From: Bacillus sp. SB49
GTDB taxonomy: Bacteria > Bacillota > Bacilli > Bacillales > Halobacillaceae
DNA length: 64,000 bases
Reading direction: 5' to 3'
NCBI RefSeq assembly: GCF_000469135.2
Contig: NZ_CP048117.1
Coordinates: forward strand, 3,509,501 to 3,573,500
A model generated the notes under the pieces. That model was not told the DNA's origin and ran no database searches. It saw only the letters and a program-made list of their open reading frames with translations. Each line of letters opens with the position of its first letter. The stretch's first letter is position 1. Positions 1 to 64,000 of the stretch are shown here, one piece after another. Made by a program: the position numbers and the translations under genes.

Positions 1-38
1 TCCGCAAACTCAAACAACAGGGAGCCTTCTTCGATCAT
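1..38 (-). CDS. Partial CDS, probable aminodeoxychorismate synthase component I (5' end only)
   Basis: On the minus strand an ATG at 38-36 overlaps the TGA stop of the preceding pabA gene (37-35) in an ATGA junction, so translation is probably coupled. Only 12 codons are visible (MIEEGSLLFEFA), then the window ends. The next gene after a PabA-type glutamine amidotransferase is often the chorismate-binding subunit PabB or PabC, and an N-terminal LLFEFA would suit the start of PabB-type proteins. The call is by position more than by sequence. Confidence 0.4.
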   Translation of the reverse strand, partial: MIEEGSLLFEFA

Positions 39-640
39 ATGCCGGCCACTTCCAAGGACGCACGTTTAAAAACAACCGCCTGACGATACGCACGCTCAAG
101 CATCTCCATCCCAAACTCCGTCAGAATCGATTCCGGATGGAACTGGATCCCTTCAACAGGCAGTTCACAGTGCCGGACAGCCATAACTACTTCATCCTCT
201 GAGACCGCACTAATTTCAAAGACTTGCGGCAGCCTGCTCGTGGATGCTTTCAGGGAGTGGTAGCGGGTCACCTTGATCCGCTCCGGAAGATCACGGAAAA
301 TCGTGCGCCCGTCATGTGTCATTTCCGTCACTTTCCCGTGTACGGGCTGCTCTCCCTTTTCAATCACCCCTCCAAAATGCTCCACAATCAGCTGATGCCC
401 AAGGCAGATGCCGAGAATGGGAATGGTTCTGCTGCAAAGGGTAAGAACTTCCTTGGCTACACCTGTTTCTCCCGGATTTCCAGGACCTGGCGCCAGCACA
501 ATTAGTGTAGGGTCCAGTTGCTGTACCTCTTCCGCTGTCACTTCATCATTGCGGAAGACGCGGACATCCTCCTCCATTGTTTGAAAATATTGGGCTAAAT
601 TATAAGTAAAAGAATCATAGTTGTCGATGATCACAATCAT
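35..640 (-). CDS. pabA: Anthranilate/aminodeoxychorismate synthase glutamine amidotransferase subunit (PabA/TrpG)
   Basis: Class I glutamine amidotransferase, 201 aa, the usual family length. It would release ammonia from glutamine for the chorismate-using subunit in folate (PABA) or tryptophan synthesis. Visible motifs are the oxyanion strand APGPGNP (about 50-56), the nucleophile elbow GICLGHQ with C79, and the His-Glu dyad in FHPES (H168, E170). The ATG is preceded by AAAGGTGA. The stop overlaps the next start by 4 nt. The two roles cannot be separated on sequence; in Bacillus one PabA serves both pathways. Confidence is high for the family and moderate for the symbol. Confidence 0.88.
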   Translation of the reverse strand: MIVIIDNYDSFTYNLAQYFQTMEEDVRVFRNDEVTAEEVQQLDPTLIVLAPGPGNPGETGVAKEVLTLCSRTIPILGICLGHQLIVEHFGGVIEKGEQPVHGKVTEMTHDGRTIFRDLPERIKVTRYHSLKASTSRLPQVFEISAVSEDEVVMAVRHCELPVEGIQFHPESILTEFGMEMLERAYRQAVVFKRASLEVAGI

Positions 641-817
641 AAGTGTCGTTCACCTTTCATCCTCTTTTTTTGAATCCATTATACTATGCCTGCAGAAGAT
701 TGGTAGGACCGATCTTCAAAATCTCTTCCCTTCTGCCCTTTATTGGAAAAAAGATCGTAAAAAGCAGTAACCTGTATTAAAATGTAGAGAAAGATATACG
801 ATGATTAGGGGGATATC

Positions 818-2170
818 ATGTTCAAAGAAGTCATACACTCGAAGAGCATCTGGCTGCAGGTCGCTCTCATCCTCATCGGTGCAACGATGCCGCTCTGGCT
901 CACGGTCGAACGATCCGGGCTCGCATCCGTCCTTGAGGATTTGGATGAGACGCCTTCCGGAAGTACCTTAATGCTCGCCGCCTTCGGACTCGTCTTATTA
1001 AATACCATCAGGGCTCTTCCTCATTACCTTGGAGCCTTACTGCTTGGAGATGAGCTCGGGGATAAGTTACAGCGCCCGTGGCTGAAAGTAGTCATCCCGC
1101 TTCTTATCATTCCTCTTGTCTATGCTGTCATCAACGGGTATAATTCCATAAACTATTATTTTGGCGGACCGGCTCTTTTTCTACTTGTCTCCATTTCCAT
1201 ACTCCACTTTCTTGGAAAAGGAAGGCTGCGGCCGCTGTTCAAATCGATTTTGTTCATTCAACTGCTGTTCGGAGCCCAGTGGCTTGATATGGTTCTGTTC
1301 CTGACCGCTTTCGGATTCGGCGGCGGGGAGATTTCCCTTCAGGTGAAGGCAGCAGCGGAAGCACTCGGGTTCGGAACGACACTTAATTTCTACAGCCTCG
1401 TTTTCTTCCTTGTTTTTGTTACCAATGCGACGGTTCTGGGCGTTTATTTGATCGTCTCAGAACAGCGGACAAAAATGAGGCAGGATCTCGATATCGCCCG
1501 CCTCGACATGGTGGAATCAAGATCAGGACGGGAAGCTCTGCACCTAGTGCATGACTTGAAAACACCTTTATCCTTAATGGAAGGCTTAAATTCTCTCATC
1601 CAGATGAAAACGCAGGATGAGGACATTCGGCAGTACACACAGAAGATTTCCGCCTCCATTCAATCTACCAGTGATATGGTCTCGGAAATCCTCTATCATG
1701 AGAAGAAGAATTGGTGCTCTTTGAAGACGTTCATCGAATACGTCCGAGCCAATAAATTATCGGATGAACCGATCTATCAATTTGAATTAGAAGCGAAAGA
1801 AACGATTGAAATTTACATTAACAAGATACGAATGACGCGAGCGCTGGTGAACTTGATAGATAACGCAAGCGATGCCGTCGCCGGGAAGCAGGACGCCAAA
1901 GTCATTATCGCCACTAAGGTATCCGGTAGTAACATCCAGATCGGTGTCAAAGACAATGGGCACGGGATCAGCCAGGCAAATATTAATAAAATATGGAATG
2001 CCGGATACAGCACCAAATCACACCCAGGCGTCGGACTGACCTTTGTGAAGAATGTCGTTCAGGAACATGGCGCTGACCTTTCTATTGAAAGCCAGCAAGG
2101 GGAAGGAACAGCATTTTGGATTCATTTACCGAAGGAGAGAGTACGAGATGAAAATATTGATCATGGATAA
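818..2170 (+). CDS. Membrane sensor histidine kinase with polytopic N-terminal domain
   Basis: 450 aa. Residues about 10-215 are strongly hydrophobic with roughly six to seven membrane segments and no obvious extracellular sensor domain, so the stimulus may be sensed in or at the membrane. The dimerisation/phosphoacceptor region contains HDLKTP with H245. The ATPase domain follows with an N box NLIDNASDA (about 345-353), a G1 box DNGHG (379-383) and a G2 box GVGLTF (404-409). The ATG follows an AGGGGG ribosome site. Its 3' end overlaps the response regulator by 23 nt, which marks them as a cognate pair. The ligand is unknown. Confidence 0.85.
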   Translation: MFKEVIHSKSIWLQVALILIGATMPLWLTVERSGLASVLEDLDETPSGSTLMLAAFGLVLLNTIRALPHYLGALLLGDELGDKLQRPWLKVVIPLLIIPLVYAVINGYNSINYYFGGPALFLLVSISILHFLGKGRLRPLFKSILFIQLLFGAQWLDMVLFLTAFGFGGGEISLQVKAAAEALGFGTTLNFYSLVFFLVFVTNATVLGVYLIVSEQRTKMRQDLDIARLDMVESRSGREALHLVHDLKTPLSLMEGLNSLIQMKTQDEDIRQYTQKISASIQSTSDMVSEILYHEKKNWCSLKTFIEYVRANKLSDEPIYQFELEAKETIEIYINKIRMTRALVNLIDNASDAVAGKQDAKVIIATKVSGSNIQIGVKDNGHGISQANINKIWNAGYSTKSHPGVGLTFVKNVVQEHGADLSIESQQGEGTAFWIHLPKERVRDENIDHG

Positions 2171-2768
2171 TGATGAATCACTGCGGTATATGCTGACAGA
2201 GTTTTGCAGGCATGCCCAGTGGGAATCGGATACTGCAGAGAACGGCCGTCAGGGAGTGGCTAAATTCCTGGAAAATTCCTATGACGTCATTCTGGTAGAC
2301 TATCATATGCCGGAGATGGACGGACTTCAAACCGTAAGGGAGATCCGCAAACACAATTCGGTGGTACCCATTCTTGTATTGACGGTGGATGAACGGCAGG
2401 AGATCGCAGACAAATTCCTGGAAGAGGGAGCGACGGATTTTGCCTTAAAACCGGTAAAAGCACCTGATTTGATTTCACGAATCAAGCTTCATGCCCAGAT
2501 TGCCAACATGAAGCTCGTACAAGAGGATGAAGAGGATGTCTTTACCGCGAAAGGTATCAGCCGCGGTACGCTGCAGTCGATTTCCGATTTTCTCAAGAAA
2601 AACAAAGAACCGTATCCGGTCGACTATATTTCCAAAGAGATCGGATTGGCCTATCCGACGGTTTATCGTTATCTCATGCACCTTCTGGAAGAAGGAAAGG
2701 TCAAGCAGGTCGTCAGTCATCAAAAGATCGGCAGACCGAAGAAATTGTATCAGTGGTACGCTCATTGA
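2148..2768 (+). CDS. Response regulator, receiver plus C-terminal winged-helix (CitB/DcuR-like output)
   Basis: 206 aa from the ATG at 2148, which has GGAGAG 8 nt upstream; the frame is open further upstream inside the kinase gene but lacks a ribosome site there. The receiver domain (about 1-120) has the acidic pair DND near the N terminus, phosphoacceptor D51 in LVDYHMP, and the conserved lysine in ALKPV. The C-terminal 70 residues (ISKEIGLAYPTVYRYL, GRPKKLYQW) read as a helix-turn-helix with a GRPxxxY wing as in the DctR/CitT/MalR group, whose members often control dicarboxylate transport. No transporter is adjacent, so the target is unknown. Confidence 0.85.
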   Translation: MKILIMDNDESLRYMLTEFCRHAQWESDTAENGRQGVAKFLENSYDVILVDYHMPEMDGLQTVREIRKHNSVVPILVLTVDERQEIADKFLEEGATDFALKPVKAPDLISRIKLHAQIANMKLVQEDEEDVFTAKGISRGTLQSISDFLKKNKEPYPVDYISKEIGLAYPTVYRYLMHLLEEGKVKQVVSHQKIGRPKKLYQWYAH

Positions 2769-2809
2769 TGCAGGGAACGATCTCATATATCGTATAAAGG
2801 AGGAAGAAC

Positions 2810-3532
2810 ATGCGCAGTGGAAATCCCATTTTAAAGAACGATACGTTTCAACGCCGGGGTGAGATGGGCGCGACGATGACCCTAGGGGGTACAGTAGCGA
2901 AAATCGCACTCTTATTCCTTTTCTTATTAGGAACAGCTTTCTATACATGGTACCAATATACTCAAGGCGTCGACGTAACGATGATGATGATGATCGGAGT
3001 GATCGGCGGATTGGTGTTCGCCATCATAACAGCATTCTTTCCTAAAGCGGCACCCGTAACAGGGCCGATCTATGCGGCATTGGAAGGTTTCTTCATCGGC
3101 GGTATTTCAGCCTTTGCCGAGGGAGCATACTCGGGGATTGTCATCCAAGCCGTTAGTCTCACCTTCGCCGTTATGGCAGCCCTGTTGTTCCTTTATGCCA
3201 CAAGAATAATTAAAGTGACACGCAACTTCCGACTGATGGTCGTTTCCGCGACGTTCGGAATCCTAATTGTTTATTTGATCAATTTCATCATGAATTTCTT
3301 CGGTGCCTCGGTCCCCTATCTTCATTCCAGCGGACCTGTAGGTATCGGAATCAGTTTGTTCATCGTAGCGATTGCCGCACTGAACCTTGTTCTCGACTTC
3401 GATTTCATCGAGCAGGGAGTCAACCGTGGGGCACCGAAGCACATGGAATGGTACGGAGCCTTCGGTTTGATCGTAACGCTCGTATGGCTCTACATTGAAA
3501 TTCTAAGACTCCTTCAAAAAATAAGACGATGA
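2810..3532 (+). CDS. Bax inhibitor-1/YccA family membrane protein
   Basis: 240 aa with seven hydrophobic segments and the N-terminal signature RSGNPILK typical of the bacterial Bax inhibitor-1 (TMBIM/YccA) branch. These proteins are proton- or calcium-leak-type membrane proteins; the bacterial role is poorly defined. Near the C terminus LVLDFDFIEQG carries the acidic residues conserved in the family. The ATG has AAAGGAGG 7 nt upstream. It follows the two-component genes by 41 bp in the same direction and is closed by strong terminators, so it may share their transcript. Confidence 0.85.
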   Translation: MRSGNPILKNDTFQRRGEMGATMTLGGTVAKIALLFLFLLGTAFYTWYQYTQGVDVTMMMMIGVIGGLVFAIITAFFPKAAPVTGPIYAALEGFFIGGISAFAEGAYSGIVIQAVSLTFAVMAALLFLYATRIIKVTRNFRLMVVSATFGILIVYLINFIMNFFGASVPYLHSSGPVGIGISLFIVAIAALNLVLDFDFIEQGVNRGAPKHMEWYGAFGLIVTLVWLYIEILRLLQKIRR

Positions 3533-3543
3533 TTACTAACAAA

Positions 3544-3644
3544 GAAGCAGCCCCATACCGGGGCTGCTTCCAGCCATTTTTATAAGACAGGGCTGCGGAT
3601 AATGGAACGCTTTCCAAGAGGCGATTCATTATCCGCAGCTTTTC
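3544..3644 (+). terminator. Tandem hairpins after the Bax inhibitor-1 gene
   Basis: First hairpin 3544-3570: an 11-bp stem (GAAGCAGCCCC) with a 5-nt loop, followed by CAGCCATTTTT. Second hairpin 3592-3639: 13-bp arms GCTGCGGATAATG around a 22-nt loop, followed by TTTTCT on the plus strand. The pair separates the plus-strand gene from the convergent galU and can stop both directions. Confidence 0.75.
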
Positions 3645-3650
3645 TATAAT

Positions 3651-4544
3651 TTATAAGACGCGCAGCTTCTGTTCTTCATGAAGGGCGACGACGTCCCTCA
3701 GGTAGGCAAGCAGTTCATCCTTCAGCTCTTCGCGCTCCAGAGCGAAATCGATGGTCGTTTGGACGAAACCGACCTTCTCCCCAACGTCATACCGGCGACC
3801 TTCCATATTCCAGGCATACACGGGATTGGTACGGTTTAACCGATCAATCGCATCCGTCAGCTGCACCTCTCCCCCTGCCCCAATCTCTTGTTTATCCAAA
3901 TAAGCAAATATTTCCGGAGTAAGTACATAACGGCCGATGATTGCGAAATTGGATGGAGCCGTCCCCTGCACCGGTTTTTCTACAAAACCACCGACCTCAA
4001 ACTTCCTGCCCGTGTTGGCTGTCGGGGCAATTACTCCATATCGGTGGGTTTCTTCGGGGGCAACCTCCTGGACAGCGATGACAGATGCTCCCGTTTCATC
4101 GTAGACGTCCATCAACTGCCGGATACCCGGGTAATCGGACCTCACAATATCGTCTCCCAACAAAACCGCAAACGGCTCTTCACCAATGAACTTCCTTGCA
4201 CACCAGATGGCGTGCCCCAGTCCTTTCGGCTCTTTCTGACGGATGTAGTGAATATCAGCAAGCCCTGAGCAGTATTGCACTTCCTCCAGGAGCTCCCACT
4301 TGCCTTTCTTCTTCAAATTGGCTTCCAGCTCGAAGGCGTGATCGAAGTGGTCTTCAATCGAGCGTTTCCCTTTCCCGGTCACGATGATGATTTCCTCAAT
4401 GCCGGCAGCTATTGCTTCTTCTACGATATACTGAATGGTCGGCTTATCGACAATCGGCAGCATTTCTTTCGGCTGGGCTTTTGTAGCAGGAAGGAACCTT
4501 GTTCCGAATCCAGCAGCAGGAATGATCGCTTTTTTAATGTTCAT
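3651..4544 (-). CDS. galU: UTP--glucose-1-phosphate uridylyltransferase
   Basis: 297 aa, full length for GalU/GtaB. It makes UDP-glucose from UTP and glucose-1-phosphate for polysaccharide, glycolipid and teichoic acid glycosylation. The nucleotidyltransferase signature [19 protein letters not shown] lies at about residues 10-28; LLGDDIV (metal and nucleotide binding) and GFVEKP follow. The ATG is preceded by AGGAGGTAGAACG. It lies 24 bp downstream of a GT2 glycosyltransferase on the same strand, so the pair probably supplies and uses sugar nucleotide for one cell-surface glycan. Confidence 0.93.
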
Positions 4545-4568
4545 CGTTCTACCTCCTGGTTTATGGGA

Positions 4569-6101
4569 TCAAGCCGTATGTCTTCCTCTTAACGTCCAAA
4601 TCTGATAAAGCATCAGTAATGACGTGTACACGGTAAGGAAGGTCAAAATTGTCCAGCCTGCATCCAAGTATGGATAAACAGCCGTTTGGACCTTCTCACT
4701 GGTAAAGAAATCCCTGTGTGTAACGGCTACATAAACGAGCGCGCCGATCAAGACAATGACTGCCAGCATCCCTTCTACAATCTTACTCTTCGTCTGCCCG
4801 CGCTCTGCATTATACTGGACTGCCCATCCATCCTTCTTATGGGCAGACAACTTACCAAGCCAAACGTTGGAGAAGGTGATGAAGTTTACCCATAAATAAA
4901 TCTCAGGGCTGATAAGCAGCGCTGCCAGAATCACATCGATCGGCCTGTGCATCGGCGTCTTCAGAGCAAGAATCGTATTAAGGATCGAAGCAAGCGCAAC
5001 GGGCGTCAACCATATCCACGCCCAGTAAAATTGATCAGTCGTAATAGATACGAGCAGAAGGGTAAAGAAGATAAGACGGATGGATAGATCAATCATCGTC
5101 TTGATTTGTGACCGCCAGATTTTCGCCCTGTGCTTTGATTTCACCCCGATATCGTTATTCGTAAGTAATTCGACCGTTCCTCCCTGCCACTTATTACGCT
5201 GCTGACGAAACGTATGATAGGACCTCATAGCATCAACGAAGCAGCGGGCTTTGGGACTGATCAATGTCTTCCAGCGTTTCTGTATCTGCCATGTAAGCAG
5301 CATATCCTCTACATCACTTTCATCCTGCCATGGACCGTCGAGTTTGTTCTCGTCTACGATATCCTGCAGCGCTTCCGGACGGAACAGGGTCGCCTGACCT
5401 CCAAGAACGTATGTGCTTCCTCCCCTGTATTGCAGATCGAGCAGCCAGCTCGCCATGTCCTGCTTCTGCTGGTGCGTCCACCATCTTGTCACAGGACCTC
5501 CATACTGACCGCTCGCCAATAGTTCTTCATAACGAACATCATCCTTCGAAAGCAGGCTCTTCTTCTTAGGCATTCTCATCGTGTACTTGGCCATAACTCC
5601 ACCGATATTACGAGCACTCATCAATCCTTCCCAGAGTTCTGCAAGAGCATCCGGAGCAAGACGACTGTCCGCATCCATGCCGAGGATGGCTTTGACCGAA
5701 CTCTTATAATATTCTTCATAGATCGTCGGTTTTTTGTTATACAAGTCCAGCGGATCGCCATAAATACTCTTCCAGGCAGAATTCAATGCTCCAACTTTGC
5801 GTTGTTTATTATTCTCCGTTGTCAACACTTTCAAGTTGAGGTTGAACTCTTCACCGGCAAGGAGTGCGATTTCTTCTGTTCTGTCAGTACAGTTATCAGC
5901 AATGACGATGACGTCCAATTCCACATCTTTCGGCAGGGTCTGGTCCCCGAGTCCTTCGAGGCAGTCACGAATCGACTTTTCTTCGTTATGTGCAGGAATG
6001 AAGGCAGTAATACGAGGCTTCATGTACGTATGTCTTACACCAGAAATATTCAATGAGGGGGATTGTTCGTTTACATTAGGAATAGTCACTACATTTTCCA
6101 T
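4569..6101 (-). CDS. Processive-type family 2 membrane glycosyltransferase
   Basis: 510 aa. An N-terminal GT2 domain (about 30-310) has the nucleotide-sugar site IPAHNEE (35-41), the catalytic DADS (143-146), a later acidic ESDVED (261-266) and QQRNKW (300-305), which matches the QxxRW signature of processive beta-glycosyltransferases. Membrane segments are packed in about 330-420 and again at 435-500. The layout resembles YdaM/PgaC-like synthases that polymerise and export a polysaccharide. GalU directly downstream suggests a UDP-glucose-derived donor (inference). The start has GGAGG upstream. Confidence 0.85.
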   Translation of the reverse strand: MENVVTIPNVNEQSPSLNISGVRHTYMKPRITAFIPAHNEEKSIRDCLEGLGDQTLPKDVELDVIVIADNCTDRTEEIALLAGEEFNLNLKVLTTENNKQRKVGALNSAWKSIYGDPLDLYNKKPTIYEEYYKSSVKAILGMDADSRLAPDALAELWEGLMSARNIGGVMAKYTMRMPKKKSLLSKDDVRYEELLASGQYGGPVTRWWTHQQKQDMASWLLDLQYRGGSTYVLGGQATLFRPEALQDIVDENKLDGPWQDESDVEDMLLTWQIQKRWKTLISPKARCFVDAMRSYHTFRQQRNKWQGGTVELLTNNDIGVKSKHRAKIWRSQIKTMIDLSIRLIFFTLLLVSITTDQFYWAWIWLTPVALASILNTILALKTPMHRPIDVILAALLISPEIYLWVNFITFSNVWLGKLSAHKKDGWAVQYNAERGQTKSKIVEGMLAVIVLIGALVYVAVTHRDFFTSEKVQTAVYPYLDAGWTILTFLTVYTSLLMLYQIWTLRGRHTA

Positions 6102-6180
6102 ATCTTAACCTCCTGATTTTTCATGACGGAGTCCAACAAATGACACGTCCAAAACGATGGGTGGAAGACCGCCTCCTCTG

Positions 6181-6194
6181 TTCGTTTTAACGAA
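6181..6194. promoter_or_regulatory. Candidate operator overlapping the GT2-galU transcription start
   Basis: TTCGTTTTAACGAA is a 14-bp near-perfect dyad (mismatch only in the central AT-rich bases) placed about 10 bp downstream of the -10 box, where a bound repressor would block initiation. The cognate regulator is unknown. Confidence 0.5.
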
Positions 6195-6204
6195 TGTTAC
6201 TTTG

Positions 6205-6232
6205 ATTATAAGATATTTTATGAAAGTGTCAA
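6205..6232 (-). promoter_or_regulatory. Sigma-A promoter for the GT2-galU operon
   Basis: On the minus strand TTGACA (6232-6227) and TATAAT (6210-6205) are separated by 16 bp; both hexamers match consensus perfectly. Predicted transcription start is near 6198, giving a leader of about 95 nt. Confidence 0.85.
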
Positions 6233-6360
6233 AGCTAAAATTTCCCCATAAATCCTCTATAACGAACATAAAATGAGTGTTTATGGCTTATTTTCTCAAT
6301 ATATCTACTTTTTTCTTAGTTTATCGACAAAACCTTTTCATTATAGTGAACAGACAACTA

Positions 6361-6387
6361 AAAAAAGAACCCTAAAGGGTTCTTTTT
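6361..6387. terminator. Bidirectional terminator in the 306-bp gap 6102-6407
   Basis: AAAGAACCC-TAAA-GGGTTCTTT with an A-run before and T-run after, so it can act on the Nudix gene (minus) and on plus-strand transcription. The rest of the gap holds the GT2 promoter and operator and AT-rich sequence without a gene. Confidence 0.85.
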
Positions 6388-6407
6388 AAGAGAATATGAA
6401 TGCTTTT

Positions 6408-6872
6408 TTATCCGATCACCGGAGGCTGTTTTTGTAAAAAATCCTCAATGAACAACCTATGCTTTTCAAACATTTTCTCAGGCAGATCGTGCAGAGGATA
6501 GAATCCTACATCCAACGTCTCGCTGTCCCCTTCATTCAATTCCCCTTCAAAATCTCTGCAGGTAAAAAGAACTTGTACGAGGGCAGCCTTGTCTCCATTT
6601 GGGAATGTCTTATGTAAGGAGGTTCCTGAGTAAACACCGAACAATTCCATTTTCCCGAGATCCAGTCCCGTTTCTTCTCTCGTTTCCCTCCTCGCTGCAT
6701 CTTCCACAGTTTCGTCCATTTCCATAAAGCCCCCCGGGATCCCCCAACTGTTTGTATCCGAACGGAGCTGCAGCAGGATTCTATCCTGTTCGTCAAGAAC
6801 GAAGACCCCGCTCACTGTCATAATTACCCGCTGCTGTCCGACCATAGAGCGTAAATAACGGATGTAATCCAT
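6408..6872 (-). CDS. Nudix hydrolase
   Basis: 154 aa with a complete Nudix box: GGFMEMDETVEDAARRETRE followed by ETGLDLG, at about 46-73 (GX5EX7REUXEEXGU). It hydrolyses a nucleoside diphosphate linked to another moiety; the substrate cannot be read from sequence. The start has AAGGAGGAATACAT immediately upstream. It lies 36 bp downstream of the diguanylate cyclase gene on the same strand and could be cotranscribed with it. Confidence 0.88.
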   Translation of the reverse strand: MDYIRYLRSMVGQQRVIMTVSGVFVLDEQDRILLQLRSDTNSWGIPGGFMEMDETVEDAARRETREETGLDLGKMELFGVYSGTSLHKTFPNGDKAALVQVLFTCRDFEGELNEGDSETLDVGFYPLHDLPEKMFEKHRLFIEDFLQKQPPVIG

Positions 6873-6908
6873 ATGTATTCCTCCTTACTGGTTCACGCCT
6901 TCCAGTTA

Positions 6909-8177
6909 TCACCTGTCTTCTTCCGTAGAGACAGAGATTCTGCTTCTTCCTCGTTCTTTAGCGTCATAAAGGGCTCTGTCCGCCCTCGTCATCAAATCAT
7001 TCCTGTCCCGTCCGTGATCTGGGTAAATAGAAATCCCTATAGAAGCACTGATATGGATAGCGCGGCCCTCTTTGAAGATAGGTTTCGTGATACTGTTCAT
7101 GATCCGATCGGCCACTTTATTCGGCTGATCACCCGATGTTATACTGGTAAGCAGGATGACGAACTCATCACCGCCGAGCCTGGAGAGTGTATCAGAATCA
7201 CGCAGCTTCTGTTTCACACGTTTGGTGAAGATGACAAGTATTTCATCTCCGATCTGATGTCCATACCTATCATTGATTTGTTTAAAGTTATCTAAATCAA
7301 TGAAAAGGAGAGCAAGCATAGACTGATCTTCTTCCGCCTGTTCGAGTTCGCTGTTCAACTTATCAAAAAAGTACCTTCTATTTGCTACATTGGTAAGTTG
7401 GTCATAATAGGCCATCGTCTTCAGTTTTTCCTGCTGCATCCTTCGCTCGGAAATATCCCGGCACACGGTTTGTACCGCCTTTTCTCCGGAATAGTGTACA
7501 AGTCCCCCGTGTACTTCCACTTCCATGCATGTGCCGTCCACTTTGACTAGTTGACGTTCAATCGGTCCCTTAACCTCCAAACCGGCAAACAGACGCCTGA
7601 GACGATCCCTTGTTTTCTCCTCGTTTTCCCCTGAGAAATATCTTTTTATATCCTGTCCATATACGTCTTCCGGTTTATTCACCCCGATCATATGAACGGC
7701 CGTCTGATTAATATAGACAATTCTATCATCCTGATCGTGAACGAACACTGCATCCGGTGACGTCTCTACGAGAGAACGATAGCGGTACGCATCCTCCATC
7801 CACATCTCTATACTGCCCGCACCTCTCCTCGCTTTCCCATCTATGGAAATGCAATAGACGGCCTCCGGTTTCATGCAATATAATTGATAAGGCTCCTGAA
7901 ATGGGGAAGAAGGTTCTTCGGCTATAGGTACCACCTGTCCGTTCTTTCGATCTGCCGCTTCACACACACGACACAGATGATTATACATTGCTGCGTGGTC
8001 CGTTTTCTTCAGGATGTTCCCTTCCATCCCGGGGTACCTCTCCAGCAAACTTGGGTTCACATAAAGGAACAGAAAACAGTCCTCCTCCTTCTTCACAATC
8101 GCTATACCGTCTTCCAATTGTTGAAAAAGGCTTTTCATCCATCTCTCGTTTTTAAACAGACCGGGAAGGTTGTCCAT
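6909..8177 (-). CDS. PAS-containing diguanylate cyclase
   Basis: 422 aa, soluble. The N-terminal 120 residues are probably a degenerate PAS-like sensor (CRVCE at about 69-73). A clearer PAS domain lies at about 131-250 (SPDAVFVHD, then the PAC-like DISERR at 241-246). The GGDEF domain follows with active site GGDEF at 335-339 and an inhibitory I-site RDSD at 326-329, exactly five residues upstream, so it should make cyclic di-GMP with product inhibition. No EAL domain is present. The cofactor or ligand is unknown. Confidence 0.9.
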   Translation of the reverse strand: MDNLPGLFKNERWMKSLFQQLEDGIAIVKKEEDCFLFLYVNPSLLERYPGMEGNILKKTDHAAMYNHLCRVCEAADRKNGQVVPIAEEPSSPFQEPYQLYCMKPEAVYCISIDGKARRGAGSIEMWMEDAYRYRSLVETSPDAVFVHDQDDRIVYINQTAVHMIGVNKPEDVYGQDIKRYFSGENEEKTRDRLRRLFAGLEVKGPIERQLVKVDGTCMEVEVHGGLVHYSGEKAVQTVCRDISERRMQQEKLKTMAYYDQLTNVANRRYFFDKLNSELEQAEEDQSMLALLFIDLDNFKQINDRYGHQIGDEILVIFTKRVKQKLRDSDTLSRLGGDEFVILLTSITSGDQPNKVADRIMNSITKPIFKEGRAIHISASIGISIYPDHGRDRNDLMTRADRALYDAKERGRSRISVSTEEDR

Positions 8178-8311
8178 GCAGTTACCCTTCTTTCTTTATC
8201 TTCAATTAGTAATAATAAATAGTCGCTATAGAATTATAGCACTTTATAACGAATAAAAACTATTGCGATCTGCATATTTTACCCAATTTTCTAAACAATC
8301 AGATATATATA

Positions 8312-8349
8312 ACAAAAAAAAGCAGAGCACCTCGATTTCGTGCCCTGCT
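8312..8349 (-). terminator. Terminator of the CAP-domain gene
   Basis: Minus-strand hairpin with 10-bp arms (AGCAGGGCAC/GTGCTCTGCT, one mismatch) followed by eight T residues. Confidence 0.8.
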
Positions 8350-8355
8350 CTCTGT

Positions 8356-9072
8356 TTATTTTGGTGTCATGAAAAGCTGCGTCCAATACGTTGTGTATCT
8401 TCCATCACCCTTCACATAACCGACACCGATATGCGTAAAGTCTTCGTGAAGAATGTTGGCACGGTGGCCGTCACTGTTCATCCAACCTTCCACTACCTGT
8501 TCCGGCGTCCTTTGACCTGCAGCAATATTCTCACCAGCTGCCCTATAGTCGAAATCAAATTGGTTCATCATATCAAAAGGCGAACCGTAAGTCGGCGATT
8601 CGTGGCTGAAGTAGTCTTTATCCGATAAATCCTGCGATTTAACCTTGGCCATACCGCTTAACCGATTATCTATTTTTAACGGGGCAAGGCCGCGCTGCTC
8701 CCGTTCTTCATTGACAAGCGCTACAACTTCCTTCTCGAACTCATTCGGTTGATAATCGTCGATGGACCCTTCCTCAGCTGCCGGCTCTGCCTGTTCTTCC
8801 ACACCATTATTTTCCGCCTGCGGCTGCTCCAATTCAGAGTCCTCTACGTATTTCCATTCGATTCCGTCAAAGAAAGAGCGTAGATCCTCCCCGAATGTTT
8901 GAACTTCCTGTTTCACATCCGTACCTTCGACCAGGCCCTGAATATGACGGGTCACCTTCTCATACGATTCTTTCGGGTTATCTTTCCATTTCCATATATC
9001 TTGAGCAGAGACAGGGGTTGCAACGACGATGATGACAAGTAAAGCAATCAGAAACAATAGTAACTTTCTCAT
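8356..9072 (-). CDS. Secreted CAP/SCP-domain protein (YkwD-like)
   Basis: 238 aa. A basic start and hydrophobic segment ending near VSAQ (about 20-24) form a signal peptide. A variable acidic linker (about 75-105) precedes the CAP domain (about 108-238) with the family motifs YFSHESPTYGSPF, AGENIA, GWMNSDGHRANIL and HIGVGY. Bacterial CAP proteins are secreted; their activity is unsettled. A paralogue with the same motifs lies at 32496-33164. The start has a GAGGAG site. Confidence 0.88.
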   Translation of the reverse strand: MRKLLLFLIALLVIIVVATPVSAQDIWKWKDNPKESYEKVTRHIQGLVEGTDVKQEVQTFGEDLRSFFDGIEWKYVEDSELEQPQAENNGVEEQAEPAAEEGSIDDYQPNEFEKEVVALVNEEREQRGLAPLKIDNRLSGMAKVKSQDLSDKDYFSHESPTYGSPFDMMNQFDFDYRAAGENIAAGQRTPEQVVEGWMNSDGHRANILHEDFTHIGVGYVKGDGRYTTYWTQLFMTPK

Positions 9073-9130
9073 GGTGGTTGTCTCCTCGTTTAAATAGTAT
9101 AGTCAACTTCCGTGTCACGGCGTCTGCTAG

Positions 9131-10276
9131 CTAGCGACGCGCTTCCTGCAGACGTCCCTTATATATTTCTACTTTCTTCAAGTCAATGTCCAAGTCACGG
9201 GCATACTTCTTCAACCGCTTCTCCTCGACCGGATTGACGAGTGACACAACCGTGCCCTCCTCCGATCCAATCCTTCCTGTACGACCAGCTCTATGAATGT
9301 AGGAAGTTCTGTCCTTAGGCATGTCCAAGTTAATGATGCAGTTGATTTCCTGGATATCCAACCCCCTGGCCGCTACATCTGTCGCTAACAACAATGGGTA
9401 CTGACCCTGGCGGAATTCCCGGATCGCCTTCGCCCGATGTTCTTTTTTTGCATCACTATGCAGGAGGCCAATGTCCAGCTTATGGTAAGTCAGCTTCTCT
9501 GCCATAATATTCAGCTTGGCGATGTCTTGAAGGAAGGCCAGGCCGAAGAAACCATCTGTATAGGACAGTTTACGAACGAGCTCCACTTTATCACGGTCGG
9601 AGCAAGCAATATAGGTGTGGGTGACTGCCGGCTTCTGAGCCTCTTCCTGCACCCGGATTACCTCAGCGTCTTCCTTCATAAAGCTTTGAGCTACATCAAT
9701 GACCGTATCCGGCAAAGTAGCAGAAAATAGCAGGATCTGCGTATCCTTCCTTGTGCTTTTCAACACATTCTCAACCGTCTGAATATGCTCAGGGACAAGC
9801 AATTGGTCCGCTTCATCCATCACGACCGCATGCATTTCATGTGCTTTCAGCTTCTTCTTCTGAATCAGCTCGTACACCCTTCCCGGTGTCCCGACCACAA
9901 TATGAGGTTTCTTCTTCAGCTTATCGATCTGACGCTTCACGTTCGCTCCGCCGATCAAAGTAGTGCTTGTCATACCGCTGTCTTTTGTCCATACCTGTAT
10001 TTCCTGATGAATCTGCATCACCAGTTCATGAGACGAAGCCATGACCAAAACCTGCGTCTGCTTCTTCTCCGCGTCCACCTGCTGGATTAAAGGCAGTAAA
10101 TAAGCAAGGGTTTTACCACTTCCGGTCGGCGCCTCCGCAAGGACGTCTTCTTTATTTAAAATAAATGGGATGGCCTGCTCCTGTACATTCGTGAAAGTGT
10201 GGAAACCAGAATTCTTCCACGCCTCCTTAAGCGAAGGGGATAGTTCAGCAAACCAAGGCTGTTCTTGTTGAGTCAT
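9131..10276 (-). CDS. DEAD-box RNA helicase (YfmL-like)
   Basis: 381 aa, a compact helicase core without the long tails of CshA or DbpA. Visible motifs: Q-motif region with FTNVQEQAIP, Walker A APTGSGKT (49-56), GTPGR, DEAD, SAT, and in the second RecA domain ATDVAARGLD and HRAGRTGR. Length and compactness resemble B. subtilis YfmL, implicated in ribosome assembly and cold adaptation (assignment by size and motifs only). Ribosome site AGGAAAG upstream. Confidence 0.88.
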   Translation of the reverse strand: MTQQEQPWFAELSPSLKEAWKNSGFHTFTNVQEQAIPFILNKEDVLAEAPTGSGKTLAYLLPLIQQVDAEKKQTQVLVMASSHELVMQIHQEIQVWTKDSGMTSTTLIGGANVKRQIDKLKKKPHIVVGTPGRVYELIQKKKLKAHEMHAVVMDEADQLLVPEHIQTVENVLKSTRKDTQILLFSATLPDTVIDVAQSFMKEDAEVIRVQEEAQKPAVTHTYIACSDRDKVELVRKLSYTDGFFGLAFLQDIAKLNIMAEKLTYHKLDIGLLHSDAKKEHRAKAIREFRQGQYPLLLATDVAARGLDIQEINCIINLDMPKDRTSYIHRAGRTGRIGSEEGTVVSLVNPVEEKRLKKYARDLDIDLKKVEIYKGRLQEARR

Positions 10277-10344
10277 AATCTATATCTTTCCTTTCCTCAT
10301 TCCATAAGGCTCCGTCAATGCTTCCGGGAGCTGTCTATAAAAAA

Positions 10345-10382
10345 ATAGGCCTCTTCCCATATTGGATGGCGGAGAGACCTTT
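10345..10382 (-). terminator. Terminator after the SRPBCC gene
   Basis: Minus-strand hairpin AGGTCTCT...AGAGGCCT (one mismatch, long loop) followed by ATTTTTTTAT. Confidence 0.55.
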
Positions 10383-10419
10383 CATACATGATCCATAGCT
10401 TAATTCCATTATACCACCA

Positions 10420-10863
10420 TTACGGCCTGTTTTCGATAAACTTCTTCAAACGAGGCAGATGGTCCTCATCTTCCTTTTTGATAATCCGCTGGATCAAGGG
10501 CTTCATCATGGTGTTACGGATTCCCTCCGTCTTCATTTCTCCTCGGAATGTCACTTCCGTACTCCCCGCTTCCCGCTCCGTGAACACATAGTGATAACGC
10601 AAGTCAAGACCGTTCTGGACACTTCGGACAGAATAACTTTCATTCCTTACGAAGTCCGTTACTTCTATAACCGCCGGGATTTTCCTTCCTCTGATCAACC
10701 TCGTCTCCTTGAAACGATACCCCTCACGCACAGGCCCCTCACTCAACAGCTCCACATCAACAACGGCGTCCATCACTTCCGGACTATTAGAGAAATCGAT
10801 GGCGACAGCAAATACTTCTTCCAACGGTTTTTGTATTGTTACAGACTGCTTCATAAATGTCAT
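10420..10863 (-). CDS. SRPBCC/START-like ligand-binding protein
   Basis: 147 aa. The opening TIQKPLEEVFAVAIDFSNSPEVM is typical of the SRPBCC (Bet v1/polyketide cyclase-like) fold, and the alternating strands to the C-terminal helix (LKKFIENRP) complete the family length. These proteins bind hydrophobic small molecules; no ligand can be inferred. It is a single gene transcribed away from the antiporter gene. Confidence 0.75.
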   Translation of the reverse strand: MTFMKQSVTIQKPLEEVFAVAIDFSNSPEVMDAVVDVELLSEGPVREGYRFKETRLIRGRKIPAVIEVTDFVRNESYSVRSVQNGLDLRYHYVFTEREAGSTEVTFRGEMKTEGIRNTMMKPLIQRIIKKEDEDHLPRLKKFIENRP

Positions 10864-11003
10864 AGGAAAGCCCTCCTGTCAAAAGTCAGTTCTTCCACCT
10901 ATTCGTGTGATAGTGATAAAAGTCCTTTTTCAATAAAAAGAATATCCAAGCGTCAACTCACGCATGCTAGAAGAAGATATAGAAGGAAGAGAGGTACATT
11001 GTC

Positions 11004-12413
11004 ATGGACTGGTTATCCGTCGTCCCTTTCATTGTGGTCATCATCACTGCCGTCTGGACTAAACAAGTCATTCCAAGCCTGCTTTTCGCCGTCGTCGTCG
11101 CAGGATACATATCCGACTTCCACCTGCTGGGTGGCATGATGGCAGCCCTTGGATTCATTATCGAAGGGCTTTCTGATGACAGCAATTTGAAAATCATCCT
11201 TTTTCTTTATGTGTTCGCTGCCTTAATCGGTCTGATCAAAATGGCCGGAGGCATCAAAGGCTTCGTAAAAGAAGCTACCGAAAGAATCGAAACCAAACGA
11301 GGAGCCTTCCTGCTGACGTGGCTGTCATCCCTTGGCACCTTCTCTGCACCCAGTTTTCGTATTGTGACAATCGGGCCGGTGATGAAAGCAATGAGGAAGA
11401 ACATTCCTATGTCCAAACAGGAGCTGGGCTTCGTCATTGAAACAACTGCTTCCCCACTCGTCGTGCTGATTCCGGTAGCAACTGCTTTCGTCGGCTATAT
11501 GACCTCGGTCATCGCCCTTTCTCTGGAGCAGGCGAATACGACAGGAGATGCTTACAGCTTATACATCCAGAGCATTCCATTCAACTTCTTCGCCTTCTCT
11601 ATGCTCCTTGTAGGCCTTTATTTAAGTTTCTTCCACAGGAATAAAAAAGCTGCCACAGATGCGGAAAATATGGATCAGGAGCCGCGGGAAGATGATGACC
11701 AGTGGGAAGACTGTCACCCTGCCGTGACGAAGGAGCTGCCCGCAAAACCCTGGCGTTTGATTATCCCGCTTTTCGCCGTAATTGGGCTCACCTTCCTGCT
11801 TATGTATATGTCGGGAGTCCGTGATGGCAAAAGCGGATTTGATGCATTGATCAACGATAACGTACTGGATGCAATGGTACTCGCCGTTCTCATCACGTTA
11901 ATTGCACTCGTCCTGTTCCTGAAGGTTCGTTCGGAATCACTGAAAAAGATGATGACAGTTATTACAGAAGGCGGCAATGAAATGATGGGCGTTATTATGC
12001 TGCTCGCTCTCGTCTGGGGCCTGAGTCGCGGCTCCGAAACACTGGATTTCGCCGGCACTATATCTTCCTCCTTCGGCTGGATTCCCTCCGGATTCGTAGC
12101 TGTTGTGCTGTTCATCGTCGGCTGCGGACTGTCCTATTTCATCGGATCTTCCTGGGGCACGTGGGGAATACTGATGCCCGTCGGAATATCCATTGCCACA
12201 GTCGCCGGCAGTTCTCTCCCGATGGTGATCGGCGCTGTCTTCGCGAGCGGGACCTTCGGTGCATTCGCTTCACCTTTAAGTGATGATACGAATACGACAG
12301 CCGGAATCCTCAACTTGAATCCAATTAAATATGCCAAATTCAAGTTAAAGCCAGCCTTGATCGCCGCTGCCATTGCAGCTGTTTTGTACTTTGGTTTATC
12401 TTTTCTCCTCTAA
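11004..12413 (+). CDS. NhaC-family Na+/H+ antiporter-like transporter
   Basis: 469 aa with about eleven hydrophobic segments. The sequence pattern (FSAPSFRIVTIGPVM, TTASPLVVLIP, GSSWGTWGILMPV and ASPLSDDTNTTAG) fits the NhaC superfamily, which exchanges Na+ or organic anions for protons. A charged, acidic cytoplasmic loop (about 212-240, rich in D and E) splits the two halves. It would serve sodium and pH homeostasis or a malate/lactate-type exchange as in MleN. The ATG has AGAGAGG upstream and the gene ends in a strong terminator shared with the convergent gene. Confidence 0.85.
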   Translation: MDWLSVVPFIVVIITAVWTKQVIPSLLFAVVVAGYISDFHLLGGMMAALGFIIEGLSDDSNLKIILFLYVFAALIGLIKMAGGIKGFVKEATERIETKRGAFLLTWLSSLGTFSAPSFRIVTIGPVMKAMRKNIPMSKQELGFVIETTASPLVVLIPVATAFVGYMTSVIALSLEQANTTGDAYSLYIQSIPFNFFAFSMLLVGLYLSFFHRNKKAATDAENMDQEPREDDDQWEDCHPAVTKELPAKPWRLIIPLFAVIGLTFLLMYMSGVRDGKSGFDALINDNVLDAMVLAVLITLIALVLFLKVRSESLKKMMTVITEGGNEMMGVIMLLALVWGLSRGSETLDFAGTISSSFGWIPSGFVAVVLFIVGCGLSYFIGSSWGTWGILMPVGISIATVAGSSLPMVIGAVFASGTFGAFASPLSDDTNTTAGILNLNPIKYAKFKLKPALIAAAIAAVLYFGLSFLL

Positions 12414-12473
12414 AAAAATCCGAACGATTCCCGGAATGCTGATCAGAGCATTCCAGGAGCGTTCGGATTTTTT
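12414..12473. terminator. Bidirectional terminator
   Basis: AAAAAATCCGAACG and CGTTCGGATTTTTT form 14-bp arms enclosing an inner GGAATGCT/AGCATTCC stem. It lies between convergent genes and has T-tracts in both directions. Confidence 0.92.
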
Positions 12474-12480
12474 ATTGCAC

Positions 12481-12966
12481 TTATTTGATAGGAAGATATA
12501 GCCGATAGCTGGTTTGGGATCCCGTGTAAGGCTGGTATTCTTCGAAACCGAATCCTTCCACCTGTTCATAACCCTTTTCCTTGATCCATTCGTGGAGATA
12601 AAGGTAAGGATTGAACTCATGAAGGGACGGATCATACTCCAACACCGCATACGTATAAGCAGGAATTGTTTTTGTAATCATATCTTGTGGAATCTTCTCG
12701 AAACTGTCTACCTCGACACCGGCGATCCAGTAAAAGGCATCCGTCATCTCATTCCAATTGGGAGGATCGACGAACATACCGAGAGAACAGGGAGCATTAA
12801 TACGATTTTTTACCTTCGGAAGCTTCATCGTATGGAATTGTTCCATTAGTTGCGGAACCTTCACTTCCCTTTCATCCATCATCGTTTGGCAAGAGACACC
12901 GACCACTTTGAAATGGGACTTCTTCATGACTTTAGGTTCCACAGCCGTTGTCATTTGTTCACTCAT
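12481..12966 (-). CDS. GyrI-like effector-binding domain protein
   Basis: 161 aa, read as a stand-alone GyrI-like/AraC effector-binding (SOUL-type) domain: an N-terminal KKSHFKVVGVSCQT strand, the central FYWIAGVEVDSFEKIP, and a C-terminal YRLYLPIK strand. There is no DNA-binding domain, so it may sense or sequester a small cationic compound. Ribosome site AAAGGAG upstream. Function is not established. Confidence 0.7.
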   Translation of the reverse strand: MSEQMTTAVEPKVMKKSHFKVVGVSCQTMMDEREVKVPQLMEQFHTMKLPKVKNRINAPCSLGMFVDPPNWNEMTDAFYWIAGVEVDSFEKIPQDMITKTIPAYTYAVLEYDPSLHEFNPYLYLHEWIKEKGYEQVEGFGFEEYQPYTGSQTSYRLYLPIK

Positions 12967-13153
12967 TCAATGGCCACTCCTTTAAGATTTGATCGCTTTC
13001 CCTAACTACTTCCACATTCAATCAAAATTCCCTTTATAAAAAAGGTTGTTCGATGTTATTCGTAGTAATTCGACCATATTAGTGAATCGTCCATTAATGA
13101 AGTTCCTCATTCCATATCATACGGTTCGGTTCTATAAAAATATGCTTGTTTTT

Positions 13154-14110
13154 TTACCGCCAGCCGATAATCGCCTGTAAAATTGCCTTCTGTACGTGCA
13201 TACGGTTTTCCGCCTGTTGGAAAACGGCGGATTGCGGACCGTCGATGATCTCTGCTGTCACCTCTTCTTCTCTGTGAGCTGGAAGACAATGCAGGAAAGA
13301 GGCGTCCGGTTTGGCATGAGAAAGAAGCTCTTTATTTACCTGATAGCCTTGGAAGTCTTTTAAGCGCTGCTCCGCTTCCTCCTCCTGTCCCATGCTGGTC
13401 CACACATCCGTATAGACAACGTCTGCATCTTTCACCGCTTGGACAGGGTCCGGTTCGATGGTGACAGAACCGTTATATTCTTCCGCCAGAGCTTTTGATT
13501 TAGCGGTAATCTCTTCATCCGGCTCATATCCTTCCGGAGCAGATACCACCACTTCCATCCCCATCATCGCTGCAAGGATCATTAGAGAATGAGCGACGTT
13601 GTTGCCGTCTCCGATGTAAACCAGCTTGATGCCGCACAATTGGCCTTTCAGTTCAAGGATGGTAAACACATCCGCAAGCGCCTGACACGGGTGATAGATA
13701 TCACACAATCCATTGATAACCGGGACTGTCGCATGCTCGGCGAGCTCCGTTAAGCGCTCGTTGGAAGTCGTACGGAACATGATGGCGTCTACATAGCCGG
13801 ATAGGACGCGGGCGGTATCGGCAATCGTTTCTCCACGCCCGACCTGAATGTCTTTCGTGTTGAGATAAAGAGCGTGCCCTCCCATATGCCCCATCCCGAC
13901 TTCAAAAGAAACACGGGTTCTAGTCGATGATTTCTCAAAAATCATCGCTAGATTTTTTCCTTTTAATGACTGATTGTAGGGATTTTCCTTAATATATTGC
14001 GCTTGTGCCAGCAGTTGGCAGACTTCCGACTGGCTGTAATCCAGCCAAGTCAGAATATGTTTGCCCTGCATAGAACTGTTCGTTGAATACATCTGCTCCA
14101 TTAAATTCAT
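13154..14110 (-). CDS. argF: Ornithine carbamoyltransferase
   Basis: 318 aa, matching B. subtilis ArgF in length. It converts ornithine and carbamoyl phosphate to citrulline. The carbamoyl-phosphate loop SSTRTR, FRTTSN, HPCQALAD and the ornithine-site HCLPAHR are visible. The chosen ATG at 14110 overlaps the carB stop by one base (TAATG) and has GGAAGGAG about 9 nt upstream; an open extension of 25 codons inside carB has no ribosome site. It is the last gene of the arginine operon in this window; argG and argH are not here. Confidence 0.95.
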   Translation of the reverse strand: MNLMEQMYSTNSSMQGKHILTWLDYSQSEVCQLLAQAQYIKENPYNQSLKGKNLAMIFEKSSTRTRVSFEVGMGHMGGHALYLNTKDIQVGRGETIADTARVLSGYVDAIMFRTTSNERLTELAEHATVPVINGLCDIYHPCQALADVFTILELKGQLCGIKLVYIGDGNNVAHSLMILAAMMGMEVVVSAPEGYEPDEEITAKSKALAEEYNGSVTIEPDPVQAVKDADVVYTDVWTSMGQEEEAEQRLKDFQGYQVNKELLSHAKPDASFLHCLPAHREEEVTAEIIDGPQSAVFQQAENRMHVQKAILQAIIGWR

Positions 14111-17100
14111 TACGTATGCACTCCTTCCAGGATCATCTCCGGCAATGGGGTAGGTTCGTTCTTCTCTACTTGAAGCCCCTGCCAAAAGGCTTCAAACGTT
14201 GTTGTTTCGCTAAACACCTGCACACCGTTCTTCGTTGCCTGAATTCTTCTGCTTCGCGCCAGCTCCGTTTCCTGGTCATTGACATAAAGGACGGCAGATG
14301 CGGTCGTCAGCCACTCTTCAAAGTCGAGTTCAGATGACGGAATGTGAGAATATCCCTCCACATCGACGTAACAAATGTCCTTGTCCTCCCGGATATCAGG
14401 AAGATGAGCGAATACTTTCTGCAAGGCTTCCTCTACCGTATTACCGAGACACATCCCTTCTCCAGTGGACTTCATGTTCGGTCCAAGCTTGTGGTCCAGT
14501 TCCGTCATGGCATAAGAAGAAAAGACCGGATATTTAACAGCTGTTACGGTGATGTTCGGAACCTGCTTCTCAGCGAGTGCGAACCCAGGAGCATCGACGA
14601 GCACTTGTACCGCGTAATCGACCAAAGGAACGGCAGCAACTTTACTGATGATCGGCACCGTACGACTTGCGCGCGGATTCACTTCCAGTACGTACACGCG
14701 TCCATCGACACAGAGGAATTGAATATTCATGATACCTTTGTATTGGAAGTGCTGGACGATCTGCTCACTATAGCGGCGTACTGTGGATTTGATTTCTTCC
14801 GACAGAGTCGAAGGGAAGATCGCCATACTGTCACCGGAATGAACGCCTGCCGGTTCAATGTGCTCCATGACATCCGGAAGGAAGATGGTTTCACCATCCC
14901 CGACCAGGTCGACTTCCACTTCCATGCCCTGCATGAAGGAGTCAAGAACGATCGGATAGTGACGGTCTTCCGTTTCGTCGAGCGCCTGCTTCAATTCTGT
15001 TTCGTTCTCGATCTTCACCATTCCCTGTCCGCCGATAACGTAGGAAGGACGACAGAGAATCGGGAAATTATAAGTTGCCGCCGCAGACCAAGCTTCCTCT
15101 TTCGTATGACATGTCGTTCCGGAAACATGCGGAATATCCAATTTCTTTAATGCTTCATAGAATTTGTCACGGTCCTCCAGCTCATCCAGAACGTCTGTTG
15201 ATACACCAGCCAGCGGGAGACCTGCTTTTGAAAGCTCCTCGGCCAGGTTGATGGCTGTCTGACCGCCGAATTGTGTGAATACGAGATCGATTCCTTCCTG
15301 TTCGACAATGGCTTCCACGATTTCTGTATGAATCGGTTCGAAATACAAACGATCAGCAGTTGCGTAATCGGTACTTACCGTTTCCGGGTTATTGTTGATC
15401 ATGACCGTCGTCCAGCCCAGCTTTTGGAGACTTTCGATTGCTTTAACGGCACTATAATCGAATTCGACACCCTGACCGATCCGAATAGGTCCGGATCCGA
15501 GGATCAATGCTTTCTTCTCCCCCGCCAACGGTGCTATTTCATTGTTGCCGGCATACGTGCTGTACACATAGTTGGTAGCTGCTTCAAACTCAGCCGCACA
15601 TGTATCGACGACTTTGAACTTCGGCTGTAAATCGAAATCCTTTCTCCAACTCTTAACTTCCTGCACCGACGCACCTGTATGCACGGCAATGGTCGGGTCA
15701 GAGAATCCATAGACCTTCGCCTGCTGAAGAAGCTCTTCGGTGACAGGACCGGATTCCAGCTGCTTTTCTGTATGGACGATGTTCTTAAGGACGTTCAAGA
15801 AGAACAGGTCAATTTTAGTCACTTCATGAATCTTCTCGATCGTCACGCCTTCTCTCAGAAGCTCTAAAATGGCGAAGTAGCGGAGGTCCGTCGGTTTCGT
15901 CAATTGTGTCCACTTATCTGTAATGACAGGAATGCTTGTATCGAGCGATTGGACGGCCTTCTGAAAAGCCCCTTCGAGCGTTCGATCGATCGACATGACC
16001 TCTCCCGTTGCTCTCATTTTCGTGCCAAGGCTTCTTTCCGCTTCGGGAAACTTATCAAACGGCCAGCGCGGGAATTTCACAACGACATAATCCAAAGCAG
16101 GTTCAAAGCTTGCATACGTATGGCCTGTCAATGGGTTCAACAATTCATCCAACGAATAACCGAGAGCCACTTTTGTCGCCATCTTGGCGATTGGATAACC
16201 GGTCGCTTTTGATGCTAATGCAGAAGAACGGCTTACACGCGGATTAACTTCGATGACATAATAGTTTTTGCTGTGTGGATCGAGGGCGAGTTGAACATTG
16301 CAGCCTCCGATAACCTCCAAAGCCGACACGATTTTAAGGGAAGCACTTCTCAACATTTGGTATTCTTCATCCGTTAATGTCTGGGAAGGCGCTACAACAA
16401 TGGAATCACCTGTATGAACGCCAACCGGATCGAAGTTCTCCATGTTACAGACCGAAATACATGTTCCATTATGGTCCCGCATAATTTCGTATTCGACTTC
16501 TTTAAAACCGGCAATGCTCTTTTCAACAATGACCTGATGAATCGGACTCGCTTTCAGACCAGTCAGGATCAACTCTTCCAATCCTGATTCTTCGTCCACG
16601 ATTCCACCGCCTCTGCCGCCAAGTGTGTAGGCTGGGCGGCTGATAATCGGGTATCCGACACGCTCGGCAAATGCTTTCGCCTGTTCCAGCGTCGTAATTA
16701 CTTCACTCTCAGGAACCGGCTGATCCAGCTCGTTCATCAAAGCACGGAACAACTCCCGGTCCTCCCCTTGTTTGATAGAATCCACGCTTGTTCCAAGAAG
16801 TTCTACTCCGTATTTTTCCAGCACTCCTTCTTTTTCCATCTCAACAGCAAGGTTTAGTGCCGTCTGCCCGCCAAGTCCCGCAAGAACGGAATCCGGCTTC
16901 TCTTTATCGATGATGGCAGCAATGCTCTCGACCGTCAGCGGTTCACAGTAGACGACGTCCGCTATTTCATGATCGGTCATAATCGTCGCCGGGTTATTGT
17001 TGACCAATACGACTTCATGCCCCTCCTCTTTAAGTGCAAGACACCCTTGTGTGCCTGAATAATCGAATTCCGCCGCCTGGCCGATCACGATCGGACCAGA

Positions 17101-17127
17101 ACCGATGACTAATACTTTCTTAGACAT
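14110..17127 (-). CDS. carB: Carbamoyl-phosphate synthase (arginine-specific) large subunit
   Basis: 1005 aa, shorter than the pyrimidine enzyme PyrAB (about 1070) and close to B. subtilis arginine-specific CarB. It has two homologous ATP-grasp halves: the first starts GSGPIVIGQAAEFDYSGTQ, the second GSGPIRIGQGVEFDYSAVK (about residue 545). The C-terminal allosteric region is short. It makes carbamoyl phosphate with CarA for citrulline synthesis. The start lies 8 nt inside the 3' end of carA. Confidence 0.95.
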   Translation of the reverse strand: MSKKVLVIGSGPIVIGQAAEFDYSGTQGCLALKEEGHEVVLVNNNPATIMTDHEIADVVYCEPLTVESIAAIIDKEKPDSVLAGLGGQTALNLAVEMEKEGVLEKYGVELLGTSVDSIKQGEDRELFRALMNELDQPVPESEVITTLEQAKAFAERVGYPIISRPAYTLGGRGGGIVDEESGLEELILTGLKASPIHQVIVEKSIAGFKEVEYEIMRDHNGTCISVCNMENFDPVGVHTGDSIVVAPSQTLTDEEYQMLRSASLKIVSALEVIGGCNVQLALDPHSKNYYVIEVNPRVSRSSALASKATGYPIAKMATKVALGYSLDELLNPLTGHTYASFEPALDYVVVKFPRWPFDKFPEAERSLGTKMRATGEVMSIDRTLEGAFQKAVQSLDTSIPVITDKWTQLTKPTDLRYFAILELLREGVTIEKIHEVTKIDLFFLNVLKNIVHTEKQLESGPVTEELLQQAKVYGFSDPTIAVHTGASVQEVKSWRKDFDLQPKFKVVDTCAAEFEAATNYVYSTYAGNNEIAPLAGEKKALILGSGPIRIGQGVEFDYSAVKAIESLQKLGWTTVMINNNPETVSTDYATADRLYFEPIHTEIVEAIVEQEGIDLVFTQFGGQTAINLAEELSKAGLPLAGVSTDVLDELEDRDKFYEALKKLDIPHVSGTTCHTKEEAWSAAATYNFPILCRPSYVIGGQGMVKIENETELKQALDETEDRHYPIVLDSFMQGMEVEVDLVGDGETIFLPDVMEHIEPAGVHSGDSMAIFPSTLSEEIKSTVRRYSEQIVQHFQYKGIMNIQFLCVDGRVYVLEVNPRASRTVPIISKVAAVPLVDYAVQVLVDAPGFALAEKQVPNITVTAVKYPVFSSYAMTELDHKLGPNMKSTGEGMCLGNTVEEALQKVFAHLPDIREDKDICYVDVEGYSHIPSSELDFEEWLTTASAVLYVNDQETELARSRRIQATKNGVQVFSETTTFEAFWQGLQVEKNEPTPLPEMILEGVHT

Positions 17128-18178
17128 GAACGTTCACTCCTTTTTCCACTACCTTTACAAAGTCATTAAATAACCATTGTGCATCCGCAGGTCCCGGATT
17201 CGCTTCCGGGTGAAACTGCACAGACATTACCGGTTTTTCTTTATGCATTAAGCCTTCGACAGACCCATCGTTTACGTTATAGAATCGTTTTGTAAGTGGT
17301 GTAACATCTAGACTGGCTTCGTCCACCACATAACTGTGGTTTTGAGAAGACAGGAACACCTTTCCTGTCAGCTGGTCTTTAACCGGGTGATTGGCCCCAC
17401 GGTGCCCGAAAGGCAGTTTCTTGGTATTGGCTCCATAGGCGAGAGCGATGACTTGGTGTCCCATGCAAATTCCGAAACTTGGGTGGGTATCCAACGCCTC
17501 TTTTAAAGCCGGAAGATGAGGCAGAACGTCTTTCGGATCCCCCGGACCATTAGATAGGACAAGTCCATCAAGGTGAAGATTGTTCACTTTCTCCACCTGA
17601 GTAAAAGGAATAACGCTCACACGGACGTTCCATTTAAGCAGGGATTTCAAAATGGACTTCTTCCATCCGAAGTCGATCATTCCTATATGCAGCGGTCCAT
17701 CGCCGTGCGTTTCTATTTCCTCCCCATGCACCTCATACATTTGGTTTGTTTCCAATGGTTCGAAGTCACGGACAGGTTCATCTGCCAAAATCGCTTGTCT
17801 CGTTCCTCCAGACCGAATGGCCTTAGTCAACTCTCTTGTATCGACACCAGTCAGATACGGGACGTTATTCTCCTCCAAGTACTCACCAAGAGAATGTGTC
17901 GCTTTGTAATGGGTCACCATGTCTGCGCACTGAAACATGACGACGCCGCTTACCTGTATCTCCTTACTCTCCCCATCATCGGCGTTGATGCCGTAATTGC
18001 CGATTAGTGGATACGTGAAAACAACAATCTGCCCTTTATAGGATGGATCCGTCAAAACTTCCTGATAACCTGTCATACCGGTAAAGAAAACGACCTCTCC
18101 CTGAACAGGTTGTTGATAATATCCCGAGACTTTTCCTTCGAACGTTTTTCCATCTTGTAAGCTTAAGTAACCTTTCAT
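17120..18178 (-). CDS. carA: Carbamoyl-phosphate synthase (arginine-specific) small subunit
   Basis: 352 aa glutaminase subunit. The N-terminal domain starts GYLSLQDGKTFEGK; the class I amidotransferase domain has the nucleophile FGICMGHQ (about 235-242) and the dyad QFHPEANPGP. It feeds ammonia to CarB. The ATG has GAGGTGAAC directly upstream. The 103-bp gap before it holds a probable terminator and paired ARG boxes, so the carA-carB-argF segment may be controlled separately from argCJBD. Confidence 0.94.
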   Translation of the reverse strand: MKGYLSLQDGKTFEGKVSGYYQQPVQGEVVFFTGMTGYQEVLTDPSYKGQIVVFTYPLIGNYGINADDGESKEIQVSGVVMFQCADMVTHYKATHSLGEYLEENNVPYLTGVDTRELTKAIRSGGTRQAILADEPVRDFEPLETNQMYEVHGEEIETHGDGPLHIGMIDFGWKKSILKSLLKWNVRVSVIPFTQVEKVNNLHLDGLVLSNGPGDPKDVLPHLPALKEALDTHPSFGICMGHQVIALAYGANTKKLPFGHRGANHPVKDQLTGKVFLSSQNHSYVVDEASLDVTPLTKRFYNVNDGSVEGLMHKEKPVMSVQFHPEANPGPADAQWLFNDFVKVVEKGVNVHV

Positions 18179-18192
18179 ACGTTCACCTCATA

Positions 18193-18231
18193 ACTTGAAT
18201 AAATATTATTTTTAATGAATTTTTATACATT
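18193..18231 (-). promoter_or_regulatory. Paired ARG boxes (ArgR/AhrC operator) upstream of carA
   Basis: Two 18-bp boxes separated by exactly 3 bp, the spacing used by ArgR-family hexamers. On the plus strand box 1 (18214-18231) is AATGAATTTTTATACATT, matching the consensus WNTGAATWWWWATTCANW at nearly all positions. Box 2 (18193-18210) is ACTTGAATAAATATTATT, with one good half. They lie between a terminator-like hairpin and the carA ribosome site. Confidence 0.72.
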
Positions 18232-18240
18232 TAATTTCCA

Positions 18241-18272
18241 GAAAAGGTGGCCCCGAAATGCGAGGTCCACCA
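18241..18272 (-). terminator. Probable internal terminator between argD and carA
   Basis: Minus-strand hairpin GGTGGACC...GGGCCACC (one mismatch) with a loop of about 10 nt, followed by TTTTCT. It sits 10 bp after the argD stop and would reduce or condition read-through to carA. Confidence 0.6.
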
Positions 18273-18281
18273 ATGCTTATA

Positions 18282-19442
18282 TTAAGCTTTTTGAAGTTCC
18301 TGCTCATGTTTCTTTAATACTTCGCCCAAAAGCGCAACCGCCTGATCGATCTCCTCTTCTGAAACTGTCAGAGGCGGTAAAAGCCGAAGAACATTAGGAC
18401 CAGCAAGGACTGTCAATAATCCACTCTCCCTTAAAGCATGTACGAGCTGGATTGCTTCCGTATCCAGTGCAATCCCAAGCATCAATCCTTCGCCCCTCAC
18501 TTCCTTCACGTAATCGACAGAAGATAGCTCAGACACAAGCTTTTGCTTGAATAAGCGCCCTTTCTCTGTCACATCTTCGAGGAAGGAATCATTGAAAATT
18601 GTTTCGAGCGTCGCTTTCACTGCGGCAGAAGCCAACGGGTTCCCACCAAAAGTCGAACCATGGACACCAGCTGTGAATGTTTCCACGAGCTCTGCCTTTC
18701 CAAGCATGGCTCCTACAGGAAAACCACTGCCGAGACCTTTTGCAGAAGTAACGATATCGGGATTCAGATCATAATGCTGATACGCGAACGGTCGACCTGT
18801 CCTGCCGATTCCCGTCTGCACTTCATCAATGATCAGCAAAGCACCGAGCTCGTCACACTTCGCTTCGACAGCTTTCAGGAACTCCTTCGTACCCGGGACG
18901 ACGCCGCCTTCCCCTTGGATGACTTCGACCATGATCGCAGCAACATGGCCGTCATGAACCTCTTCAATAGCCTCCACATCATTGTATGGATAGTAGTTAA
19001 AGGTAGGCAGCAAGGAACCAAACCCGTCGTGGATTTTCGCCTGCCCCGTTGCACTCATCGTTGCAAATGTCCTTCCGTGGAAGGACTGCTTAAATGTAAT
19101 GATCTTTTCTCTTCCAGTGTGTTTACGTGCCAACTTAATGGCCGCTTCATTCGCTTCTGCTCCACTATTACAAAAGAAGACATGATCCAGATCGGTCTTT
19201 GAAACTAAAAGCTCCGCTGCCCGCTCCTGCACAGGGATCTGATAAAGGTTTGAGACATGCCAAACCTGCTCCATTTGTTCTTTCACTGCAGCTTCCACTT
19301 TGTCCGGCCGGTGACCAAGATTACATACGGCGATTCCGGAAACGAAATCGAGGTATTCCTTCCCTTGATCATCCATTACTTTCGTTCCCTTTCCGGAGAC
19401 GATCGTCAACGGAAACCGATTGTAGGTAGGAAATAAGCTCAT
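18282..19442 (-). CDS. argD: Acetylornithine aminotransferase
   Basis: 386 aa class III PLP enzyme, transferring the amino group from glutamate to N-acetylglutamate semialdehyde. Features: [17 protein letters not shown] (cofactor phosphate), [11 protein letters not shown], and the PLP lysine in [14 protein letters not shown]. The start codon overlaps the argB stop (ATGA) and has AAAGGAG upstream. It is followed by a probable terminator before carA. Confidence 0.95.
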
Positions 19443-20248
19443 TTGACTTTCTCCTTTCGTTTCTCTGAAATCGACGTCCCTTTTATCGTTCCATGTTCCA
19501 TCAGTGCTGTCTCTCCACTAACGATCAAAACCTCTTCCAAATCGTCGGACAGTGCTTCGACAGCGGATTTCACTTTAGGAATCATACCACCATAAATGGA
19601 ACCGTCTTCGATCATACTTTCTATCTCTTCCGGCGTCGTTGCGTCCAATAGAGAGCCATTAATAAGAATACCGGGAACATCCGTCACATACAGCAGCTTC
19701 TTCGCTCCGACTGCACGTGCAATTGCTCCTGCCGCCATGTCAGCATTGACATTTACCGTCACTCCATCCGATGTTTTACCGAACGGGGCTACAACAGGAA
19801 GATACCCTCCTTCGAGAATATGGTTCAGCACTCCTGGTTCTACTGCTTCTACCTCACCAACGTAGCCAAGGTTTTTTTCATCTACGAAGCTGCAGGTTAA
19901 TAAATCCGCTTCTGATCCTTTGACTCCGATTGCAGATATACCCTGTGCGGCTAAGCTTCCTGTAATCTGTGCACTCACCTGACCACCCAGCACCATCTCG
20001 ACGACAGCCATCGTCGGAGCGGTCGTTTTACGCAGACCATTGTAGAATTCACCTTCTATTTTCAACTGTTCCAACATTCTGTTGATAGCCGGGCCGCCGC
20101 CGTGGACGATAATGCAGTGATAGTGTGCTAGCACTGACCGGAAGCTTTGATAGAATTCGTCCGTAAGCTGGTCTGTCATACTGCCGCCAAGCTTGACGAC
20201 AATCACCGGTTTATGTTCTGTAGCTTGCATTGATTTTGATGTAGTCAT
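19439..20248 (-). CDS. argB: Acetylglutamate kinase
   Basis: 269 aa amino-acid kinase family member. It phosphorylates N-acetylglutamate, the second step of ornithine synthesis. Visible: VVKLGGSM (phosphate loop), [13 protein letters not shown], the [12 protein letters not shown] segment and the C-terminal [14 protein letters not shown]. The ATG at 20248 overlaps the end of argJ by 38 nt and has GGGGGTG 11 nt upstream; an in-frame ATG at 20230 has no ribosome site. It is the short, non-regulated length expected in an ArgJ-type cyclic pathway. Confidence 0.93.
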
Positions 20249-21437
20249 AAGTCAAGTCACACCCCCAAGCTGTGCCGGTACCTTCCCCTACGCCAAGCTT
20301 GATGCCGATTGTCACCTTTTCATTCTCCAGGTCTTCTGCTGCTTTCTCTTCAGAGAAGGCACATGCCGTACCTTTACTGAATACGAGTTGGTCTTCCATA
20401 TGAATATCGCATTCATTCGGATCAAGCGTTGCTTCACTGTGACCAATTGCACTTACAATACGTCCCCAGTTGGCATCCCTACCGTAAACAGCCGTTTTGA
20501 CAAGACTGGAACCGACGACTTTCTTGGCGATAATTCGAGCTTCATGGTCGGATTTAGCACCGGTAACATTTACTTCAATCAGCTTCGTGGCACCCTCTCC
20601 GTCCCGGGCGATCTGCTTAGCCAAGTCTTCACAGACGAGCTGAAGGGCTGCTTGAAATGCTTCCCAGTCCGGATGATCTGTATTTAACGGTTCGTGGCCT
20701 GCCTTTCCGTTTGCAAGCGCAAGCACCATGTCATTCGTAGACGTCTCGCCGTCTACGGTGATCTGGTTGAATGACTTATCAATCGTATGGCTCAGGGCAG
20801 CCTGCATATCGGCCGTATCAATGACAGCGTCTGTTGTTATGAAGCCCAGCATAGTAGCCATATTCGGATGGATCATACCGGAACCTTTTGCTGCACCGGC
20901 GATCGTGACTGTGACTCCGTCGATCTGCACTTGATAACATGTATGCTTTTGACATGTATCTGTAGTGAGGATAGCCTCCTGGAAATCCCCGCTGCCTTGC
21001 TCGCTGAGTTCTACAGTCCGGCTACCTTCCGCAATCTTATCCATCGGAAGCTGTTCCCCGATGACACCCGTAGAAGCGACCGCCACGTATTCATTAGGGA
21101 TCTCGAATCTAGAAGCGATGAGGTCACGCATCTCGTAGGCGTTGGCCATACCCTCTTCTCCAGTACAAGCGTTGGCAATAGCACTGTTGATTGCAATGGC
21201 TTGAATCTTTCCGCCCTTAGCGATACTCTCCTGTGTGACCTTCAGAGGTGGAGCCTGAAAGTGACTCTGCGTATAAACAGCCGCGATGGAGGCTGGAGTC
21301 TCACTCATCAGCAAACCGAAATCCTTCCTGCGATATCGGAGGCCGCAATGCACCCCTCCCGCTGTAAAGCCTTTCGGCGTCACGATTGACCCTTTTTCTA
21401 GTTTTTCAATTTGATGTACGTTCTTCGCTTCTATCAA
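20211..21437 (-). CDS. argJ: Bifunctional ornithine acetyltransferase/N-acetylglutamate synthase
   Basis: 408 aa Ntn-type enzyme that recycles the acetyl group from N-acetylornithine to glutamate. The self-cleavage site is visible as MATMLGF (Ala-Thr junction, the Thr becoming the nucleophile) preceded by AKGSGMIHPN. The C-terminal GRDANWGRIVSAIG and NECDIHMED are family hallmarks. It is the second gene of the operon, 17 bp after argC. Confidence 0.95.
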   Translation of the reverse strand: MIEAKNVHQIEKLEKGSIVTPKGFTAGGVHCGLRYRRKDFGLLMSETPASIAAVYTQSHFQAPPLKVTQESIAKGGKIQAIAINSAIANACTGEEGMANAYEMRDLIASRFEIPNEYVAVASTGVIGEQLPMDKIAEGSRTVELSEQGSGDFQEAILTTDTCQKHTCYQVQIDGVTVTIAGAAKGSGMIHPNMATMLGFITTDAVIDTADMQAALSHTIDKSFNQITVDGETSTNDMVLALANGKAGHEPLNTDHPDWEAFQAALQLVCEDLAKQIARDGEGATKLIEVNVTGAKSDHEARIIAKKVVGSSLVKTAVYGRDANWGRIVSAIGHSEATLDPNECDIHMEDQLVFSKGTACAFSEEKAAEDLENEKVTIGIKLGVGEGTGTAWGCDLTYDYIKINASYRT

Positions 21438-21454
21438 CGTTTCTCCTCCTCTTC

Positions 21455-22492
21455 TTAAGGATAGACAGGAAATTCTGGTAATCCTGCACTTTCGTCCTTA
21501 TTGAATATTAGATTCATATTTTGTACCGCCTGACTTGCTGCGCCTTTCATCAAATTATCGATGACGCTGACGATGGTTACCCGCTTCGTCCTCGGATCGA
21601 TCGTCATACCGATATCACAATAATTCGTTCCGTACACGTCCTTCGTACAAGGGAACGTACCATCTTCCCTGACACGCACGAACGGCTCCTGTGCGTAATA
21701 GGAACGGTAGATGGAGCGCAGTTGTTCTTCCGTAACCTCTTGTTTGAGAGTCATATAGATCGTCGACATAATCCCCTTCGTCATTGGAACGAGATGTGTA
21801 GAGAACGTAACAGGCTCCGTATCTTCTTCCCACTCAGCAAGCTGCTGTTCAATTTCGGGAATGTGTTGGTGCTGATTCACTTTATATATTTGAAAGTTTT
21901 CCTGTGCATGTGCAAAATGAGCAACAGGGTTCGGGTTCTTCCCTGCCCCTGATACGCCGGACTTCGCATCAATAATGATGGAAGAAGGAACGGCAAGGCC
22001 TTCTTTGACCAGCGGCCCAAGACCAAGAAGTGTGGCTGTCGGATAACATCCAGGGTTTGCGATGACATCCGCCCCGCGAATCGCCTCTTTATTCCATTCC
22101 GGCAGGCCATAGACAGCGGTTTGCAGCACGTTTGAGGCAGCAGGTTCTTTTTTATACCACCGGGAGTAGCTTTCCGCATCCTTCAGCCGCAGGTCTCCCG
22201 ATAAATCGATAATTTTCGCACGGCTGCCGGCAAGCTGGGGAGTGAGTTTACTGGAAACCCCGGCGGGCGTCGCTAAAAAGATGACATCCTGTTCTTGCTT
22301 CATCTTCTCCGGCTCGACATCTTTCAATTCGTGCTTCGTACCACTGTTCATTTGTGGATATATATCTTCAAAATACTCCCCTGCCTGTGAGGAGGAATAC
22401 AATGTGATTGTTTGTATATTTGGATGAGCCTGTAAAATCCGGAACAGCTCGATGCCGCCGTATCCTGTAGCTCCGACAATTCCTGCTTTCAA
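21455..22492 (-). CDS. argC: N-acetyl-gamma-glutamyl-phosphate reductase
   Basis: 345 aa. The NADP-binding GATGYGGIEL is at the N terminus, the catalytic cysteine in NPGCYPTAT, and a histidine in HTHVPEI-like HQHIPEIEQQL. First gene of argCJBD-carAB-argF. The start is TTG (22492-22490), with GAGGTGG 7 nt upstream; no ATG with a ribosome site fits better. Two ARG-box-like repeats and a sigma-A promoter lie directly upstream, so arginine repression through AhrC/ArgR is expected. Confidence 0.94.
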   Translation of the reverse strand: MKAGIVGATGYGGIELFRILQAHPNIQTITLYSSSQAGEYFEDIYPQMNSGTKHELKDVEPEKMKQEQDVIFLATPAGVSSKLTPQLAGSRAKIIDLSGDLRLKDAESYSRWYKKEPAASNVLQTAVYGLPEWNKEAIRGADVIANPGCYPTATLLGLGPLVKEGLAVPSSIIIDAKSGVSGAGKNPNPVAHFAHAQENFQIYKVNQHQHIPEIEQQLAEWEEDTEPVTFSTHLVPMTKGIMSTIYMTLKQEVTEEQLRSIYRSYYAQEPFVRVREDGTFPCTKDVYGTNYCDIGMTIDPRTKRVTIVSVIDNLMKGAASQAVQNMNLIFNKDESAGLPEFPVYP

Positions 22493-22506
22493 ACTAAAAC
22501 CACCTC

Positions 22507-22544
22507 TATGTATATTTATAATTTCCTCTGTATATTTACAATAT
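22507..22544 (-). promoter_or_regulatory. Paired ARG-box-like operator upstream of argC
   Basis: TGTATATTTATA (22509-22520) and TGTATATTTACA (22529-22540) repeat with a 20-bp period, each preceded by CCTC. Extended to 18 bp they resemble ARG boxes with weaker outer halves. The distal copy overlaps the predicted transcription start. Confidence 0.6.
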
Positions 22545-22571
22545 TATTAACCCTTAGCCCTAATATGTCAA
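22544..22571 (-). promoter_or_regulatory. Sigma-A promoter of the arginine operon
   Basis: Minus-strand TTGACA (22571-22566), 16-bp spacer, TAATAA (22549-22544; TAATAT is a 19-bp alternative). The predicted start lies within the ARG-box region. Confidence 0.65.
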
Positions 22572-22637
22572 TAGCCAGATGAGACTAATTGATTTTTTTA
22601 CATATTAATATTTTCCCAGATTCGCTGAACCCTTGTT

Positions 22638-22770
22638 TTATCAACATTATCCCCAATCGCATCCTTAGGAAAGGATGGGTGGATTTATACACATGTGGAT
22701 AACCCGAAAAGACTGTGCCACCTCTTTGATTTCCATTCACATATACACAATTTTATACACATTATCAACA
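22638..22770. repeat. Cluster of DnaA-box-like 9-mers in the 328-bp gap 22493-22820
   Basis: Compared with TTATCCACA: 22638-22646 TTATCAACA and 22647-22655 TTATCCCCA abut; 22685-22693 TTATACACA abuts 22694-22702 TGTGGATAA (perfect, opposite strand); 22753-22761 TTATACACA abuts 22762-22770 TTATCAACA; 22741-22749 ATATACACA is weaker. Seven 9-mers in 133 bp, three pairs head to tail or tail to tail without spacing. No gene is seen in this stretch. Confidence 0.65.
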
Positions 22771-22773
22771 GAA

Positions 22774-22813
22774 CCAAAAAACGCACATGAAAGAGTTGTC
22801 ACCTTTCATGTGC
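22774..22813 (-). terminator. Terminator of the N-monooxygenase gene
   Basis: Perfect 11-bp stem GCACATGAAAG/CTTTCATGTGC with a 9-nt loop, followed on the minus strand by GTTTTTTGG. Confidence 0.85.
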
Positions 22814-22820
22814 TTCACAT

Positions 22821-24131
22821 TTATTGAACAGAAAAGGATTGAAAAATGTTCTTCTCACTGAGCGGAAAGACTTCGCGGCCGGTCAGCTGATTAATAATTA
22901 ACTTATTGCGGTAAATGGACAGCCCCAAGTTTGTCGAACCGACACCATGCGTATGGGAAATACCGCTGTGGACGAATATTTCATTCGGCGTGTCTGCATT
23001 TTTCTTCAATCTGTAATCTTCTGTCACTTCATAACGGCCTTGATCATCCCAGACAAGGAAGTCCTCCATGTAATGAACGAAATCCGGAACGTAAGGCTTA
23101 TACCCGGTCGCGGCGATAATGACATCTGTTTCGTGCGTGTACTTCTTCCCTTTTTGATATTGGTAGCAGTCTAGTTCATAGCCGCCGTCTGCTTTTGCAT
23201 GGACATCCCGGACTTCGGTAAGTACCTGAAGGCCGACTGGAATCTCTTCTCCACCAACGGAGTATTCGTAAAGCAAATTATAGATATCATTCACTGTATG
23301 ATTACTGATCCCCTTGTAGTATAACCCCTGCGTAGCAAAAATTTCATCTTTCTGCTCCTGGGGAAGGCTGTAAAAGTAGTTTACATAGTCCGGAGAAAAG
23401 TGTTCCAGACTCAATTTCGACTCTTCCATGGAAGAGAAGCCGGGCGATCTCGTAATCCAGTCCAGCTGGAAGCCGTACCGGCGCTGTTCCTGCAGGAGAT
23501 CGCGGAACGTTTCGGCAGCACTCTGTCCGGATCCGACCACTGTGATCGATTTCTTATTCAGGCATGCATCTTTGTTTATAAGGAAGTCTGCCGTATGAAA
23601 AACATCCGTTTCCGGTAGTCCTTGGAAAGATTGCGGCATGGATGGAACGCTGCCTGTTCCCATAACGAGATTCCTGGTTCGATACAGCGCAGAATTACCT
23701 GTTTCGATATCGAGAACATCGACTTCGAAGGTGTCCCCGTTATCTTTGACATGACGGATCCCCGTGACGCGCTTACCAAACCGGCAGGATGACAACTGAT
23801 CGGCGACCCATCGGCAGTAATCATTATATTCTCTGCGCGGTATGTCCAGACGCTGCAGGAAATAGAACTGATACATCCGATCGTGCTTGCTGATATAGTT
23901 CAGGAAGCTGTACGGGTTCGTCGGGTCGGCCATTGTAACCAGATCCGCAAGAAACGGAACCTGCATCTTCGTTCCCTCGATCAACATACCAGGATGCCAT
24001 TCGAAGGCAGATTTCTGTTCAAAGAATAATGCATCCACTTCCTCTATATCATCCAAAAGAGCGGCAAGGCTCAAGTTGAAAGGTCCTGTTCCGATTCCGA
24101 TCAAATCATATATAGGTTCTTGTTGTTCCAT
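22821..24131 (-). CDS. L-lysine/L-ornithine N-hydroxylase family flavoprotein
   Basis: 436 aa from the ATG at 24131, which has AAAAGGGGT 8 nt upstream; an ATG 12 codons earlier lacks a ribosome site. FAD-binding GIGTGPFNLSLAALL at the N terminus, NADPH-binding VVGSGQSAAETF in the middle, and the C-terminal ATGYKPYVPDF are hallmarks of SidA/IucD/PvdA-type N-hydroxylases. These make hydroxamates for siderophores. No siderophore synthetase, exporter or receptor lies nearby, so it is an orphan here and its product is open. Confidence 0.87.
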   Translation of the reverse strand: MEQQEPIYDLIGIGTGPFNLSLAALLDDIEEVDALFFEQKSAFEWHPGMLIEGTKMQVPFLADLVTMADPTNPYSFLNYISKHDRMYQFYFLQRLDIPRREYNDYCRWVADQLSSCRFGKRVTGIRHVKDNGDTFEVDVLDIETGNSALYRTRNLVMGTGSVPSMPQSFQGLPETDVFHTADFLINKDACLNKKSITVVGSGQSAAETFRDLLQEQRRYGFQLDWITRSPGFSSMEESKLSLEHFSPDYVNYFYSLPQEQKDEIFATQGLYYKGISNHTVNDIYNLLYEYSVGGEEIPVGLQVLTEVRDVHAKADGGYELDCYQYQKGKKYTHETDVIIAATGYKPYVPDFVHYMEDFLVWDDQGRYEVTEDYRLKKNADTPNEIFVHSGISHTHGVGSTNLGLSIYRNKLIINQLTGREVFPLSEKNIFQSFSVQ

Positions 24132-24244
24132 AGTCACTACCCCTTTTTTATCTGAAAATACCTTCATTTCAGAAATCGATGTATTGCTTCTATGTTATCA
24201 TAACCATAAACAAACGATAACTGATGATTAAAGGGGAAAAGAAT

Positions 24245-24703
24245 ATGGACATAGAATTGCTGCCTGTGGATAACCGAGAAGAATATAAGCCGTTTCTCTT
24301 ACTGGCAGATGAAGAAGTGGATATGGTGGACGCTTATCTTCATGAAGGAGAGCTGACAGCCATCCGATTGGACTCCGCTGTAGTCGGTGTATGCCTGTTC
24401 GTTTTTCCAGATGAAGAATCGGTCGAAATTAAAAATATCGCCATATCAGAAGCTTACAGAGGAAAAGGTATTGGAAAACACGTGATTACAAAAGCCGCTC
24501 AACAATATAAGGAAAAAGGGTACACAAGTATGATTGTGGGCACATCAAACTCCAGCATCGAGAACTTGTCCTTTTATCAAAAGGCGGGCTTCCGTTTCGA
24601 TCATATCCTTCCCGATTACTTCCTTCGTTACCCTCAGCCGTTTTATGAGAACGGCATCCGCGGCATCGATATGGTGGTATTCCGAAAATCGCTGCTTGAT
24701 TAA
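24245..24703 (+). CDS. GNAT family N-acetyltransferase
   Basis: 152 aa from the ATG at 24245 (AAAGGGGA upstream; 7 upstream codons lack a site). The acetyl-CoA binding motif A reads IAISEAYRGKGIGKHVI (about 78-95), followed by GTSNSSIENLSFYQKAGFRF, typical of motif B. Substrate unknown. Transcribed divergently from the N-hydroxylase gene with a 113-bp shared promoter region; a functional link is possible because some hydroxamate siderophores require acyl transfer, but that is inference. Confidence 0.82.
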   Translation: MDIELLPVDNREEYKPFLLLADEEVDMVDAYLHEGELTAIRLDSAVVGVCLFVFPDEESVEIKNIAISEAYRGKGIGKHVITKAAQQYKEKGYTSMIVGTSNSSIENLSFYQKAGFRFDHILPDYFLRYPQPFYENGIRGIDMVVFRKSLLD

Positions 24704-24711
24704 AATAACAA

Positions 24712-24745
24712 TAAAAACGCTCCTGCTCATTAAGAGAGGAGCGTT
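24712..24745. terminator. Terminator between GNAT and cupredoxin genes
   Basis: AACGCTCCT/AGGAGCGTT stem with a 12-nt loop; minus-strand T-tract GTTTTTATT makes it the cupredoxin terminator, and it may also stop the GNAT transcript. Confidence 0.75.
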
Positions 24746-24757
24746 CGTCTTGTCCAA

Positions 24758-25213
24758 TTAATCCACAACAATATAAGCGATCATCGGACCGCTGGCTGCC
24801 TTGTCTGCATGTGTCGTGCAGATCAAACGATACACGCCTTCTTTCTTGAACTTTAAATCGACGACTGTTTCCTTCCCTTTCTCTACAACCCCTTTAATAT
24901 CCGTACCTTCTATATAGAATGGATGTTCCTCCCCATTCACCCCGTACATACTCAATTGGAAGGGTTCATCCTTCTCGACGACAATTGTGCCGGGATCCCA
25001 ACGGTAAGCCTCCACCTCTCTGCCGTCTGCGGTCGTCGTTTTAAATTCACCGGTAACTAATTGAATGACCCTGGGTTCTTCATTGGTCGGTGCAGTGGAA
25101 GTAGCTACGGCTCCTTTCCAGAAATAGCTCCCCAAAAAATATGCAGCGAAGGCAATGACAACAGCACCCGCAATCCAGCCGATCTTCCGTGCATTTACGA
25201 TCCACGCATTCAT
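24758..25213 (-). CDS. Membrane-anchored cupredoxin-domain protein
   Basis: 151 aa from the ATG at 25213, which has GAGAGGGGG upstream. One N-terminal membrane segment (about 10-30) tethers a cupredoxin fold outside the membrane. Probable type 1 copper ligands are H in EEHPFYIEG and C, H and M in CTTHADKAASGPM near the C terminus. It could carry electrons or bind copper at the cell surface. It is separated from the upstream haloperoxidase-family gene by a terminator, so the two may not share a transcript. Confidence 0.8.
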   Translation of the reverse strand: MNAWIVNARKIGWIAGAVVIAFAAYFLGSYFWKGAVATSTAPTNEEPRVIQLVTGEFKTTTADGREVEAYRWDPGTIVVEKDEPFQLSMYGVNGEEHPFYIEGTDIKGVVEKGKETVVDLKFKKEGVYRLICTTHADKAASGPMIAYIVVD

Positions 25214-25280
25214 CCACATCCCCCTCTCCCTCTTGATAGTACATATATATGCAAGAATGTGGATAACTTGTCCAGATAAC

Positions 25281-25306
25281 AAAAAAAGAACTGCCAAAGG
25301 CAGCTC
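25281..25306 (-). terminator. Terminator of the haloperoxidase-family gene
   Basis: Minus-strand GAGCTGCC-TTT-GGCAGTTC hairpin (one G-T pair) followed by seven T residues. Confidence 0.85.
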
Positions 25307-26200
25307 CTACATAAATAATTTCGGATCGATCCACTCCGTGTAGCCGGACGAAGATTCATCGTCCCCATTCATCAAAAGCGAGTCACAGGATTGGGAGTAT
25401 TCAAAAGGAATAGCCTGCACATAATCGTGCGGGAGAAGATCTGCATCCTTATATTCCGTAAACGGCCGATCGAGGGGACGCCCATTTACTCTGTCCTTCT
25501 TCAACTCATCGACAACGATCCGACCAATTTGTCTGCCCAACCGGAGCCCCTGGTCATTGTCTGCCTGATAATGTACACCCGCATAAAGGCGTGAGCGTGC
25601 ATCTTCTTCAGCAACCTGATTAAGCTTCCTTCTTTCAGCAGGGAAAAAATAGCCGAGAATTATCTCTGCCGCTCCGGAAACAGTAGCGTGACCGGATGGA
25701 TACGACGGATGCTTCGGCGTACAGACGACCGTAGCTAAATGGCGGTCCAACTGGTTCGGCCGGGGTACGAGCCATTTATATTTCAGAGACCAGCACACCA
25801 CGAAGGCATCATTCATGCCGCTGAACAAAGCTCCAAGGATTCTTGCTGCCCGAGGGGCTTCCACTCCATACGTATCAATGAGTCGATCAATGATCGGAAT
25901 CCACTGTTTGGAAGGCGGACCAGCTCCCCAGTACTTGGCAATGGTAATTTGTTCTTGCGTCAAGTTTGCAAGGGTTTCTTTAACGGTTTCTAATTCCTCA
26001 TACCAATCGATCGTATCCGGATCTTTAATGGCAAGACGAATGGGACGCCCATCCATTTTCTTAAAACCGTGCCTTCGACTATGCTGAATGAAATATGTTT
26101 TCCACTCGCCTGCTTCAAACTCCACTCCCCGTTCTACAACAGGCGGCACCTTCGTCCCTGCATAAGGTATTTCGGTCCAGCTCGGATAGTGACGAGACAT
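25307..26200 (-). CDS. Vanadium-dependent haloperoxidase/PAP2 family protein
   Basis: 297 aa. The vanadate/phosphate-binding residues of the family are all readable: K140 and R147-P148 in KYKWLVPRP, S169-G170-H171 in PSYPSGHAT, and R204 and H210 in SRLYAGVHYQADND. This is the K-x6-RP, PSGH, SRx5HxxxD pattern shared by vanadium haloperoxidases and class A acid phosphatases; the long helical N-terminal half favours the haloperoxidase branch. No signal peptide is visible, so it should be cytoplasmic. Ribosome site AAAGGAGGGG. Halogenating activity cannot be decided from sequence. Confidence 0.82.
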   Translation of the reverse strand: MSRHYPSWTEIPYAGTKVPPVVERGVEFEAGEWKTYFIQHSRRHGFKKMDGRPIRLAIKDPDTIDWYEELETVKETLANLTQEQITIAKYWGAGPPSKQWIPIIDRLIDTYGVEAPRAARILGALFSGMNDAFVVCWSLKYKWLVPRPNQLDRHLATVVCTPKHPSYPSGHATVSGAAEIILGYFFPAERRKLNQVAEEDARSRLYAGVHYQADNDQGLRLGRQIGRIVVDELKKDRVNGRPLDRPFTEYKDADLLPHDYVQAIPFEYSQSCDSLLMNGDDESSSGYTEWIDPKLFM

Positions 26201-26261
26201 GGCATTCCCCTCCTTTTATCCTTACCATATGTAGAGACAATAGGAGTGTTCCATTAATATG

Positions 26262-28049
26262 TCACTGGTGATGACCTTCCGTTACAGGAGATTGCGCTTT
26301 GATCAAATCCGCGTAGAATCCACCCTGATTCATCAGCCGGCGGTGACTACCCTGCTCTATAATTTTTCCGTGCTGCATAACGAGTATTTTATCGGCCGAA
26401 CGGATGGTATGAAGTCTGTGAGCTATGACAAAACTTGTGCGACCCGCCATCAGCCGCTGTAGCGCCGTATTAATTTTACTTTCGGTCAAGCTGTCGATAC
26501 TACTTGTCGCTTCATCCAAAATGAGCAGGGAGGGATCAGCGATCATCGCCCTGGCGATGGAAAGAAGCTGACGTTGACCGTGACTCACTCCTTTTCCATC
26601 GGAATCCAGAACCGTCTCGTACCCTTCAGGAAGGTTTACGATGAACTCATGGGCACGCGCGGCCTTTGCTGCAGCCTCGACTTCTTCATCCGTAGCCTCC
26701 AAGCGGCCGTAGCGGATATTTTCCCTGATAGACAAATGAAACATGGTCGCATCTTGAAGAACCACTCCCATTCTGCTCCTCAGCCAACTTCTGGGTACTC
26801 TCTGAAGATCCACCCCGTCCAAATAAATCGCGCCTGCATCCGGGTCGTAAAACCTGGAAAGAAGCGAAAGAATCGTTGTCTTCCCTGCACCCGTCGGACC
26901 GACAAGTGCAATTGTCTCTCCAGGTTCTGCAACAAAGTTGATATCCACAAGAGTCGGCTGGCCCTCCTCATAAGCGAAGGACACAGAATCAAAACGGATG
27001 TCACCAGATATACTTTCAAGCGGCTCTTCTTTGACCTCACCCTCTACTTCCTCATCCAACACTTGAAATACACGCTGCGCTCCAGCTACTGCCGATAAAA
27101 TCATATTGAACTGATTAGCAAGGTCATTGAGTGGACGGGTAAATTGACGGGAATAAGTGGTGAAAGCAACGATCACACCAATGGAAATACTGCCATTCAA
27201 CGCAAGGATACCACCCGCCCCGATAATAATGGCAAAGCTTACATTATTCAGCATGTTCATTAATTTCGGGATGAATCCTGTGTAAACCTGTGCATAATAA
27301 CCCGATTCCCTGAGTGCTTCATTCTTCTTTTCAAAACGCTCTATTACCTGCTGCTCCTTGGAAAACATGCGGACGACCGGCTGGCCGGTAAACATCTCTT
27401 CCACATACCCGTTCACTTCCCCCAGATCTGTCTGCTGCTGCTTAAAGAAAGGTCCTGTCCGTTTCGTAATCCATTTCATTCCGAAATACATGACAGGAAC
27501 GATAGTCAAAGTCAGCAATGTCAGCAAAGGACTCAGCCATAACATAAGCACAATAGTGCCGGTCAAAGTAAGAACACTGGTAATGAACTGGACGACCGCT
27601 GTGTTCATGGTTCGGCTCACATTCTCGATATCATTAGTCAACCGGCTCATCAGCTCTCCTTGCTGCATCCGTTGAAAATACAGAACCGGAAGTTTTTGTA
27701 CATGGGAGAATAAGTGATTCCGCATTCTGCGAACCGATCCTTGCGCGATATCGATCATCCAGTAGTTTTGCAGCCACAGGAAGACAGATTGACATACGTA
27801 GAGTATGAGCAGCAGGACAAGCATACCGACAAGTGTGTCACGGGAAGGAACTTCGATCACTAAGTCCACGGTTTTGCCAAGTAAATACGGACCTAATAGT
27901 GACAAGGAAGAACTGACCAGAATAGCCGTTATCACCATAATAAACCGCTGCTTTTGGGTCGCCATATATCCCCATATCCTCTGCAGCGTCTCCCACACAC
28001 GGTCAACCTTCGGGGGACTTGTGCCTAATCCTTGATGACGCCTGCTCAT
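26262..28049 (-). CDS. ABC exporter half-transporter, canonical-Walker-B partner (YfiC-like)
   Basis: 595 aa: six-segment membrane domain (about 35-330) and ATPase domain (about 355-590). Walker A is GPTGAGKTT and Walker B LILDEATSSID keeps the catalytic Glu, but the signature is altered to SHGQ instead of SGGQ. This is complementary to the preceding gene, as expected for a heterodimeric exporter with one consensus and one degenerate ATP site. Start overlaps the previous stop (ATGA). Multidrug or lipid export is the usual role; substrate unknown. Confidence 0.9.
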   Translation of the reverse strand: MSRRHQGLGTSPPKVDRVWETLQRIWGYMATQKQRFIMVITAILVSSSLSLLGPYLLGKTVDLVIEVPSRDTLVGMLVLLLILYVCQSVFLWLQNYWMIDIAQGSVRRMRNHLFSHVQKLPVLYFQRMQQGELMSRLTNDIENVSRTMNTAVVQFITSVLTLTGTIVLMLWLSPLLTLLTLTIVPVMYFGMKWITKRTGPFFKQQQTDLGEVNGYVEEMFTGQPVVRMFSKEQQVIERFEKKNEALRESGYYAQVYTGFIPKLMNMLNNVSFAIIIGAGGILALNGSISIGVIVAFTTYSRQFTRPLNDLANQFNMILSAVAGAQRVFQVLDEEVEGEVKEEPLESISGDIRFDSVSFAYEEGQPTLVDINFVAEPGETIALVGPTGAGKTTILSLLSRFYDPDAGAIYLDGVDLQRVPRSWLRSRMGVVLQDATMFHLSIRENIRYGRLEATDEEVEAAAKAARAHEFIVNLPEGYETVLDSDGKGVSHGQRQLLSIARAMIADPSLLILDEATSSIDSLTESKINTALQRLMAGRTSFVIAHRLHTIRSADKILVMQHGKIIEQGSHRRLMNQGGFYADLIKAQSPVTEGHHQ

Positions 28050-29755
28050 GAAATCACCCCTTCCTGCTGGGTTGCATGAACTTCCCGATAAAAATCGTTT
28101 GAGTCCAGTAATTCTTCATGGGTTCCGTTCGCGATCAGCCTGCCGTTCTGAAGCAGCAGAATGGTGTCCGCATTTTCCACGGAGCTGATTTTCTGTGCAA
28201 CGATGAAGACGGTGCAGCGCAGTTCATTTAATGCTTGAAACAACCGTTGTTCCGTATGTGCATCGAGCGCACTTGTACTGTCATCAAGCAAAAGGATTTT
28301 AGGCTTTCGGACGAGCGCTCTCGCTATGGAGAGTCTTTGTTTCTGGCCACCGGAAAAGACGACACCCTTTTGACCGATTTCCGTATCATAGCCGTCAGGA
28401 AGGCTTGAAATGAAGGAGTGAATTTGAGCCCTATCAGCGGCTTCCTTTACTTCCTCTTCCGTCGCATCCTCTTTCCCCCAAGCGATGTTCTCTCGTACGG
28501 AACCAGAGAAGAGATGGACGTCCTGTGGAACCAGACTTATTTGTTTCCGTAATGGCAGGAGGGCGAAGTTCTCCAATTCTTCCCCATCCAAAGACAATTG
28601 CCCGGAGTTTTTTTCATACAGGCGGGGTATTAAATGTAACAAGGACGTTTTTCCTGAACCTGTTTCTCCAAGAATTCCTACGGTTTGACCAGCTTCGATC
28701 TGAAAGGAAATTTCCTGAAGTACACATTCGCCGGATCGCTCAAAAGAAACATCCTGAAAGGTTACAGATCCTTGCAGCTCTTTCGTTACAGGAGAAGACG
28801 GTTCTGCGATGTCCGTATCCTCCCGTCCGACTTCTTCCAGGCGGACCGCTGATGCGTAAGCTCTTGAGAACACCATGATAAGAAACGTAAAAACAGAAAA
28901 AGTAAACAAAATCCTTGTTGCGTAATTGATGATTGCGACCACTTCTCCTGCCTGCAAATCTCCAGCACGCAGCCACTCCCCGCCGAAGAAGAGCAGGAAA
29001 AGAATCACGACGTTCATACCGAGCATAACGACCGGCATCGCCGTTTCCACGAGCCATAGTGCGCGCTTATTCTGCTTTACAAGGTCATCGTTTCTTTCGC
29101 TGAACCGGTCCTTCTCATGTGCTTGTCTATAGAATCCCTTAATGAGACGGATGCCTGTTAAATTCTCACGGATGACGGTATTCAGGGCATCCAGCTTAGT
29201 TTGGACGTTTCTAAAAAGCCGGACTCCTTTAGTCAGAACAAAATACAAAAAAACGAGCAGAAACGGAACACTGCCGAGCATGATTACAGCCAGACGGACA
29301 TCAATTGTAAAGGCCATTATTAATGCGAAAACTATGAATAATGGCGCCCGGAGACCGATACGAACAAACATGAACAAAAAGTTCTGAATCTGGATGACAT
29401 CGTTTGTGACCCTTGTTACCAGACTCGGCGTAGGAATACGCTGGAAGTTTTCATCTGTGAACGCCTGTACCTGCCGGAAGAGGTCCCTGCGGAGATCATA
29501 CCCTACCCCCTGACTAAAACGGGATGCATAAAAAGAGTTCGTAATTCCGGCTGCAAACGCGGTTAAAGACAACAACAACAAGATCCCTCCCCAAAGAGCT
29601 ACGACAGAATATTGTTCCTGAAGAATTCCATCATCAATGATCTTAGCCATTAAAAGAGGCTGGACTAACTCCACAACCAGTTCCAACAGCATCAAAATTA
29701 ACGCTATGGATGCCGAGCTTTTATAAGTCTTTGTATAAGCCAACACGTAACGCAT
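28046..29755 (-). CDS. ABC exporter half-transporter, degenerate-Walker-B partner (YfiB-like)
   Basis: 569 aa from the ATG at 29755 (GGAGGAGG upstream); 34 further codons are open but have no ribosome site. Six membrane segments precede an ATPase domain with Walker A GETGSGKTS, a canonical SGGQKQR signature, and Walker B LLLDDSTSALD in which Asp replaces the catalytic Glu. Length and order match B. subtilis YfiB-YfiC. It faces an HxlR regulator gene across a 289-bp intergenic region, a candidate controller. Confidence 0.9.
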   Translation of the reverse strand: MRYVLAYTKTYKSSASIALILMLLELVVELVQPLLMAKIIDDGILQEQYSVVALWGGILLLLSLTAFAAGITNSFYASRFSQGVGYDLRRDLFRQVQAFTDENFQRIPTPSLVTRVTNDVIQIQNFLFMFVRIGLRAPLFIVFALIMAFTIDVRLAVIMLGSVPFLLVFLYFVLTKGVRLFRNVQTKLDALNTVIRENLTGIRLIKGFYRQAHEKDRFSERNDDLVKQNKRALWLVETAMPVVMLGMNVVILFLLFFGGEWLRAGDLQAGEVVAIINYATRILFTFSVFTFLIMVFSRAYASAVRLEEVGREDTDIAEPSSPVTKELQGSVTFQDVSFERSGECVLQEISFQIEAGQTVGILGETGSGKTSLLHLIPRLYEKNSGQLSLDGEELENFALLPLRKQISLVPQDVHLFSGSVRENIAWGKEDATEEEVKEAADRAQIHSFISSLPDGYDTEIGQKGVVFSGGQKQRLSIARALVRKPKILLLDDSTSALDAHTEQRLFQALNELRCTVFIVAQKISSVENADTILLLQNGRLIANGTHEELLDSNDFYREVHATQQEGVIS

Positions 29756-29911
29756 GAAGGAACCTCCTCCTCTCCTTACAGGTTTCTTGAAACCTACTTC
29801 AGCCAGGGTTATACAGACATTCTCTTTTTTAAATATTTCAGTATAACTTTTGTACAACCCTTACGACAGTATACGGGGCCTTACCCCTATCCAAAAACCC
29901 GGGCTTAGTCG

Positions 29912-29940
29912 TTGTTTAATAAGCAAAAATCCGGCATAAT
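29912..29940 (+). promoter_or_regulatory. Candidate promoter for the small protein-HxlR pair
   Basis: TTGTTT (29912-29917), 17-bp spacer, CATAAT (29935-29940); about 100 nt of leader to the first gene. Confidence 0.45.
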
Positions 29941-30044
29941 GGGAATGTATCGCTAACATATATGTAAGTACTTGTGGGAATTGCACAAACAAAATAGAAT
30001 TATATTAATAATGCTTTAAGTACGACGGAGGAAGGTGATGCTTG

Positions 30045-30236
30045 ATGGACAATATAAAACCGATTTTTCCAGTGACGGAAGAGCTCCTCGAACTCGTCGA
30101 TTTGCTCAATCAGGTCTCTACGGACAACGAAGACCAGGTCATTCCTCAAACCATGGCTGTTCTGAACAAGGTTTATGCTCAAGGCATCATGGAAGGTTAT
30201 GAAAAAGCGATGGAGAAACAAAAAACAAAAAAATAA
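30045..30236 (+). CDS. Small hypothetical protein upstream of HxlR gene
   Basis: 63 aa from the ATG at 30045, which has GGAGGAAGGTG 7 nt upstream. The protein is soluble, mostly helical and charged, with a polar Lys-rich tail (EKQKTKK). I do not recognise a family. The good ribosome site and 18-bp spacing to the following regulator gene support it as a real gene in a two-gene operon. Confidence 0.65.
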   Translation: MDNIKPIFPVTEELLELVDLLNQVSTDNEDQVIPQTMAVLNKVYAQGIMEGYEKAMEKQKTKK

Positions 30237-30254
30237 AAGAACGAGGTGGATGGA

Positions 30255-30626
30255 GTGACAGGGAAAACCACCGGGATCGATGTCACCCTTGATATTGTCT
30301 GCGGCAAATGGAAAGGACTGATCCTTTGGCAGCTGCTGCATATTGATTCAATCCGATTCAACGAGTTACGCCGCTCTATAGAGGGGAACATCTCCTCCCG
30401 AATCCTTACCAGGGAATTAAAGATGCTGATTGATGACGGTTTAATCGAGCGAATCGATTATGGAACCGTCCCTCCCAAAGTGGAATACCGCATCACTCCT
30501 TATGGGAAAACGACATCCACGTTTTTGGAAAGTATGAACCGCTGGGGGCTTATACATAATCAAATAAGTCTGTCAGATAAGGACATTACCAGTGAAATAC
30601 AACATAAGAAGGATAACAGCTGCTGA
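30255..30626 (+). CDS. HxlR-family winged-helix transcriptional regulator
   Basis: 123 aa from a GTG at 30255 with GAGGTGG 5 nt upstream; an in-frame GTG 9 nt earlier is less well placed. The opening DVTLDIVCGKWKGLILWQLL has the HxlR-type redox-capable Cys next to GKWK, and FNELRRSIEGNISSRILTRELKML is the recognition helix region. Such proteins (YodB, HypR, CatR) often sense quinones or electrophiles by a cysteine. The divergent ABC exporter is a plausible target. Confidence 0.85.
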   Translation: MTGKTTGIDVTLDIVCGKWKGLILWQLLHIDSIRFNELRRSIEGNISSRILTRELKMLIDDGLIERIDYGTVPPKVEYRITPYGKTTSTFLESMNRWGLIHNQISLSDKDITSEIQHKKDNSC

Positions 30627-30631
30627 AAGAA

Positions 30632-30665
30632 GAAGAGGCCCTTGAACGAGTGAAGAGGCCTCTTC
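30632..30665. terminator. Probable bidirectional terminator
   Basis: GAAGAGGCC/GGCCTCTTC 9-bp stem with a 16-nt loop between convergent genes; only weak T-richness (TTCTTTC) on the minus strand. Confidence 0.45.
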
Positions 30666-30673
30666 GGAATGGA

Positions 30674-31666
30674 TCAAAACGAACGATCTGCCGGATAAGT
30701 AAGGCCGATTTGTCTACGGGCTTCTTCCATTACCTTCGCTGCGATCAAAGTATGTGTCAATGAATTATTTCCAGCATGATTTTTCTCACCTTTAACAAGA
30801 GAAACGAATGCTTCGGTCTCATAGTACATAGGAAGAAACTCCTTTTCTTCCACTTCCAACTCCTCCACGCTTCCATCTCTGTATCTAATCTGTATGTCCT
30901 TCGGTTCTGAAATATTAGGAATGACTATGGTACCTTCTTCTCCCTGAATTTCCGACGGTGCATACGCATTGATGATTTTCGAATGCATGACGACACCTTC
31001 CATATCCTTATATCGGGCTAAGACGGTACCTTCTCCATCCACGCCGGATTCAAGCATCACCCCGTTTGCCTTTACTTCCTCCGGAGCCCCGAACAGGGTG
31101 ACCATCGGATAAATCCCATAAATACCGAGATCCATCAGAGACCCGTTGGATAGAGAAGGTTGGAAAGCATTTAATACTTCCCCTTCTCTGTAAGCATCAT
31201 AACGGGAAGAATATTTGCAGAAAACACCTACGTACCTTCTGACCTTTCCAATCTTATGTAAATTCTCCTGAACAGCAAGAAAACCGGGCATCACCGTGGA
31301 TTTGACAGCTTCCATAAGGACGACACCATTCTCCTTTGCCACTTGAATCATCGATGCGATCTCCTGTTGATTGGACGCCATCGGCTTCTCACACAGAACA
31401 TGCTTCCCAGCCTTCATAAGCTCAACAGCCTGTCGGGCATGAAAGGCGTTTGGACTGGCAATATATACAGCATCCACTTTATCACTTTCAGCCAGTGCAT
31501 GGATGTTTGTGTACGTTTGGGAAACTCCATAATTCTCCGCAAATGCTTTGGCACGGCTTTCCGTCCTGGAATAGACTGCTGTCAGTTCTACCTCTTTATG
31601 CTGACGGGCCGCCTCTATCCACTTCTCTGTAATCGTATTTGTTCCGATCACTGCGAACCTGATCAT
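30674..31666 (-). CDS. Gfo/Idh/MocA family oxidoreductase
   Basis: 330 aa from the ATG at 31666 (GGGGTGTTAGGA upstream; an extension of 14 codons is unsupported). N-terminal Rossmann domain with FAVIGTNTITEKW in place of the usual GxGxxG, then the dinucleotide-domain signature CEKPMASN containing the conserved EKP motif, and a C-terminal beta-sheet substrate domain. It reduces or oxidises a sugar or related polyol with NAD(P); substrate unknown. It is a single gene bounded by terminators. Confidence 0.85.
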   Translation of the reverse strand: MIRFAVIGTNTITEKWIEAARQHKEVELTAVYSRTESRAKAFAENYGVSQTYTNIHALAESDKVDAVYIASPNAFHARQAVELMKAGKHVLCEKPMASNQQEIASMIQVAKENGVVLMEAVKSTVMPGFLAVQENLHKIGKVRRYVGVFCKYSSRYDAYREGEVLNAFQPSLSNGSLMDLGIYGIYPMVTLFGAPEEVKANGVMLESGVDGEGTVLARYKDMEGVVMHSKIINAYAPSEIQGEEGTIVIPNISEPKDIQIRYRDGSVEELEVEEKEFLPMYYETEAFVSLVKGEKNHAGNNSLTHTLIAAKVMEEARRQIGLTYPADRSF

Positions 31667-31738
31667 TCCTAACACCCCATTCGTTAATGTAGCACTATTA
31701 TACAACACACCAATGAAAAGACCTACCTGATGGAAATT

Positions 31739-32434
31739 TCAGTCGATGTGCTTCAGACCAATTTCAGCAAGGATTTCCTGGCCTTCTGTCGTCGGGTGGA
31801 CGTCTCCTTCGATGATCAGCTTCGGCTTTCCCTCAAAAGCCTTATGGGCATCGATCAACTTCACAGAAGCGAAATGCTGGAGCAGTTTAATGACAGATGC
31901 ATACTGCTGATTGATATAGGATAATGGTGTCGAAAGTTTCTCCCCTGCTGCCGGATAAGGGTTATAGATATTGTAGACGAGAACCTTCCCGTCAGTCAGT
32001 TGATCGATTTCTAATATAGTTGAATAAACATTGTAGATAAGGTCTCTGATAATCGGCGCCGCTTCCTCCATCTTCAAACCCTTCAAGCCACCATTTTTCT
32101 TAAGAATATTCAGCAGGTCATTCCCTCCAATATAGAGGACGACATAGTCGGCGTCATGAAGCGCTTCACGAAATATATCATTAGAACGGACGGCCTGAAG
32201 CAGTTCTTCCGATGTAAGACCAGGGATGCTTAAGTTGATGACCTCCATATCACGCTCCGTACCAATAAGGGATGGGAACGATTGCTTAGGAGGATTTAAG
32301 TTCCCTTCTACCAGGTTGTATCCAAACGGAATGGAGTCTCCTACCGCGACCATTCTTTTATCTTGAAAAGCTCCGGCGGTAAGCGGAAAGGACAAGACGA
32401 GAAACAGAGCAGTCAATATCGATATAACTTTCAC
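31739..32434 (-). CDS. Secreted SGNH/GDSL-family hydrolase
   Basis: 231 aa from a GTG at 32434 with AGGGG 9 nt upstream; an ATG three codons earlier touches that ribosome site and is less likely. Signal peptide MKVISILTALFLVLSFPLTAGA. Block I VAVGDSIPFGYN supplies the catalytic Ser, block III YIGGNDLL the oxyanion Gly/Asn, and GDVHPTTEGQ the Asp-His pair, so it is an active esterase/lipase of the YpmR type. Substrate unknown. Confidence 0.83.
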   Translation of the reverse strand: MKVISILTALFLVLSFPLTAGAFQDKRMVAVGDSIPFGYNLVEGNLNPPKQSFPSLIGTERDMEVINLSIPGLTSEELLQAVRSNDIFREALHDADYVVLYIGGNDLLNILKKNGGLKGLKMEEAAPIIRDLIYNVYSTILEIDQLTDGKVLVYNIYNPYPAAGEKLSTPLSYINQQYASVIKLLQHFASVKLIDAHKAFEGKPKLIIEGDVHPTTEGQEILAEIGLKHID

Positions 32435-32495
32435 CTTATACATCCCCTGTTCTTGAATTATGTAAGACAGGGCACCCGCTAAGGCACCCGTCTGA

Positions 32496-33164
32496 CTATT
32501 TCCGAATAAACATCTGTACCCATTGGTTTCCGTCTTCGGAAAATCCGACTCCTACATGGGTCATGTTCTTATCCATTATGTTCTTGCGGTGTCCGGGACT
32601 GTTCAACCATCCTTTGACAACCTCATCCGGTGTGCTTTGTCCTGCCGCTATGTTTTCAGAGGCCTTTCTATAATCGACCCCATACTCTTTCAACATTTCA
32701 AACGGACTTCCATACTTCGGTGATGTATGAGAGAAGTAATTGTTTTCTGCCATATCTTCGGATTTATCCTGGGCTACCTCTTCCACCTCATTACTATTCT
32801 TCAAAGGCTGAAGTCCTTGTTTTTCTCTAGCTTCATTTGTAAGATCCAAGACCTTCTGTTGAAAATCCCCTTCTGGTGCGGCAGACTGATCCTGACCGTC
32901 TTTTTGCTCAAATAAGTATGGATCCTGCGCTGTACCATTCGGGTTCATCCCTTCGAAAGGAATGTTCGCGTCAAAACGATTCTGTCCGTTCCCATACTGC
33001 CCATAATTTCCGCGATCCTGCGTCCCACGGTCTGCAGGATCAAAACTGACCTCATTTAAATTATTCTGCTGTCTTTCCCGTGCAGATTGGTCTGTTGTAT
33101 TACAAGCCGCAAGCATGATGAGCATCATGACGGCAAATGCTGTGTACCATAAATGTTTAGGCAT
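32496..33164 (-). CDS. CAP-domain lipoprotein
   Basis: 222 aa. Lipobox LAAC with the acylated Cys at 21 after a hydrophobic leader. A low-complexity Gln/Asn/Gly/Asp linker (about 25-85, with GQYGNGQNR) spaces the C-terminal CAP domain (about 100-222), which has YFSHTSPKYGSPFEM, ASENIAAGQ, GWLNSPGHRKNIM and HVGVGF. Paralogue of the secreted CAP protein at 8356-9072; this one would be tethered to the membrane. AGGAGG site upstream. Confidence 0.88.
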   Translation of the reverse strand: MPKHLWYTAFAVMMLIMLAACNTTDQSARERQQNNLNEVSFDPADRGTQDRGNYGQYGNGQNRFDANIPFEGMNPNGTAQDPYLFEQKDGQDQSAAPEGDFQQKVLDLTNEAREKQGLQPLKNSNEVEEVAQDKSEDMAENNYFSHTSPKYGSPFEMLKEYGVDYRKASENIAAGQSTPDEVVKGWLNSPGHRKNIMDKNMTHVGVGFSEDGNQWVQMFIRK

Positions 33165-33251
33165 GTTTCTTTATCCTCCTCAGGAATTTCATCAGTTTTA
33201 CTATGTACGCCCAATCAAAACTTATCCATGAGAAGATGTTCCATCCCAAAT

Positions 33252-33280
33252 AAAAAAAGAGCGGAATCCCGCTCCCTTTT
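33252..33280. terminator. Terminator of the Cys-rich small protein gene
   Basis: GAGCGG-AATC-CCGCTC hairpin followed on the minus strand by TTTTTTTA. Confidence 0.8.
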
Positions 33281-33283
33281 CCC

Positions 33284-33487
33284 TTACATATGACAATCCG
33301 GACAACAATGTTGGCAGCCATTGACCTTGTCAAATGTATTTCGCGCTTCCTCGAGTGCACTGCTGCACTCGCTATGTCCGCCTAAAGCAAGCAGGTTCTT
33401 CTCGAAAGGCATGAAATTACAACCTTCGACATGCACCTCATGTCCGCCGTCTGCCTGCTGATTCTGATTCGCAAAATATTGAGCCAC
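33284..33487 (-). CDS. Small cysteine-rich hypothetical protein
   Basis: 67 aa from a GTG at 33487 with AAGGAGG 8 nt upstream; the frame is open further but without a ribosome site. Six cysteines: C23, C41 and a terminal GCQHCCPDCHM (C58, C61, C62, C65) with nearby His, suggesting metal binding or disulfide structure. No signal peptide, so cytoplasmic or spore-associated. I do not recognise a family. It has its own terminator. Confidence 0.65.
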   Translation of the reverse strand: MAQYFANQNQQADGGHEVHVEGCNFMPFEKNLLALGGHSECSSALEEARNTFDKVNGCQHCCPDCHM

Positions 33488-33624
33488 TAATATCTCCTCC
33501 TTAGCCTCTTTGTACCCGGACAAGATGAATTGAAACCGGAAAGGAAGCGTTATCCACACTGTTTTAAATGCTTCATGGTAGGATAAAGCATAGAACCAAA
33601 ACCATAACGAAAGGCGGAACAACT

Positions 33625-34527
33625 ATGCAACGCGTATCTATTACGGAAGACATGTCTTACTCAAGACTCATCCACGGCCTTTGGAGGCTGGCAGACTGGA
33701 AGCAGACGAAGGAAGAAACATTGGAGTTAATGGAATATAACCTTGATCTCGGCATCACAACTTTCGATCATGCAGATATTTACGGAAGTTACACGTGTGA
33801 GGCTTTATTCGGGGAAGCTTTGGCTCTAAAACCATCCTTACGAGAAAAAATGGAGATCGTGACGAAATGCGGCATCGTCCTTCCTTCCAAAAACCGGCCT
33901 GAGCATAAATCACACCATTACAATACAAGCCGGGAGCATATACTCACCTCTGTGGATCATTCGTTGACCAACCTCCAAACCGATTATATCGACACTTTGC
34001 TTATTCACCGCCCGGATCCTTTCATGGACGGAGAGGAAGTGGCGGCCGCTTTCACTCAATTGAAAAAGGAAGGCAAAGTCCGGCATTTTGGTGTGTCCAA
34101 TTTTAAAAATCACCAATGGACTATGCTTCAATCCTATTTGGATTTCCCATTAGTGACCAACCAACTGGAGCTCTCCGCCATACAGCTTGAAAATTTCGAA
34201 GATGGTACGCTGAATGCATGCCAGGAGAAACGTACGGCACCAATGGCATGGTCTCCTTTGGGCGGTGGAGATATTTTCCACTCCAATGACGAGAAAGACG
34301 TGCGCCTGCGCGACAGCTTACATAGGGTGAAGGATGAAATCGGAGCGGATGGTATCGATCAAGTGCTTTATGCCTGGCTGCTGGCACACCCGGCCTCGAT
34401 TATGCCGATTATCGGTTCCGGCAAGAAGGAGCGGGTTCTCCAAGCTGTCCGCGCGCTCGATTACCAATTAAACCGCGATCAGTGGTTTGATATCCTGCAA
34501 AGTTCAATGGGGCATGACATCCCATAA
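33625..34527 (+). CDS. Aldo/keto reductase (YdhF-like)
   Basis: 300 aa from the ATG at 33625 (AAAGGCGG upstream). The opening ITEDMSYSRLIHGLWRLADW, the catalytic region TTFDHADIYGSYTCEALFG (Asp and Tyr), KCGIVLP (Lys) and LLIHRPDPFMD (His) give the full AKR tetrad; the C-terminal IIGSGKKERVLQA binds NADPH. It resembles E. coli YdhF. Substrate unknown; stand-alone gene closed by a strong shared terminator. Confidence 0.87.
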   Translation: MQRVSITEDMSYSRLIHGLWRLADWKQTKEETLELMEYNLDLGITTFDHADIYGSYTCEALFGEALALKPSLREKMEIVTKCGIVLPSKNRPEHKSHHYNTSREHILTSVDHSLTNLQTDYIDTLLIHRPDPFMDGEEVAAAFTQLKKEGKVRHFGVSNFKNHQWTMLQSYLDFPLVTNQLELSAIQLENFEDGTLNACQEKRTAPMAWSPLGGGDIFHSNDEKDVRLRDSLHRVKDEIGADGIDQVLYAWLLAHPASIMPIIGSGKKERVLQAVRALDYQLNRDQWFDILQSSMGHDIP

Positions 34528-34568
34528 TGGATGTGTTAACGGCTTTAAGTGTTACACAGACTTTTTAA

Positions 34569-34605
34569 AAAAGGAGTTCCGGCAATGTTTGCCGGAACTC
34601 CTTTT
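34569..34605. terminator. Bidirectional terminator between AKR gene and thiE
   Basis: 17-bp perfect arms AAAAGGAGTTCCGGCAA and its complement around a 3-nt loop, with A/T tracts on both sides. Confidence 0.92.
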
Positions 34606-34609
34606 GTTT

Positions 34610-35227
34610 TTATAATGACTGAACCGCTCGTTCAATGTCCGCGGCTTTCGTCACGGCCGATACGACAGCGACGCCGGCCGCCCCTGCCTCCATGACAAGA
34701 TGCGCATTATGCTCATCAATGCCCCCGATACCGACGACTGGTAATTCGGGATGAGTCATCCGTATATCACGAATAAACTCCGGACCCGTAACTGGATTAG
34801 CATCACGCTTCGTGGAAGTAGGAAAAATCGGCCCGGCACCAACATAATCGACTAGATGAAGAGGACTTTGTTCCAGGTGATTCCTATCGGACAAAGATAG
34901 GCCGATCACAGCGTCAGGGTATGCCGCCCGGATACTCTCTACCTGAGCATCTTCCTGCCCCACATGAATGGCCTCGGCCTCCAAAACTTCGAACAGTCGG
35001 ATGTCATCATTGACGACAAATAAGACGTTGTTTGCATCACATACCCGCTTCAAAGCACGCCCGAGTTCGACTTTATCTTCCCACTCCATAGAACCATCCC
35101 CCTTTTCCCGGAATTGAAAAGCCGTGATTCCGCCGGAAACAGCTTCAGACAGCGTTTCCAAAGGATCTTTTACACAGTCTTGGCTACCCATGACTAAATA
35201 CTTCCGCAGACGATGGGAAAGTGTCAT
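34610..35227 (-). CDS. thiE: Thiamine-phosphate synthase
   Basis: 205 aa TIM barrel joining HMP-PP and thiazole phosphate to thiamine phosphate. Motifs: FQFREKG, NDDIRLFEVLEAEAIHVGQED, VGAGPIFPTSTKRDA and VVGIGGIDEHN, all typical of ThiE. The ATG has GGAGGAAGG upstream and overlaps the thiM stop by 4 nt. Last gene of tenA-thiD-thiM-thiE. Confidence 0.94.
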   Translation of the reverse strand: MTLSHRLRKYLVMGSQDCVKDPLETLSEAVSGGITAFQFREKGDGSMEWEDKVELGRALKRVCDANNVLFVVNDDIRLFEVLEAEAIHVGQEDAQVESIRAAYPDAVIGLSLSDRNHLEQSPLHLVDYVGAGPIFPTSTKRDANPVTGPEFIRDIRMTHPELPVVGIGGIDEHNAHLVMEAGAAGVAVVSAVTKAADIERAVQSL

Positions 35228-35985
35228 ATGCCTTCCTCCAGATCCCGGCTGAGTGCATCAAGGAAATGCGGCAGGAATGTTCCAGGGCCCTGAACAGATG
35301 GGAGAGAAGCGGCCTGCTCCGCTGCACGACCGTAATGCTTCAACGCCGTTTCCAGTTTCTCGTACACTCCGCCATCGACACTAAGAACAGCGGCGAGAAT
35401 GGAACCCAGGAGACAGCCGGAACCGGTGACGCGGCTAAGCAGCGGATGACCGCTCTCGTTCCGACCGCTTTTTCCATCGGCACAAAAGCGGTCAACGGCA
35501 CCTGTGCAGACGACCGCTGTGCGGAATGCTTCAGCAACCGCTTGAACAATTTCCCCGGTATTCCCTTCCCCGACAGAATCGACTCCCTTCGTCTCCACTT
35601 CTATATCAACCAGCCGAGCCAGCTCTCCTGCATTTCCTTTGATGACCGTCGGTTGAACCTCCTTTACGATGCGTTGAAATGCTTCATAACGATACTTGGT
35701 CGCCCCTACCCCGACGGGATCGAGAACGACAGGAATACCTTTCTCATTAGCGGCTCTTCCTGCCAAGATCATGGATTCCACCTGGTAATCATTCAATGTT
35801 CCGATATTCAACAACACCCCGTCTGCCAACATCGCTACGTCCGCCGCTTCCTGATGGGCGGCTGCCATGATTGGAGAAGACCCGAAAGCAAGCGCACCGT
35901 TCGCTGTGAAATGGACGACCACTTGGTTCGTGATGTGATGAATCAGCGGCCGCTTTTCTCTTACTTTTTCTATGATGGTGTTCAT
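35224..35985 (-). CDS. thiM: Hydroxyethylthiazole kinase
   Basis: 253 aa ribokinase-like kinase for thiazole salvage. N-terminal PLIHHITNQVVVHFTANGALA, LNIGTL, LDPVGVGAT, and the active-site SRVTGSGCLLGSI anion hole are present. Overlaps thiD by 4 nt upstream and thiE by 4 nt downstream. Its presence, together with absence of thiC/thiG here, points to a salvage operon. Confidence 0.93.
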   Translation of the reverse strand: MNTIIEKVREKRPLIHHITNQVVVHFTANGALAFGSSPIMAAAHQEAADVAMLADGVLLNIGTLNDYQVESMILAGRAANEKGIPVVLDPVGVGATKYRYEAFQRIVKEVQPTVIKGNAGELARLVDIEVETKGVDSVGEGNTGEIVQAVAEAFRTAVVCTGAVDRFCADGKSGRNESGHPLLSRVTGSGCLLGSILAAVLSVDGGVYEKLETALKHYGRAAEQAASLPSVQGPGTFLPHFLDALSRDLEEGI

Positions 35986-36788
35986 CCTTTCATCGTCTCC
36001 TTCCTGGTGGCAAAATGATTGGTGGGTCCGCTTCCTGCTCCCAGGTCAAAGGAGTGACGAATGGCTTCGGTAACAAAGTACTTACTTTTACGGACGGCTT
36101 CTTTCAACGTATCGCCCCGGCTTAAGTATGCCGTAATCGCAGCCGAATACGTACAACCGGTGCCATGGGTGTTATTCGTATCGATTCGCTCTGCTTCCAA
36201 AACGGTCATCTCGTTTCCATCATATAAATAATCGACCGCATGACCTCTCAGATGACCTCCTTTGACAAGTGCTGCACCAGCTCCATAAACCTCGACAAGT
36301 TCTTCCGCTGCCTTTTTCATAGCTTCTTCCGTCTCTATCGCCTTACCGGTCAAATACTCCGCTTCCGGTATGTTCGGTGTTACGAGCGTTGTTAAAGGAA
36401 CAAGCTCTTTCCTGAGATAATCCCTCGCCTTTTCCTCAATTAAAGGATCGCCGCTCGTTGCTACCATCACAGGGTCCATGACGTATGCAGCCTCTGTTTC
36501 CTTCAGCCATTGTTTAAGGACCTCCATCATATCGATAGTTGCCACCATACCCGTTTTCAGTGCATCGATCGGCATATCGTCTGATACTGCATAGAGCTGC
36601 TGCTTCAGCATCGTGACCGGAAGATGATGAACCGCAGATACGCCGGTCGTATTCTGAGCGACTACCGAAGTGACGACGCTCATCCCATAGCTTTGAAGCT
36701 CTTGAAACGTCTTTAAATCCGCCTGGATACCCGCACCGCCGCTTGGATCCGTTCCGGCGATGGTAAGAGCACACTTCACTCGGTTCAT
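35982..36788 (-). CDS. thiD: Hydroxymethylpyrimidine/phosphomethylpyrimidine kinase
   Basis: 268 aa. Signature AGTDPSGGAGIQADLKTF at the N terminus, VMDPVMVATSG in the middle and NTHGTGCTYSAAI for phosphate transfer near the C terminus. It phosphorylates HMP twice for ThiE. Start overlaps the tenA stop by 4 nt; GAGGGGGT upstream. Confidence 0.94.
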   Translation of the reverse strand: MNRVKCALTIAGTDPSGGAGIQADLKTFQELQSYGMSVVTSVVAQNTTGVSAVHHLPVTMLKQQLYAVSDDMPIDALKTGMVATIDMMEVLKQWLKETEAAYVMDPVMVATSGDPLIEEKARDYLRKELVPLTTLVTPNIPEAEYLTGKAIETEEAMKKAAEELVEVYGAGAALVKGGHLRGHAVDYLYDGNEMTVLEAERIDTNNTHGTGCTYSAAITAYLSRGDTLKEAVRKSKYFVTEAIRHSFDLGAGSGPTNHFATRKETMKG

Positions 36789-37471
36789 CGGTAAACCCCC
36801 TCAGCTACGGGCCATTCCTCGACGGTATAGGCCATTTCCCAGAAGGATAATTCCAGCTGGCAGCTCTTTCGGAAAGCTTCACGCATCTTATTCTTCTCCT
36901 CGTCTGAAGCTTGCTCTGCATAGGCATCAAGCTTCTCACAAAGCTGTCCTGTCAATCCGCCTATTTCTTCCTCTGCATAGAAATCGATCCAATCAAAGAA
37001 CGGATGATTTTCGTCCGGTTGATAGGCTTTCGTTAGTTCTTTACCGATTTCGAGATATGTCCAGGGGCATGGAAGTAAGGCGGCAATAATTTCTCCAATA
37101 CTGCCCATATGCGCATGGTAGAGCATATGTTTAATATAGTGGTCCGCTGTCGGTGGCAGCGGGTAACCCTGCAGTTCCTCATATTCTTTACCGATATATC
37201 GGCACAGGTTGTTATGGGGATGCACTTCACTGTGGAGCACAAAGTTGATCTGGTCATTGAAGAGCTCAATATCTTCTCTTTTTGGTGATTTGGAAACAGC
37301 AATGCCGTACACATGCATAAATGCATTCAAATATTCAAAGTCCGCTTTCACATAATGAGCGACAGCTTCTTTCGGAAGTTCTCCTTTTCCGAGACCTTCA
37401 ACAAATGGATGGTGAAAAATAGCTTCAAACACGTCCTGATTTTCTTTTCTTAATTGAGTGGAGAATGACAT
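36785..37471 (-). CDS. tenA: Thiaminase II (aminopyrimidine aminohydrolase)
   Basis: 228 aa all-helical TenA. It releases HMP from degraded thiamine (aminomethyl-HMP) for reuse. Conserved features: HPFVEGLGKGELP, YVKADFEYLNAF, and the acidic active-site Glu in CQLELSFWEMAY near the C terminus. First gene of the four-gene salvage cluster. GGGAGG ribosome site; a TPP riboswitch lies 55 nt upstream. Confidence 0.93.
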   Translation of the reverse strand: MSFSTQLRKENQDVFEAIFHHPFVEGLGKGELPKEAVAHYVKADFEYLNAFMHVYGIAVSKSPKREDIELFNDQINFVLHSEVHPHNNLCRYIGKEYEELQGYPLPPTADHYIKHMLYHAHMGSIGEIIAALLPCPWTYLEIGKELTKAYQPDENHPFFDWIDFYAEEEIGGLTGQLCEKLDAYAEQASDEEKNKMREAFRKSCQLELSFWEMAYTVEEWPVAEGVYR

Positions 37472-37526
37472 AGTGGTGCCTCCCTGGGTTATTCGGAAGC
37501 TACTAGAGGATTGCAGAGGTCCAGAC

Positions 37527-37612
37527 TACTTCCCTACGCTGGTACGAACCAGATCAGGTGTTGAGGGACAAAGGATAATCCTTATCTCAGCGATAATTCG
37601 CGCCCCTAGCAG
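37527..37612 (-). promoter_or_regulatory. TPP riboswitch upstream of tenA
   Basis: Minus strand carries the THI element: CTAGGGGCGCG, CTGAGATAAGG, ACCTGATCTGGTT and TACCAGCGTAGGGAAGT in order with the expected spacing. The 55 nt to tenA shows no hairpin plus T-tract, so control may act by masking the GGGAGG site rather than by termination. Confidence 0.93.
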
Positions 37613-37622
37613 TTTCCGTGTA

Positions 37623-38111
37623 TTATGGTTGTAATAGAAGTTGTTCTGCTTTGATACGTGACAGCACAAACCAGCCGATGGCAGCTCCTGACAGACTGCT
37701 GATGAAGAAAGAAGGAACAAAGGCAAACGCTCCGGCCGCACTGCCCATGATGAATCCAGCCAGCGGAACGGCGAGTAATGCTCCAATGATTCCAGTTCCA
37801 ATCACCTCGCCGACTACAGCTGCCCCTTTCCGTTTGTATATCCGATAAAACAAACCAGCAAATAATGCTCCGACCATTCCACCAGGAAAAGCCAACAGTG
37901 TTCCTAGCCCTAAAAGAAATCGCAGCAGGCCGATGCAGAAAGCAATGGCAGCAGCAGGCAGCGGTCCAAGCATCACAGCAGCCATGACATTTACCGCATG
38001 TTGGACAGGATATGCCTTCGCGATGCCTGCCGGGAACCAGAGCAGCTGTGCTCCGAATGTTCCAATGGCAACAAACAGTGCCATAATAGTCAATAAACGT
38101 GTACGGTTCAA
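37623..38111 (-). CDS. thiW: ECF transporter S component ThiW (thiazole-type)
   Basis: 162 aa with five to six membrane segments. The start is a TTG at 38111 with AGGGGGG 6 nt upstream; an ATG six codons earlier overlaps that ribosome site. LLWFPAGIAKAYPVQHAVNVMAA and LLAFPGGMVGAL fit ThiW, the substrate-binding subunit of an energy-coupling factor importer for a thiamine precursor. The shared EcfA/A'/T module is elsewhere. It sits between two TPP riboswitches and has its own. Confidence 0.88.
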   Translation of the reverse strand: MNRTRLLTIMALFVAIGTFGAQLLWFPAGIAKAYPVQHAVNVMAAVMLGPLPAAAIAFCIGLLRFLLGLGTLLAFPGGMVGALFAGLFYRIYKRKGAAVVGEVIGTGIIGALLAVPLAGFIMGSAAGAFAFVPSFFISSLSGAAIGWFVLSRIKAEQLLLQP

Positions 38112-38132
38112 TACATTCCCCCCTTCCATAAG

Positions 38133-38169
38133 AAAATAAAAAAGCCAGGTCCTGGAGAGGACCTGACTT
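38133..38169 (-). terminator. Riboswitch-controlled terminator before thiW
   Basis: AGTCAGGTCCT/AGGACCTGGCT stem (one mismatch, 4-nt loop) followed by TTTTTTATTTTC on the minus strand, just upstream of the thiW ribosome site: the expression platform of the TPP riboswitch at 38211-38305. Confidence 0.88.
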
Positions 38170-38210
38170 GGATCATAGACAGTCGATGAATAACTATTCG
38201 TTCGTCTGAC

Positions 38211-38305
38211 TACTTCCCTCCGCTGGTATTAACCAGATCAGGTTCATAAGAGTCGAAAAGCTTTACGCTTTCCTCTCAGCCTGTAACAAGGCCCCCCTAG
38301 TAGTT
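38211..38305 (-). promoter_or_regulatory. TPP riboswitch upstream of thiW
   Basis: Minus strand: CTAGGGGGGCC, GGCTGAGAGGAAAGC, AACCTGATCTGGTTAATACC and AGCGGAGGGAAGT, the conserved THI-box elements in order. Followed by a strong intrinsic terminator, so thiamine pyrophosphate should cause premature termination. Confidence 0.94.
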
Positions 38306-38407
38306 GAATCGTACTATTTGCTTGGTTGAGTCTTATGATAACAAAGTTCGTATCTTCTGTCATGTGCAATATTCTGAATAATATCTGTATTCGAGAGGAG
38401 AATGACA

Positions 38408-38923
38408 ATGAGAAACATCTGGACAATGATGGGGGCCGCTTGTTTGATTCTTTTGGCGGGGTGCAGTTCTGCACCAGCCGGCTCGGATTATGAGGAAACG
38501 GAAGCAGAGGCGCCTCCGGAGCAAGCAGAAATCAGCGGTTATGTGATGGAACAGGAAGGATCCAGTATCCTTGTCGTCACTCCGACTACAGAGTCAGAAG
38601 ACAAAGGGCGGGCGATGTGGGTGTCTGAAGCTCCGGACAACGAATGGACAGGTAAGTATGTAGATGTTTGGACAGACGGCCCCATTAAAGAAAGTTTTCC
38701 AGAACAAGCACTTGCCGATAAGGTTTCCGAAGTGGAGATGAGTGAAGTAGAAGGGGCCCGATTGACGACCTCCGAAGCCTTGGCTTCCGCTCTAACCGAT
38801 GTAGAAGATGACAAAATTGTCGCCGTGGCGGAAATTCTATTTGATGAAGACGATGACCAGTGGCAGATTGTTCTTAAGGAAAACGAAGGACCGAAGAAGG
38901 AAGTGCTTGTAGAAGATGAATAA
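38408..38923 (+). CDS. Lipoprotein, DUF3221-like
   Basis: 171 aa from the ATG at 38408 (GAGAGGAG 7 nt upstream). Lipobox LLAGC with Cys19, then an acidic spacer (YEETEAEAPPEQ) and a mostly beta C-terminal part with AEISGYVMEQEGSSILVV and GKYVDVWTDGPIKESFPEQA, which resembles the DUF3221 (YobA-like) lipoproteins. The protein is strongly acidic, as in halotolerant bacilli. Function unknown. Confidence 0.72.
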   Translation: MRNIWTMMGAACLILLAGCSSAPAGSDYEETEAEAPPEQAEISGYVMEQEGSSILVVTPTTESEDKGRAMWVSEAPDNEWTGKYVDVWTDGPIKESFPEQALADKVSEVEMSEVEGARLTTSEALASALTDVEDDKIVAVAEILFDEDDDQWQIVLKENEGPKKEVLVEDE

Positions 38924-38947
38924 AAAGCCGGGGATTCCCCCGGCTTT
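38923..38947. terminator. Bidirectional terminator
   Basis: AAAAGCCGGGG-ATT-CCCCCGGCTTTT between the lipoprotein gene and the convergent fic gene. Confidence 0.9.
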
Positions 38948-38950
38948 TGC

Positions 38951-39550
38951 TCATTTGGCAAGTGGAACAAGCGACGCTTGGATAACCGAATAAAGACTGC
39001 TGATATCCTTGACTGAATCGATGCTCGCTTGAAAGACCTCCTCTTTCGGTACACAGGACCAATCCAGATGGTAGCCGGCTTTCAAGGCGATTGTGCGGAT
39101 GAACTCACGCAAGCTCCGACCATTTCCTTCCCGAAACGGATGAAGGACGTTCAACTCCGCCATATAGTGAGCCAGTTTCCGTGCTAAGTCCTCTTTGTCC
39201 ATCCCTGCCCACTCTTCCTTCATTAGAGAATCAAAGATCGGGACAGAAGCTTCCTGAATGAAGCGGGCCTGCGCAAAAGAAAACCCGTCCTTCGTGATAT
39301 TCTCTGTCCTGATATTGCCCGCAAAAGGATAAAGATCGGAAAATAAACGGGCGTGAATACGCTGCAAATGTCTGAGGTCGAAGTCCCCTTCCACAGGCTT
39401 CTCCTGCAGTTCCGACAAACGCTGGGTGGCAAGGATCGCCTCCATATACTCCAGCTGCTTGTCGTCCATAAGGTCATAGTGATTAATCAGCACATCAGTC
39501 CCTGCATAACAATAGCGGGAGGATTCACCCCCATACCTGGAACTAGGCAT
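38951..39550 (-). CDS. Fic-domain protein (predicted AMP transferase toxin)
   Basis: 199 aa. The Fic motif is complete, HPFREGNGR at 137-145 with catalytic H137, and the flap region has YPFAGNIRTENITKDGF upstream. Family members transfer AMP or another nucleotide to a target protein. No C-terminal inhibitory helix is visible; inhibition would come from the small protein encoded immediately upstream with an 8-nt overlap. That arrangement is class I Fic toxin-antitoxin (VbhT/VbhA type). Confidence 0.88.
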   Translation of the reverse strand: MPSSRYGGESSRYCYAGTDVLINHYDLMDDKQLEYMEAILATQRLSELQEKPVEGDFDLRHLQRIHARLFSDLYPFAGNIRTENITKDGFSFAQARFIQEASVPIFDSLMKEEWAGMDKEDLARKLAHYMAELNVLHPFREGNGRSLREFIRTIALKAGYHLDWSCVPKEEVFQASIDSVKDISSLYSVIQASLVPLAK

Positions 39551-39722
39551 GGCGGGACAATTCCAAAGCCCGCTTGACGAATTCTTTATGGGATATGGCT
39601 CCTGTAAGACACTTCTTAACTAATGATTCCTGCTTCTTATTCAAGCTGAACCCTTCAATAGCCATGGACGCTTTCGCAGAACGCATCAAATGCTCTGCCT
39701 GTTCTTCTGTCCGAACACTCAT
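39543..39722 (-). CDS. VbhA-like Fic antitoxin
   Basis: 59 aa from the ATG at 39722 (GGAGGGGAAAGA upstream). Residues SMAIEG match the inhibitory (S/T)xxxE(G/N) motif; its Glu would occupy the ATP gamma-phosphate pocket of the Fic partner. The rest is helical (LNKKQESLVKKCLTGAISHKE). Overlap and order, antitoxin first, support the call. Confidence 0.82.
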   Translation of the reverse strand: MSVRTEEQAEHLMRSAKASMAIEGFSLNKKQESLVKKCLTGAISHKEFVKRALELSRHA

Positions 39723-39821
39723 TCTTTCCCCTCCGAACCACATGTATCTGTTATATATTATACTACAATGCCTCTTAATAATACAGTCAAAACGTTCGAC
39801 AAACCCTTGTCACATAAGGGA

Positions 39822-40658
39822 TTATGACGTCTTCTTCTTAGTGGAGGCAGTCGTTTTTCGTTTCGTGGTTTTTTTCTTCTTCGCGCCTTTGGTCCGCTCC
39901 AACGATTTCTCCAGAGCTTCCATCAAATCGGTGACATTGTCCGGTTTTTGTTTGTCTGCTGCCGTCGTAACCTCTTCGTTGTTCTTCTTCGCCTCAATCA
40001 AGTCCATCAACGCGGTTCGGTATTCGTCCGTATATTTTCCCGGATCAAATGTTTCGGTCAATTGATCGATCAATGTCACTGCGGTACTAAGCTCTTTCTT
40101 TCCTAAATCCGCCTCTGCCGGCACATTCGGGACATCCTGTACGTTCCTTACTTCGTCCGGGAAATGGATCGTTTCCATGAGCAATGTATTTTCATAAACA
40201 CGAACAACCGCCAGCTGTTCCTTGGATCGAATAATAATTTTTGCTACACCTATTTTCCCCGTATCGGACAGAGCTTGGCGTAACAACCCGTATGCTTTCG
40301 ATCCCCCTTCATTGGGCGATATAAAATAGCTTCGTTCAAAATAAATCGGATCGATTTCCTCTAACTTGACGAAGTCGAGGATTTCGACCGCCTTATCCTC
40401 CTGCTCCTTCTTCAGCTGTTCCAAATCCTCTTCATCCAGCACCACGAATTTGTTCTTGGCATATTCATAGGCTTTCACAATTTCTTCCTGGCTGATTTCC
40501 TCTTCACATACAGGACAGCGTTTTTTGTATTCCACCGGGGTCTTACATTCTTTGTGAAGCTGCCTTAGCTTAATATCCTTGTTCTCCGTCGCTGCATGAA
40601 GCTTGATCGGAATATTGACGAGACCGAAGCTGATGGTTCCTTTCCACATCGTATGCAT
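39822..40658 (-). CDS. ku: Ku DNA end-binding protein
   Basis: 278 aa, typical bacterial Ku. The start MWKGTISFGLVNIPIKL, the zinc-like CPVCEEEI remnant, and the central beta-barrel are diagnostic. A long Lys/Thr-rich tail (KKKKTTKRKTTASTKKK) contacts DNA. It binds broken ends and recruits LigD for non-homologous end joining. Divergent from ligD with 96 bp between; in B. subtilis the pair is active in spores. Confidence 0.94.
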   Translation of the reverse strand: MHTMWKGTISFGLVNIPIKLHAATENKDIKLRQLHKECKTPVEYKKRCPVCEEEISQEEIVKAYEYAKNKFVVLDEEDLEQLKKEQEDKAVEILDFVKLEEIDPIYFERSYFISPNEGGSKAYGLLRQALSDTGKIGVAKIIIRSKEQLAVVRVYENTLLMETIHFPDEVRNVQDVPNVPAEADLGKKELSTAVTLIDQLTETFDPGKYTDEYRTALMDLIEAKKNNEEVTTAADKQKPDNVTDLMEALEKSLERTKGAKKKKTTKRKTTASTKKKTS

Positions 40659-40754
40659 AGTTCTCGACTCCTTTTTCTCCTAGCATTCACGACAGGTCGG
40701 TAAAATATGTTCGCCGGCTGTGGGTAAACTAAGCAGCATATAAAAAAGGAGCGG

Positions 40755-42503
40755 GTGTCATTGAAACCGATGCTATTGACTGCTGCAGAAGATTTGCCGA
40801 CCGGACCGGATTGGATTTATGAAGTGAAGTATGACGGCTTCCGCTGTCTCCTCCATGCTTCGGAGGACGGGATAAAGCTATGGAGTAGAAACGGCAAGGA
40901 CTTGAGTGGCCGCTTCCCGGAGATATGCGGGTTTATCCCCCCAGCCGACTCGCTCCCCTTCACGATTGACGGGGAACTCGTCATCCGTAACACACGGTGG
41001 CAGACAAACTTCTCTCGCTTGCAGACGAGAGGACGGTTAAAGAAAGAAGCTGTAATAGCCAGGGCCGCCCGGGAAAGGCCGTGTACATTTGTCGCATTTG
41101 ATCATTTGACGGGGGGGAAACAGAGATTGGAAGAACGAAAGCGTAGCCTGTACGCTCTCGTTCAAACCATCCAGCATCCTCACATCGTGCTTTCAGAAGT
41201 ACACACCAGCCTAGAAAAGATAAAAGCATTAGTATTGCTTCACAGGGCGGAAGGGATTGTCGCAAAACACAAGAAGAGCTTATACAGCGAAGGGGAGCGG
41301 TCCAAGCAATGGTTGAAATGGAAGAACTTCCGCAGCGTTTCCGGCTGTCTGACAGCCTATGATCCGGCCAACGGCTACTATGACGTCACTCTCATGGAGG
41401 AGACGTTGGGAAAGTTCAAAAATGGGCTGTCTGCCGAAGAAGCAGAAACACTTCAGATGTTTTTTAAAAGTAACGGAGAAAAGCAGGCAGGGAAGTGGTA
41501 TGTAAGGCCAAGCGTCTGCGCGGATATCCATTGCCTTGATGCAGCGGATGGGGAAATGCGCGAACCTACTTTTCACCGATTCCGCTTTGATCTGACACCG
41601 GAGAACTGCACAAAAGAGAAGATGGAGTGGGACCTTTCCCTCTATCCTGAAGAAGTACCTGTCACGAACTCGGATAAACAGCTGTGGAAGAACGTCAGTA
41701 AGAAACAATACTTTCAATATATCCGTCATATCGCACCTTACATGCTGCCATTCTTAGCGGAGAAGAAATTGACAGTAATCCGCTGTCCGGACGGGATTAC
41801 TGCTGAGTCCTTCTATCAAAAGCAAGCCCCGGATCATGCTCCGGACTATTTAGACACATGGGAAGAAAAAGACGGAAGCCGGATCCTTTGCAATAATCTC
41901 CCCTCGCTCCTTTGGCTTGCCAATCAAGGAGCAGTGGAGTTCCATATCCCTTTTGACAAAACAGATGCATCCTTACCCGATGAAATTGTCTTCGACCTGG
42001 ATCCCCCAAGTCGGAAACACTTTTCACTTGCGATTACCGCTGCACAGTGGATGAAGCAGATGCTGGATGAAATCGGAGTCATCAGCTTTATCAAAACGTC
42101 TGGTAACAAAGGGATGCAGATTCATATCCCTATTCAAGCAGGCGACTTCAGCTATGAGGAAACGCGGAACCTTACCGAAGCTGTGGCGGAAACACTCGTA
42201 CAAAAATGCCCGGACCTGTTCACAGTCGAACGCCTGAAGAAAAAACGAGGAGAGAAGCTGTATCTGGATTATGTCCAGCATGCAGAAGGGAAAACAATCG
42301 TTGCCCCCTATTCCGCTCGCCGTATCGATGAAGCCACGGTTGCCTGTCCGTTATTTTGGGAAGAGGTAAAAGAAGGACTGCGACCGGAATCCTTCACGAT
42401 TAAGAACGTCCTGGCCCGACTCGAAGAGAGAGGCTGTCCGTTTCTCCAATATGAAGAGGCACGGAAGCGGCAGCCGGTCAAACAGTTGAAGCGACTCTTA
42501 TGA
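40755..42503 (+). CDS. ligD: DNA ligase D (ATP-dependent ligase-polymerase)
   Basis: 582 aa with Bacillus-type domain order: ligase first (about 1-290; motif I EVKYDGFR with the adenylated Lys25; SRNGKDLS), then primase-type polymerase (about 310-582; catalytic FDLDPP, SGNKGMQIHIP, VAPYSARR). The 3'-phosphoesterase domain of mycobacterial LigD is absent, as usual in Bacillus. The ribosome site AAAAGGAG serves either the GTG at 40755 (3 nt away) or the TTG at 40761 (9 nt away, better spacing), so the N terminus may be two residues shorter. Confidence 0.92.
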   Translation: MSLKPMLLTAAEDLPTGPDWIYEVKYDGFRCLLHASEDGIKLWSRNGKDLSGRFPEICGFIPPADSLPFTIDGELVIRNTRWQTNFSRLQTRGRLKKEAVIARAARERPCTFVAFDHLTGGKQRLEERKRSLYALVQTIQHPHIVLSEVHTSLEKIKALVLLHRAEGIVAKHKKSLYSEGERSKQWLKWKNFRSVSGCLTAYDPANGYYDVTLMEETLGKFKNGLSAEEAETLQMFFKSNGEKQAGKWYVRPSVCADIHCLDAADGEMREPTFHRFRFDLTPENCTKEKMEWDLSLYPEEVPVTNSDKQLWKNVSKKQYFQYIRHIAPYMLPFLAEKKLTVIRCPDGITAESFYQKQAPDHAPDYLDTWEEKDGSRILCNNLPSLLWLANQGAVEFHIPFDKTDASLPDEIVFDLDPPSRKHFSLAITAAQWMKQMLDEIGVISFIKTSGNKGMQIHIPIQAGDFSYEETRNLTEAVAETLVQKCPDLFTVERLKKKRGEKLYLDYVQHAEGKTIVAPYSARRIDEATVACPLFWEEVKEGLRPESFTIKNVLARLEERGCPFLQYEEARKRQPVKQLKRLL

Positions 42504-42535
42504 TTTTGTCGAAACATTTCCCGGGAAATGACAAC

Positions 42536-42571
42536 AAAAAAGCGGTGCTCCCTGCGCATGAGAGCACCGCT
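42536..42571. terminator. Terminator between ligD and the acyl-CoA synthetase gene
   Basis: AGCGGTGCTC/GAGCACCGCT 10-bp perfect stem, 11-nt loop, T-tract on the minus strand. Confidence 0.85.
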
Positions 42572-42576
42572 TTCCC

Positions 42577-44133
42577 TTATTCCAACATAGCTGTCCGTTC
42601 TTCTCTTAATTTAAATTTCTGCAGTTTACCACTGGCGTTCCTCGGCAATTCTTCCATAAATACATATCGTCTCGGCCGCTTAAAGCGGGCCAGCCTTCCG
42701 CCTGAGGTGCAGAAAGCATCCAACTCTTCGGAGGACACCGGGTCCCCCTTACGGACAATGAAGGCGACCACCCGCTCTCCCCACATCTCATCCGGTTCCC
42801 CAACAACCGCCGCATCGAGCACACCAGGATGATCAAAGAGCACATCCTCTACTTCTCTCGAGTAGATGTTCTCTCCACCGGATAGAATCATATCTTTCAC
42901 TCTGTCCCTTACCCACAGATATCCTTCTTCATCAAAGGAGCCGATATCACCGGTGTGATACCACCCTTTGTATAAGACTTCTTCCGTTTCTTCCGGCCTG
43001 TTGTAATAGGCCGTCATCATACTCGGCCCGCGGACGATAATTTCCCCCAGTTCGAACGGTTTGCAGATTTCATTGGGTTCCGCCGGTCCATGCTCATTCG
43101 TTCGCACGACCCTGACGTCATGATTAAGCAGCGGTCTTCCTGCCGATCCTGCTTTTCTTATTTGCTCCTCGTCCATCAATGCTGTAATGGCAGGGCCCAT
43201 CTCCGTCATGCCATAAGCCTGGAGCAGTTCTACTCCAAGGGCGTCATGCAGACGCTTCGTGAGGGATGGAGCCATGGGAGCTCCACCGTATAATCCCTGT
43301 CGGAGCGTCTGGAAATCCTCTGCACTGAATTCTTCTTCCAGCACCATGTTCCACATCGTCGGTGCTGCAAACAAGCAGGTGATCTGCTCCTGCTTGACGG
43401 TTTCAATCAGTTCTTGCGCTTCGAAGTGGTGCATAATCACATTTGCTGCCCCTATCATAACGCGCGGGAAGAAGGCGCAGTGCAGTTCCGCACAGTGAAA
43501 GATCGGGGCAACCGTTAATCCGCGATCCTCTTTCGTGAGACGCAGACAAGCTGTCATAATCAGCGCTTGATCGATCATGTCACGGTGGGAGTGGATGACG
43601 CCTTTCGGTGACCCGGTCGTCCCTGACGTGTACATGATGGCATATGGATCGTTTTCATCGAGTTGACACACCGGTCGATCTGCTGTAACACTTGCCAGTC
43701 GATCGTGATAGTTTACGGCGTGCTCCTGCTCGACTTCATCAATGCTCCAAAATTCGATGGCAGGCATATCTGCAGCTATCGGAGCGACTTGTGACGCCGT
43801 AGCCCTCTCAAACAATACGACCTTAGGGGAGGCGTCGGTCAGAATATAGCGGATCTCCCGTTCTGACAGTCGGAAGTTGACCGGTTGGAAGACGGCACCG
43901 ATCTTCATACAGGCAAACAGCGTCGTAGCAAATTCAGATGTATTGAAGAGGACAGTCGATACCCTGTCTCCCTTCTCCACTCCGGATGCCCGTAAAGCAT
44001 TGGCAGCTCTATTCACTTCAATGTCCCACTCTGCATAAGTCCACCGGATTCCAAGTCGTAAATCCACCAAGCCTTCCTTATCCCCATGCTTCGCTACCGT
44101 TTGTTCGAACATCCCTTTAAGTGTTTGTGCCAT
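42577..44133 (-). CDS. AMP-forming acyl-CoA synthetase
   Basis: 518 aa ANL superfamily enzyme. ATP-binding YTSGTTGSPKGV, LQAYGMTEMGP, the hinge region HTGDIGSFDEEGYLWVRDRVKD, and the C-terminal catalytic Lys in NASGKLQKFKLR are all visible. It probably activates medium- or long-chain fatty acids, given the thiolase gene upstream on the same strand (69 bp apart), but substrate length cannot be read. Confidence 0.87.
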   Translation of the reverse strand: MAQTLKGMFEQTVAKHGDKEGLVDLRLGIRWTYAEWDIEVNRAANALRASGVEKGDRVSTVLFNTSEFATTLFACMKIGAVFQPVNFRLSEREIRYILTDASPKVVLFERATASQVAPIAADMPAIEFWSIDEVEQEHAVNYHDRLASVTADRPVCQLDENDPYAIMYTSGTTGSPKGVIHSHRDMIDQALIMTACLRLTKEDRGLTVAPIFHCAELHCAFFPRVMIGAANVIMHHFEAQELIETVKQEQITCLFAAPTMWNMVLEEEFSAEDFQTLRQGLYGGAPMAPSLTKRLHDALGVELLQAYGMTEMGPAITALMDEEQIRKAGSAGRPLLNHDVRVVRTNEHGPAEPNEICKPFELGEIIVRGPSMMTAYYNRPEETEEVLYKGWYHTGDIGSFDEEGYLWVRDRVKDMILSGGENIYSREVEDVLFDHPGVLDAAVVGEPDEMWGERVVAFIVRKGDPVSSEELDAFCTSGGRLARFKRPRRYVFMEELPRNASGKLQKFKLREERTAMLE

Positions 44134-44202
44134 CGTTTATCGACTCCTTTGTTTTTGGTTAGTCTAAAAACGGACCTGCCTCACCTGACGTTCTCCATGC
44201 AG

Positions 44203-45342
44203 TCATTTGATTCTTTCAATAATAGTCGCATTCGCCATTCCTAACCCTTCACAGACAGCCTGCAATCCGTAACGCGCGTTTCTCCTTTCCAGTTCGTGAA
44301 CTAATGTTGTCATCAGCTTCACTCCTGTCGCGCCAAGTGGATGACCAAGCGCAATCGCTCCTCCGTTCACATTCACCTTCTCATGCGGTACCCCCGTTTC
44401 TTTCATCCAAAATAGCGGCACAGAGGCAAAAGCCTCGTTCACTTCAAAAAGATCGATATCCTCAAGAGCCAATCCGGCTTTTTCCAATGCTTTGTAGGTC
44501 GCAGGAAGCGGTCCTGTCAGCATGAGTGTCGGATCAGAGCCGATGACGGAGCGGGAGGCGATACGGCATCTTCCTTTAATTCCTTCTGCTTCCGCCTTCT
44601 CCTTTGACATAAGCAGTAGAGCGGCCGCTCCATCACTGATTTGACTGGCATTACCCGCTGTGATTTTCCCTCCTTCTTTAAACGGCGGCTTTAATTGTGC
44701 CAATGCATCCATGGATGTATCCGTTCTTGGTCCTTCATCCCGGCTGCACACATCCCCGTCTGCTGTCGTAATTGGATGAATCTCTTTATCAAACCGCCCT
44801 TCTTTTACCGCTTGTATCGCCCGCCTGTGGCTCTCGACCGCATATAAATCTAGCGTTTCTTTCGATATGTCCCAGCGATCTGCAATACGTTCGGCTGAGA
44901 GACCTTGATGAATCAATTCATATGCATCCGTCAGGCGTTCGTTATCTTTCACTCCCTGCCGATTCGAAAACATCGGAACCCGTGACATACTTTCGACTCC
45001 GCAGGCAATGACAGCGTCCATATCCCCGCTTGCGATTGCCTGTGCCGCAAAATGAACCGCCTGCTGGCTCGATCCACACTGGCGATCCAATGTAACACCA
45101 GGGACTTGAACAGGAAAACCCGCGGTAAGGGCGGCAATGCGGGCAATATCTCCTGCCTGCTCACCAACTTGCGTTACACACCCGGCAATCACATCCTCCA
45201 CCTGAGAAGGATCCACTCCCGACCTTCGCATCAATTCTTTCAGCAATTCCGCTAACAGAAGGTCGGGCCTGACTTCACGGAACATGCCTCCTCTCCTTCC
45301 GACCGGTGTTCTTACTGCGTCAACGATCACTACTTCTCTCAT
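44203..45342 (-). CDS. Thiolase (acetyl-CoA acyltransferase)
   Basis: 379 aa. Nucleophilic C89 in LDRQCGSSQQA, the C-terminal NGGAIALGHPLGATG carrying the catalytic His, and CEGLGMANA carrying the second Cys (more usually CxGGGM). Together with the acyl-CoA synthetase downstream this is a partial fatty-acid degradation or acyl remodelling cluster; no acyl-CoA dehydrogenase is nearby. A stable hairpin (CACCCGCA-GA-TGCGGGTG, 45374-45391) lies in its leader. Confidence 0.88.
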   Translation of the reverse strand: MREVVIVDAVRTPVGRRGGMFREVRPDLLLAELLKELMRRSGVDPSQVEDVIAGCVTQVGEQAGDIARIAALTAGFPVQVPGVTLDRQCGSSQQAVHFAAQAIASGDMDAVIACGVESMSRVPMFSNRQGVKDNERLTDAYELIHQGLSAERIADRWDISKETLDLYAVESHRRAIQAVKEGRFDKEIHPITTADGDVCSRDEGPRTDTSMDALAQLKPPFKEGGKITAGNASQISDGAAALLLMSKEKAEAEGIKGRCRIASRSVIGSDPTLMLTGPLPATYKALEKAGLALEDIDLFEVNEAFASVPLFWMKETGVPHEKVNVNGGAIALGHPLGATGVKLMTTLVHELERRNARYGLQAVCEGLGMANATIIERIK

Positions 45343-45580
45343 TACACAACCTCCCCGCCAGACCCCTTCCTGCCACCCGCAGATGCGGGTGCTGGGAGCA
45401 GAAAACGTCGGCGCTCCAAATCCATGTCTCTCTAACTACGTTGCTGTATTTCTCTCTTTGCTGAATATATTCCTTCCTGATATTTAAATTGATTACAAAA
45501 ATATGAAATTAGAAGGATTTCGACAGACCAGAATGACGAAAAACTTCACGATCCCCCACGCGCCTATGTTCTCAGAAATA

Positions 45581-45613
45581 AAAAAAACCTTGCAGCAAAA
45601 ACCTGCAAGGTTA
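45581..45613 (-). terminator. Terminator of the HAD phosphatase gene
   Basis: AACCTTGCAG/CTGCAAGGTT perfect 10-bp stem, 7-nt loop, followed by TTTTTT on the minus strand. Confidence 0.87.
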
Positions 45614-45624
45614 TCTGTATCCTT

Positions 45625-46365
45625 TTATTTCAGAACTTTTTCAATAGCGCGCGCTACTCCATCTTCTGCGTTTGTAGCAGTCGTGAAAGCCGCTGCTTTC
45701 TTAACATCTTCCTGAGCATTCCCCATAGCGACACCAAGTCCCGCTTCTTTGATCATCGCCATATCATTCAAACTGTCACCTACGGCCATCACTTGACTCA
45801 TGTCCAAATCCAACCACTTGCAGACTTTCTTCAAAGCAGCTGCTTTATTCACACCAACAGGGTTGATTTCAATGTTCGTTGGACTGGAATTAGTCACTTC
45901 CAGCTCTTCATTGTTATTCAATTCTTCCAAGATGACTTCACGCACCTCATCGTCTTCTATGTCGAATCCGAATTTCAACCAGTCGTACTGATGGACCTCA
46001 TTCTCAAACGGATCTTGACTATTATAAAGACCTTGTACGGTTGTAGACCAGAAATACAGGCCGTGTTCTTTTTTCAGTTCCCACAGCCTCTCGACATGTG
46101 TATGGTGGAGCTTATTCTGCTCTACCAGTTCGAATTGGTGATCATAGATTTCCCCGCCATTGATCGTGACGATGTAGGAAGAGCGTCCTAAAGATTCCGC
46201 AATATCCCTGCACCGGGACAGCGATCTGCCTGTACTTAGTACGACATGAATTCCTTGTTCTTTTGCTTCTTTTACAGCTTTTTCGTTAGCCTCAGAAACG
46301 GTGCCTTCATGACTTACAAGGGTCCCGTCCAAATCCAAGGCGATCAGTTTGATATCTTCCTTCAT
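45625..46365 (-). CDS. Cof-type HAD-IIB family phosphatase
   Basis: 246 aa from the ATG at 46365; a GTG three codons earlier is an alternative and neither has ideal spacing to a ribosome site. Motif I ALDLDGTLV with nucleophile Asp, motif II LSTGRS, motif III Lys in the MKxxxK-like KAAALKKV, motif IV VGDSLNDMAM, and a C2B cap between. Such enzymes dephosphorylate sugar phosphates or flavin precursors. Substrate unknown. Confidence 0.87.
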   Translation of the reverse strand: MKEDIKLIALDLDGTLVSHEGTVSEANEKAVKEAKEQGIHVVLSTGRSLSRCRDIAESLGRSSYIVTINGGEIYDHQFELVEQNKLHHTHVERLWELKKEHGLYFWSTTVQGLYNSQDPFENEVHQYDWLKFGFDIEDDEVREVILEELNNNEELEVTNSSPTNIEINPVGVNKAAALKKVCKWLDLDMSQVMAVGDSLNDMAMIKEAGLGVAMGNAQEDVKKAAAFTTATNAEDGVARAIEKVLK

Positions 46366-46487
46366 TTCTCCCACGTCCTCTCTATTACTGTATCCATTCT
46401 AATACATCCATGCCCCCGGTACAATAAATCCGTAAGCCCGGCAATAGAGAGACCCCATGTAAAGACGGATCTTTACACGGGGTGCCT

Positions 46488-47675
46488 TTATAGAGCTTGG
46501 TGCTCCTTCTTTATTTCCTGAAGCAGGACTTGGTCCAGCAGCAGGGTCAATCCTGTCTGACTTAACGCCTTGGCTCCTTTCATGAGCGCTTCGTCTCCCG
46601 CTTTCGAGCGGGCAGCTTCCCGAAACTCGTCCGTATGAGCGACAAGCGAGTCCGGGCCTATTTTGATATATGGATGAAGGGTAGGAATGACTTGGCTGAC
46701 ATTGCCTGCATCGGATGAACCGAGACCTTTACGCTCGGCATGATACACTTCGCCGAGTGCCTCGATCTTCTGCCGGAACACTTCATCAAACGTTGGGGTT
46801 ACTTTAAAATTATCTACTCCGTTTTGAATGCGCGTCATTTTGTAATCCGCGCCTGTGATTCTCGCCGCACCTGCAGCGATTTCTTCGACCCTGCGTGTTA
46901 CTTCATCACATGCTTCACGCGTTGCTGCTCGTAAATAAAACCTCGCCCGGGCATAATCCGGAACGATATTAGGTGCCTGACCGCCATCCAAGATGACTCC
47001 ATGGATCCGCACGTCATCCGGAACATGCTGGCGCAGGGCATTGATCCCGTTGTACAGTTGAATGACTCCATCCAAGGCGTTGATCCCGTCGTGCGGGTTG
47101 CTTGCCGCATGTGCACTTTTACCGAAGAATTCAAAATCGACAGGATCGACGGCCAGCGTAGGCGCCGATCCCGACGTCCTCCCCATCGGATGAACCATCA
47201 TACAGACATCTAAATCCTGGACGAGTCCGTGGCGGACGAATGTTCCTTTCGCGCTGCCGTTCGGTCCGCCTTCTTCTGCCGGTGTGCCGAGTACGACGAT
47301 ATCTCCTCCGGTTTGACTGATCAATTCCCCTAATGCAATGGCAGCCGCACAAGAGGCTGTGCCGATAATGTTGTGTCCGCATGCATGACCAAGACCCGGC
47401 AGGGCATCATATTCTGCCAAAAAACCGATTTTAGGTCCGGGAACACCAGAGCTTTTCACCGCACGGAAGGCCGTTTCATGTTCTGGGATATTCCGATCGA
47501 CGACAAACCCTTCCTTTTCTAAAAGAGTGGTCAGCGTATCTGCAGCGAAATATTCCTCGTTGCCTATTTCCGGGTGTTCATGAATGCTGTGACTGATGGA
47601 TAGGTATTCTCCCCGCTTCCCTTCTATCTTTTGCTCAAGAAGGGTGGAAAGAGAAGTTGCTGTTTCTGTAGTCAT
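46488..47675 (-). CDS. M20D-family amidohydrolase/peptidase
   Basis: 395 aa from the ATG at 47675 (GGAGTGGAGG upstream; 14 further open codons are unsupported). The metal-binding GLGHACGHN, the catalytic GTPAEEGG and a dimerisation domain (about 190-300) identify an M20D amidohydrolase of the N-acyl-amino-acid/AbgB-like type. It lies 13 bp after metQ on the same strand, so it belongs to a SAM-riboswitch transcript and may hydrolyse an N-acyl or peptide form of methionine (inference). Confidence 0.85.
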   Translation of the reverse strand: MTTETATSLSTLLEQKIEGKRGEYLSISHSIHEHPEIGNEEYFAADTLTTLLEKEGFVVDRNIPEHETAFRAVKSSGVPGPKIGFLAEYDALPGLGHACGHNIIGTASCAAAIALGELISQTGGDIVVLGTPAEEGGPNGSAKGTFVRHGLVQDLDVCMMVHPMGRTSGSAPTLAVDPVDFEFFGKSAHAASNPHDGINALDGVIQLYNGINALRQHVPDDVRIHGVILDGGQAPNIVPDYARARFYLRAATREACDEVTRRVEEIAAGAARITGADYKMTRIQNGVDNFKVTPTFDEVFRQKIEALGEVYHAERKGLGSSDAGNVSQVIPTLHPYIKIGPDSLVAHTDEFREAARSKAGDEALMKGAKALSQTGLTLLLDQVLLQEIKKEHQAL

Positions 47676-47688
47676 TTCCTCCACTCCT

Positions 47689-48525
47689 TTACCAGCCGAT
47701 ATCTTCCAATGGGACAAATGTCGGAATAAGGGAATCGTTGTATGTTTTCTTAATGTGATCCGCTACATCCTCTTCTTGATAAAGCTCAACGATTTTCTGA
47801 TAGACTTCTTTATCTGCTTCATCGGCACGAGCCGCAATGATGTTGATATAAGGTTGAGCGGTTTCATCCTCAATATAGACAGCGTCTTCCACCGGTACAA
47901 ATCCTGCTTCAACCGCGACTCCATTATTAATGACGGATGCAGCGACATCGGGAAGGACACGTGGTGTCTGGGCAGCAACAATAGGTTCAAATTTCAAGTT
48001 CTTCGGATTATCTTCAATGATATCGAGCGATCCATTTCCGTCGAAATCTTCCGGTAGACCGATCAGACCCGCCTGCTCAAGGAGAAGCAGAGCGCGTCCC
48101 ATGTTCGTTGCTTCTTTCGGGACAGCGATGGAACTTCCATCAGGAATGTCCTTTACATCTTTATATTTTTCGGAATAGACACCCATCGGAGCAATGATCG
48201 TCGTACCGATCGGCTTCAAGTCTAAATCGTGCTCTTCTATGAAGGAATCAAAATACGACACCGTCTGGAAAGCGTTCAAATCGATATCTCCATCAGCAAG
48301 TGCCATGTTCGGGCGCACGTAGTCCGCGAATTCAACCAGTTCAATGTCAATATTCTCTTTCTCTGCTTTCTCCTGAACTTTCTCCCAAATCGGGACGCCG
48401 GAACCATTCAGGCCTACCTTCACTTTCGTCTTCTCACCAGAGGCTGCGTCGCCTTCACTGGAGCACCCTGCTAATACAAAACTGATGATTGCGATGAAAC
48501 TTAAAATAAATCCCCACTTTTTCAT
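47689..48525 (-). CDS. metQ: Methionine ABC transporter substrate-binding lipoprotein
   Basis: 278 aa NlpA/MetQ family. Lipobox VLAGC with Cys21, followed by an acidic spacer, then KVGLNGSGVPIWE, FADYVRPNMALADGDIDLNAFQ, and VAPMGVYSEKYKDV, all close to MetQ of bacilli. Binds D/L-methionine outside the membrane for MetNI. Third gene of metN-metI-metQ. GGGGG ribosome site. Confidence 0.92.
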   Translation of the reverse strand: MKKWGFILSFIAIISFVLAGCSSEGDAASGEKTKVKVGLNGSGVPIWEKVQEKAEKENIDIELVEFADYVRPNMALADGDIDLNAFQTVSYFDSFIEEHDLDLKPIGTTIIAPMGVYSEKYKDVKDIPDGSSIAVPKEATNMGRALLLLEQAGLIGLPEDFDGNGSLDIIEDNPKNLKFEPIVAAQTPRVLPDVAASVINNGVAVEAGFVPVEDAVYIEDETAQPYINIIAARADEADKEVYQKIVELYQEEDVADHIKKTYNDSLIPTFVPLEDIGW

Positions 48526-48540
48526 AATAATATCCCCCTG

Positions 48541-49203
48541 TTATTGTCTGCGTATTTTTCTTGATATAAAGTTTCCAACCGTCTGCGTAAGCTGCACAAT
48601 CAGTACGAGCAATAGGACCGTTGCAATCATAATATCTGTTTCAAAGCGTTGATAGCCGTAAGAGATGGCCAAATCTCCCAAACCTCCGCCTCCAACAAAG
48701 CCCGCCATGGCGGAAGCACCGACGAGACCGATCGTTGCAATCGTCAAGTTAAGAATAATAGAACTCAATGCTTCTGGTATATAAACACGACGTATGATCT
48801 GCCACGGTGTCGCTCCCATCGCTTCTGCTGCTTCGATGACTCCTGGTTTCACTTCGAGCAAGCTGCTTTCCACAAGCCTCGCTATGTACGGAGCAGAGAA
48901 GATGACGAGCGGAACGACAGCTGCTGCTGTCCCGATCGATGAACCGACAAGCAGACGTGTAAACGGCAGGATCGCTACGAGCAATATGATGAACGGAATG
49001 GAACGGAAGAAGTTCACAACCGCACTTAATCCGTTAAAGAACGGTTTATTTTGAAGCAGCCCTCCCTGTCTCGTAACAACGAGAAGTATTCCAAGCGGCA
49101 GGCCGATAAGCGCTGCTGCCAGGAGGGATATACCGACCATGACAAGGGTCTGATATGTCGCTTCCCATATTTTCGGCCAAAAATCCATCAAATTAACCTG
49201 CAT
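48541..49203 (-). CDS. metI: Methionine ABC transporter permease
   Basis: 220 aa with five membrane segments. The inner-membrane component loop EAAEAMGATPWQIIRRVYIPEA (split here as EAAEAMGA...) contacts the MetN ATPase. Overlaps the metN stop by 11 nt and is followed by metQ after 15 bp. Confidence 0.93.
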   Translation of the reverse strand: MQVNLMDFWPKIWEATYQTLVMVGISLLAAALIGLPLGILLVVTRQGGLLQNKPFFNGLSAVVNFFRSIPFIILLVAILPFTRLLVGSSIGTAAAVVPLVIFSAPYIARLVESSLLEVKPGVIEAAEAMGATPWQIIRRVYIPEALSSIILNLTIATIGLVGASAMAGFVGGGGLGDLAISYGYQRFETDIMIATVLLLVLIVQLTQTVGNFISRKIRRQ

Positions 49204-50221
49204 GTGCAGTCACCTCCTGTACCGTTACGGTTTGTTGGATATGGTGGATCGCTTTAAGAATTTCTTTCGCATCCCCTTGGAACTCCACGACTAAATGACC
49301 GAATGGAATACCCTGCAGTTCCGTAATCTGTCCGAACAGTACATTTACTTCCACATCAAAACGTTTTGCCACCTGTGAGAGGACCGGCTGTCCTGCGCTT
49401 TCCTCCACAAAGGTGATCCGGTAGATATTCCCGGAGGCATGGCGCTTTTCGATGCCGTCTAGAATAGACGCGGGTATATCATTCTCCATCACCGTCCTTA
49501 CGAAATTCTTGGTTGTCGGATGCTGCGGATTGGAGAAAAGGTCGAAAATGGATCCACTCTCCATGACACGTCCGTTTTCCATCACTGCTATCCTGTCACA
49601 CACCTCACGGACGACATTCATTTCGTGAGTGATCATCAGAATCGTAATGCCGTACTCGTCTCTCACCTTCTTCAAAAGTTCCAGGATTGACTTGGTTGTC
49701 TCCGGATCGAGAGCGGACGTTGCTTCGTCACATAATAGAATATCAGGGGAGGTCGCTAAAGCTCGGGCGATACCGACCCGCTGTTTCTGCCCGCCGGACA
49801 GCTGGTCCGGGTAATGATTTGCCTTTTCAGACAGACCGACGAAGGCTAGAATTTCCTTCACCCTTTGATCTATCTCTTTCTTCGGTGTACCGACAAGAGA
49901 TAATGGAAATGCCACGTTATGATGGACGGTTTTGGACTCCAGCAGATTAAAATGCTGAAAAATCATTCCGATACGCTTCCGGACTGTCCTTAAATCCGGT
50001 TTGGACAGCTTCGTCAAATCCTCTCCATTGACGACGACCCTTCCTTCTGTCGGCCGTTCCAATAAATTAACAAGACGGACGAGCGTGCTTTTTCCAGCGC
50101 CGCTGAAACCGATGACTCCGAAGATTTCCCCTTTATGTATCGTCAAATCGACACGGTCGACGGCACGCAGTTCTTTCCCTTCGTGCTGATACACTTTCGA
50201 TACGTTTTCAAACTGGATCAT
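49193..50221 (-). CDS. metN: Methionine ABC transporter ATPase
   Basis: 342 aa from the ATG at 50221 (GGAGGG upstream). Walker A GFSGAGKST, signature LSGGQKQR, Walker B ILLCDEATSALD, and a C-terminal ACT-like NIL domain (about 265-342; FGHLVVEFQG) where methionine binds to inhibit transport. First gene of the operon under a SAM-I riboswitch. Confidence 0.94.
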   Translation of the reverse strand: MIQFENVSKVYQHEGKELRAVDRVDLTIHKGEIFGVIGFSGAGKSTLVRLVNLLERPTEGRVVVNGEDLTKLSKPDLRTVRKRIGMIFQHFNLLESKTVHHNVAFPLSLVGTPKKEIDQRVKEILAFVGLSEKANHYPDQLSGGQKQRVGIARALATSPDILLCDEATSALDPETTKSILELLKKVRDEYGITILMITHEMNVVREVCDRIAVMENGRVMESGSIFDLFSNPQHPTTKNFVRTVMENDIPASILDGIEKRHASGNIYRITFVEESAGQPVLSQVAKRFDVEVNVLFGQITELQGIPFGHLVVEFQGDAKEILKAIHHIQQTVTVQEVTAHAG

Positions 50222-50252
50222 CGAATCCCTCCTATGCTTTCCTAAACAAAAA

Positions 50253-50287
50253 GAGCCTCTCTTCTTATAAAACAAGAAGAGAGGCTC
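50253..50287 (-). terminator. SAM-riboswitch-controlled terminator before metN
   Basis: Perfect 14-bp stem (GAGCCTCTCTTCTT and complement) with a 7-nt loop, followed by TTTTTG on the minus strand. Confidence 0.93.
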
Positions 50288-50299
50288 ACACGTATGTAT

Positions 50300-50431
50300 A
50301 TGAGATCCGTCTCTCCTCATCTGTCACGCCCACAGGCGTGCTGGAGTTGGCACAGTTTCTGACGGAGACATCCGTTCAGATCCGCTGCCGAGGTTTCAAA
50401 GGGCCAGTCCCTCCACCTCTCTAGATAAGAA
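50300..50431 (-). promoter_or_regulatory. SAM-I riboswitch (S box) upstream of metN
   Basis: Minus strand has the S-box order: CTTATCTAGAGAGGTGGAGG, GACTGGCCC, TTGAAACCTCGGCAGCGG, then AGAAACTGTGCCAACTCCAG and a closing strand near GATGAGGAGAGACGG. Followed by an intrinsic terminator, giving SAM-dependent shut-off of metNIQ and the M20 gene. With the promoter this accounts for most of the 383-bp gap 50222-50604. Confidence 0.93.
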
Positions 50432-50474
50432 GATCGATTCAATTCGTTATTCAATTATGTCACTGGTGAAAATG

Positions 50475-50501
50475 ATAATACAGCCTCATCCACCTTGTCA
50501 A
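50475..50501 (-). promoter_or_regulatory. Promoter of the metNIQ operon
   Basis: Minus-strand TTGACA (50501-50496) with TATTAT (50480-50475) at a short 15-bp spacing, or TATCAT 3 bp further at 18 bp. Located directly upstream of the SAM riboswitch. Confidence 0.6.
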
Positions 50502-50550
50502 TTCCATTTGTAACTTTTCTCAGAAAAATGGAGAAATTCAGATTCCATAG

Positions 50551-50574
50551 ATACCTTAAAGGGTATGTATACCC
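50551..50574. promoter_or_regulatory. CstR-like operator upstream of the DUF302 gene
   Basis: ATACCTTAAAGGGTAT (50551-50566) matches the CsoR/CstR-type dyad, and an overlapping second dyad GGGTAT-GT-ATACCC spans 50561-50574. It lies 30 bp upstream of the DUF302 start. Confidence 0.6.
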
Positions 50575-50604
50575 ATAAATCAGGAAATTAAAAAGGAGGA
50601 TTCT

Positions 50605-50988
50605 ATGTTTCATTATACAGTTGAAACGAAGAAGAGTGTCGAGGATGCAGTGGAAAGCCTGGAACAACAGCTGAGTCTGGAGCAGTTCGGGGTCTTATGG
50701 AAGTTCAATGTCAAAGATAAGCTGACGGAAAAAGGATTGGACTTCCATCAGGAATTTCGTATTCTTGAAGTGTGTAATCCGAAAGAAGCAGAAAACATCC
50801 TATCCGAGAATACCCTTGCCGGTTATTTTCTCCCTTGTAAAATGGTCGTATATGATGAGCAGGGTAAAACAAAGATCGGAATGCCGAAGCCGACTGCTCT
50901 CGTAAGTCCCATTGGTGATGCTGCCGTTCAATCACTCGCCTCCGATATCGAGGAACGGTTGATTCACTGTATAAGCAAAAGCGTGTGA
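50605..50988 (+). CDS. DUF302 family protein
   Basis: 127 aa. The order YTVETKKSVEDAVESLEQQL, FGVLWKFNVKDKLTEKG, FRILEVCNPKEAENIL and LPCKMVVYDEQGKTKIGMPKP is characteristic of DUF302. Cysteines C53-like (EVCNP) and in LPCKM could be reactive. DUF302 proteins are found near sulfur and metal stress genes; biochemical role unknown. AAAAGGAGG ribosome site and a CstR-like operator upstream tie it to the sulfur locus 1.3 kb away. Confidence 0.78.
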   Translation: MFHYTVETKKSVEDAVESLEQQLSLEQFGVLWKFNVKDKLTEKGLDFHQEFRILEVCNPKEAENILSENTLAGYFLPCKMVVYDEQGKTKIGMPKPTALVSPIGDAAVQSLASDIEERLIHCISKSV

Positions 50989-50992
50989 AATT

Positions 50993-51046
50993 AGATCCCT
51001 GGTAGAGTGCGGATGGGTTCACCCATCCGCACTCTACCAGGGATCT
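50993..51046. repeat. Long perfect inverted repeat between DUF302 and DUF421 genes
   Basis: Two 26-bp perfectly complementary arms (50993-51018 and 51021-51046, beginning AGATCCCTGGTAGAGTGCGG) separated by TC. No T-tract follows on either side, so it is longer and less terminator-like than its neighbours. It may nevertheless end both convergent transcripts, or be a mobile repeat. Confidence 0.85.
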
Positions 51047-51050
51047 CCAT

Positions 51051-51761
51051 TTAATGCTCGATAGGCGGAATTTTCGGATCCGTACCTTTCAACGAGTAGT
51101 GAAAAGACCCCCGGTTGGTTACCGCTCCGTAGAAGATATCCGAAACCGCATGGGGAGTGATCTGTTTCTCTACCCACGCTTCTGTCTTTTCCATACGCGC
51201 TATCATATCCTTTTGCAAAATACCGTCCATAATCAAGGGGATGTCATAACCCCCACCCCTATTCCATATACCTATGTCTTCTCTAGTAACGGGCTCTTTT
51301 CCCTGCTTCAATTGCACCGTCAATCTCCCGTCCGGTTCTATGATTGCCGTGTATACGTCCTCGATCCGGAATACATCTTTTTCCCGAAGCATTTGTATTA
51401 TATTATCAATGGAATAGCGAATTCGCTTAACGTTTTCACCAATCATCTTCCCTTCGAAAACGACAACAGTTGGTTCGAAGGTCAATAACTTTCCGAACCA
51501 AGGACTCCTCAGCTTCATCCATACAATGACTTTTTGTAAGAGCGCGATCGCTATAATAGCTGTCACCGTATGGATGTGGTTGATATTCGGATCAGCAATA
51601 TCCGCTCCCACCACGGAGCCGAGAACCAGGACAACAACGAAGTCAAAGACAGGTAGTTCACCAATCGACCGCTTCCCCATAAAGAGACCTACGGCCAAAA
51701 GCAATGGCAGGATTGTGACGATTCTAAGCAGTACCTTCCAGGTATCCATCCAAAGTTCCAT
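51051..51761 (-). CDS. DUF421 (YetF-like) membrane protein
   Basis: 236 aa from the second of two adjacent ATGs (GAGGTGA upstream). Three N-terminal membrane segments (about 10-80) are followed by a cytoplasmic two-part beta/alpha domain: MGKRSIGELPVFDFVVVLVLGS is the family signature at the membrane, and FRIEDVYTAIIEPDGRLTVQ belongs to the soluble part. YetF proteins occur in spore-formers; role not established. Divergent from cstR with a 144-bp gap. Confidence 0.82.
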   Translation of the reverse strand: MELWMDTWKVLLRIVTILPLLLAVGLFMGKRSIGELPVFDFVVVLVLGSVVGADIADPNINHIHTVTAIIAIALLQKVIVWMKLRSPWFGKLLTFEPTVVVFEGKMIGENVKRIRYSIDNIIQMLREKDVFRIEDVYTAIIEPDGRLTVQLKQGKEPVTREDIGIWNRGGGYDIPLIMDGILQKDMIARMEKTEAWVEKQITPHAVSDIFYGAVTNRGSFHYSLKGTDPKIPPIEH

Positions 51762-51820
51762 CATGTCACCTCTTCCTTAGCTTGGTATTCTATCGGTATT
51801 CTTATCCGAATCTTTTCTTG

Positions 51821-51848
51821 TTGACAAAAATACCACTAGGGGTATATT
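51821..51848 (+). promoter_or_regulatory. Promoter of the cstR-sulfur operon
   Basis: TTGACA (51821-51826), 16-bp spacer, TATATT (51843-51848), with the CstR operator filling the spacer. Confidence 0.8.
51830..51845. promoter_or_regulatory. CstR operator in the cstR promoter
   Basis: ATACCACTAGGGGTAT, a match to the ATACC-N4-GGGGTAT dyad bound by CsoR/CstR-family repressors, placed between -35 and -10, so binding would block RNA polymerase. Implies autoregulation. Confidence 0.8.
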
Positions 51849-51905
51849 ATTAGTCATGTACTGTTCAAAGCGAACAAAAATAACTGCTTAAGGGAGGCCG
51901 ACGCA

Positions 51906-52163
51906 GTGGAATATAACACAGCTATGAAAAACAGAGTGAAACGATTAGAAGGGCAATTGAGAGGCGTACTCAAAATGATGGAGGAGAATAAAGACTGTAA
52001 AGATGTCATCACACAGCTTTCTGCATCCAGAAGCGCGATCGATCGTGCCATCGGTCTTGTCGTCAGCTCCAACCTTGCAGAGTGCATTCAAGGGTCCGAT
52101 GACGATCAGACAACAGAAGCGTCCATTAACGAAGCTGTTCAATTGCTAGTCAAAAGCAGATAA
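51906..52163 (+). CDS. cstR: CstR-type persulfide-sensing repressor (YrkD-like)
   Basis: 85 aa CsoR/FrmR superfamily protein starting at a GTG with AGGGAGG 9 nt upstream. MKNRVKRLEGQLRGVLKMME is the helical DNA-binding face. It has only C31 (KDCKDV) and C60 (LAECIQG), the exact positions of the two reactive cysteines of S. aureus CstR; the His of copper-sensing CsoR is replaced (SSNLAEC). It should therefore sense persulfide or polysulfide by forming a di- to tetrasulfide link. B. subtilis YrkD occupies the same locus. Confidence 0.88.
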   Translation: MEYNTAMKNRVKRLEGQLRGVLKMMEENKDCKDVITQLSASRSAIDRAIGLVVSSNLAECIQGSDDDQTTEASINEAVQLLVKSR

Positions 52164-52180
52164 TTTTTTTACTTTACAAT

Positions 52181-52196
52181 ATACCCCTACACGTAT
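52181..52196. promoter_or_regulatory. Degenerate CstR-like site before the dsrE-like gene
   Basis: ATACCCCTACACGTAT has the outer ATACC and GTAT with a weakened right half. TTTACA lies just upstream and TAGTAT about 18 bp further, so a second promoter is possible. Position is approximate to a base or two. Confidence 0.45.
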
Positions 52197-52224
52197 TAGT
52201 ATAACCCAATAAGGAGGCAGTAAA

Positions 52225-52704
52225 ATGTCAGAGACGAAGAAAACGAACATCATTTTATTCAGCGGAGATTACGATAAGGCGATGGCCGCTTATATCATCG
52301 CCAACGGGGCAGCAGCCTATGATCATGAAGTTACCATCTTCCATACTTTCTGGGGACTGAATGCTCTAAGGAAAGACGAACCAATTAAAGTGAAGAAAGG
52401 CTTCATGGAGAAAATGTTCGGGAAAATGATGCCACGGGGTGCGGATAAAATGGGCATTTCTAAAATGAATTTCGCAGGATTCGGCCCTAAAATGATCAAA
52501 GACGTTATGAAGAAGCATAATGCTGTGCCGTTGCCGGACTTGATTGACATGGCTCAGGAACAGGAAATCAACCTTGTTGCCTGTACAATGACGATGGATC
52601 TCCTCGGTCTCCAAAAGGAAGAACTGTTGGATGACATCCAGTACGCTGGTGTAGCTGCTTATTTGGCAGATGCAGAAGAAGGAAACGTTAACCTATTTAT
52701 CTAA
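52225..52704 (+). CDS. DsrE/DsrF/DrsH-like sulfur-carrier protein (YrkE-like)
   Basis: 159 aa DsrE_2 type. NIILFSGDYDKAMAAYIIANGA is the Rossmann-like start; FHTFWGLNALRK and the conserved Cys in LVACTMTMDLLG (C120) mark the family. Likely a persulfide carrier that exchanges sulfane sulfur with rhodanese and TusA partners. AAGGAGG ribosome site. It heads the structural genes in the order seen for B. subtilis yrkE-yrkJ. Confidence 0.87.
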   Translation: MSETKKTNIILFSGDYDKAMAAYIIANGAAAYDHEVTIFHTFWGLNALRKDEPIKVKKGFMEKMFGKMMPRGADKMGISKMNFAGFGPKMIKDVMKKHNAVPLPDLIDMAQEQEINLVACTMTMDLLGLQKEELLDDIQYAGVAAYLADAEEGNVNLFI

Positions 52705-52722
52705 TCAGGAGGTTGAAACCAT

Positions 52723-53013
52723 ATGAAAACAATGACAGCTAAAGAAGTAGAACAGCAGCTGAGTGAGGCTCTGAACATCATTGATGTCAGAGAAGATGAA
52801 GAAGTGGCAGAAGGTAAAATACCCGGCGCTGCACACATCCCTCTGGGATTTATTGAAGAGCGGGCGGTTGAATTGGATAAAGATAAACCTTATATCATGG
52901 TTTGTCGCTCCGGCGGACGCAGCGGCCGTGCTTCAGAAATACTCATGAGTAAAGGGTTTGACGTAACGAACATGGAGGGCGGCATGCTCGCCTGGGAAGG
53001 CCCGACAGAATAA
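52723..53013 (+). CDS. Single-domain rhodanese
   Basis: 96 aa, one rhodanese domain with IIDVREDEEVAEGKIPGA, catalytic C61 in the six-residue loop CRSGGRS, and NMEGGMLAWEGP at the C terminus. The loop fits a sulfur transferase acting on thiosulfate or persulfide. 18 bp after the dsrE-like gene. This extra rhodanese is not part of the minimal yrkDEFHIJ order I know, so it may be specific to this lineage. Confidence 0.9.
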   Translation: MKTMTAKEVEQQLSEALNIIDVREDEEVAEGKIPGAAHIPLGFIEERAVELDKDKPYIMVCRSGGRSGRASEILMSKGFDVTNMEGGMLAWEGPTE

Positions 53014-53018
53014 ATGAC

Positions 53019-53034
53019 ATACCTATATGGGTAA
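53019..53034. promoter_or_regulatory. CstR-like site before the TusA-rhodanese gene
   Basis: ATACCTATATGGGTAA, touching the AAGGAGG ribosome site of the next gene. No good promoter hexamers are seen, so the function is uncertain. Confidence 0.5.
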
Positions 53035-53047
53035 GGAGGAATCACAG

Positions 53048-53614
53048 ATGACAATTAAAACGAATCAGACGCTTGATGCCAAAGGCTTGGCCTGCCCAAT
53101 GCCGATTGTGAAGACGAAGAAAGCATTCAAAGACCTTGCTGCAGGCGATGTCTTAGAAGTGCTTGCAACAGATAAAGGTTCCAAAGCCGACCTGCAGGCA
53201 TGGGCGAAAAGCTCCGGACACGACTATCTCGGTATTATCGAAGACGGGGATGTCCTGAAACACTATCTCCGGAAAACCAGCGGCGAAGAAGCCCAGGAGA
53301 AGAAACATCCACACATCGTGGACAATGAAACACTTCAGGAAGTACGCTCACAGGAAGTAACCATACTGGATGTTCGTGAACAGGCAGAATTTGCATTCAC
53401 GCACATCCCGGGAGCGGTATCCATTCCACTAGGAGAGCTGGATGCACGCATGAATGAGATCGACAGCACCAAACCTGTTTACGTCATCTGCCGCACAGGA
53501 AGCCGCAGTGACTTGGCTGCACAGAAGCTGGCAGACAAAGGCTTGGAGAACGTGTACAATGTCGTACCTGGGATGAGGGAATGGAACGGAGAAACTTCCT
53601 CCATTCATAATTAA
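53048..53614 (+). CDS. TusA-rhodanese fusion sulfurtransferase (YrkF-like)
   Basis: 188 aa from the ATG at 53048 (AAGGAGG upstream). TusA domain at about 8-75 with the CPMP motif (C16 in LACPMPIVKTKK) and a rhodanese domain at about 88-185 with C148 in CRTGSRS. Fusion of a carrier and a transferase allows intramolecular persulfide relay. It corresponds to YrkF and to part of S. aureus CstA. Confidence 0.9.
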   Translation: MTIKTNQTLDAKGLACPMPIVKTKKAFKDLAAGDVLEVLATDKGSKADLQAWAKSSGHDYLGIIEDGDVLKHYLRKTSGEEAQEKKHPHIVDNETLQEVRSQEVTILDVREQAEFAFTHIPGAVSIPLGELDARMNEIDSTKPVYVICRTGSRSDLAAQKLADKGLENVYNVVPGMREWNGETSSIHN

Positions 53615-53632
53615 ATTTTTTTGCAAACCAAT

Positions 53633-53648
53633 ATACCTTAGGGGGTAA
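53633..53648. promoter_or_regulatory. CstR-like site overlapping the ribosome site of the dioxygenase gene
   Basis: ATACCTTAGGGGGTAA. Its GGGGGT half lies 8 nt before the ATG at 53654 and is also the only ribosome-binding sequence for that gene. Confidence 0.55.
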
Positions 53649-53653
53649 ATAGG

Positions 53654-54784
53654 ATGTCAGTAAAAACTATGCCGATTGCAGATATCGTCAAGAAAGTGCT
53701 GAATAAGGAAGAGCTGTTCCTACTGGATGTACGGACAGAGGACGCATTCCATGATTGGAAAATCGAAAGTGACAGCTTCACTTATATGAACGTGCCTTAC
53801 TTTGATCTACTCGATGGCGTCGAGTCTATTACCGATCAGTTACCGAATGATAAAGAGATTGCCGTCGTTTGTGCCAAAGGCGGCTCCTCTGAAATGGTGG
53901 CAGAACTGATTAGTGAGGCAGGATATGAAAACGTATATTCCGTCGAGGGTGGAATGAAAGAGTGGAGTGAGCACCTGGAGCCGGTAAAAGTCGATGATTT
54001 GAGTGACGGAGGATCTGTCTATCAATTCATACGTATCGGTAAAGGCTGCCTGTCTTATATGGTCGTTTCTAAAGGCGAAGCCGTTGTCATCGATGCGACA
54101 AGAATGACCGACGTGTACAAAGACTTTGCAGAAGAAAACAATTGGAAGATCACACACATCCTGGACACTCACCTGCATGCCGATCATATATCCGGCGGCA
54201 GACAACTTGCTGAAGAAACAGGCGCTTCCTACTGGCTTCCACCCGAAGATGCTGCCGAAGTAACATTTGAATACAACGCGCTGCAGGACCAAACGAAGAT
54301 TCAGGCCGGAAATGCAAAGATCGATGTGCATGCGCTCTATTCCCCTGGTCATACGAAAGGCTCCACGTCCTTCGTTGTCGATGATCGTTACTTGATGACG
54401 GGAGATATTTTATTCATCGATTCGATTGGAAGACCGGACCTTGCCGGAAAAGCAGAAGACTGGGTAGCGGACCTTAGAGAGACACTTTATACACGCTATA
54501 AGGAACTATCTGCCGAGCTGCTTGTTCTGCCTGCCCACTTCATGACGATGGATGAGTGGAATGAAGATCATACGATTGCTCGAAAACTGGGAGCACTATT
54601 CCAGGAGAATCATGGTTTAAACATCGAAGACGTTAGTGAATTCCGTAAACTTGTCACAGAGAACCTTCCACCACAGCCGAATGCTTATCAGCAGATCCGG
54701 GAAACGAACATGGGTAAAATCCGCCCGGATAAGGAGGAACAGCGCGAAATGGAAGTGGGACCGAACCGCTGTGCAGTAAGGTAA
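53654..54784 (+). CDS. Rhodanese-metallo-beta-lactamase protein, persulfide dioxygenase-like (YrkH/CstB-like)
   Basis: 376 aa. N-terminal rhodanese domain (about 5-110) with C73 in [10 protein letters not shown]-terminal metallo-beta-lactamase fold (about 120-340) with HLHADH at 173-178, H233 in SPGHTKGS, D251 in MTGDILF and H295 in LPAHF, the set that binds one non-haem iron in ETHE1/CstB-type dioxygenases. It should oxidise low-molecular-weight persulfide to sulfite, with the rhodanese making thiosulfate. Domain order is inverted relative to S. aureus CstB. Confidence 0.88.
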
Positions 54785-54824
54785 CCATCAGACGACCCAA
54801 TAAAACTACTGGAGGTATGAAATC

Positions 54825-55052
54825 ATGAACGTAACCAAAGTATTAGATGCTAAAGGCCTGGCATGCCCAATGCCGATTGTCAAAACGAAGAAAGCGATGA
54901 ACGATATAGAATCAGGAGAAATACTGGAAATCCATGCAACAGATAAAGGCGCAGAGAGCGATTTGACTGCATGGGCTAAATCCGGAGGACACACCCTTCT
55001 CGACCATCAGGAAAACGACGGTGTCTTCAAATTTTGGATTCAAAAAGCATAA
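54825..55052 (+). CDS. TusA-family sulfur carrier (YrkI-like)
   Basis: 75 aa, single TusA domain with CPMP (C14 in LACPMPIVKTKK) and KGAESDLTAWAKSGGHTLLDH. Its first half is nearly identical to the TusA part of the fusion protein at 53048, indicating duplication. GGAGG site upstream. It shuttles sulfane sulfur to or from the locus enzymes. Confidence 0.9.
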   Translation: MNVTKVLDAKGLACPMPIVKTKKAMNDIESGEILEIHATDKGAESDLTAWAKSGGHTLLDHQENDGVFKFWIQKA

Positions 55053-55060
55053 CAACAGCA

Positions 55061-55091
55061 AAAGGGAACCGTCCATTCGGTTCCCTTTTTT
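55061..55091 (+). terminator. Terminator-like hairpin between tusA and tauE genes
   Basis: AAAGGGAACC...GGTTCCCTTTTTT with an 8-nt loop, directly followed by the AAGGAGG ribosome site of the next gene. It would limit expression of the transporter gene relative to the upstream genes. Confidence 0.82.
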
Positions 55092-55108
55092 AAGGAGGTA
55101 CAAGACAC

Positions 55109-55885
55109 ATGGAATTTGGATTTATTCTTACTATATTTGCTATCGGATTTGTGGGTTCCTACATCTCCGGGATGCTCGGGATCGGTGGCGCGATTATCAA
55201 CTACCCGATGCTGCTCTATATACCGGCCTTCATCGGCGTCGGTTCGTTTACGGCATACGAAGTATCAGGAATCAGTGCGATCCAGGTCTTCTTCGCAACG
55301 ATCGGTGGTGTGTGGGCCTATCGAAAAGGCGGGCATCTTAATAAACCACTGATCTTATACATGGGGGGCAGTGTATTAATTGGTAGTTTTATCGGCGGAT
55401 ACGGCTCTCAATTCATGCCGGAGAACGGCATCAACATCGTTTACGGAATTCTTGCCCTTATTGCAACCATCATGATGTTCATCCCTAAGAAAAGGACCGA
55501 TGAAACACCCGTGAATCTTGTGACGTTCCACAAGCCTGCCGCTTCCCTGCTTGCCTTCCTCGTTGGTATTGGAGCTGGTATTGTAGGAGCCGGAGGAGCT
55601 TTCCTGCTCGTACCGATAATGCTCGTCGTCTTGAAAATACCGACAAGGATGACCATCGCCTCCTCTCTTGCGATCACTTTGATCTCATCGATCGGTGCAA
55701 CCATCGGGAAAGTGACAACGGGACAATTCGATTATCTGCCTGCTTTTATTCTTATCCTGGCAAGCTTGATCGCTGCGCCGTTGGGAGCGAAGTCAGGACA
55801 GAAAATGAATACGAACGTTCTCCAAACCATACTCGCTGTCCTTATACTTGGCACAACCATTAAAATCTGGTTCGATATCTTTTAA
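55109..55885 (+). CDS. TauE/SafE family sulfite/organosulfonate exporter (YrkJ-like)
   Basis: 258 aa with about eight membrane segments and two homologous halves: [16 protein letters not shown] in the first and [20 protein letters not shown] in the second, the TauE/SafE signatures. At the end of a persulfide operon it probably exports sulfite or thiosulfate. AAGGAGGT site. Closed by a strong bidirectional terminator. Confidence 0.88.
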
Positions 55886-55892
55886 CTTATCT

Positions 55893-55930
55893 AAAAAAAC
55901 CACCATTCCTGATCTGGAATGGTGGTTTTT
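55893..55930. terminator. Bidirectional terminator after the sulfur operon
   Basis: AAAAACCACCATTCC/GGAATGGTGGTTTTT perfect 15-bp stem, 6-nt loop, between convergent genes. Confidence 0.93.
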
Positions 55931-55936
55931 CTTTTA

Positions 55937-57841
55937 TTAAGCTGCTTCCTCTTGCTCTTCTTCGGGATTCACCATTTCTGTTTCATCCAGATAACGAAGC
56001 AAGTCTCCGTATATGATAGAATCGGATGTTTCTAATTCTTCCTGCGCAGCATCGAAACCAGTGTCACACGCTCCATTTTCTACAGGTTCTCCTGTTTCAC
56101 GGTCATAGCAGGCACCTTGAATACCTACATATTCTTCATCAGCAAAGTTTCCATCACGTGTGATCATAAGCTGACGGCGGTCCTCGTCCAATAAATCATG
56201 GCCGAACTGGATCGGGTTATCATCTTCGATTCCAAGCAGGTTGGTGATGGTCGGACGCAGATCAATCTGTCCACCCACCGTATGGTTTTTCTCCGGTTCA
56301 ATATCCTTACCATACAGAAGCAACGGTACTCGCTGCAGCTGGAATTGCTCATAATCATTAATATCTTTACCTAAATACTCGCCCATGGCCTTCTGGTGGT
56401 TCTCGGAAATACCAAAGTGGTCACCGTAAATGACGAGAATCGTATCATCATACAGGTCGGACGCTTTGAAGCGTTCGACAAACTCTTTCAATGCCTCGTC
56501 CTGGTAACGAATCGTTTGGAAGTAACGGTTCAGCGTGTTACTGCCTGTTTCACCAGGCTCAATCAATTGTTTATCTTCCGGAAGCGTAAACGGATAGTGG
56601 TTGGTCAATGTAATGAGTTTGGAGTAGAATGGCTGCTCCATTTCTTCCATCTTATCCAGAGAATCCTGGAAGAAATACTCATCCATATAACCCCAGCTGT
56701 GCGATTTCTCTTCCGTAATCTCATAGTCCTCTTTCGAGAAGAACTCATCATATCCGAGAGAATCATACATCACATTCCGGTTCCAGAACGTCTTATCGTT
56801 AGCATGCATGACGTTCGTGAAGTATCCGTTCTCGCTGAGTAGACCCGGCATACCTTTGTATTCGTTACCTGAATGGGTAAAGAATACTGCTCCACGGTTC
56901 AGCGGATACAAGGAATTGGCAAGCAGGAATTCAGAGTCGGACGTACGTCCCTGCTTCACCTGGTGATAGAAGTTATCGAAATATATACCATCTTCTTTAA
57001 GGTCATTAAAGTAAGGAGTCAGCTCTTCTCCATGAAGAGTATTATCAACTACAAAGGTCTGCGTACTTTCAAGAGAAAGGACGATGACGTTCTTCCCTTC
57101 GGCAATGCCTTCCAACCGGTCGCTGTCTTCCTGTTCGTTTTCATTGACGTAGTTGATGGCAGGGACCAGCTCATTGCTGTCCGCAAACGTCTTTTTCATT
57201 TCCGTCTGGCCTTGAAGCACGGCATCATACACGTGGTAATTAATCAAACCGATATATTTAACCAGCATATTACGGTCAAAAGCACGCTCCAACAAGTCTG
57301 TCCTTTCCGTTTCCGCCCATTGAAGATTAAGAAGGAAAAGCGGTACGGCGATAATAGCTAGCAGGAATCCTTCCCGGCGTTTCGGCTTGAATACCTGAAG
57401 ACGTGAAGGCTTCAAGTAGAATAATAGAAAAGCAGCAAGCAGCACATCTACGAACAATAAAATGTCACTGGGTTCCAATATGGTCGTGATGCTTCCACCA
57501 AGGTCCGCCAGGTTGGCGACCTGGCTGATCATCGGGATTGTAATGAAGTCGTTATATTCTCTGTAAAAAAGCACGTTCACATATAGAAGAACGGACCCAA
57601 GAATATAGGACACAAACATCCCGCGGCGCCCGCCAAGCAGTATTCCGAGGCCGAAAATGAGCAGAATACTGCTCAACGGGTTAAACAGAAGGATCCGTCC
57701 TTCATTTGCATTTTCAACGTTCAGGGAGAAGATATTCCCTTGTATATAAGACATCTTTATCCAAAACACCAAAATGACTAGTGCATAGACTAATAGTTTC
57801 ATTCCGAGTGATTTATTCATATGTTTTTTAATTGTAAACAT
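55937..57841 (-). CDS. Lipoteichoic acid synthase family protein
   Basis: 634 aa. Five N-terminal membrane segments (about 14-175) then an extracellular sulfatase-type domain. E258 in LSLESTQ and nucleophile T300 in GRTSDSEF are at the same positions as in S. aureus LtaS (E255/T300); the metal-binding IYGDHFG follows. It polymerises glycerol phosphate or acts as an LTA primase or LtaS paralogue; bacilli have several. Acidic C-terminal tail (NPEEEQEEAA). GGAGG site upstream. Confidence 0.9.
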   Translation of the reverse strand: MFTIKKHMNKSLGMKLLVYALVILVFWIKMSYIQGNIFSLNVENANEGRILLFNPLSSILLIFGLGILLGGRRGMFVSYILGSVLLYVNVLFYREYNDFITIPMISQVANLADLGGSITTILEPSDILLFVDVLLAAFLLFYLKPSRLQVFKPKRREGFLLAIIAVPLFLLNLQWAETERTDLLERAFDRNMLVKYIGLINYHVYDAVLQGQTEMKKTFADSNELVPAINYVNENEQEDSDRLEGIAEGKNVIVLSLESTQTFVVDNTLHGEELTPYFNDLKEDGIYFDNFYHQVKQGRTSDSEFLLANSLYPLNRGAVFFTHSGNEYKGMPGLLSENGYFTNVMHANDKTFWNRNVMYDSLGYDEFFSKEDYEITEEKSHSWGYMDEYFFQDSLDKMEEMEQPFYSKLITLTNHYPFTLPEDKQLIEPGETGSNTLNRYFQTIRYQDEALKEFVERFKASDLYDDTILVIYGDHFGISENHQKAMGEYLGKDINDYEQFQLQRVPLLLYGKDIEPEKNHTVGGQIDLRPTITNLLGIEDDNPIQFGHDLLDEDRRQLMITRDGNFADEEYVGIQGACYDRETGEPVENGACDTGFDAAQEELETSDSIIYGDLLRYLDETEMVNPEEEQEEAA

Positions 57842-58009
57842 TGTAAAACCTCCGTTAAATTTTACATTACCCTATTCTAACTTATTTGAACACCTTTTTG
57901 TACTACTCCCTGCATTCTTTAAAAAGTCTGACACAATTCGTGTCTAAACTCATAGATTCCGCACGAAAAATGAAACGGGAGACCTATTTCATCCGTACAC
58001 ACTTTAAAA

Positions 58010-58036
58010 GTTAACCTTATTTTTATATAGTTAACA
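58010..58036. promoter_or_regulatory. BirA operator upstream of bioY
   Basis: GTTAACC (58010-58016) and GTTAACA (58030-58036) are the two half-sites of a Gram-positive BirA box with a 13-bp spacer. It ends 17 bp before the bioY start, so biotin should repress the gene. Confidence 0.82.
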
Positions 58037-58053
58037 TTGGAGGAGTGATTGTA

Positions 58054-58605
58054 ATGAAATTGAAAAAAGCATGGAGAAATATGCTGCTTTGTACAGGGTT
58101 CGCAGCTTTTACAGGCGTCATGGCTCAATTGGAGATTCCTTTACCTCTTATACCGATCAGCGGCCAGACACTCGCTGTCGGTTTGAGCGCGACGGTCCTT
58201 GGAAGTTTGCGAGGTGCTTCCGCAATGATTATTTACGCAGGGATGGGGGTTGCCGGGTTACCGGTTTTCGCAGGAGGAGCAAGCGGATGGGAGGTCGTTT
58301 CCGGGACAAGCGGCGGATACATTCTCGGATTCATACCTGCCGCCTACTTGATCGGCCTTCTCATAGAAAGAAAAGGAATTCAACTAACTACAGCGATTTA
58401 TGCCAACCTGGTTGGTACAGCCCTTATCCTCCTATGCGGTATGATACAACTTCAATCGCTCCTCGATCTTTCTTGGAGCGAAGCCCTTAAAGCAGGAGTC
58501 ATTCCGTTTCTCCCCGTCGGTATTATTAAAGCGCTCCTTGCCGCCTATTTCGGTGTGCTTATTCAAAAGAAGGGGAGAAATTCACCTCTACGGAAGACAG
58601 CCTGA
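58054..58605 (+). CDS. bioY: Biotin transporter BioY
   Basis: 183 aa from the ATG at 58054 (TTGGAGGAG 8 nt upstream). Six membrane segments; LIPISGQTLAVGLSATVLG and GMGVAGLPVFAGGASG are BioY hallmarks. It is the S component for biotin import, alone or with an ECF module. A BirA operator in the leader supports the role. Confidence 0.93.
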   Translation: MKLKKAWRNMLLCTGFAAFTGVMAQLEIPLPLIPISGQTLAVGLSATVLGSLRGASAMIIYAGMGVAGLPVFAGGASGWEVVSGTSGGYILGFIPAAYLIGLLIERKGIQLTTAIYANLVGTALILLCGMIQLQSLLDLSWSEALKAGVIPFLPVGIIKALLAAYFGVLIQKKGRNSPLRKTA

Positions 58606-58683
58606 ACGCTATGAGTTAAGAAAATCGCACCTTTACATAATTTGGATGATGACGGCGCATCCTATTTAATGGAGGTGAATACG

Positions 58684-58932
58684 ATGCAGCCATACCTTTG
58701 CCCCAACTGCAAAACGAACCGGTCCAGGTTCAACGTGATCGAGCAGAAGGCATCCGCCGTGAAAATGAATCCAAAAACCGGAGAAGTCGACACGGAATAT
58801 TCCAATGAAAACATGGACGCCTTTCATACGCCGTACAAAGGACCGGATAAAAAGGTCCAGTGCGGAGCATGCGGTCTTGTGGAGGACGAGCGTTCCTTCG
58901 TAGCATTCGCACAAAACAACCGGTTGGATTGA
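58684..58932 (+). CDS. Small zinc-ribbon-like protein
   Basis: 82 aa from the ATG at 58684 (GGAGGTG upstream). Two cysteine pairs, CPNC near the N terminus and CGAC near residue 62, suggest a zinc ribbon, with a polar linker (KTGEVDTEYSNEN) between. No catalytic domain; role unknown, perhaps nucleic-acid binding. Confidence 0.72.
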   Translation: MQPYLCPNCKTNRSRFNVIEQKASAVKMNPKTGEVDTEYSNENMDAFHTPYKGPDKKVQCGACGLVEDERSFVAFAQNNRLD

Positions 58933-58936
58933 AAGA

Positions 58937-58991
58937 AACCGATAAAAATAAGCCCACTCGCCATAATTGAGAGGGCTTATTTTTATCGGTT
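58937..58991. terminator. Bidirectional terminator, zinc-ribbon gene and parR
   Basis: 19-bp perfect arms (58937-58955 and 58973-58991, AACCGATAAAAATAAGCCC) with a 17-nt loop. The outer arm overlaps the last codons of parR on the minus strand. Confidence 0.88.
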
Positions 58992-59564
58992 CATTCGGCT
59001 GAAGAAATCATCAAGCATATCGTCCTCGTCTTCTTCCTTGGTGTCTTCCTCTTCTACACGCAGATCCCCTTGAAGGCTGTCCAGATCAAGGTCGTCTAAG
59101 TCATCGTCCGTGAATTCAGGGATTTCCGCCACTGGATTATTAACGGGGACATCTACTTCTTTCTCTTCATTGGAAGCTGCTGCCTCTTCCTCCTGCAGAT
59201 AGAGAGCATCATCGATATCATAAGCATTGCTGTTCATCGTGGCGAGCAGCGTGGTCGCCCGCATCGGGTCGAGCATCAATTGATAAAGAATACTACCGAT
59301 CAACGCCTCGGAATGTTCATGCTTCATCCAGCTGCGCTGTTCCTTCGTCAACGGCTTCGGTAGAGGAATTGTCACCATTTCCTTATCTTTCGACAGTGTC
59401 TCACTGACCCCGTCCATGACAAACTGAGCAATTCTGCTTGAAAAGTTCCTTCGCTCTTCTTCTTTTAAACGGGTTAATTGCTTCAAAATATGATCAGGTG
59501 TGTCCGAGGGGACACGAAACGTGATCGATTGTCCCCTCTCCACACTTTTCCTGGAAGAACTCAT
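58983..59564 (-). CDS. parR: ParR-like partner of the actin segregation cassette
   Basis: 193 aa. The N-terminal part (about 10-55; GQSITFRVPSDTPDHILKQL then FSSRIAQFVMDG) looks like a ribbon-helix-helix strand-helix-helix. The C-terminal third is extremely acidic (FTDDDLDDLDLDSLQGDL, then EEEDTKEEDEDDMLDDFF) and ends FFSRMNR, suited to contact the actin filament end. It lies 12 bp after the ParM-like gene, the standard parMR order. The call rests on position, size and this architecture rather than strong sequence identity. Confidence 0.75.
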   Translation of the reverse strand: MSSSRKSVERGQSITFRVPSDTPDHILKQLTRLKEEERRNFSSRIAQFVMDGVSETLSKDKEMVTIPLPKPLTKEQRSWMKHEHSEALIGSILYQLMLDPMRATTLLATMNSNAYDIDDALYLQEEEAAASNEEKEVDVPVNNPVAEIPEFTDDDLDDLDLDSLQGDLRVEEEDTKEEDEDDMLDDFFSRMNR

Positions 59565-59576
59565 AGAATCCTCCTA

Positions 59577-60764
59577 TTATTTAGCGGATCCTGATTTTTG
59601 TTCTTGCTTCTTGTTATCTTTAGAGAACTCATTATTGTTTTTGCGGATGAAATCAGAAATCAGCTTGTAATAAGCGTTTGCCATCATCCAAATGCTTTCC
59701 TGCTCGTCCTCAAAGAACTCGATGTTGAAACCGTCCAGTTTGTTGTTCAGGGTCTTGATGTAATCTTTCAAAACAGCAGAACCGCCACCGACAAAGTAGC
59801 AGATCTCTGTCTGGGAGTTTTTCTGCCATACATTTCTCAAATAACGGTATTGTTTCTTCGCAAGTTCAAGAAGGATGCGGTCGGTAATGTCATGAACATT
59901 CGTACGGCTTCCGCGGACCATGATATGGTGGCGGTCATTCTTACGGGTGATGATATCAACGACATCGCGGCGGCTGTCCAATTCCACACCGTGTTTCGTC
60001 AGGATTTCATCACGAATCATTTCTAATGATTCAGAAACACCCAGGTTGAATCCTTGTGCTTTGTCATCATCCACATTGCGGTTACGGATCACAGCGATAT
60101 CTGTGGACAGACCACCAATATCCTGAATCAAAATCTGTTTGTCCACAAGTTCTTTATTAATAATCGTCAAATCATTATCCATTACCAGGTTCACATAAGC
60201 TGCGAATCCTTCTGGATATACTTTAACTTCATCAAATTTCAAATTAACTTTGATTCCTTGATATTTAGGCGTTACAAGGAACTCGACCTGGTGAACAGAT
60301 CCAAGCAGCTGCGAACGGTACCCAACGTCTTTTCCTTCTTTCACTTCTCTAAGTGGAAGTCCTGTACCCAGCGTGTAGTTCGCCTCTAATACGTTATTTT
60401 TGCTCGATTGAGCGTTTTTACCGGATACAGCATCCATAGCTAATGCAGCAAAAAGCATGACCAGCGTCTGATCTTCCTCTGACTTATAACTGCCAGGGTC
60501 GAGTTCAGTAGAGTTGGTCGTTTTTGTAGCCAGATTACCTACACGGTAAATTGCGTTGTTTTCCCTCAGAGCAGGGGAGTGCACGCGGATATGTAGGTTA
60601 TCAAGTGGTTCTTTATCATCCAAATCTTCAATACCGATTACAGGTCGGTCCTCCAGATCTCTTGCAATGACGTTCGGGATATATAAAGAAGATTCTAGTT
60701 TTCCAAAGTTTGCTTTTACAGCATCGTTACCTACATCAACAGCTGCGATTCTTGAATTTGTCAT
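59577..60764 (-). CDS. parM: ParM/StbA-family actin-like ATPase
   Basis: 395 aa, actin-like fold. Phosphate 1: IAAVDVGNDAVKANFG (about 5-20); phosphate 2: LIQDIGGLSTDIAVI (about 212-226); adenosine motif: YFVGGGSAVLKDYI (about 333-346). LGTGLPL in the first domain is typical of plasmid ParM/Alp proteins. It should polymerise with ATP and push DNA bound through ParR. The ATG has GGAGAG upstream. Neighbours are chromosomal, so this is a plasmid-type segregation actin outside a plasmid context. Confidence 0.87.
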   Translation of the reverse strand: MTNSRIAAVDVGNDAVKANFGKLESSLYIPNVIARDLEDRPVIGIEDLDDKEPLDNLHIRVHSPALRENNAIYRVGNLATKTTNSTELDPGSYKSEEDQTLVMLFAALAMDAVSGKNAQSSKNNVLEANYTLGTGLPLREVKEGKDVGYRSQLLGSVHQVEFLVTPKYQGIKVNLKFDEVKVYPEGFAAYVNLVMDNDLTIINKELVDKQILIQDIGGLSTDIAVIRNRNVDDDKAQGFNLGVSESLEMIRDEILTKHGVELDSRRDVVDIITRKNDRHHIMVRGSRTNVHDITDRILLELAKKQYRYLRNVWQKNSQTEICYFVGGGSAVLKDYIKTLNNKLDGFNIEFFEDEQESIWMMANAYYKLISDFIRKNNNEFSKDNKKQEQKSGSAK

Positions 60765-60813
60765 ATTATACAGCTCTCCTTTTCTATTACTAAATTTTGT
60801 CTAGCTTACTCTT

Positions 60814-60842
60814 AATCTATTAAACACGCTCCTAATAGTCAA
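60814..60842 (-). promoter_or_regulatory. Candidate promoter of parMR
   Basis: Minus-strand TTGACT (60842-60837), 17-bp spacer, TAGATT (60819-60814), between the octamer array and parM. Confidence 0.5.
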
Positions 60843-60866
60843 TGCGCCTTTTTGAGCATTCATTCA

Positions 60867-61020
60867 TGTGTGCATGTGTACAAATATGTTTACAAGTGTA
60901 CTATTTCGAACGCACGTTGATATATAAGGATGTGTACACTTTTGTTTTCATGCACACATATTTGAATACGTATTGTTTTCTTTTTGTACACATGTTTACA
61001 TTAATGTGTTCTTGTATGCA
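60867..61020. repeat. Centromere-like octamer array (parC candidate) upstream of parM
   Basis: Ten octamers related to TGTKTACA. Left module: 60867 TGTGTGCA, 60875 TGTGTACA, 4-bp gap, 60887 TGTTTACA, 60895 AGTGTACT. Middle: 60931 TGTGTACA and 60951 TGCACACA (inverted). Right module: 60985 TGTACACA, 60993 TGTTTACA, 4-bp gap, 61005 TGTGTTCT, 61013 TGTATGCA. The two 36-bp modules have the same 8+8+4+8+8 layout and the array is nearly symmetric about 60944. This matches a ParR-binding centromere. Confidence 0.75.
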
Positions 61021-61395
61021 TTTTACGTAAACATACAATATCTTACACAAAAAGATGGGCTTAGTACTACTGCGATTTTCCAGAACCCGGGCTGATGTGA
61101 GGAAAGTAGGAGGGTGTGAAAAAGGGGGATGAACAAAAACCACGTCGATTTTCTAAATGAAATTATCTCTTAAGATAAAATCATCCTATTTGAAGCATAG
61201 GAGGAGGGAGATGGGAGGTTCCTATACATGAATGGGAGCGCCTTAATAAGCACCATATGCACGGGACCGAAGTGAAAGAGAGTAGAAGAACACGAAGAAC
61301 GTAAGTGACCCGATATCAACAAACGTAAAAGAGGCATACGACTGTATGCCTCTTTTACAAGTATAGATGTCCCATTAAACAATAGGGTAATCCGT
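61021..61395. other. Non-coding remainder of the 631-bp gap upstream of parM
   Basis: After the octamer array come ACGTAA and ACATACAA motifs, then AT-rich sequence to about 61320. A good ribosome site (AGGAGGAGGGAG, about 61200) is followed only by a six-codon and an overlapping 15-codon frame, so I see no convincing gene. Confidence 0.55.
61325..61358. terminator. Terminator downstream of the intracellular protease gene
   Basis: GTAAAAGAGGCATAC and its perfect complement (15 bp) around GACT; T-rich on both strands. Confidence 0.85.
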
Positions 61396-62361
61396 TTATT
61401 TTTCTGTATGAACACGAAAAATTTCTTCCAATTTATCTGTGAGAGCGAGTGTCATCAGCCCGTTTCCTTCCGCAACTTTACTAAAGCCGAGAGGGGTCGT
61501 TCGCTTGATCAGCTGTGAAAAGATCTCCGACTCTGACATAGAGCGCTGAAACTGTTTTTCCACCAAAGGGATTAACAGCGCTATCCCTCCTGAGACATGA
61601 GGAGTAGCCATGGAAGTGCCGGAGAGCTTGGCATACTTCCCTTCCGTGTAAGTGGACAGGACATCAACACCGGGAGCAACCAAGTCTATTTGATCATTCA
61701 TATTGGTAAATTCCGCGATTCCCTTGGAATTATCGACGGCTCCCACCTGTATGACTTCATTATAAGCGCCGGGATAGCTGAATTCCTGTGTATCTTCCCT
61801 GCCGTCTCCGTCATTTCCAGCGGCACATACGATCGATATTCCACTGTCTACGGCATCTTTTACAGCCTGATGGAGTTCTTCAGTATCTTGAGGACCGCCA
61901 AGGGACATGGAAATGACTCTTGCCTTCTCTCCGGAAGGACCTTCCCAGTCGATCGCATAGCGAATAGCATTAACAATCCACTCATAACTGCCACTCCCAT
62001 CACCGGAAAGGACCTTTAAAATAAGTAGTTTTGCTTTTGGCGCCACCCCTACTACTCCATTTCCATTCTCTAAAGCTGCGATGGTACCGGCAACATGGGT
62101 GCCGTGTCCGTTATTATCATTATAATCTTCTATACTTCCATTAAAGTCATCTGTGAAATTGTAGCCATCGATGATCTGCCCCTCCAAATCCGGGTGATCC
62201 ATCTGACAGCCTGTGTCAATAACAGCTACGACACTGCCTGCACCTTGATCTGTCCGTTCCCACAACTCCTCTGCTTCCACCATTTTTATTCCTGAAGGAA
62301 CCTCTGAAATGGACTCTAAAACAGTTTCTGTGCGATATGGAATCAGTTTCATTTGGTTCAT
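61396..62361 (-). CDS. ispA: Intracellular serine protease (subtilisin family)
   Basis: 321 aa without a signal peptide. The N-terminal KLIPYR holds the LIPY motif of the ISP inhibitory pro-sequence. Catalytic triad: D49 ([11 protein letters not shown]), H86 (NGHGTHVAG), S250 ([12 protein letters not shown]), with the oxyanion Asn in AAGNDGDG. Resembles B. subtilis IspA over its full length. Degrades cytoplasmic proteins in stationary phase and sporulation. GGAGGAG site upstream; a shared 194-bp region separates it from the divergent small zinc-ribbon gene. Confidence 0.93.
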
Positions 62362-62555
62362 GGGTATCTCCTCCTGCTTATGGTTTGGAGTTCAGTCATG
62401 AAGGGAATCTCTTCCATAATTATACCATCATCACTTATCCAGAGTGAACGAGGCATGTGTGTAAACAAGAAAACAGAACCATCTACCCATTTGAATAAAT
62501 ATGCGTTATAATCTTAATGAAACGTTCTTCATAAAGAACAGAAAGGGTGAAGGAA

Positions 62556-62738
62556 ATGTTGAAAAAGATCTGCACGACTTGTCAAAGACCATCTTATCGA
62601 TCCTCCTCCTCTCAATGGGTCTGTCCTTTATGTCATGAGAACTTATCACACGTTGCTTCCATTACCCCCCCACGCCTGCCGAAACGGGAAACCGTCCAAG
62701 CTATCTACAAAAGGCACATTAGGACACAAACTCCCTGA
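62556..62738 (+). CDS. Small zinc-ribbon protein
   Basis: 60 aa from the ATG at 62556 (AGGGTG 6 nt upstream; a GTG three codons earlier is less well placed). CTTC and CPLC pairs at about 6-9 and 22-25 form a zinc ribbon, followed by a basic tail (PPRLPKRE, YKRHIR). Possibly nucleic-acid binding. It precedes the next gene by 41 bp, so the two may be cotranscribed. Family not recognised. Confidence 0.62.
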   Translation: MLKKICTTCQRPSYRSSSSQWVCPLCHENLSHVASITPPRLPKRETVQAIYKRHIRTQTP

Positions 62739-62779
62739 TTGGAACATATAGTAAAGGAGCTCGAAGAGGAGGCGGCCTA

Positions 62780-63640
62780 TTGTCCATGAATCAGGATCAC
62801 TGCATCCGAGTCCCTGTTCTATATGACTGGGTTACCTTAAACGAGACATTTTATAAAAACCACAACATTCCTCTTTCCCAGATAGAATCATATCCTGTAG
62901 AAAAGCTCATTTTTAACATCGAAAGAGCATGTAAAAACAAGTATTACTTCCCTCTGTGGGAACATTACTCCAAGCATTCCTATGCGGTTACCATTAATGT
63001 TAATCAGGTCCATAAAATGAGAGGACCGATGAAACTAGTCTTGAACGGGAAAGAGTCTTTCTCCATCGAGGCAGAGCAGCCGTTCTCCATCACGGTACAA
63101 AACATCACCTCTATTGTTTTAAAGGTTCCTGAATCCTGCACCATTACCGGGTATATAGGTACAGTAGAGGTGATCCTTAAGAAGGCATATCATTCTTCCG
63201 ACAGGTATAAAGTATCAAGCTTTTTCACGTCTGCTCCGGATGCTTCAAATAATGCAGATTACTCCCCCTTACATGTCTATGTAAAAACCAATCGGAGAGA
63301 GCCCTCATCAACAATCCCCCAACGGTTTTCTGTGGTTATTAAAGGCTTCCTCGCCGTTATCCGGACAGATACAATAACAGAGGAACAGTGCCTGGTGGAG
63401 GTTCTACCAATCCATTATGAGAAAAACGTTCATCTCCATACCCCTGACGGAGCAGAAATTTCCTACACAATCCACGACATTCAGCTGCATTCTACATCTG
63501 CATGCATAGATCAGAGGCGCTGTTTGAAAATTTCTCATGAAATCCAGGTAGATCTTACACTAAAGTCAACAAAAATCCACACCATCGCCATACGAGGCTC
63601 TCTGAAACACCCCTATATTAAGCCAAGCGAATCACAGTAA
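62780..63640 (+). CDS. Hypothetical protein, possibly spore-surface associated
   Basis: 286 aa from a TTG at 62780 (GAGGAGG 7 nt upstream) or the ATG at 62786. The N-terminal CIRVPVLYDWVT recalls openings seen in some Bacillaceae spore-coat or exosporium proteins; the rest is mostly predicted beta-strand with paired cysteines (ACIDQRRC near 237-244). No signal peptide or membrane segment. Its 3' end overlaps the convergent BclA-like gene by 23 bp. Role inferred only from context. Confidence 0.6.
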   Translation: MSMNQDHCIRVPVLYDWVTLNETFYKNHNIPLSQIESYPVEKLIFNIERACKNKYYFPLWEHYSKHSYAVTINVNQVHKMRGPMKLVLNGKESFSIEAEQPFSITVQNITSIVLKVPESCTITGYIGTVEVILKKAYHSSDRYKVSSFFTSAPDASNNADYSPLHVYVKTNRREPSSTIPQRFSVVIKGFLAVIRTDTITEEQCLVEVLPIHYEKNVHLHTPDGAEISYTIHDIQLHSTSACIDQRRCLKISHEIQVDLTLKSTKIHTIAIRGSLKHPYIKPSESQ

Positions 63641-64000
63641 GCGCAGCCCCCGTTGCCCCTCCTCCGACCAGAACAACCGTAGCAAGCAGACCAAAAAACT
63701 GAACTCTGATCGTATCACCAGCGTTCAAATTCACAATAAGATCATTATTATAGCTGGATGTTGAAAGGGATGGAGAGAGAATGGATCCAGGTACAGCCGT
63801 ACCATTCCGAAGAATCCTCGTGCCCGCCAGCAGCCCGACTGTCGTATTTAACTGGTAGGACACATAGTACCTCCCCGAAACAGGCACCGTGAATACCTGA
63901 TTGTTCGGCGTGGCTGTGAATCCTCCTAATACCTGATTATTCGGGAGCGGTACATTCGTACCCCCTGCAATGACGAGCAGGCTGGTTCCTGACGTGTTAG
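63618..64000 (-). CDS. Partial CDS: C-terminal domain of a BclA-like exosporium glycoprotein
   Basis: The minus-strand frame is open from the window edge to a TAA at 63620-63618, giving the last 126 residues. Repeated PNNQV stretches, FTVPVSGRYYVSYQL, RILRNGTAVPGSI, SYNNDLIVNLNAGDT and the terminal FGLLATVVLVGGG with LTVIRLA match the beta-jelly-roll C-terminal domain of BclA/BclC. The missing N-terminal part would be the collagen-like Gly-X-Y region. It supports a spore-former with an exosporium. Confidence 0.85.
   Translation of the reverse strand, partial: NTSGTSLLVIAGGTNVPLPNNQVLGGFTATPNNQVFTVPVSGRYYVSYQLNTTVGLLAGTRILRNGTAVPGSILSPSLSTSSYNNDLIVNLNAGDTIRVQFFGLLATVVLVGGGATGAALTVIRLA

Follow-up and report, generated by a model that had tools for sequence, protein, structure and literature searches.

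A conserved, origin-linked chromosomal variant of the ParMRC cassette in Bacillus sp. SB49 and its relatives

Here we describe a chromosomal parM-parR cassette with an array of octamers of its own, which is a real, conserved and origin-linked variant of ParMRC whose function is potentially important and for which we infer a part in chromosome movement. The cassette lies in a 64-kb stretch of DNA from Bacillus sp. SB49 (the window, by which we mean that whole stretch), on the same single 3,765,941-bp contig as dnaA. The replicon is thus the chromosome and not a plasmid or megaplasmid, which agrees with the original prediction of a plasmid-type actin segregation cassette in chromosomal surroundings. 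The features of the cassette and its surroundings are collected in Table 1.

Table 1. Positions in the window of the cassette, its upstream array and neighbouring features.
Feature	Position	Strand	Description
parR	58983-59564	-	ORF, 193 aa, starts 12 bp after parM; adaptor
parM	59577-60764	-	intact ORF, 395 aa; actin-fold ATPase, Alp7A-like; Pfam matches
possible parMR promoter	60814-60842	-	TTGACT-17-TAGATT, between array and parM; consensus match only
parC-like array	60867-61033		ten non-overlapping octamers TGTNTACA/TGTANACA, at most one mismatch; further degenerate octamers in register
36-bp module	60867-60902		8+8+4+8+8; last octamer (60895-60902) with two mismatches
AT-rich core, 16 bp	60915-60930 (centre 60922/60923)		flanked by octamers; the family consensus is close to tg.tG.TaTaaca.ca and approximately palindromic
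36-bp module	60985-61020		8+8+4+8+8; third octamer (61005-61012) with two mismatches
terminator-like stem-loop	61324-61359	-	after the subtilase-family protease gene
subtilase-family protease gene	61396-62361		upstream of the array
Enas-like protein	62780-63640		close to the cassette; Pfam Enas (endospore appendage) match

The actin, its adaptor and their neighbours

The product of parM belongs to the ParM/Alp group of actin-fold ATPases, as is characteristic of type II (ParMRC) systems and as had been predicted from the open reading frame. It matches the Pfam families Alp7A_like_C (E=7.7e-36, 123.7 bits, cut-off 22) and ALP_N (E=4.3e-9, 37.2 bits, cut-off 26.3), and MreB-like_C likewise scores above its cut-off. 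The Pfam model of the ParM C-terminus, PF21523, gave 24.7 bits and lies below its cut-off of 27.4, and the NCBIfam model of plasmid ParM, NF010498, reached 33.7 bits, again below a cut-off of 417. Comparison with three relatives from Halobacillus, the genus of the nearest named relatives by parM, shows that the gene is under purifying selection: first, second and third codon positions are 89-90%, 97-98% and 46-50% identical to the window copy, respectively. Across 15 genomes, identity to the window copy is 76-92% for ParM and 75-94% for DnaA over its aligned part, which in two of these genomes (G198 and G185) comprises the C-terminal two thirds only. ParM is therefore conserved about as well as DnaA.

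The second gene, parR, encodes the small protein that had been expected directly behind the actin. It has a ribbon-helix-helix-like start ('SITFRVPSDTPDHILKQL'), an acidic linker and a conserved C-terminal peptide, which reads ...MLDDFFSRMNR in the window and LGDFFSSMNK or LGDFLSxMNK in many relatives. An alignment of 58 ParRs is invariant at the start (RGQ.ITFR.PSD.P), at RNFSS, in parts of the middle region and in the tail (L..F...MN), and variable in the acidic linker. Pairwise identities of ParM and ParR are correlated (r=0.71 over 1,653 pairs). The window ParR had no match in Pfam at E 0.001 or in NCBIfam at E 0.01, and no ribbon-helix-helix family was among 25 of the 33 Pfam families in the ParR comparison. 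A structural model built from the alignment was of low confidence (mean pLDDT 66, pTM 0.26) and gave no credible match to the PDB at E 0.001; a strand-helix-helix order appeared only in a low-confidence single-sequence model (pLDDT 56). ParR is the likely DNA-binding partner of ParM.

The immediate neighbours of the cassette vary between genera. In the window, the array is preceded by a gene for a protease of the subtilase family, with a terminator-like stem-loop after that gene; a related neighbour of the cassette is present in 10 of 81 loci. The Enas-like protein encoded close by also matched a spore-coat model, below the cut-off.

An octamer array organised around an AT-rich core

A repeat array beside the operon is a hallmark of type II systems, and the ten octamers reported upstream of both genes are indeed present, five of them as exact copies. 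When overlapping positions are counted, a stretch of 180 bp at the array contains 13 octamers, compared with 6 in the densest such stretch in the rest of the window and a mean of 0.41. The two 36-bp modules of the original prediction can be recognised as well, provided that two of their octamers are allowed two mismatches.

Arrays of this kind recur among relatives. We compared 101 upstream regions, namely the window, 80 named loci and 20 genomes of the order picked as divergent or complete; the named loci are the best-matching 80 among 442 confirmed stretches and thus represent the closest relatives rather than a random sample. Counting octamers with at most one mismatch over the 420 bp that precede parM (294 bp in L083), we found at least six in 99 of the 101 loci (median 11 over all loci); the two others have 2 (L046) and 4 (L071). 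The commonest spacings between octamers were 12 bp (199 times) and 8 bp (191 times) among 81 loci.

These octamers flank the AT-rich core at preferred distances. In an alignment of the cores built solely from the octamers adjoining them, the side away from parM has an octamer 24 bp from the core in 84 of 101 loci, at 32 bp in 70 and at 44 bp in 54, and farther out at 66 bp in 56, at 74 bp in 48 and at 86 bp in 51. On the parM side octamers are fewer and more scattered (24 bp in 25 loci, 32 bp in 31, 44 and 45 bp in 17 each). Mirror symmetry is only moderate, with a left/right correlation of 0.55 over distances of 14-109, the upstream half being rigid and the other looser. The window array had been described as nearly symmetric about 60944. 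This position is the midpoint between the two modules, but it was rejected as the centre of the family array, since both the core alignment and the octamer register centre on the core.

A register learned from octamers only placed the centre where the core alignment did in 84 of 101 loci, and five loci (L093, L094, L122, L124, L132) fitted a fixed register poorly. In this register the core bases carry 8.14 bits over 16 columns, as compared to at most 0.85 when letters were permuted within each core. A first control, EM on shuffled spacers, had spoken against the core (11.6-12.0 bits for shuffles, 9.4 for the real sequences); we judged it flawed, since the EM can converge on octamers in that setting, and turned to the octamer-only register instead. 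With at most 14 mismatches the register was matched in 96 of 101 loci and in 0 of 101 reversed sequences, a difference that mainly reflects the presence of octamers because reversal destroys them and these loci had themselves been used to derive the register. Promoter-like matches in the region upstream of parMR, among them the candidate in Table 1, were no more numerous than in shuffles. An Rfam comparison led nowhere.

The array appears to be single. No second copy was found in the window's own genome, where the best matches elsewhere spanned just 14-16 bases (E 0.6 or worse). A search of 29 genomes for TGTNNACATGTNNACA returned 19 places in 18 of them, of which 12 were directly upstream of parM, one was about 1 kb upstream and six were elsewhere. 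These six equal the number in a reversed-pattern control, and dispersed ParR sites of this strict type were therefore rejected. Two loci of one genus, L122 and L123, have a second octamer array about 0.94-1.10 kb upstream of parM, separated from the gene by fragments like the neighbouring gene, in what looks like a local duplication.

Descent on the chromosome and position beside the origin

All 22 genomes of the genus have a parM match, at 90-100% identity. In a sample of the order, matches with E 1e-60 or better were found in 148 of 299 genomes and 49 of 113 genera, the best being 73-100% identical. A ParR profile search also returned 148 of 299 genomes, the identical set when the two were matched by eye, and parM and parR lie side by side at each of the 81 loci compared. 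The adaptor gene is thus both adjacent and co-inherited, as in type II systems, and parR, like the array, is kept with parM, in line with the original prediction. By the same threshold the cassette is missing from the other 151 genomes and hence dispensable at the scale of the order. Within the same family, the small genomes G214 (2.6 Mb) and G237 (2.9 Mb) are without it at the thresholds used. A sample taken at the level of the class gave matches of E 1e-60 or better in 28 of 299 genomes; 16 of the 28 fall outside the order, eight with 75-80% and eight with 37-44% identity.

Plasmid records gave 76 parM matches, all below 60% identity (43.8% for the best of the 20 listed), and phage records gave none. 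In a quick tree, 103 chromosomal rows group as a single clade (SH-aLRT 100), and the ten plasmid or distant rows fall outside it; this split is the only part of the tree that we use, because several distant rows have long branches. Such cassettes are mostly known from plasmids, and a recent plasmid integration or a decaying remnant would account for one on a chromosome. With intact, selected reading frames, presence throughout the genus and in about half of the order sample, and only distant plasmid relatives, we regard this explanation as extremely improbable. The distribution, the comparison with plasmids and phages, and dnaA on the contig led us to reject a plasmid or prophage remnant. The cassette is old on the chromosome and probably long domesticated.

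The plasmid relatives, from Bacillus, Paenibacillus, Peribacillus, Niallia and Cytobacillus (L115-L121), resemble the chromosomal cassettes in their gene order, parM-parR, in their proteins, with ParM identities of up to 44% among those listed, and in having octamers of a similar type upstream. They differ in having 1 to 6 octamers per 500 bp in the seven relatives (at most one mismatch, overlaps counted), as judged with the chromosomal consensus, from which plasmid sites may differ. Their ParR tails also mostly end in FL(D/N)FDDDD (L116 and L120 do not), in place of the chromosomal LGDF(F/L)SxMNK.

Other actins occur in these bacteria. Of the 22 genomes of the genus, 18, the window's not among them (L023-L030 and further places), hold a further chromosomal actin match at 26-31% identity, and in L023, L024 and L029 a small protein downstream of it ends in EIED(V/L)LEAFGG. 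An extra, distant ParM beside a ParR-profile match was seen at G198:C1:2349363-2350454 and G196:C12:75089-76204 (35 and 41% identity, respectively); both genomes carry the cassette too, and in G198 the extra ParM lies opposite the origin.

The cassette itself keeps a constant place. In 44 of 44 orthologues parM lies upstream of dnaA and is transcribed away from it, at a distance of 32-303 kb (median 83 kb), or 0.7-7.2% of the contig (40 of the 44 genomes); these positions are non-independent because of shared ancestry. Two genomes (G172 and G408) were left out of the count because dnaA and parM are on different contigs, and in 13 the distance was taken across the contig end on the assumption that the contig closes into a circle; G005, G057, G190, G200 and G201 among these 13 have more than one contig. 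Four distant chromosomal homologues (35-44% identity) lie 10, 35, 47 and 50% of the contig from dnaA. As a control we used argJ, which is 39 kb from parM in the window and was found in 27 of 31 genomes examined. Within 7.5% of dnaA on the same side were parM in 27 of 27 genomes and argJ in 3 of 27; outside the genus the counts were 22 of 22 and 0 of 22. A single gene makes a thin control, and the 7.5% limit was chosen after the parM positions had been seen, with argJ just beyond it in two members of the genus (7.6 and 9.2%).

These positions bear on two other explanations. ParR and its array might just autoregulate the operon, or compete with plasmids that bear like octamers, with the proximity to the origin simply inherited. 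Autoregulation is common among ParR-type proteins, the plasmid relatives have like octamers, several of them beside a -35-like TTGAC, and part of the shared position follows from immediate descent. But a repurposed regulator or incompatibility device fits poorly with an array that holds more sites than those of the seven plasmid relatives (by the chromosomal consensus) and stands upstream of the putative promoter, with an actin conserved like DnaA, and with a place that parM has kept and argJ has not; we consider it improbable. Scarcely more probable is a role specific to sporulation, in which ParM, ParR and the array would anchor the origin region at a pole, or pull it there, during spore formation, in the manner of RacA, and not at every division. 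The site is origin-proximal, the cassette-bearing group includes many spore formers and the two small genomes of the family are without the cassette, all of which would suit such a role; the 151 genomes of the order that are missing it speak against it.

Known systems and a proposed role at the origin

The ParMRC system of plasmid R1 consists of an actin, an adaptor and a repeat centromere, with iterons around the promoter. R1 ParM is a very distant sequence match to the window ParM (E=0.0038). Chromosomal ParMs are already known: cParMR has been described in Desulfitobacterium, Clostridium botulinum, Moorella, Bacillus tropicus and others, with filaments shown for two chromosomal ParMs and the function left open (Ali et al. 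2025, PMC12270681). According to the same paper, Cb-cParR binds a cparC that has three palindromic repeats, and the B. tropicus protein Bt-cParM is conserved in Bacillus (PMC12270681). The cassette described here resembles cParMR in that ParM and a neighbouring ParR are both encoded on the chromosome and highly conserved within the genus, and ParA/ParB are present in cParMR hosts as well (PMC12270681). It differs from cParMR, so far as the main text of that paper describes it, in its much wider clade, in a longer array that shows preferred spacings and has a core, and in its fixed place by dnaA; a word search of that main text found no dnaA, and oriC in the reference list only (PMC12270681). 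The matches listed for open-licence PubMed Central papers included no further account of a chromosomal parMRC linked to the origin, or of such an array.

Two further comparisons are instructive. Salactin of haloarchaea is likewise a chromosomal actin proposed to segregate chromosomes, but it is archaeal, and no DNA adaptor or array is described for it in the available part of the source (PMC10746226). ParABS has centromere-like parS sites near oriC (PMC7333895). Our cassette shares with it the origin-proximal, centromere-like sites and differs in using an actin where ParABS uses a ParA-type ATPase. A parS-like sequence (the parS consensus with at most one mismatch) was found in 29 of 29 cassette-bearing genomes, and the reversed control gave 3 hits in all. 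Since parS-like sites coexist with it, the cassette is not the sole segregation system, and most likely it would add to ParABS and not replace it.

On balance we favour the reading that this is a plasmid-type ParMRC cassette that was domesticated on the chromosome and acts on the origin region beside ParABS. That ParM filaments segregate or position origins through the single array beside oriC, as a second engine next to ParABS, we rate at about even chances. In such a scheme, ParR dimers would bind the palindromic octamers, and the array, with its ten or so sites about the AT-rich core, would become a nucleoprotein platform; the conserved tail peptide of ParR would contact ParM; and ParM filaments would push or pull the array. 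Origin regions would be the natural cargo of an array that lies beside oriC and of which the genome yielded no second copy, and newly replicated sister origins might thus be separated or placed in parallel with ParABS. The original prediction had posed as alternatives that the chromosome uses an actin to move DNA or that the cassette was captured from a plasmid; with a chromosomal clade that stands apart from the plasmid rows and adjoins the origin, the two are compatible.

A cassette of this kind near the origin suggests, from its sequence and position, that these bacteria may move or place their own chromosome with the help of an actin. If it works in this way, it would be an actin-based, spindle-like device in bacterial chromosomes besides ParABS, and its DnaA-like conservation, together with an array of its own by the origin in many genera, makes the question directly testable in culturable and mostly harmless bacteria.
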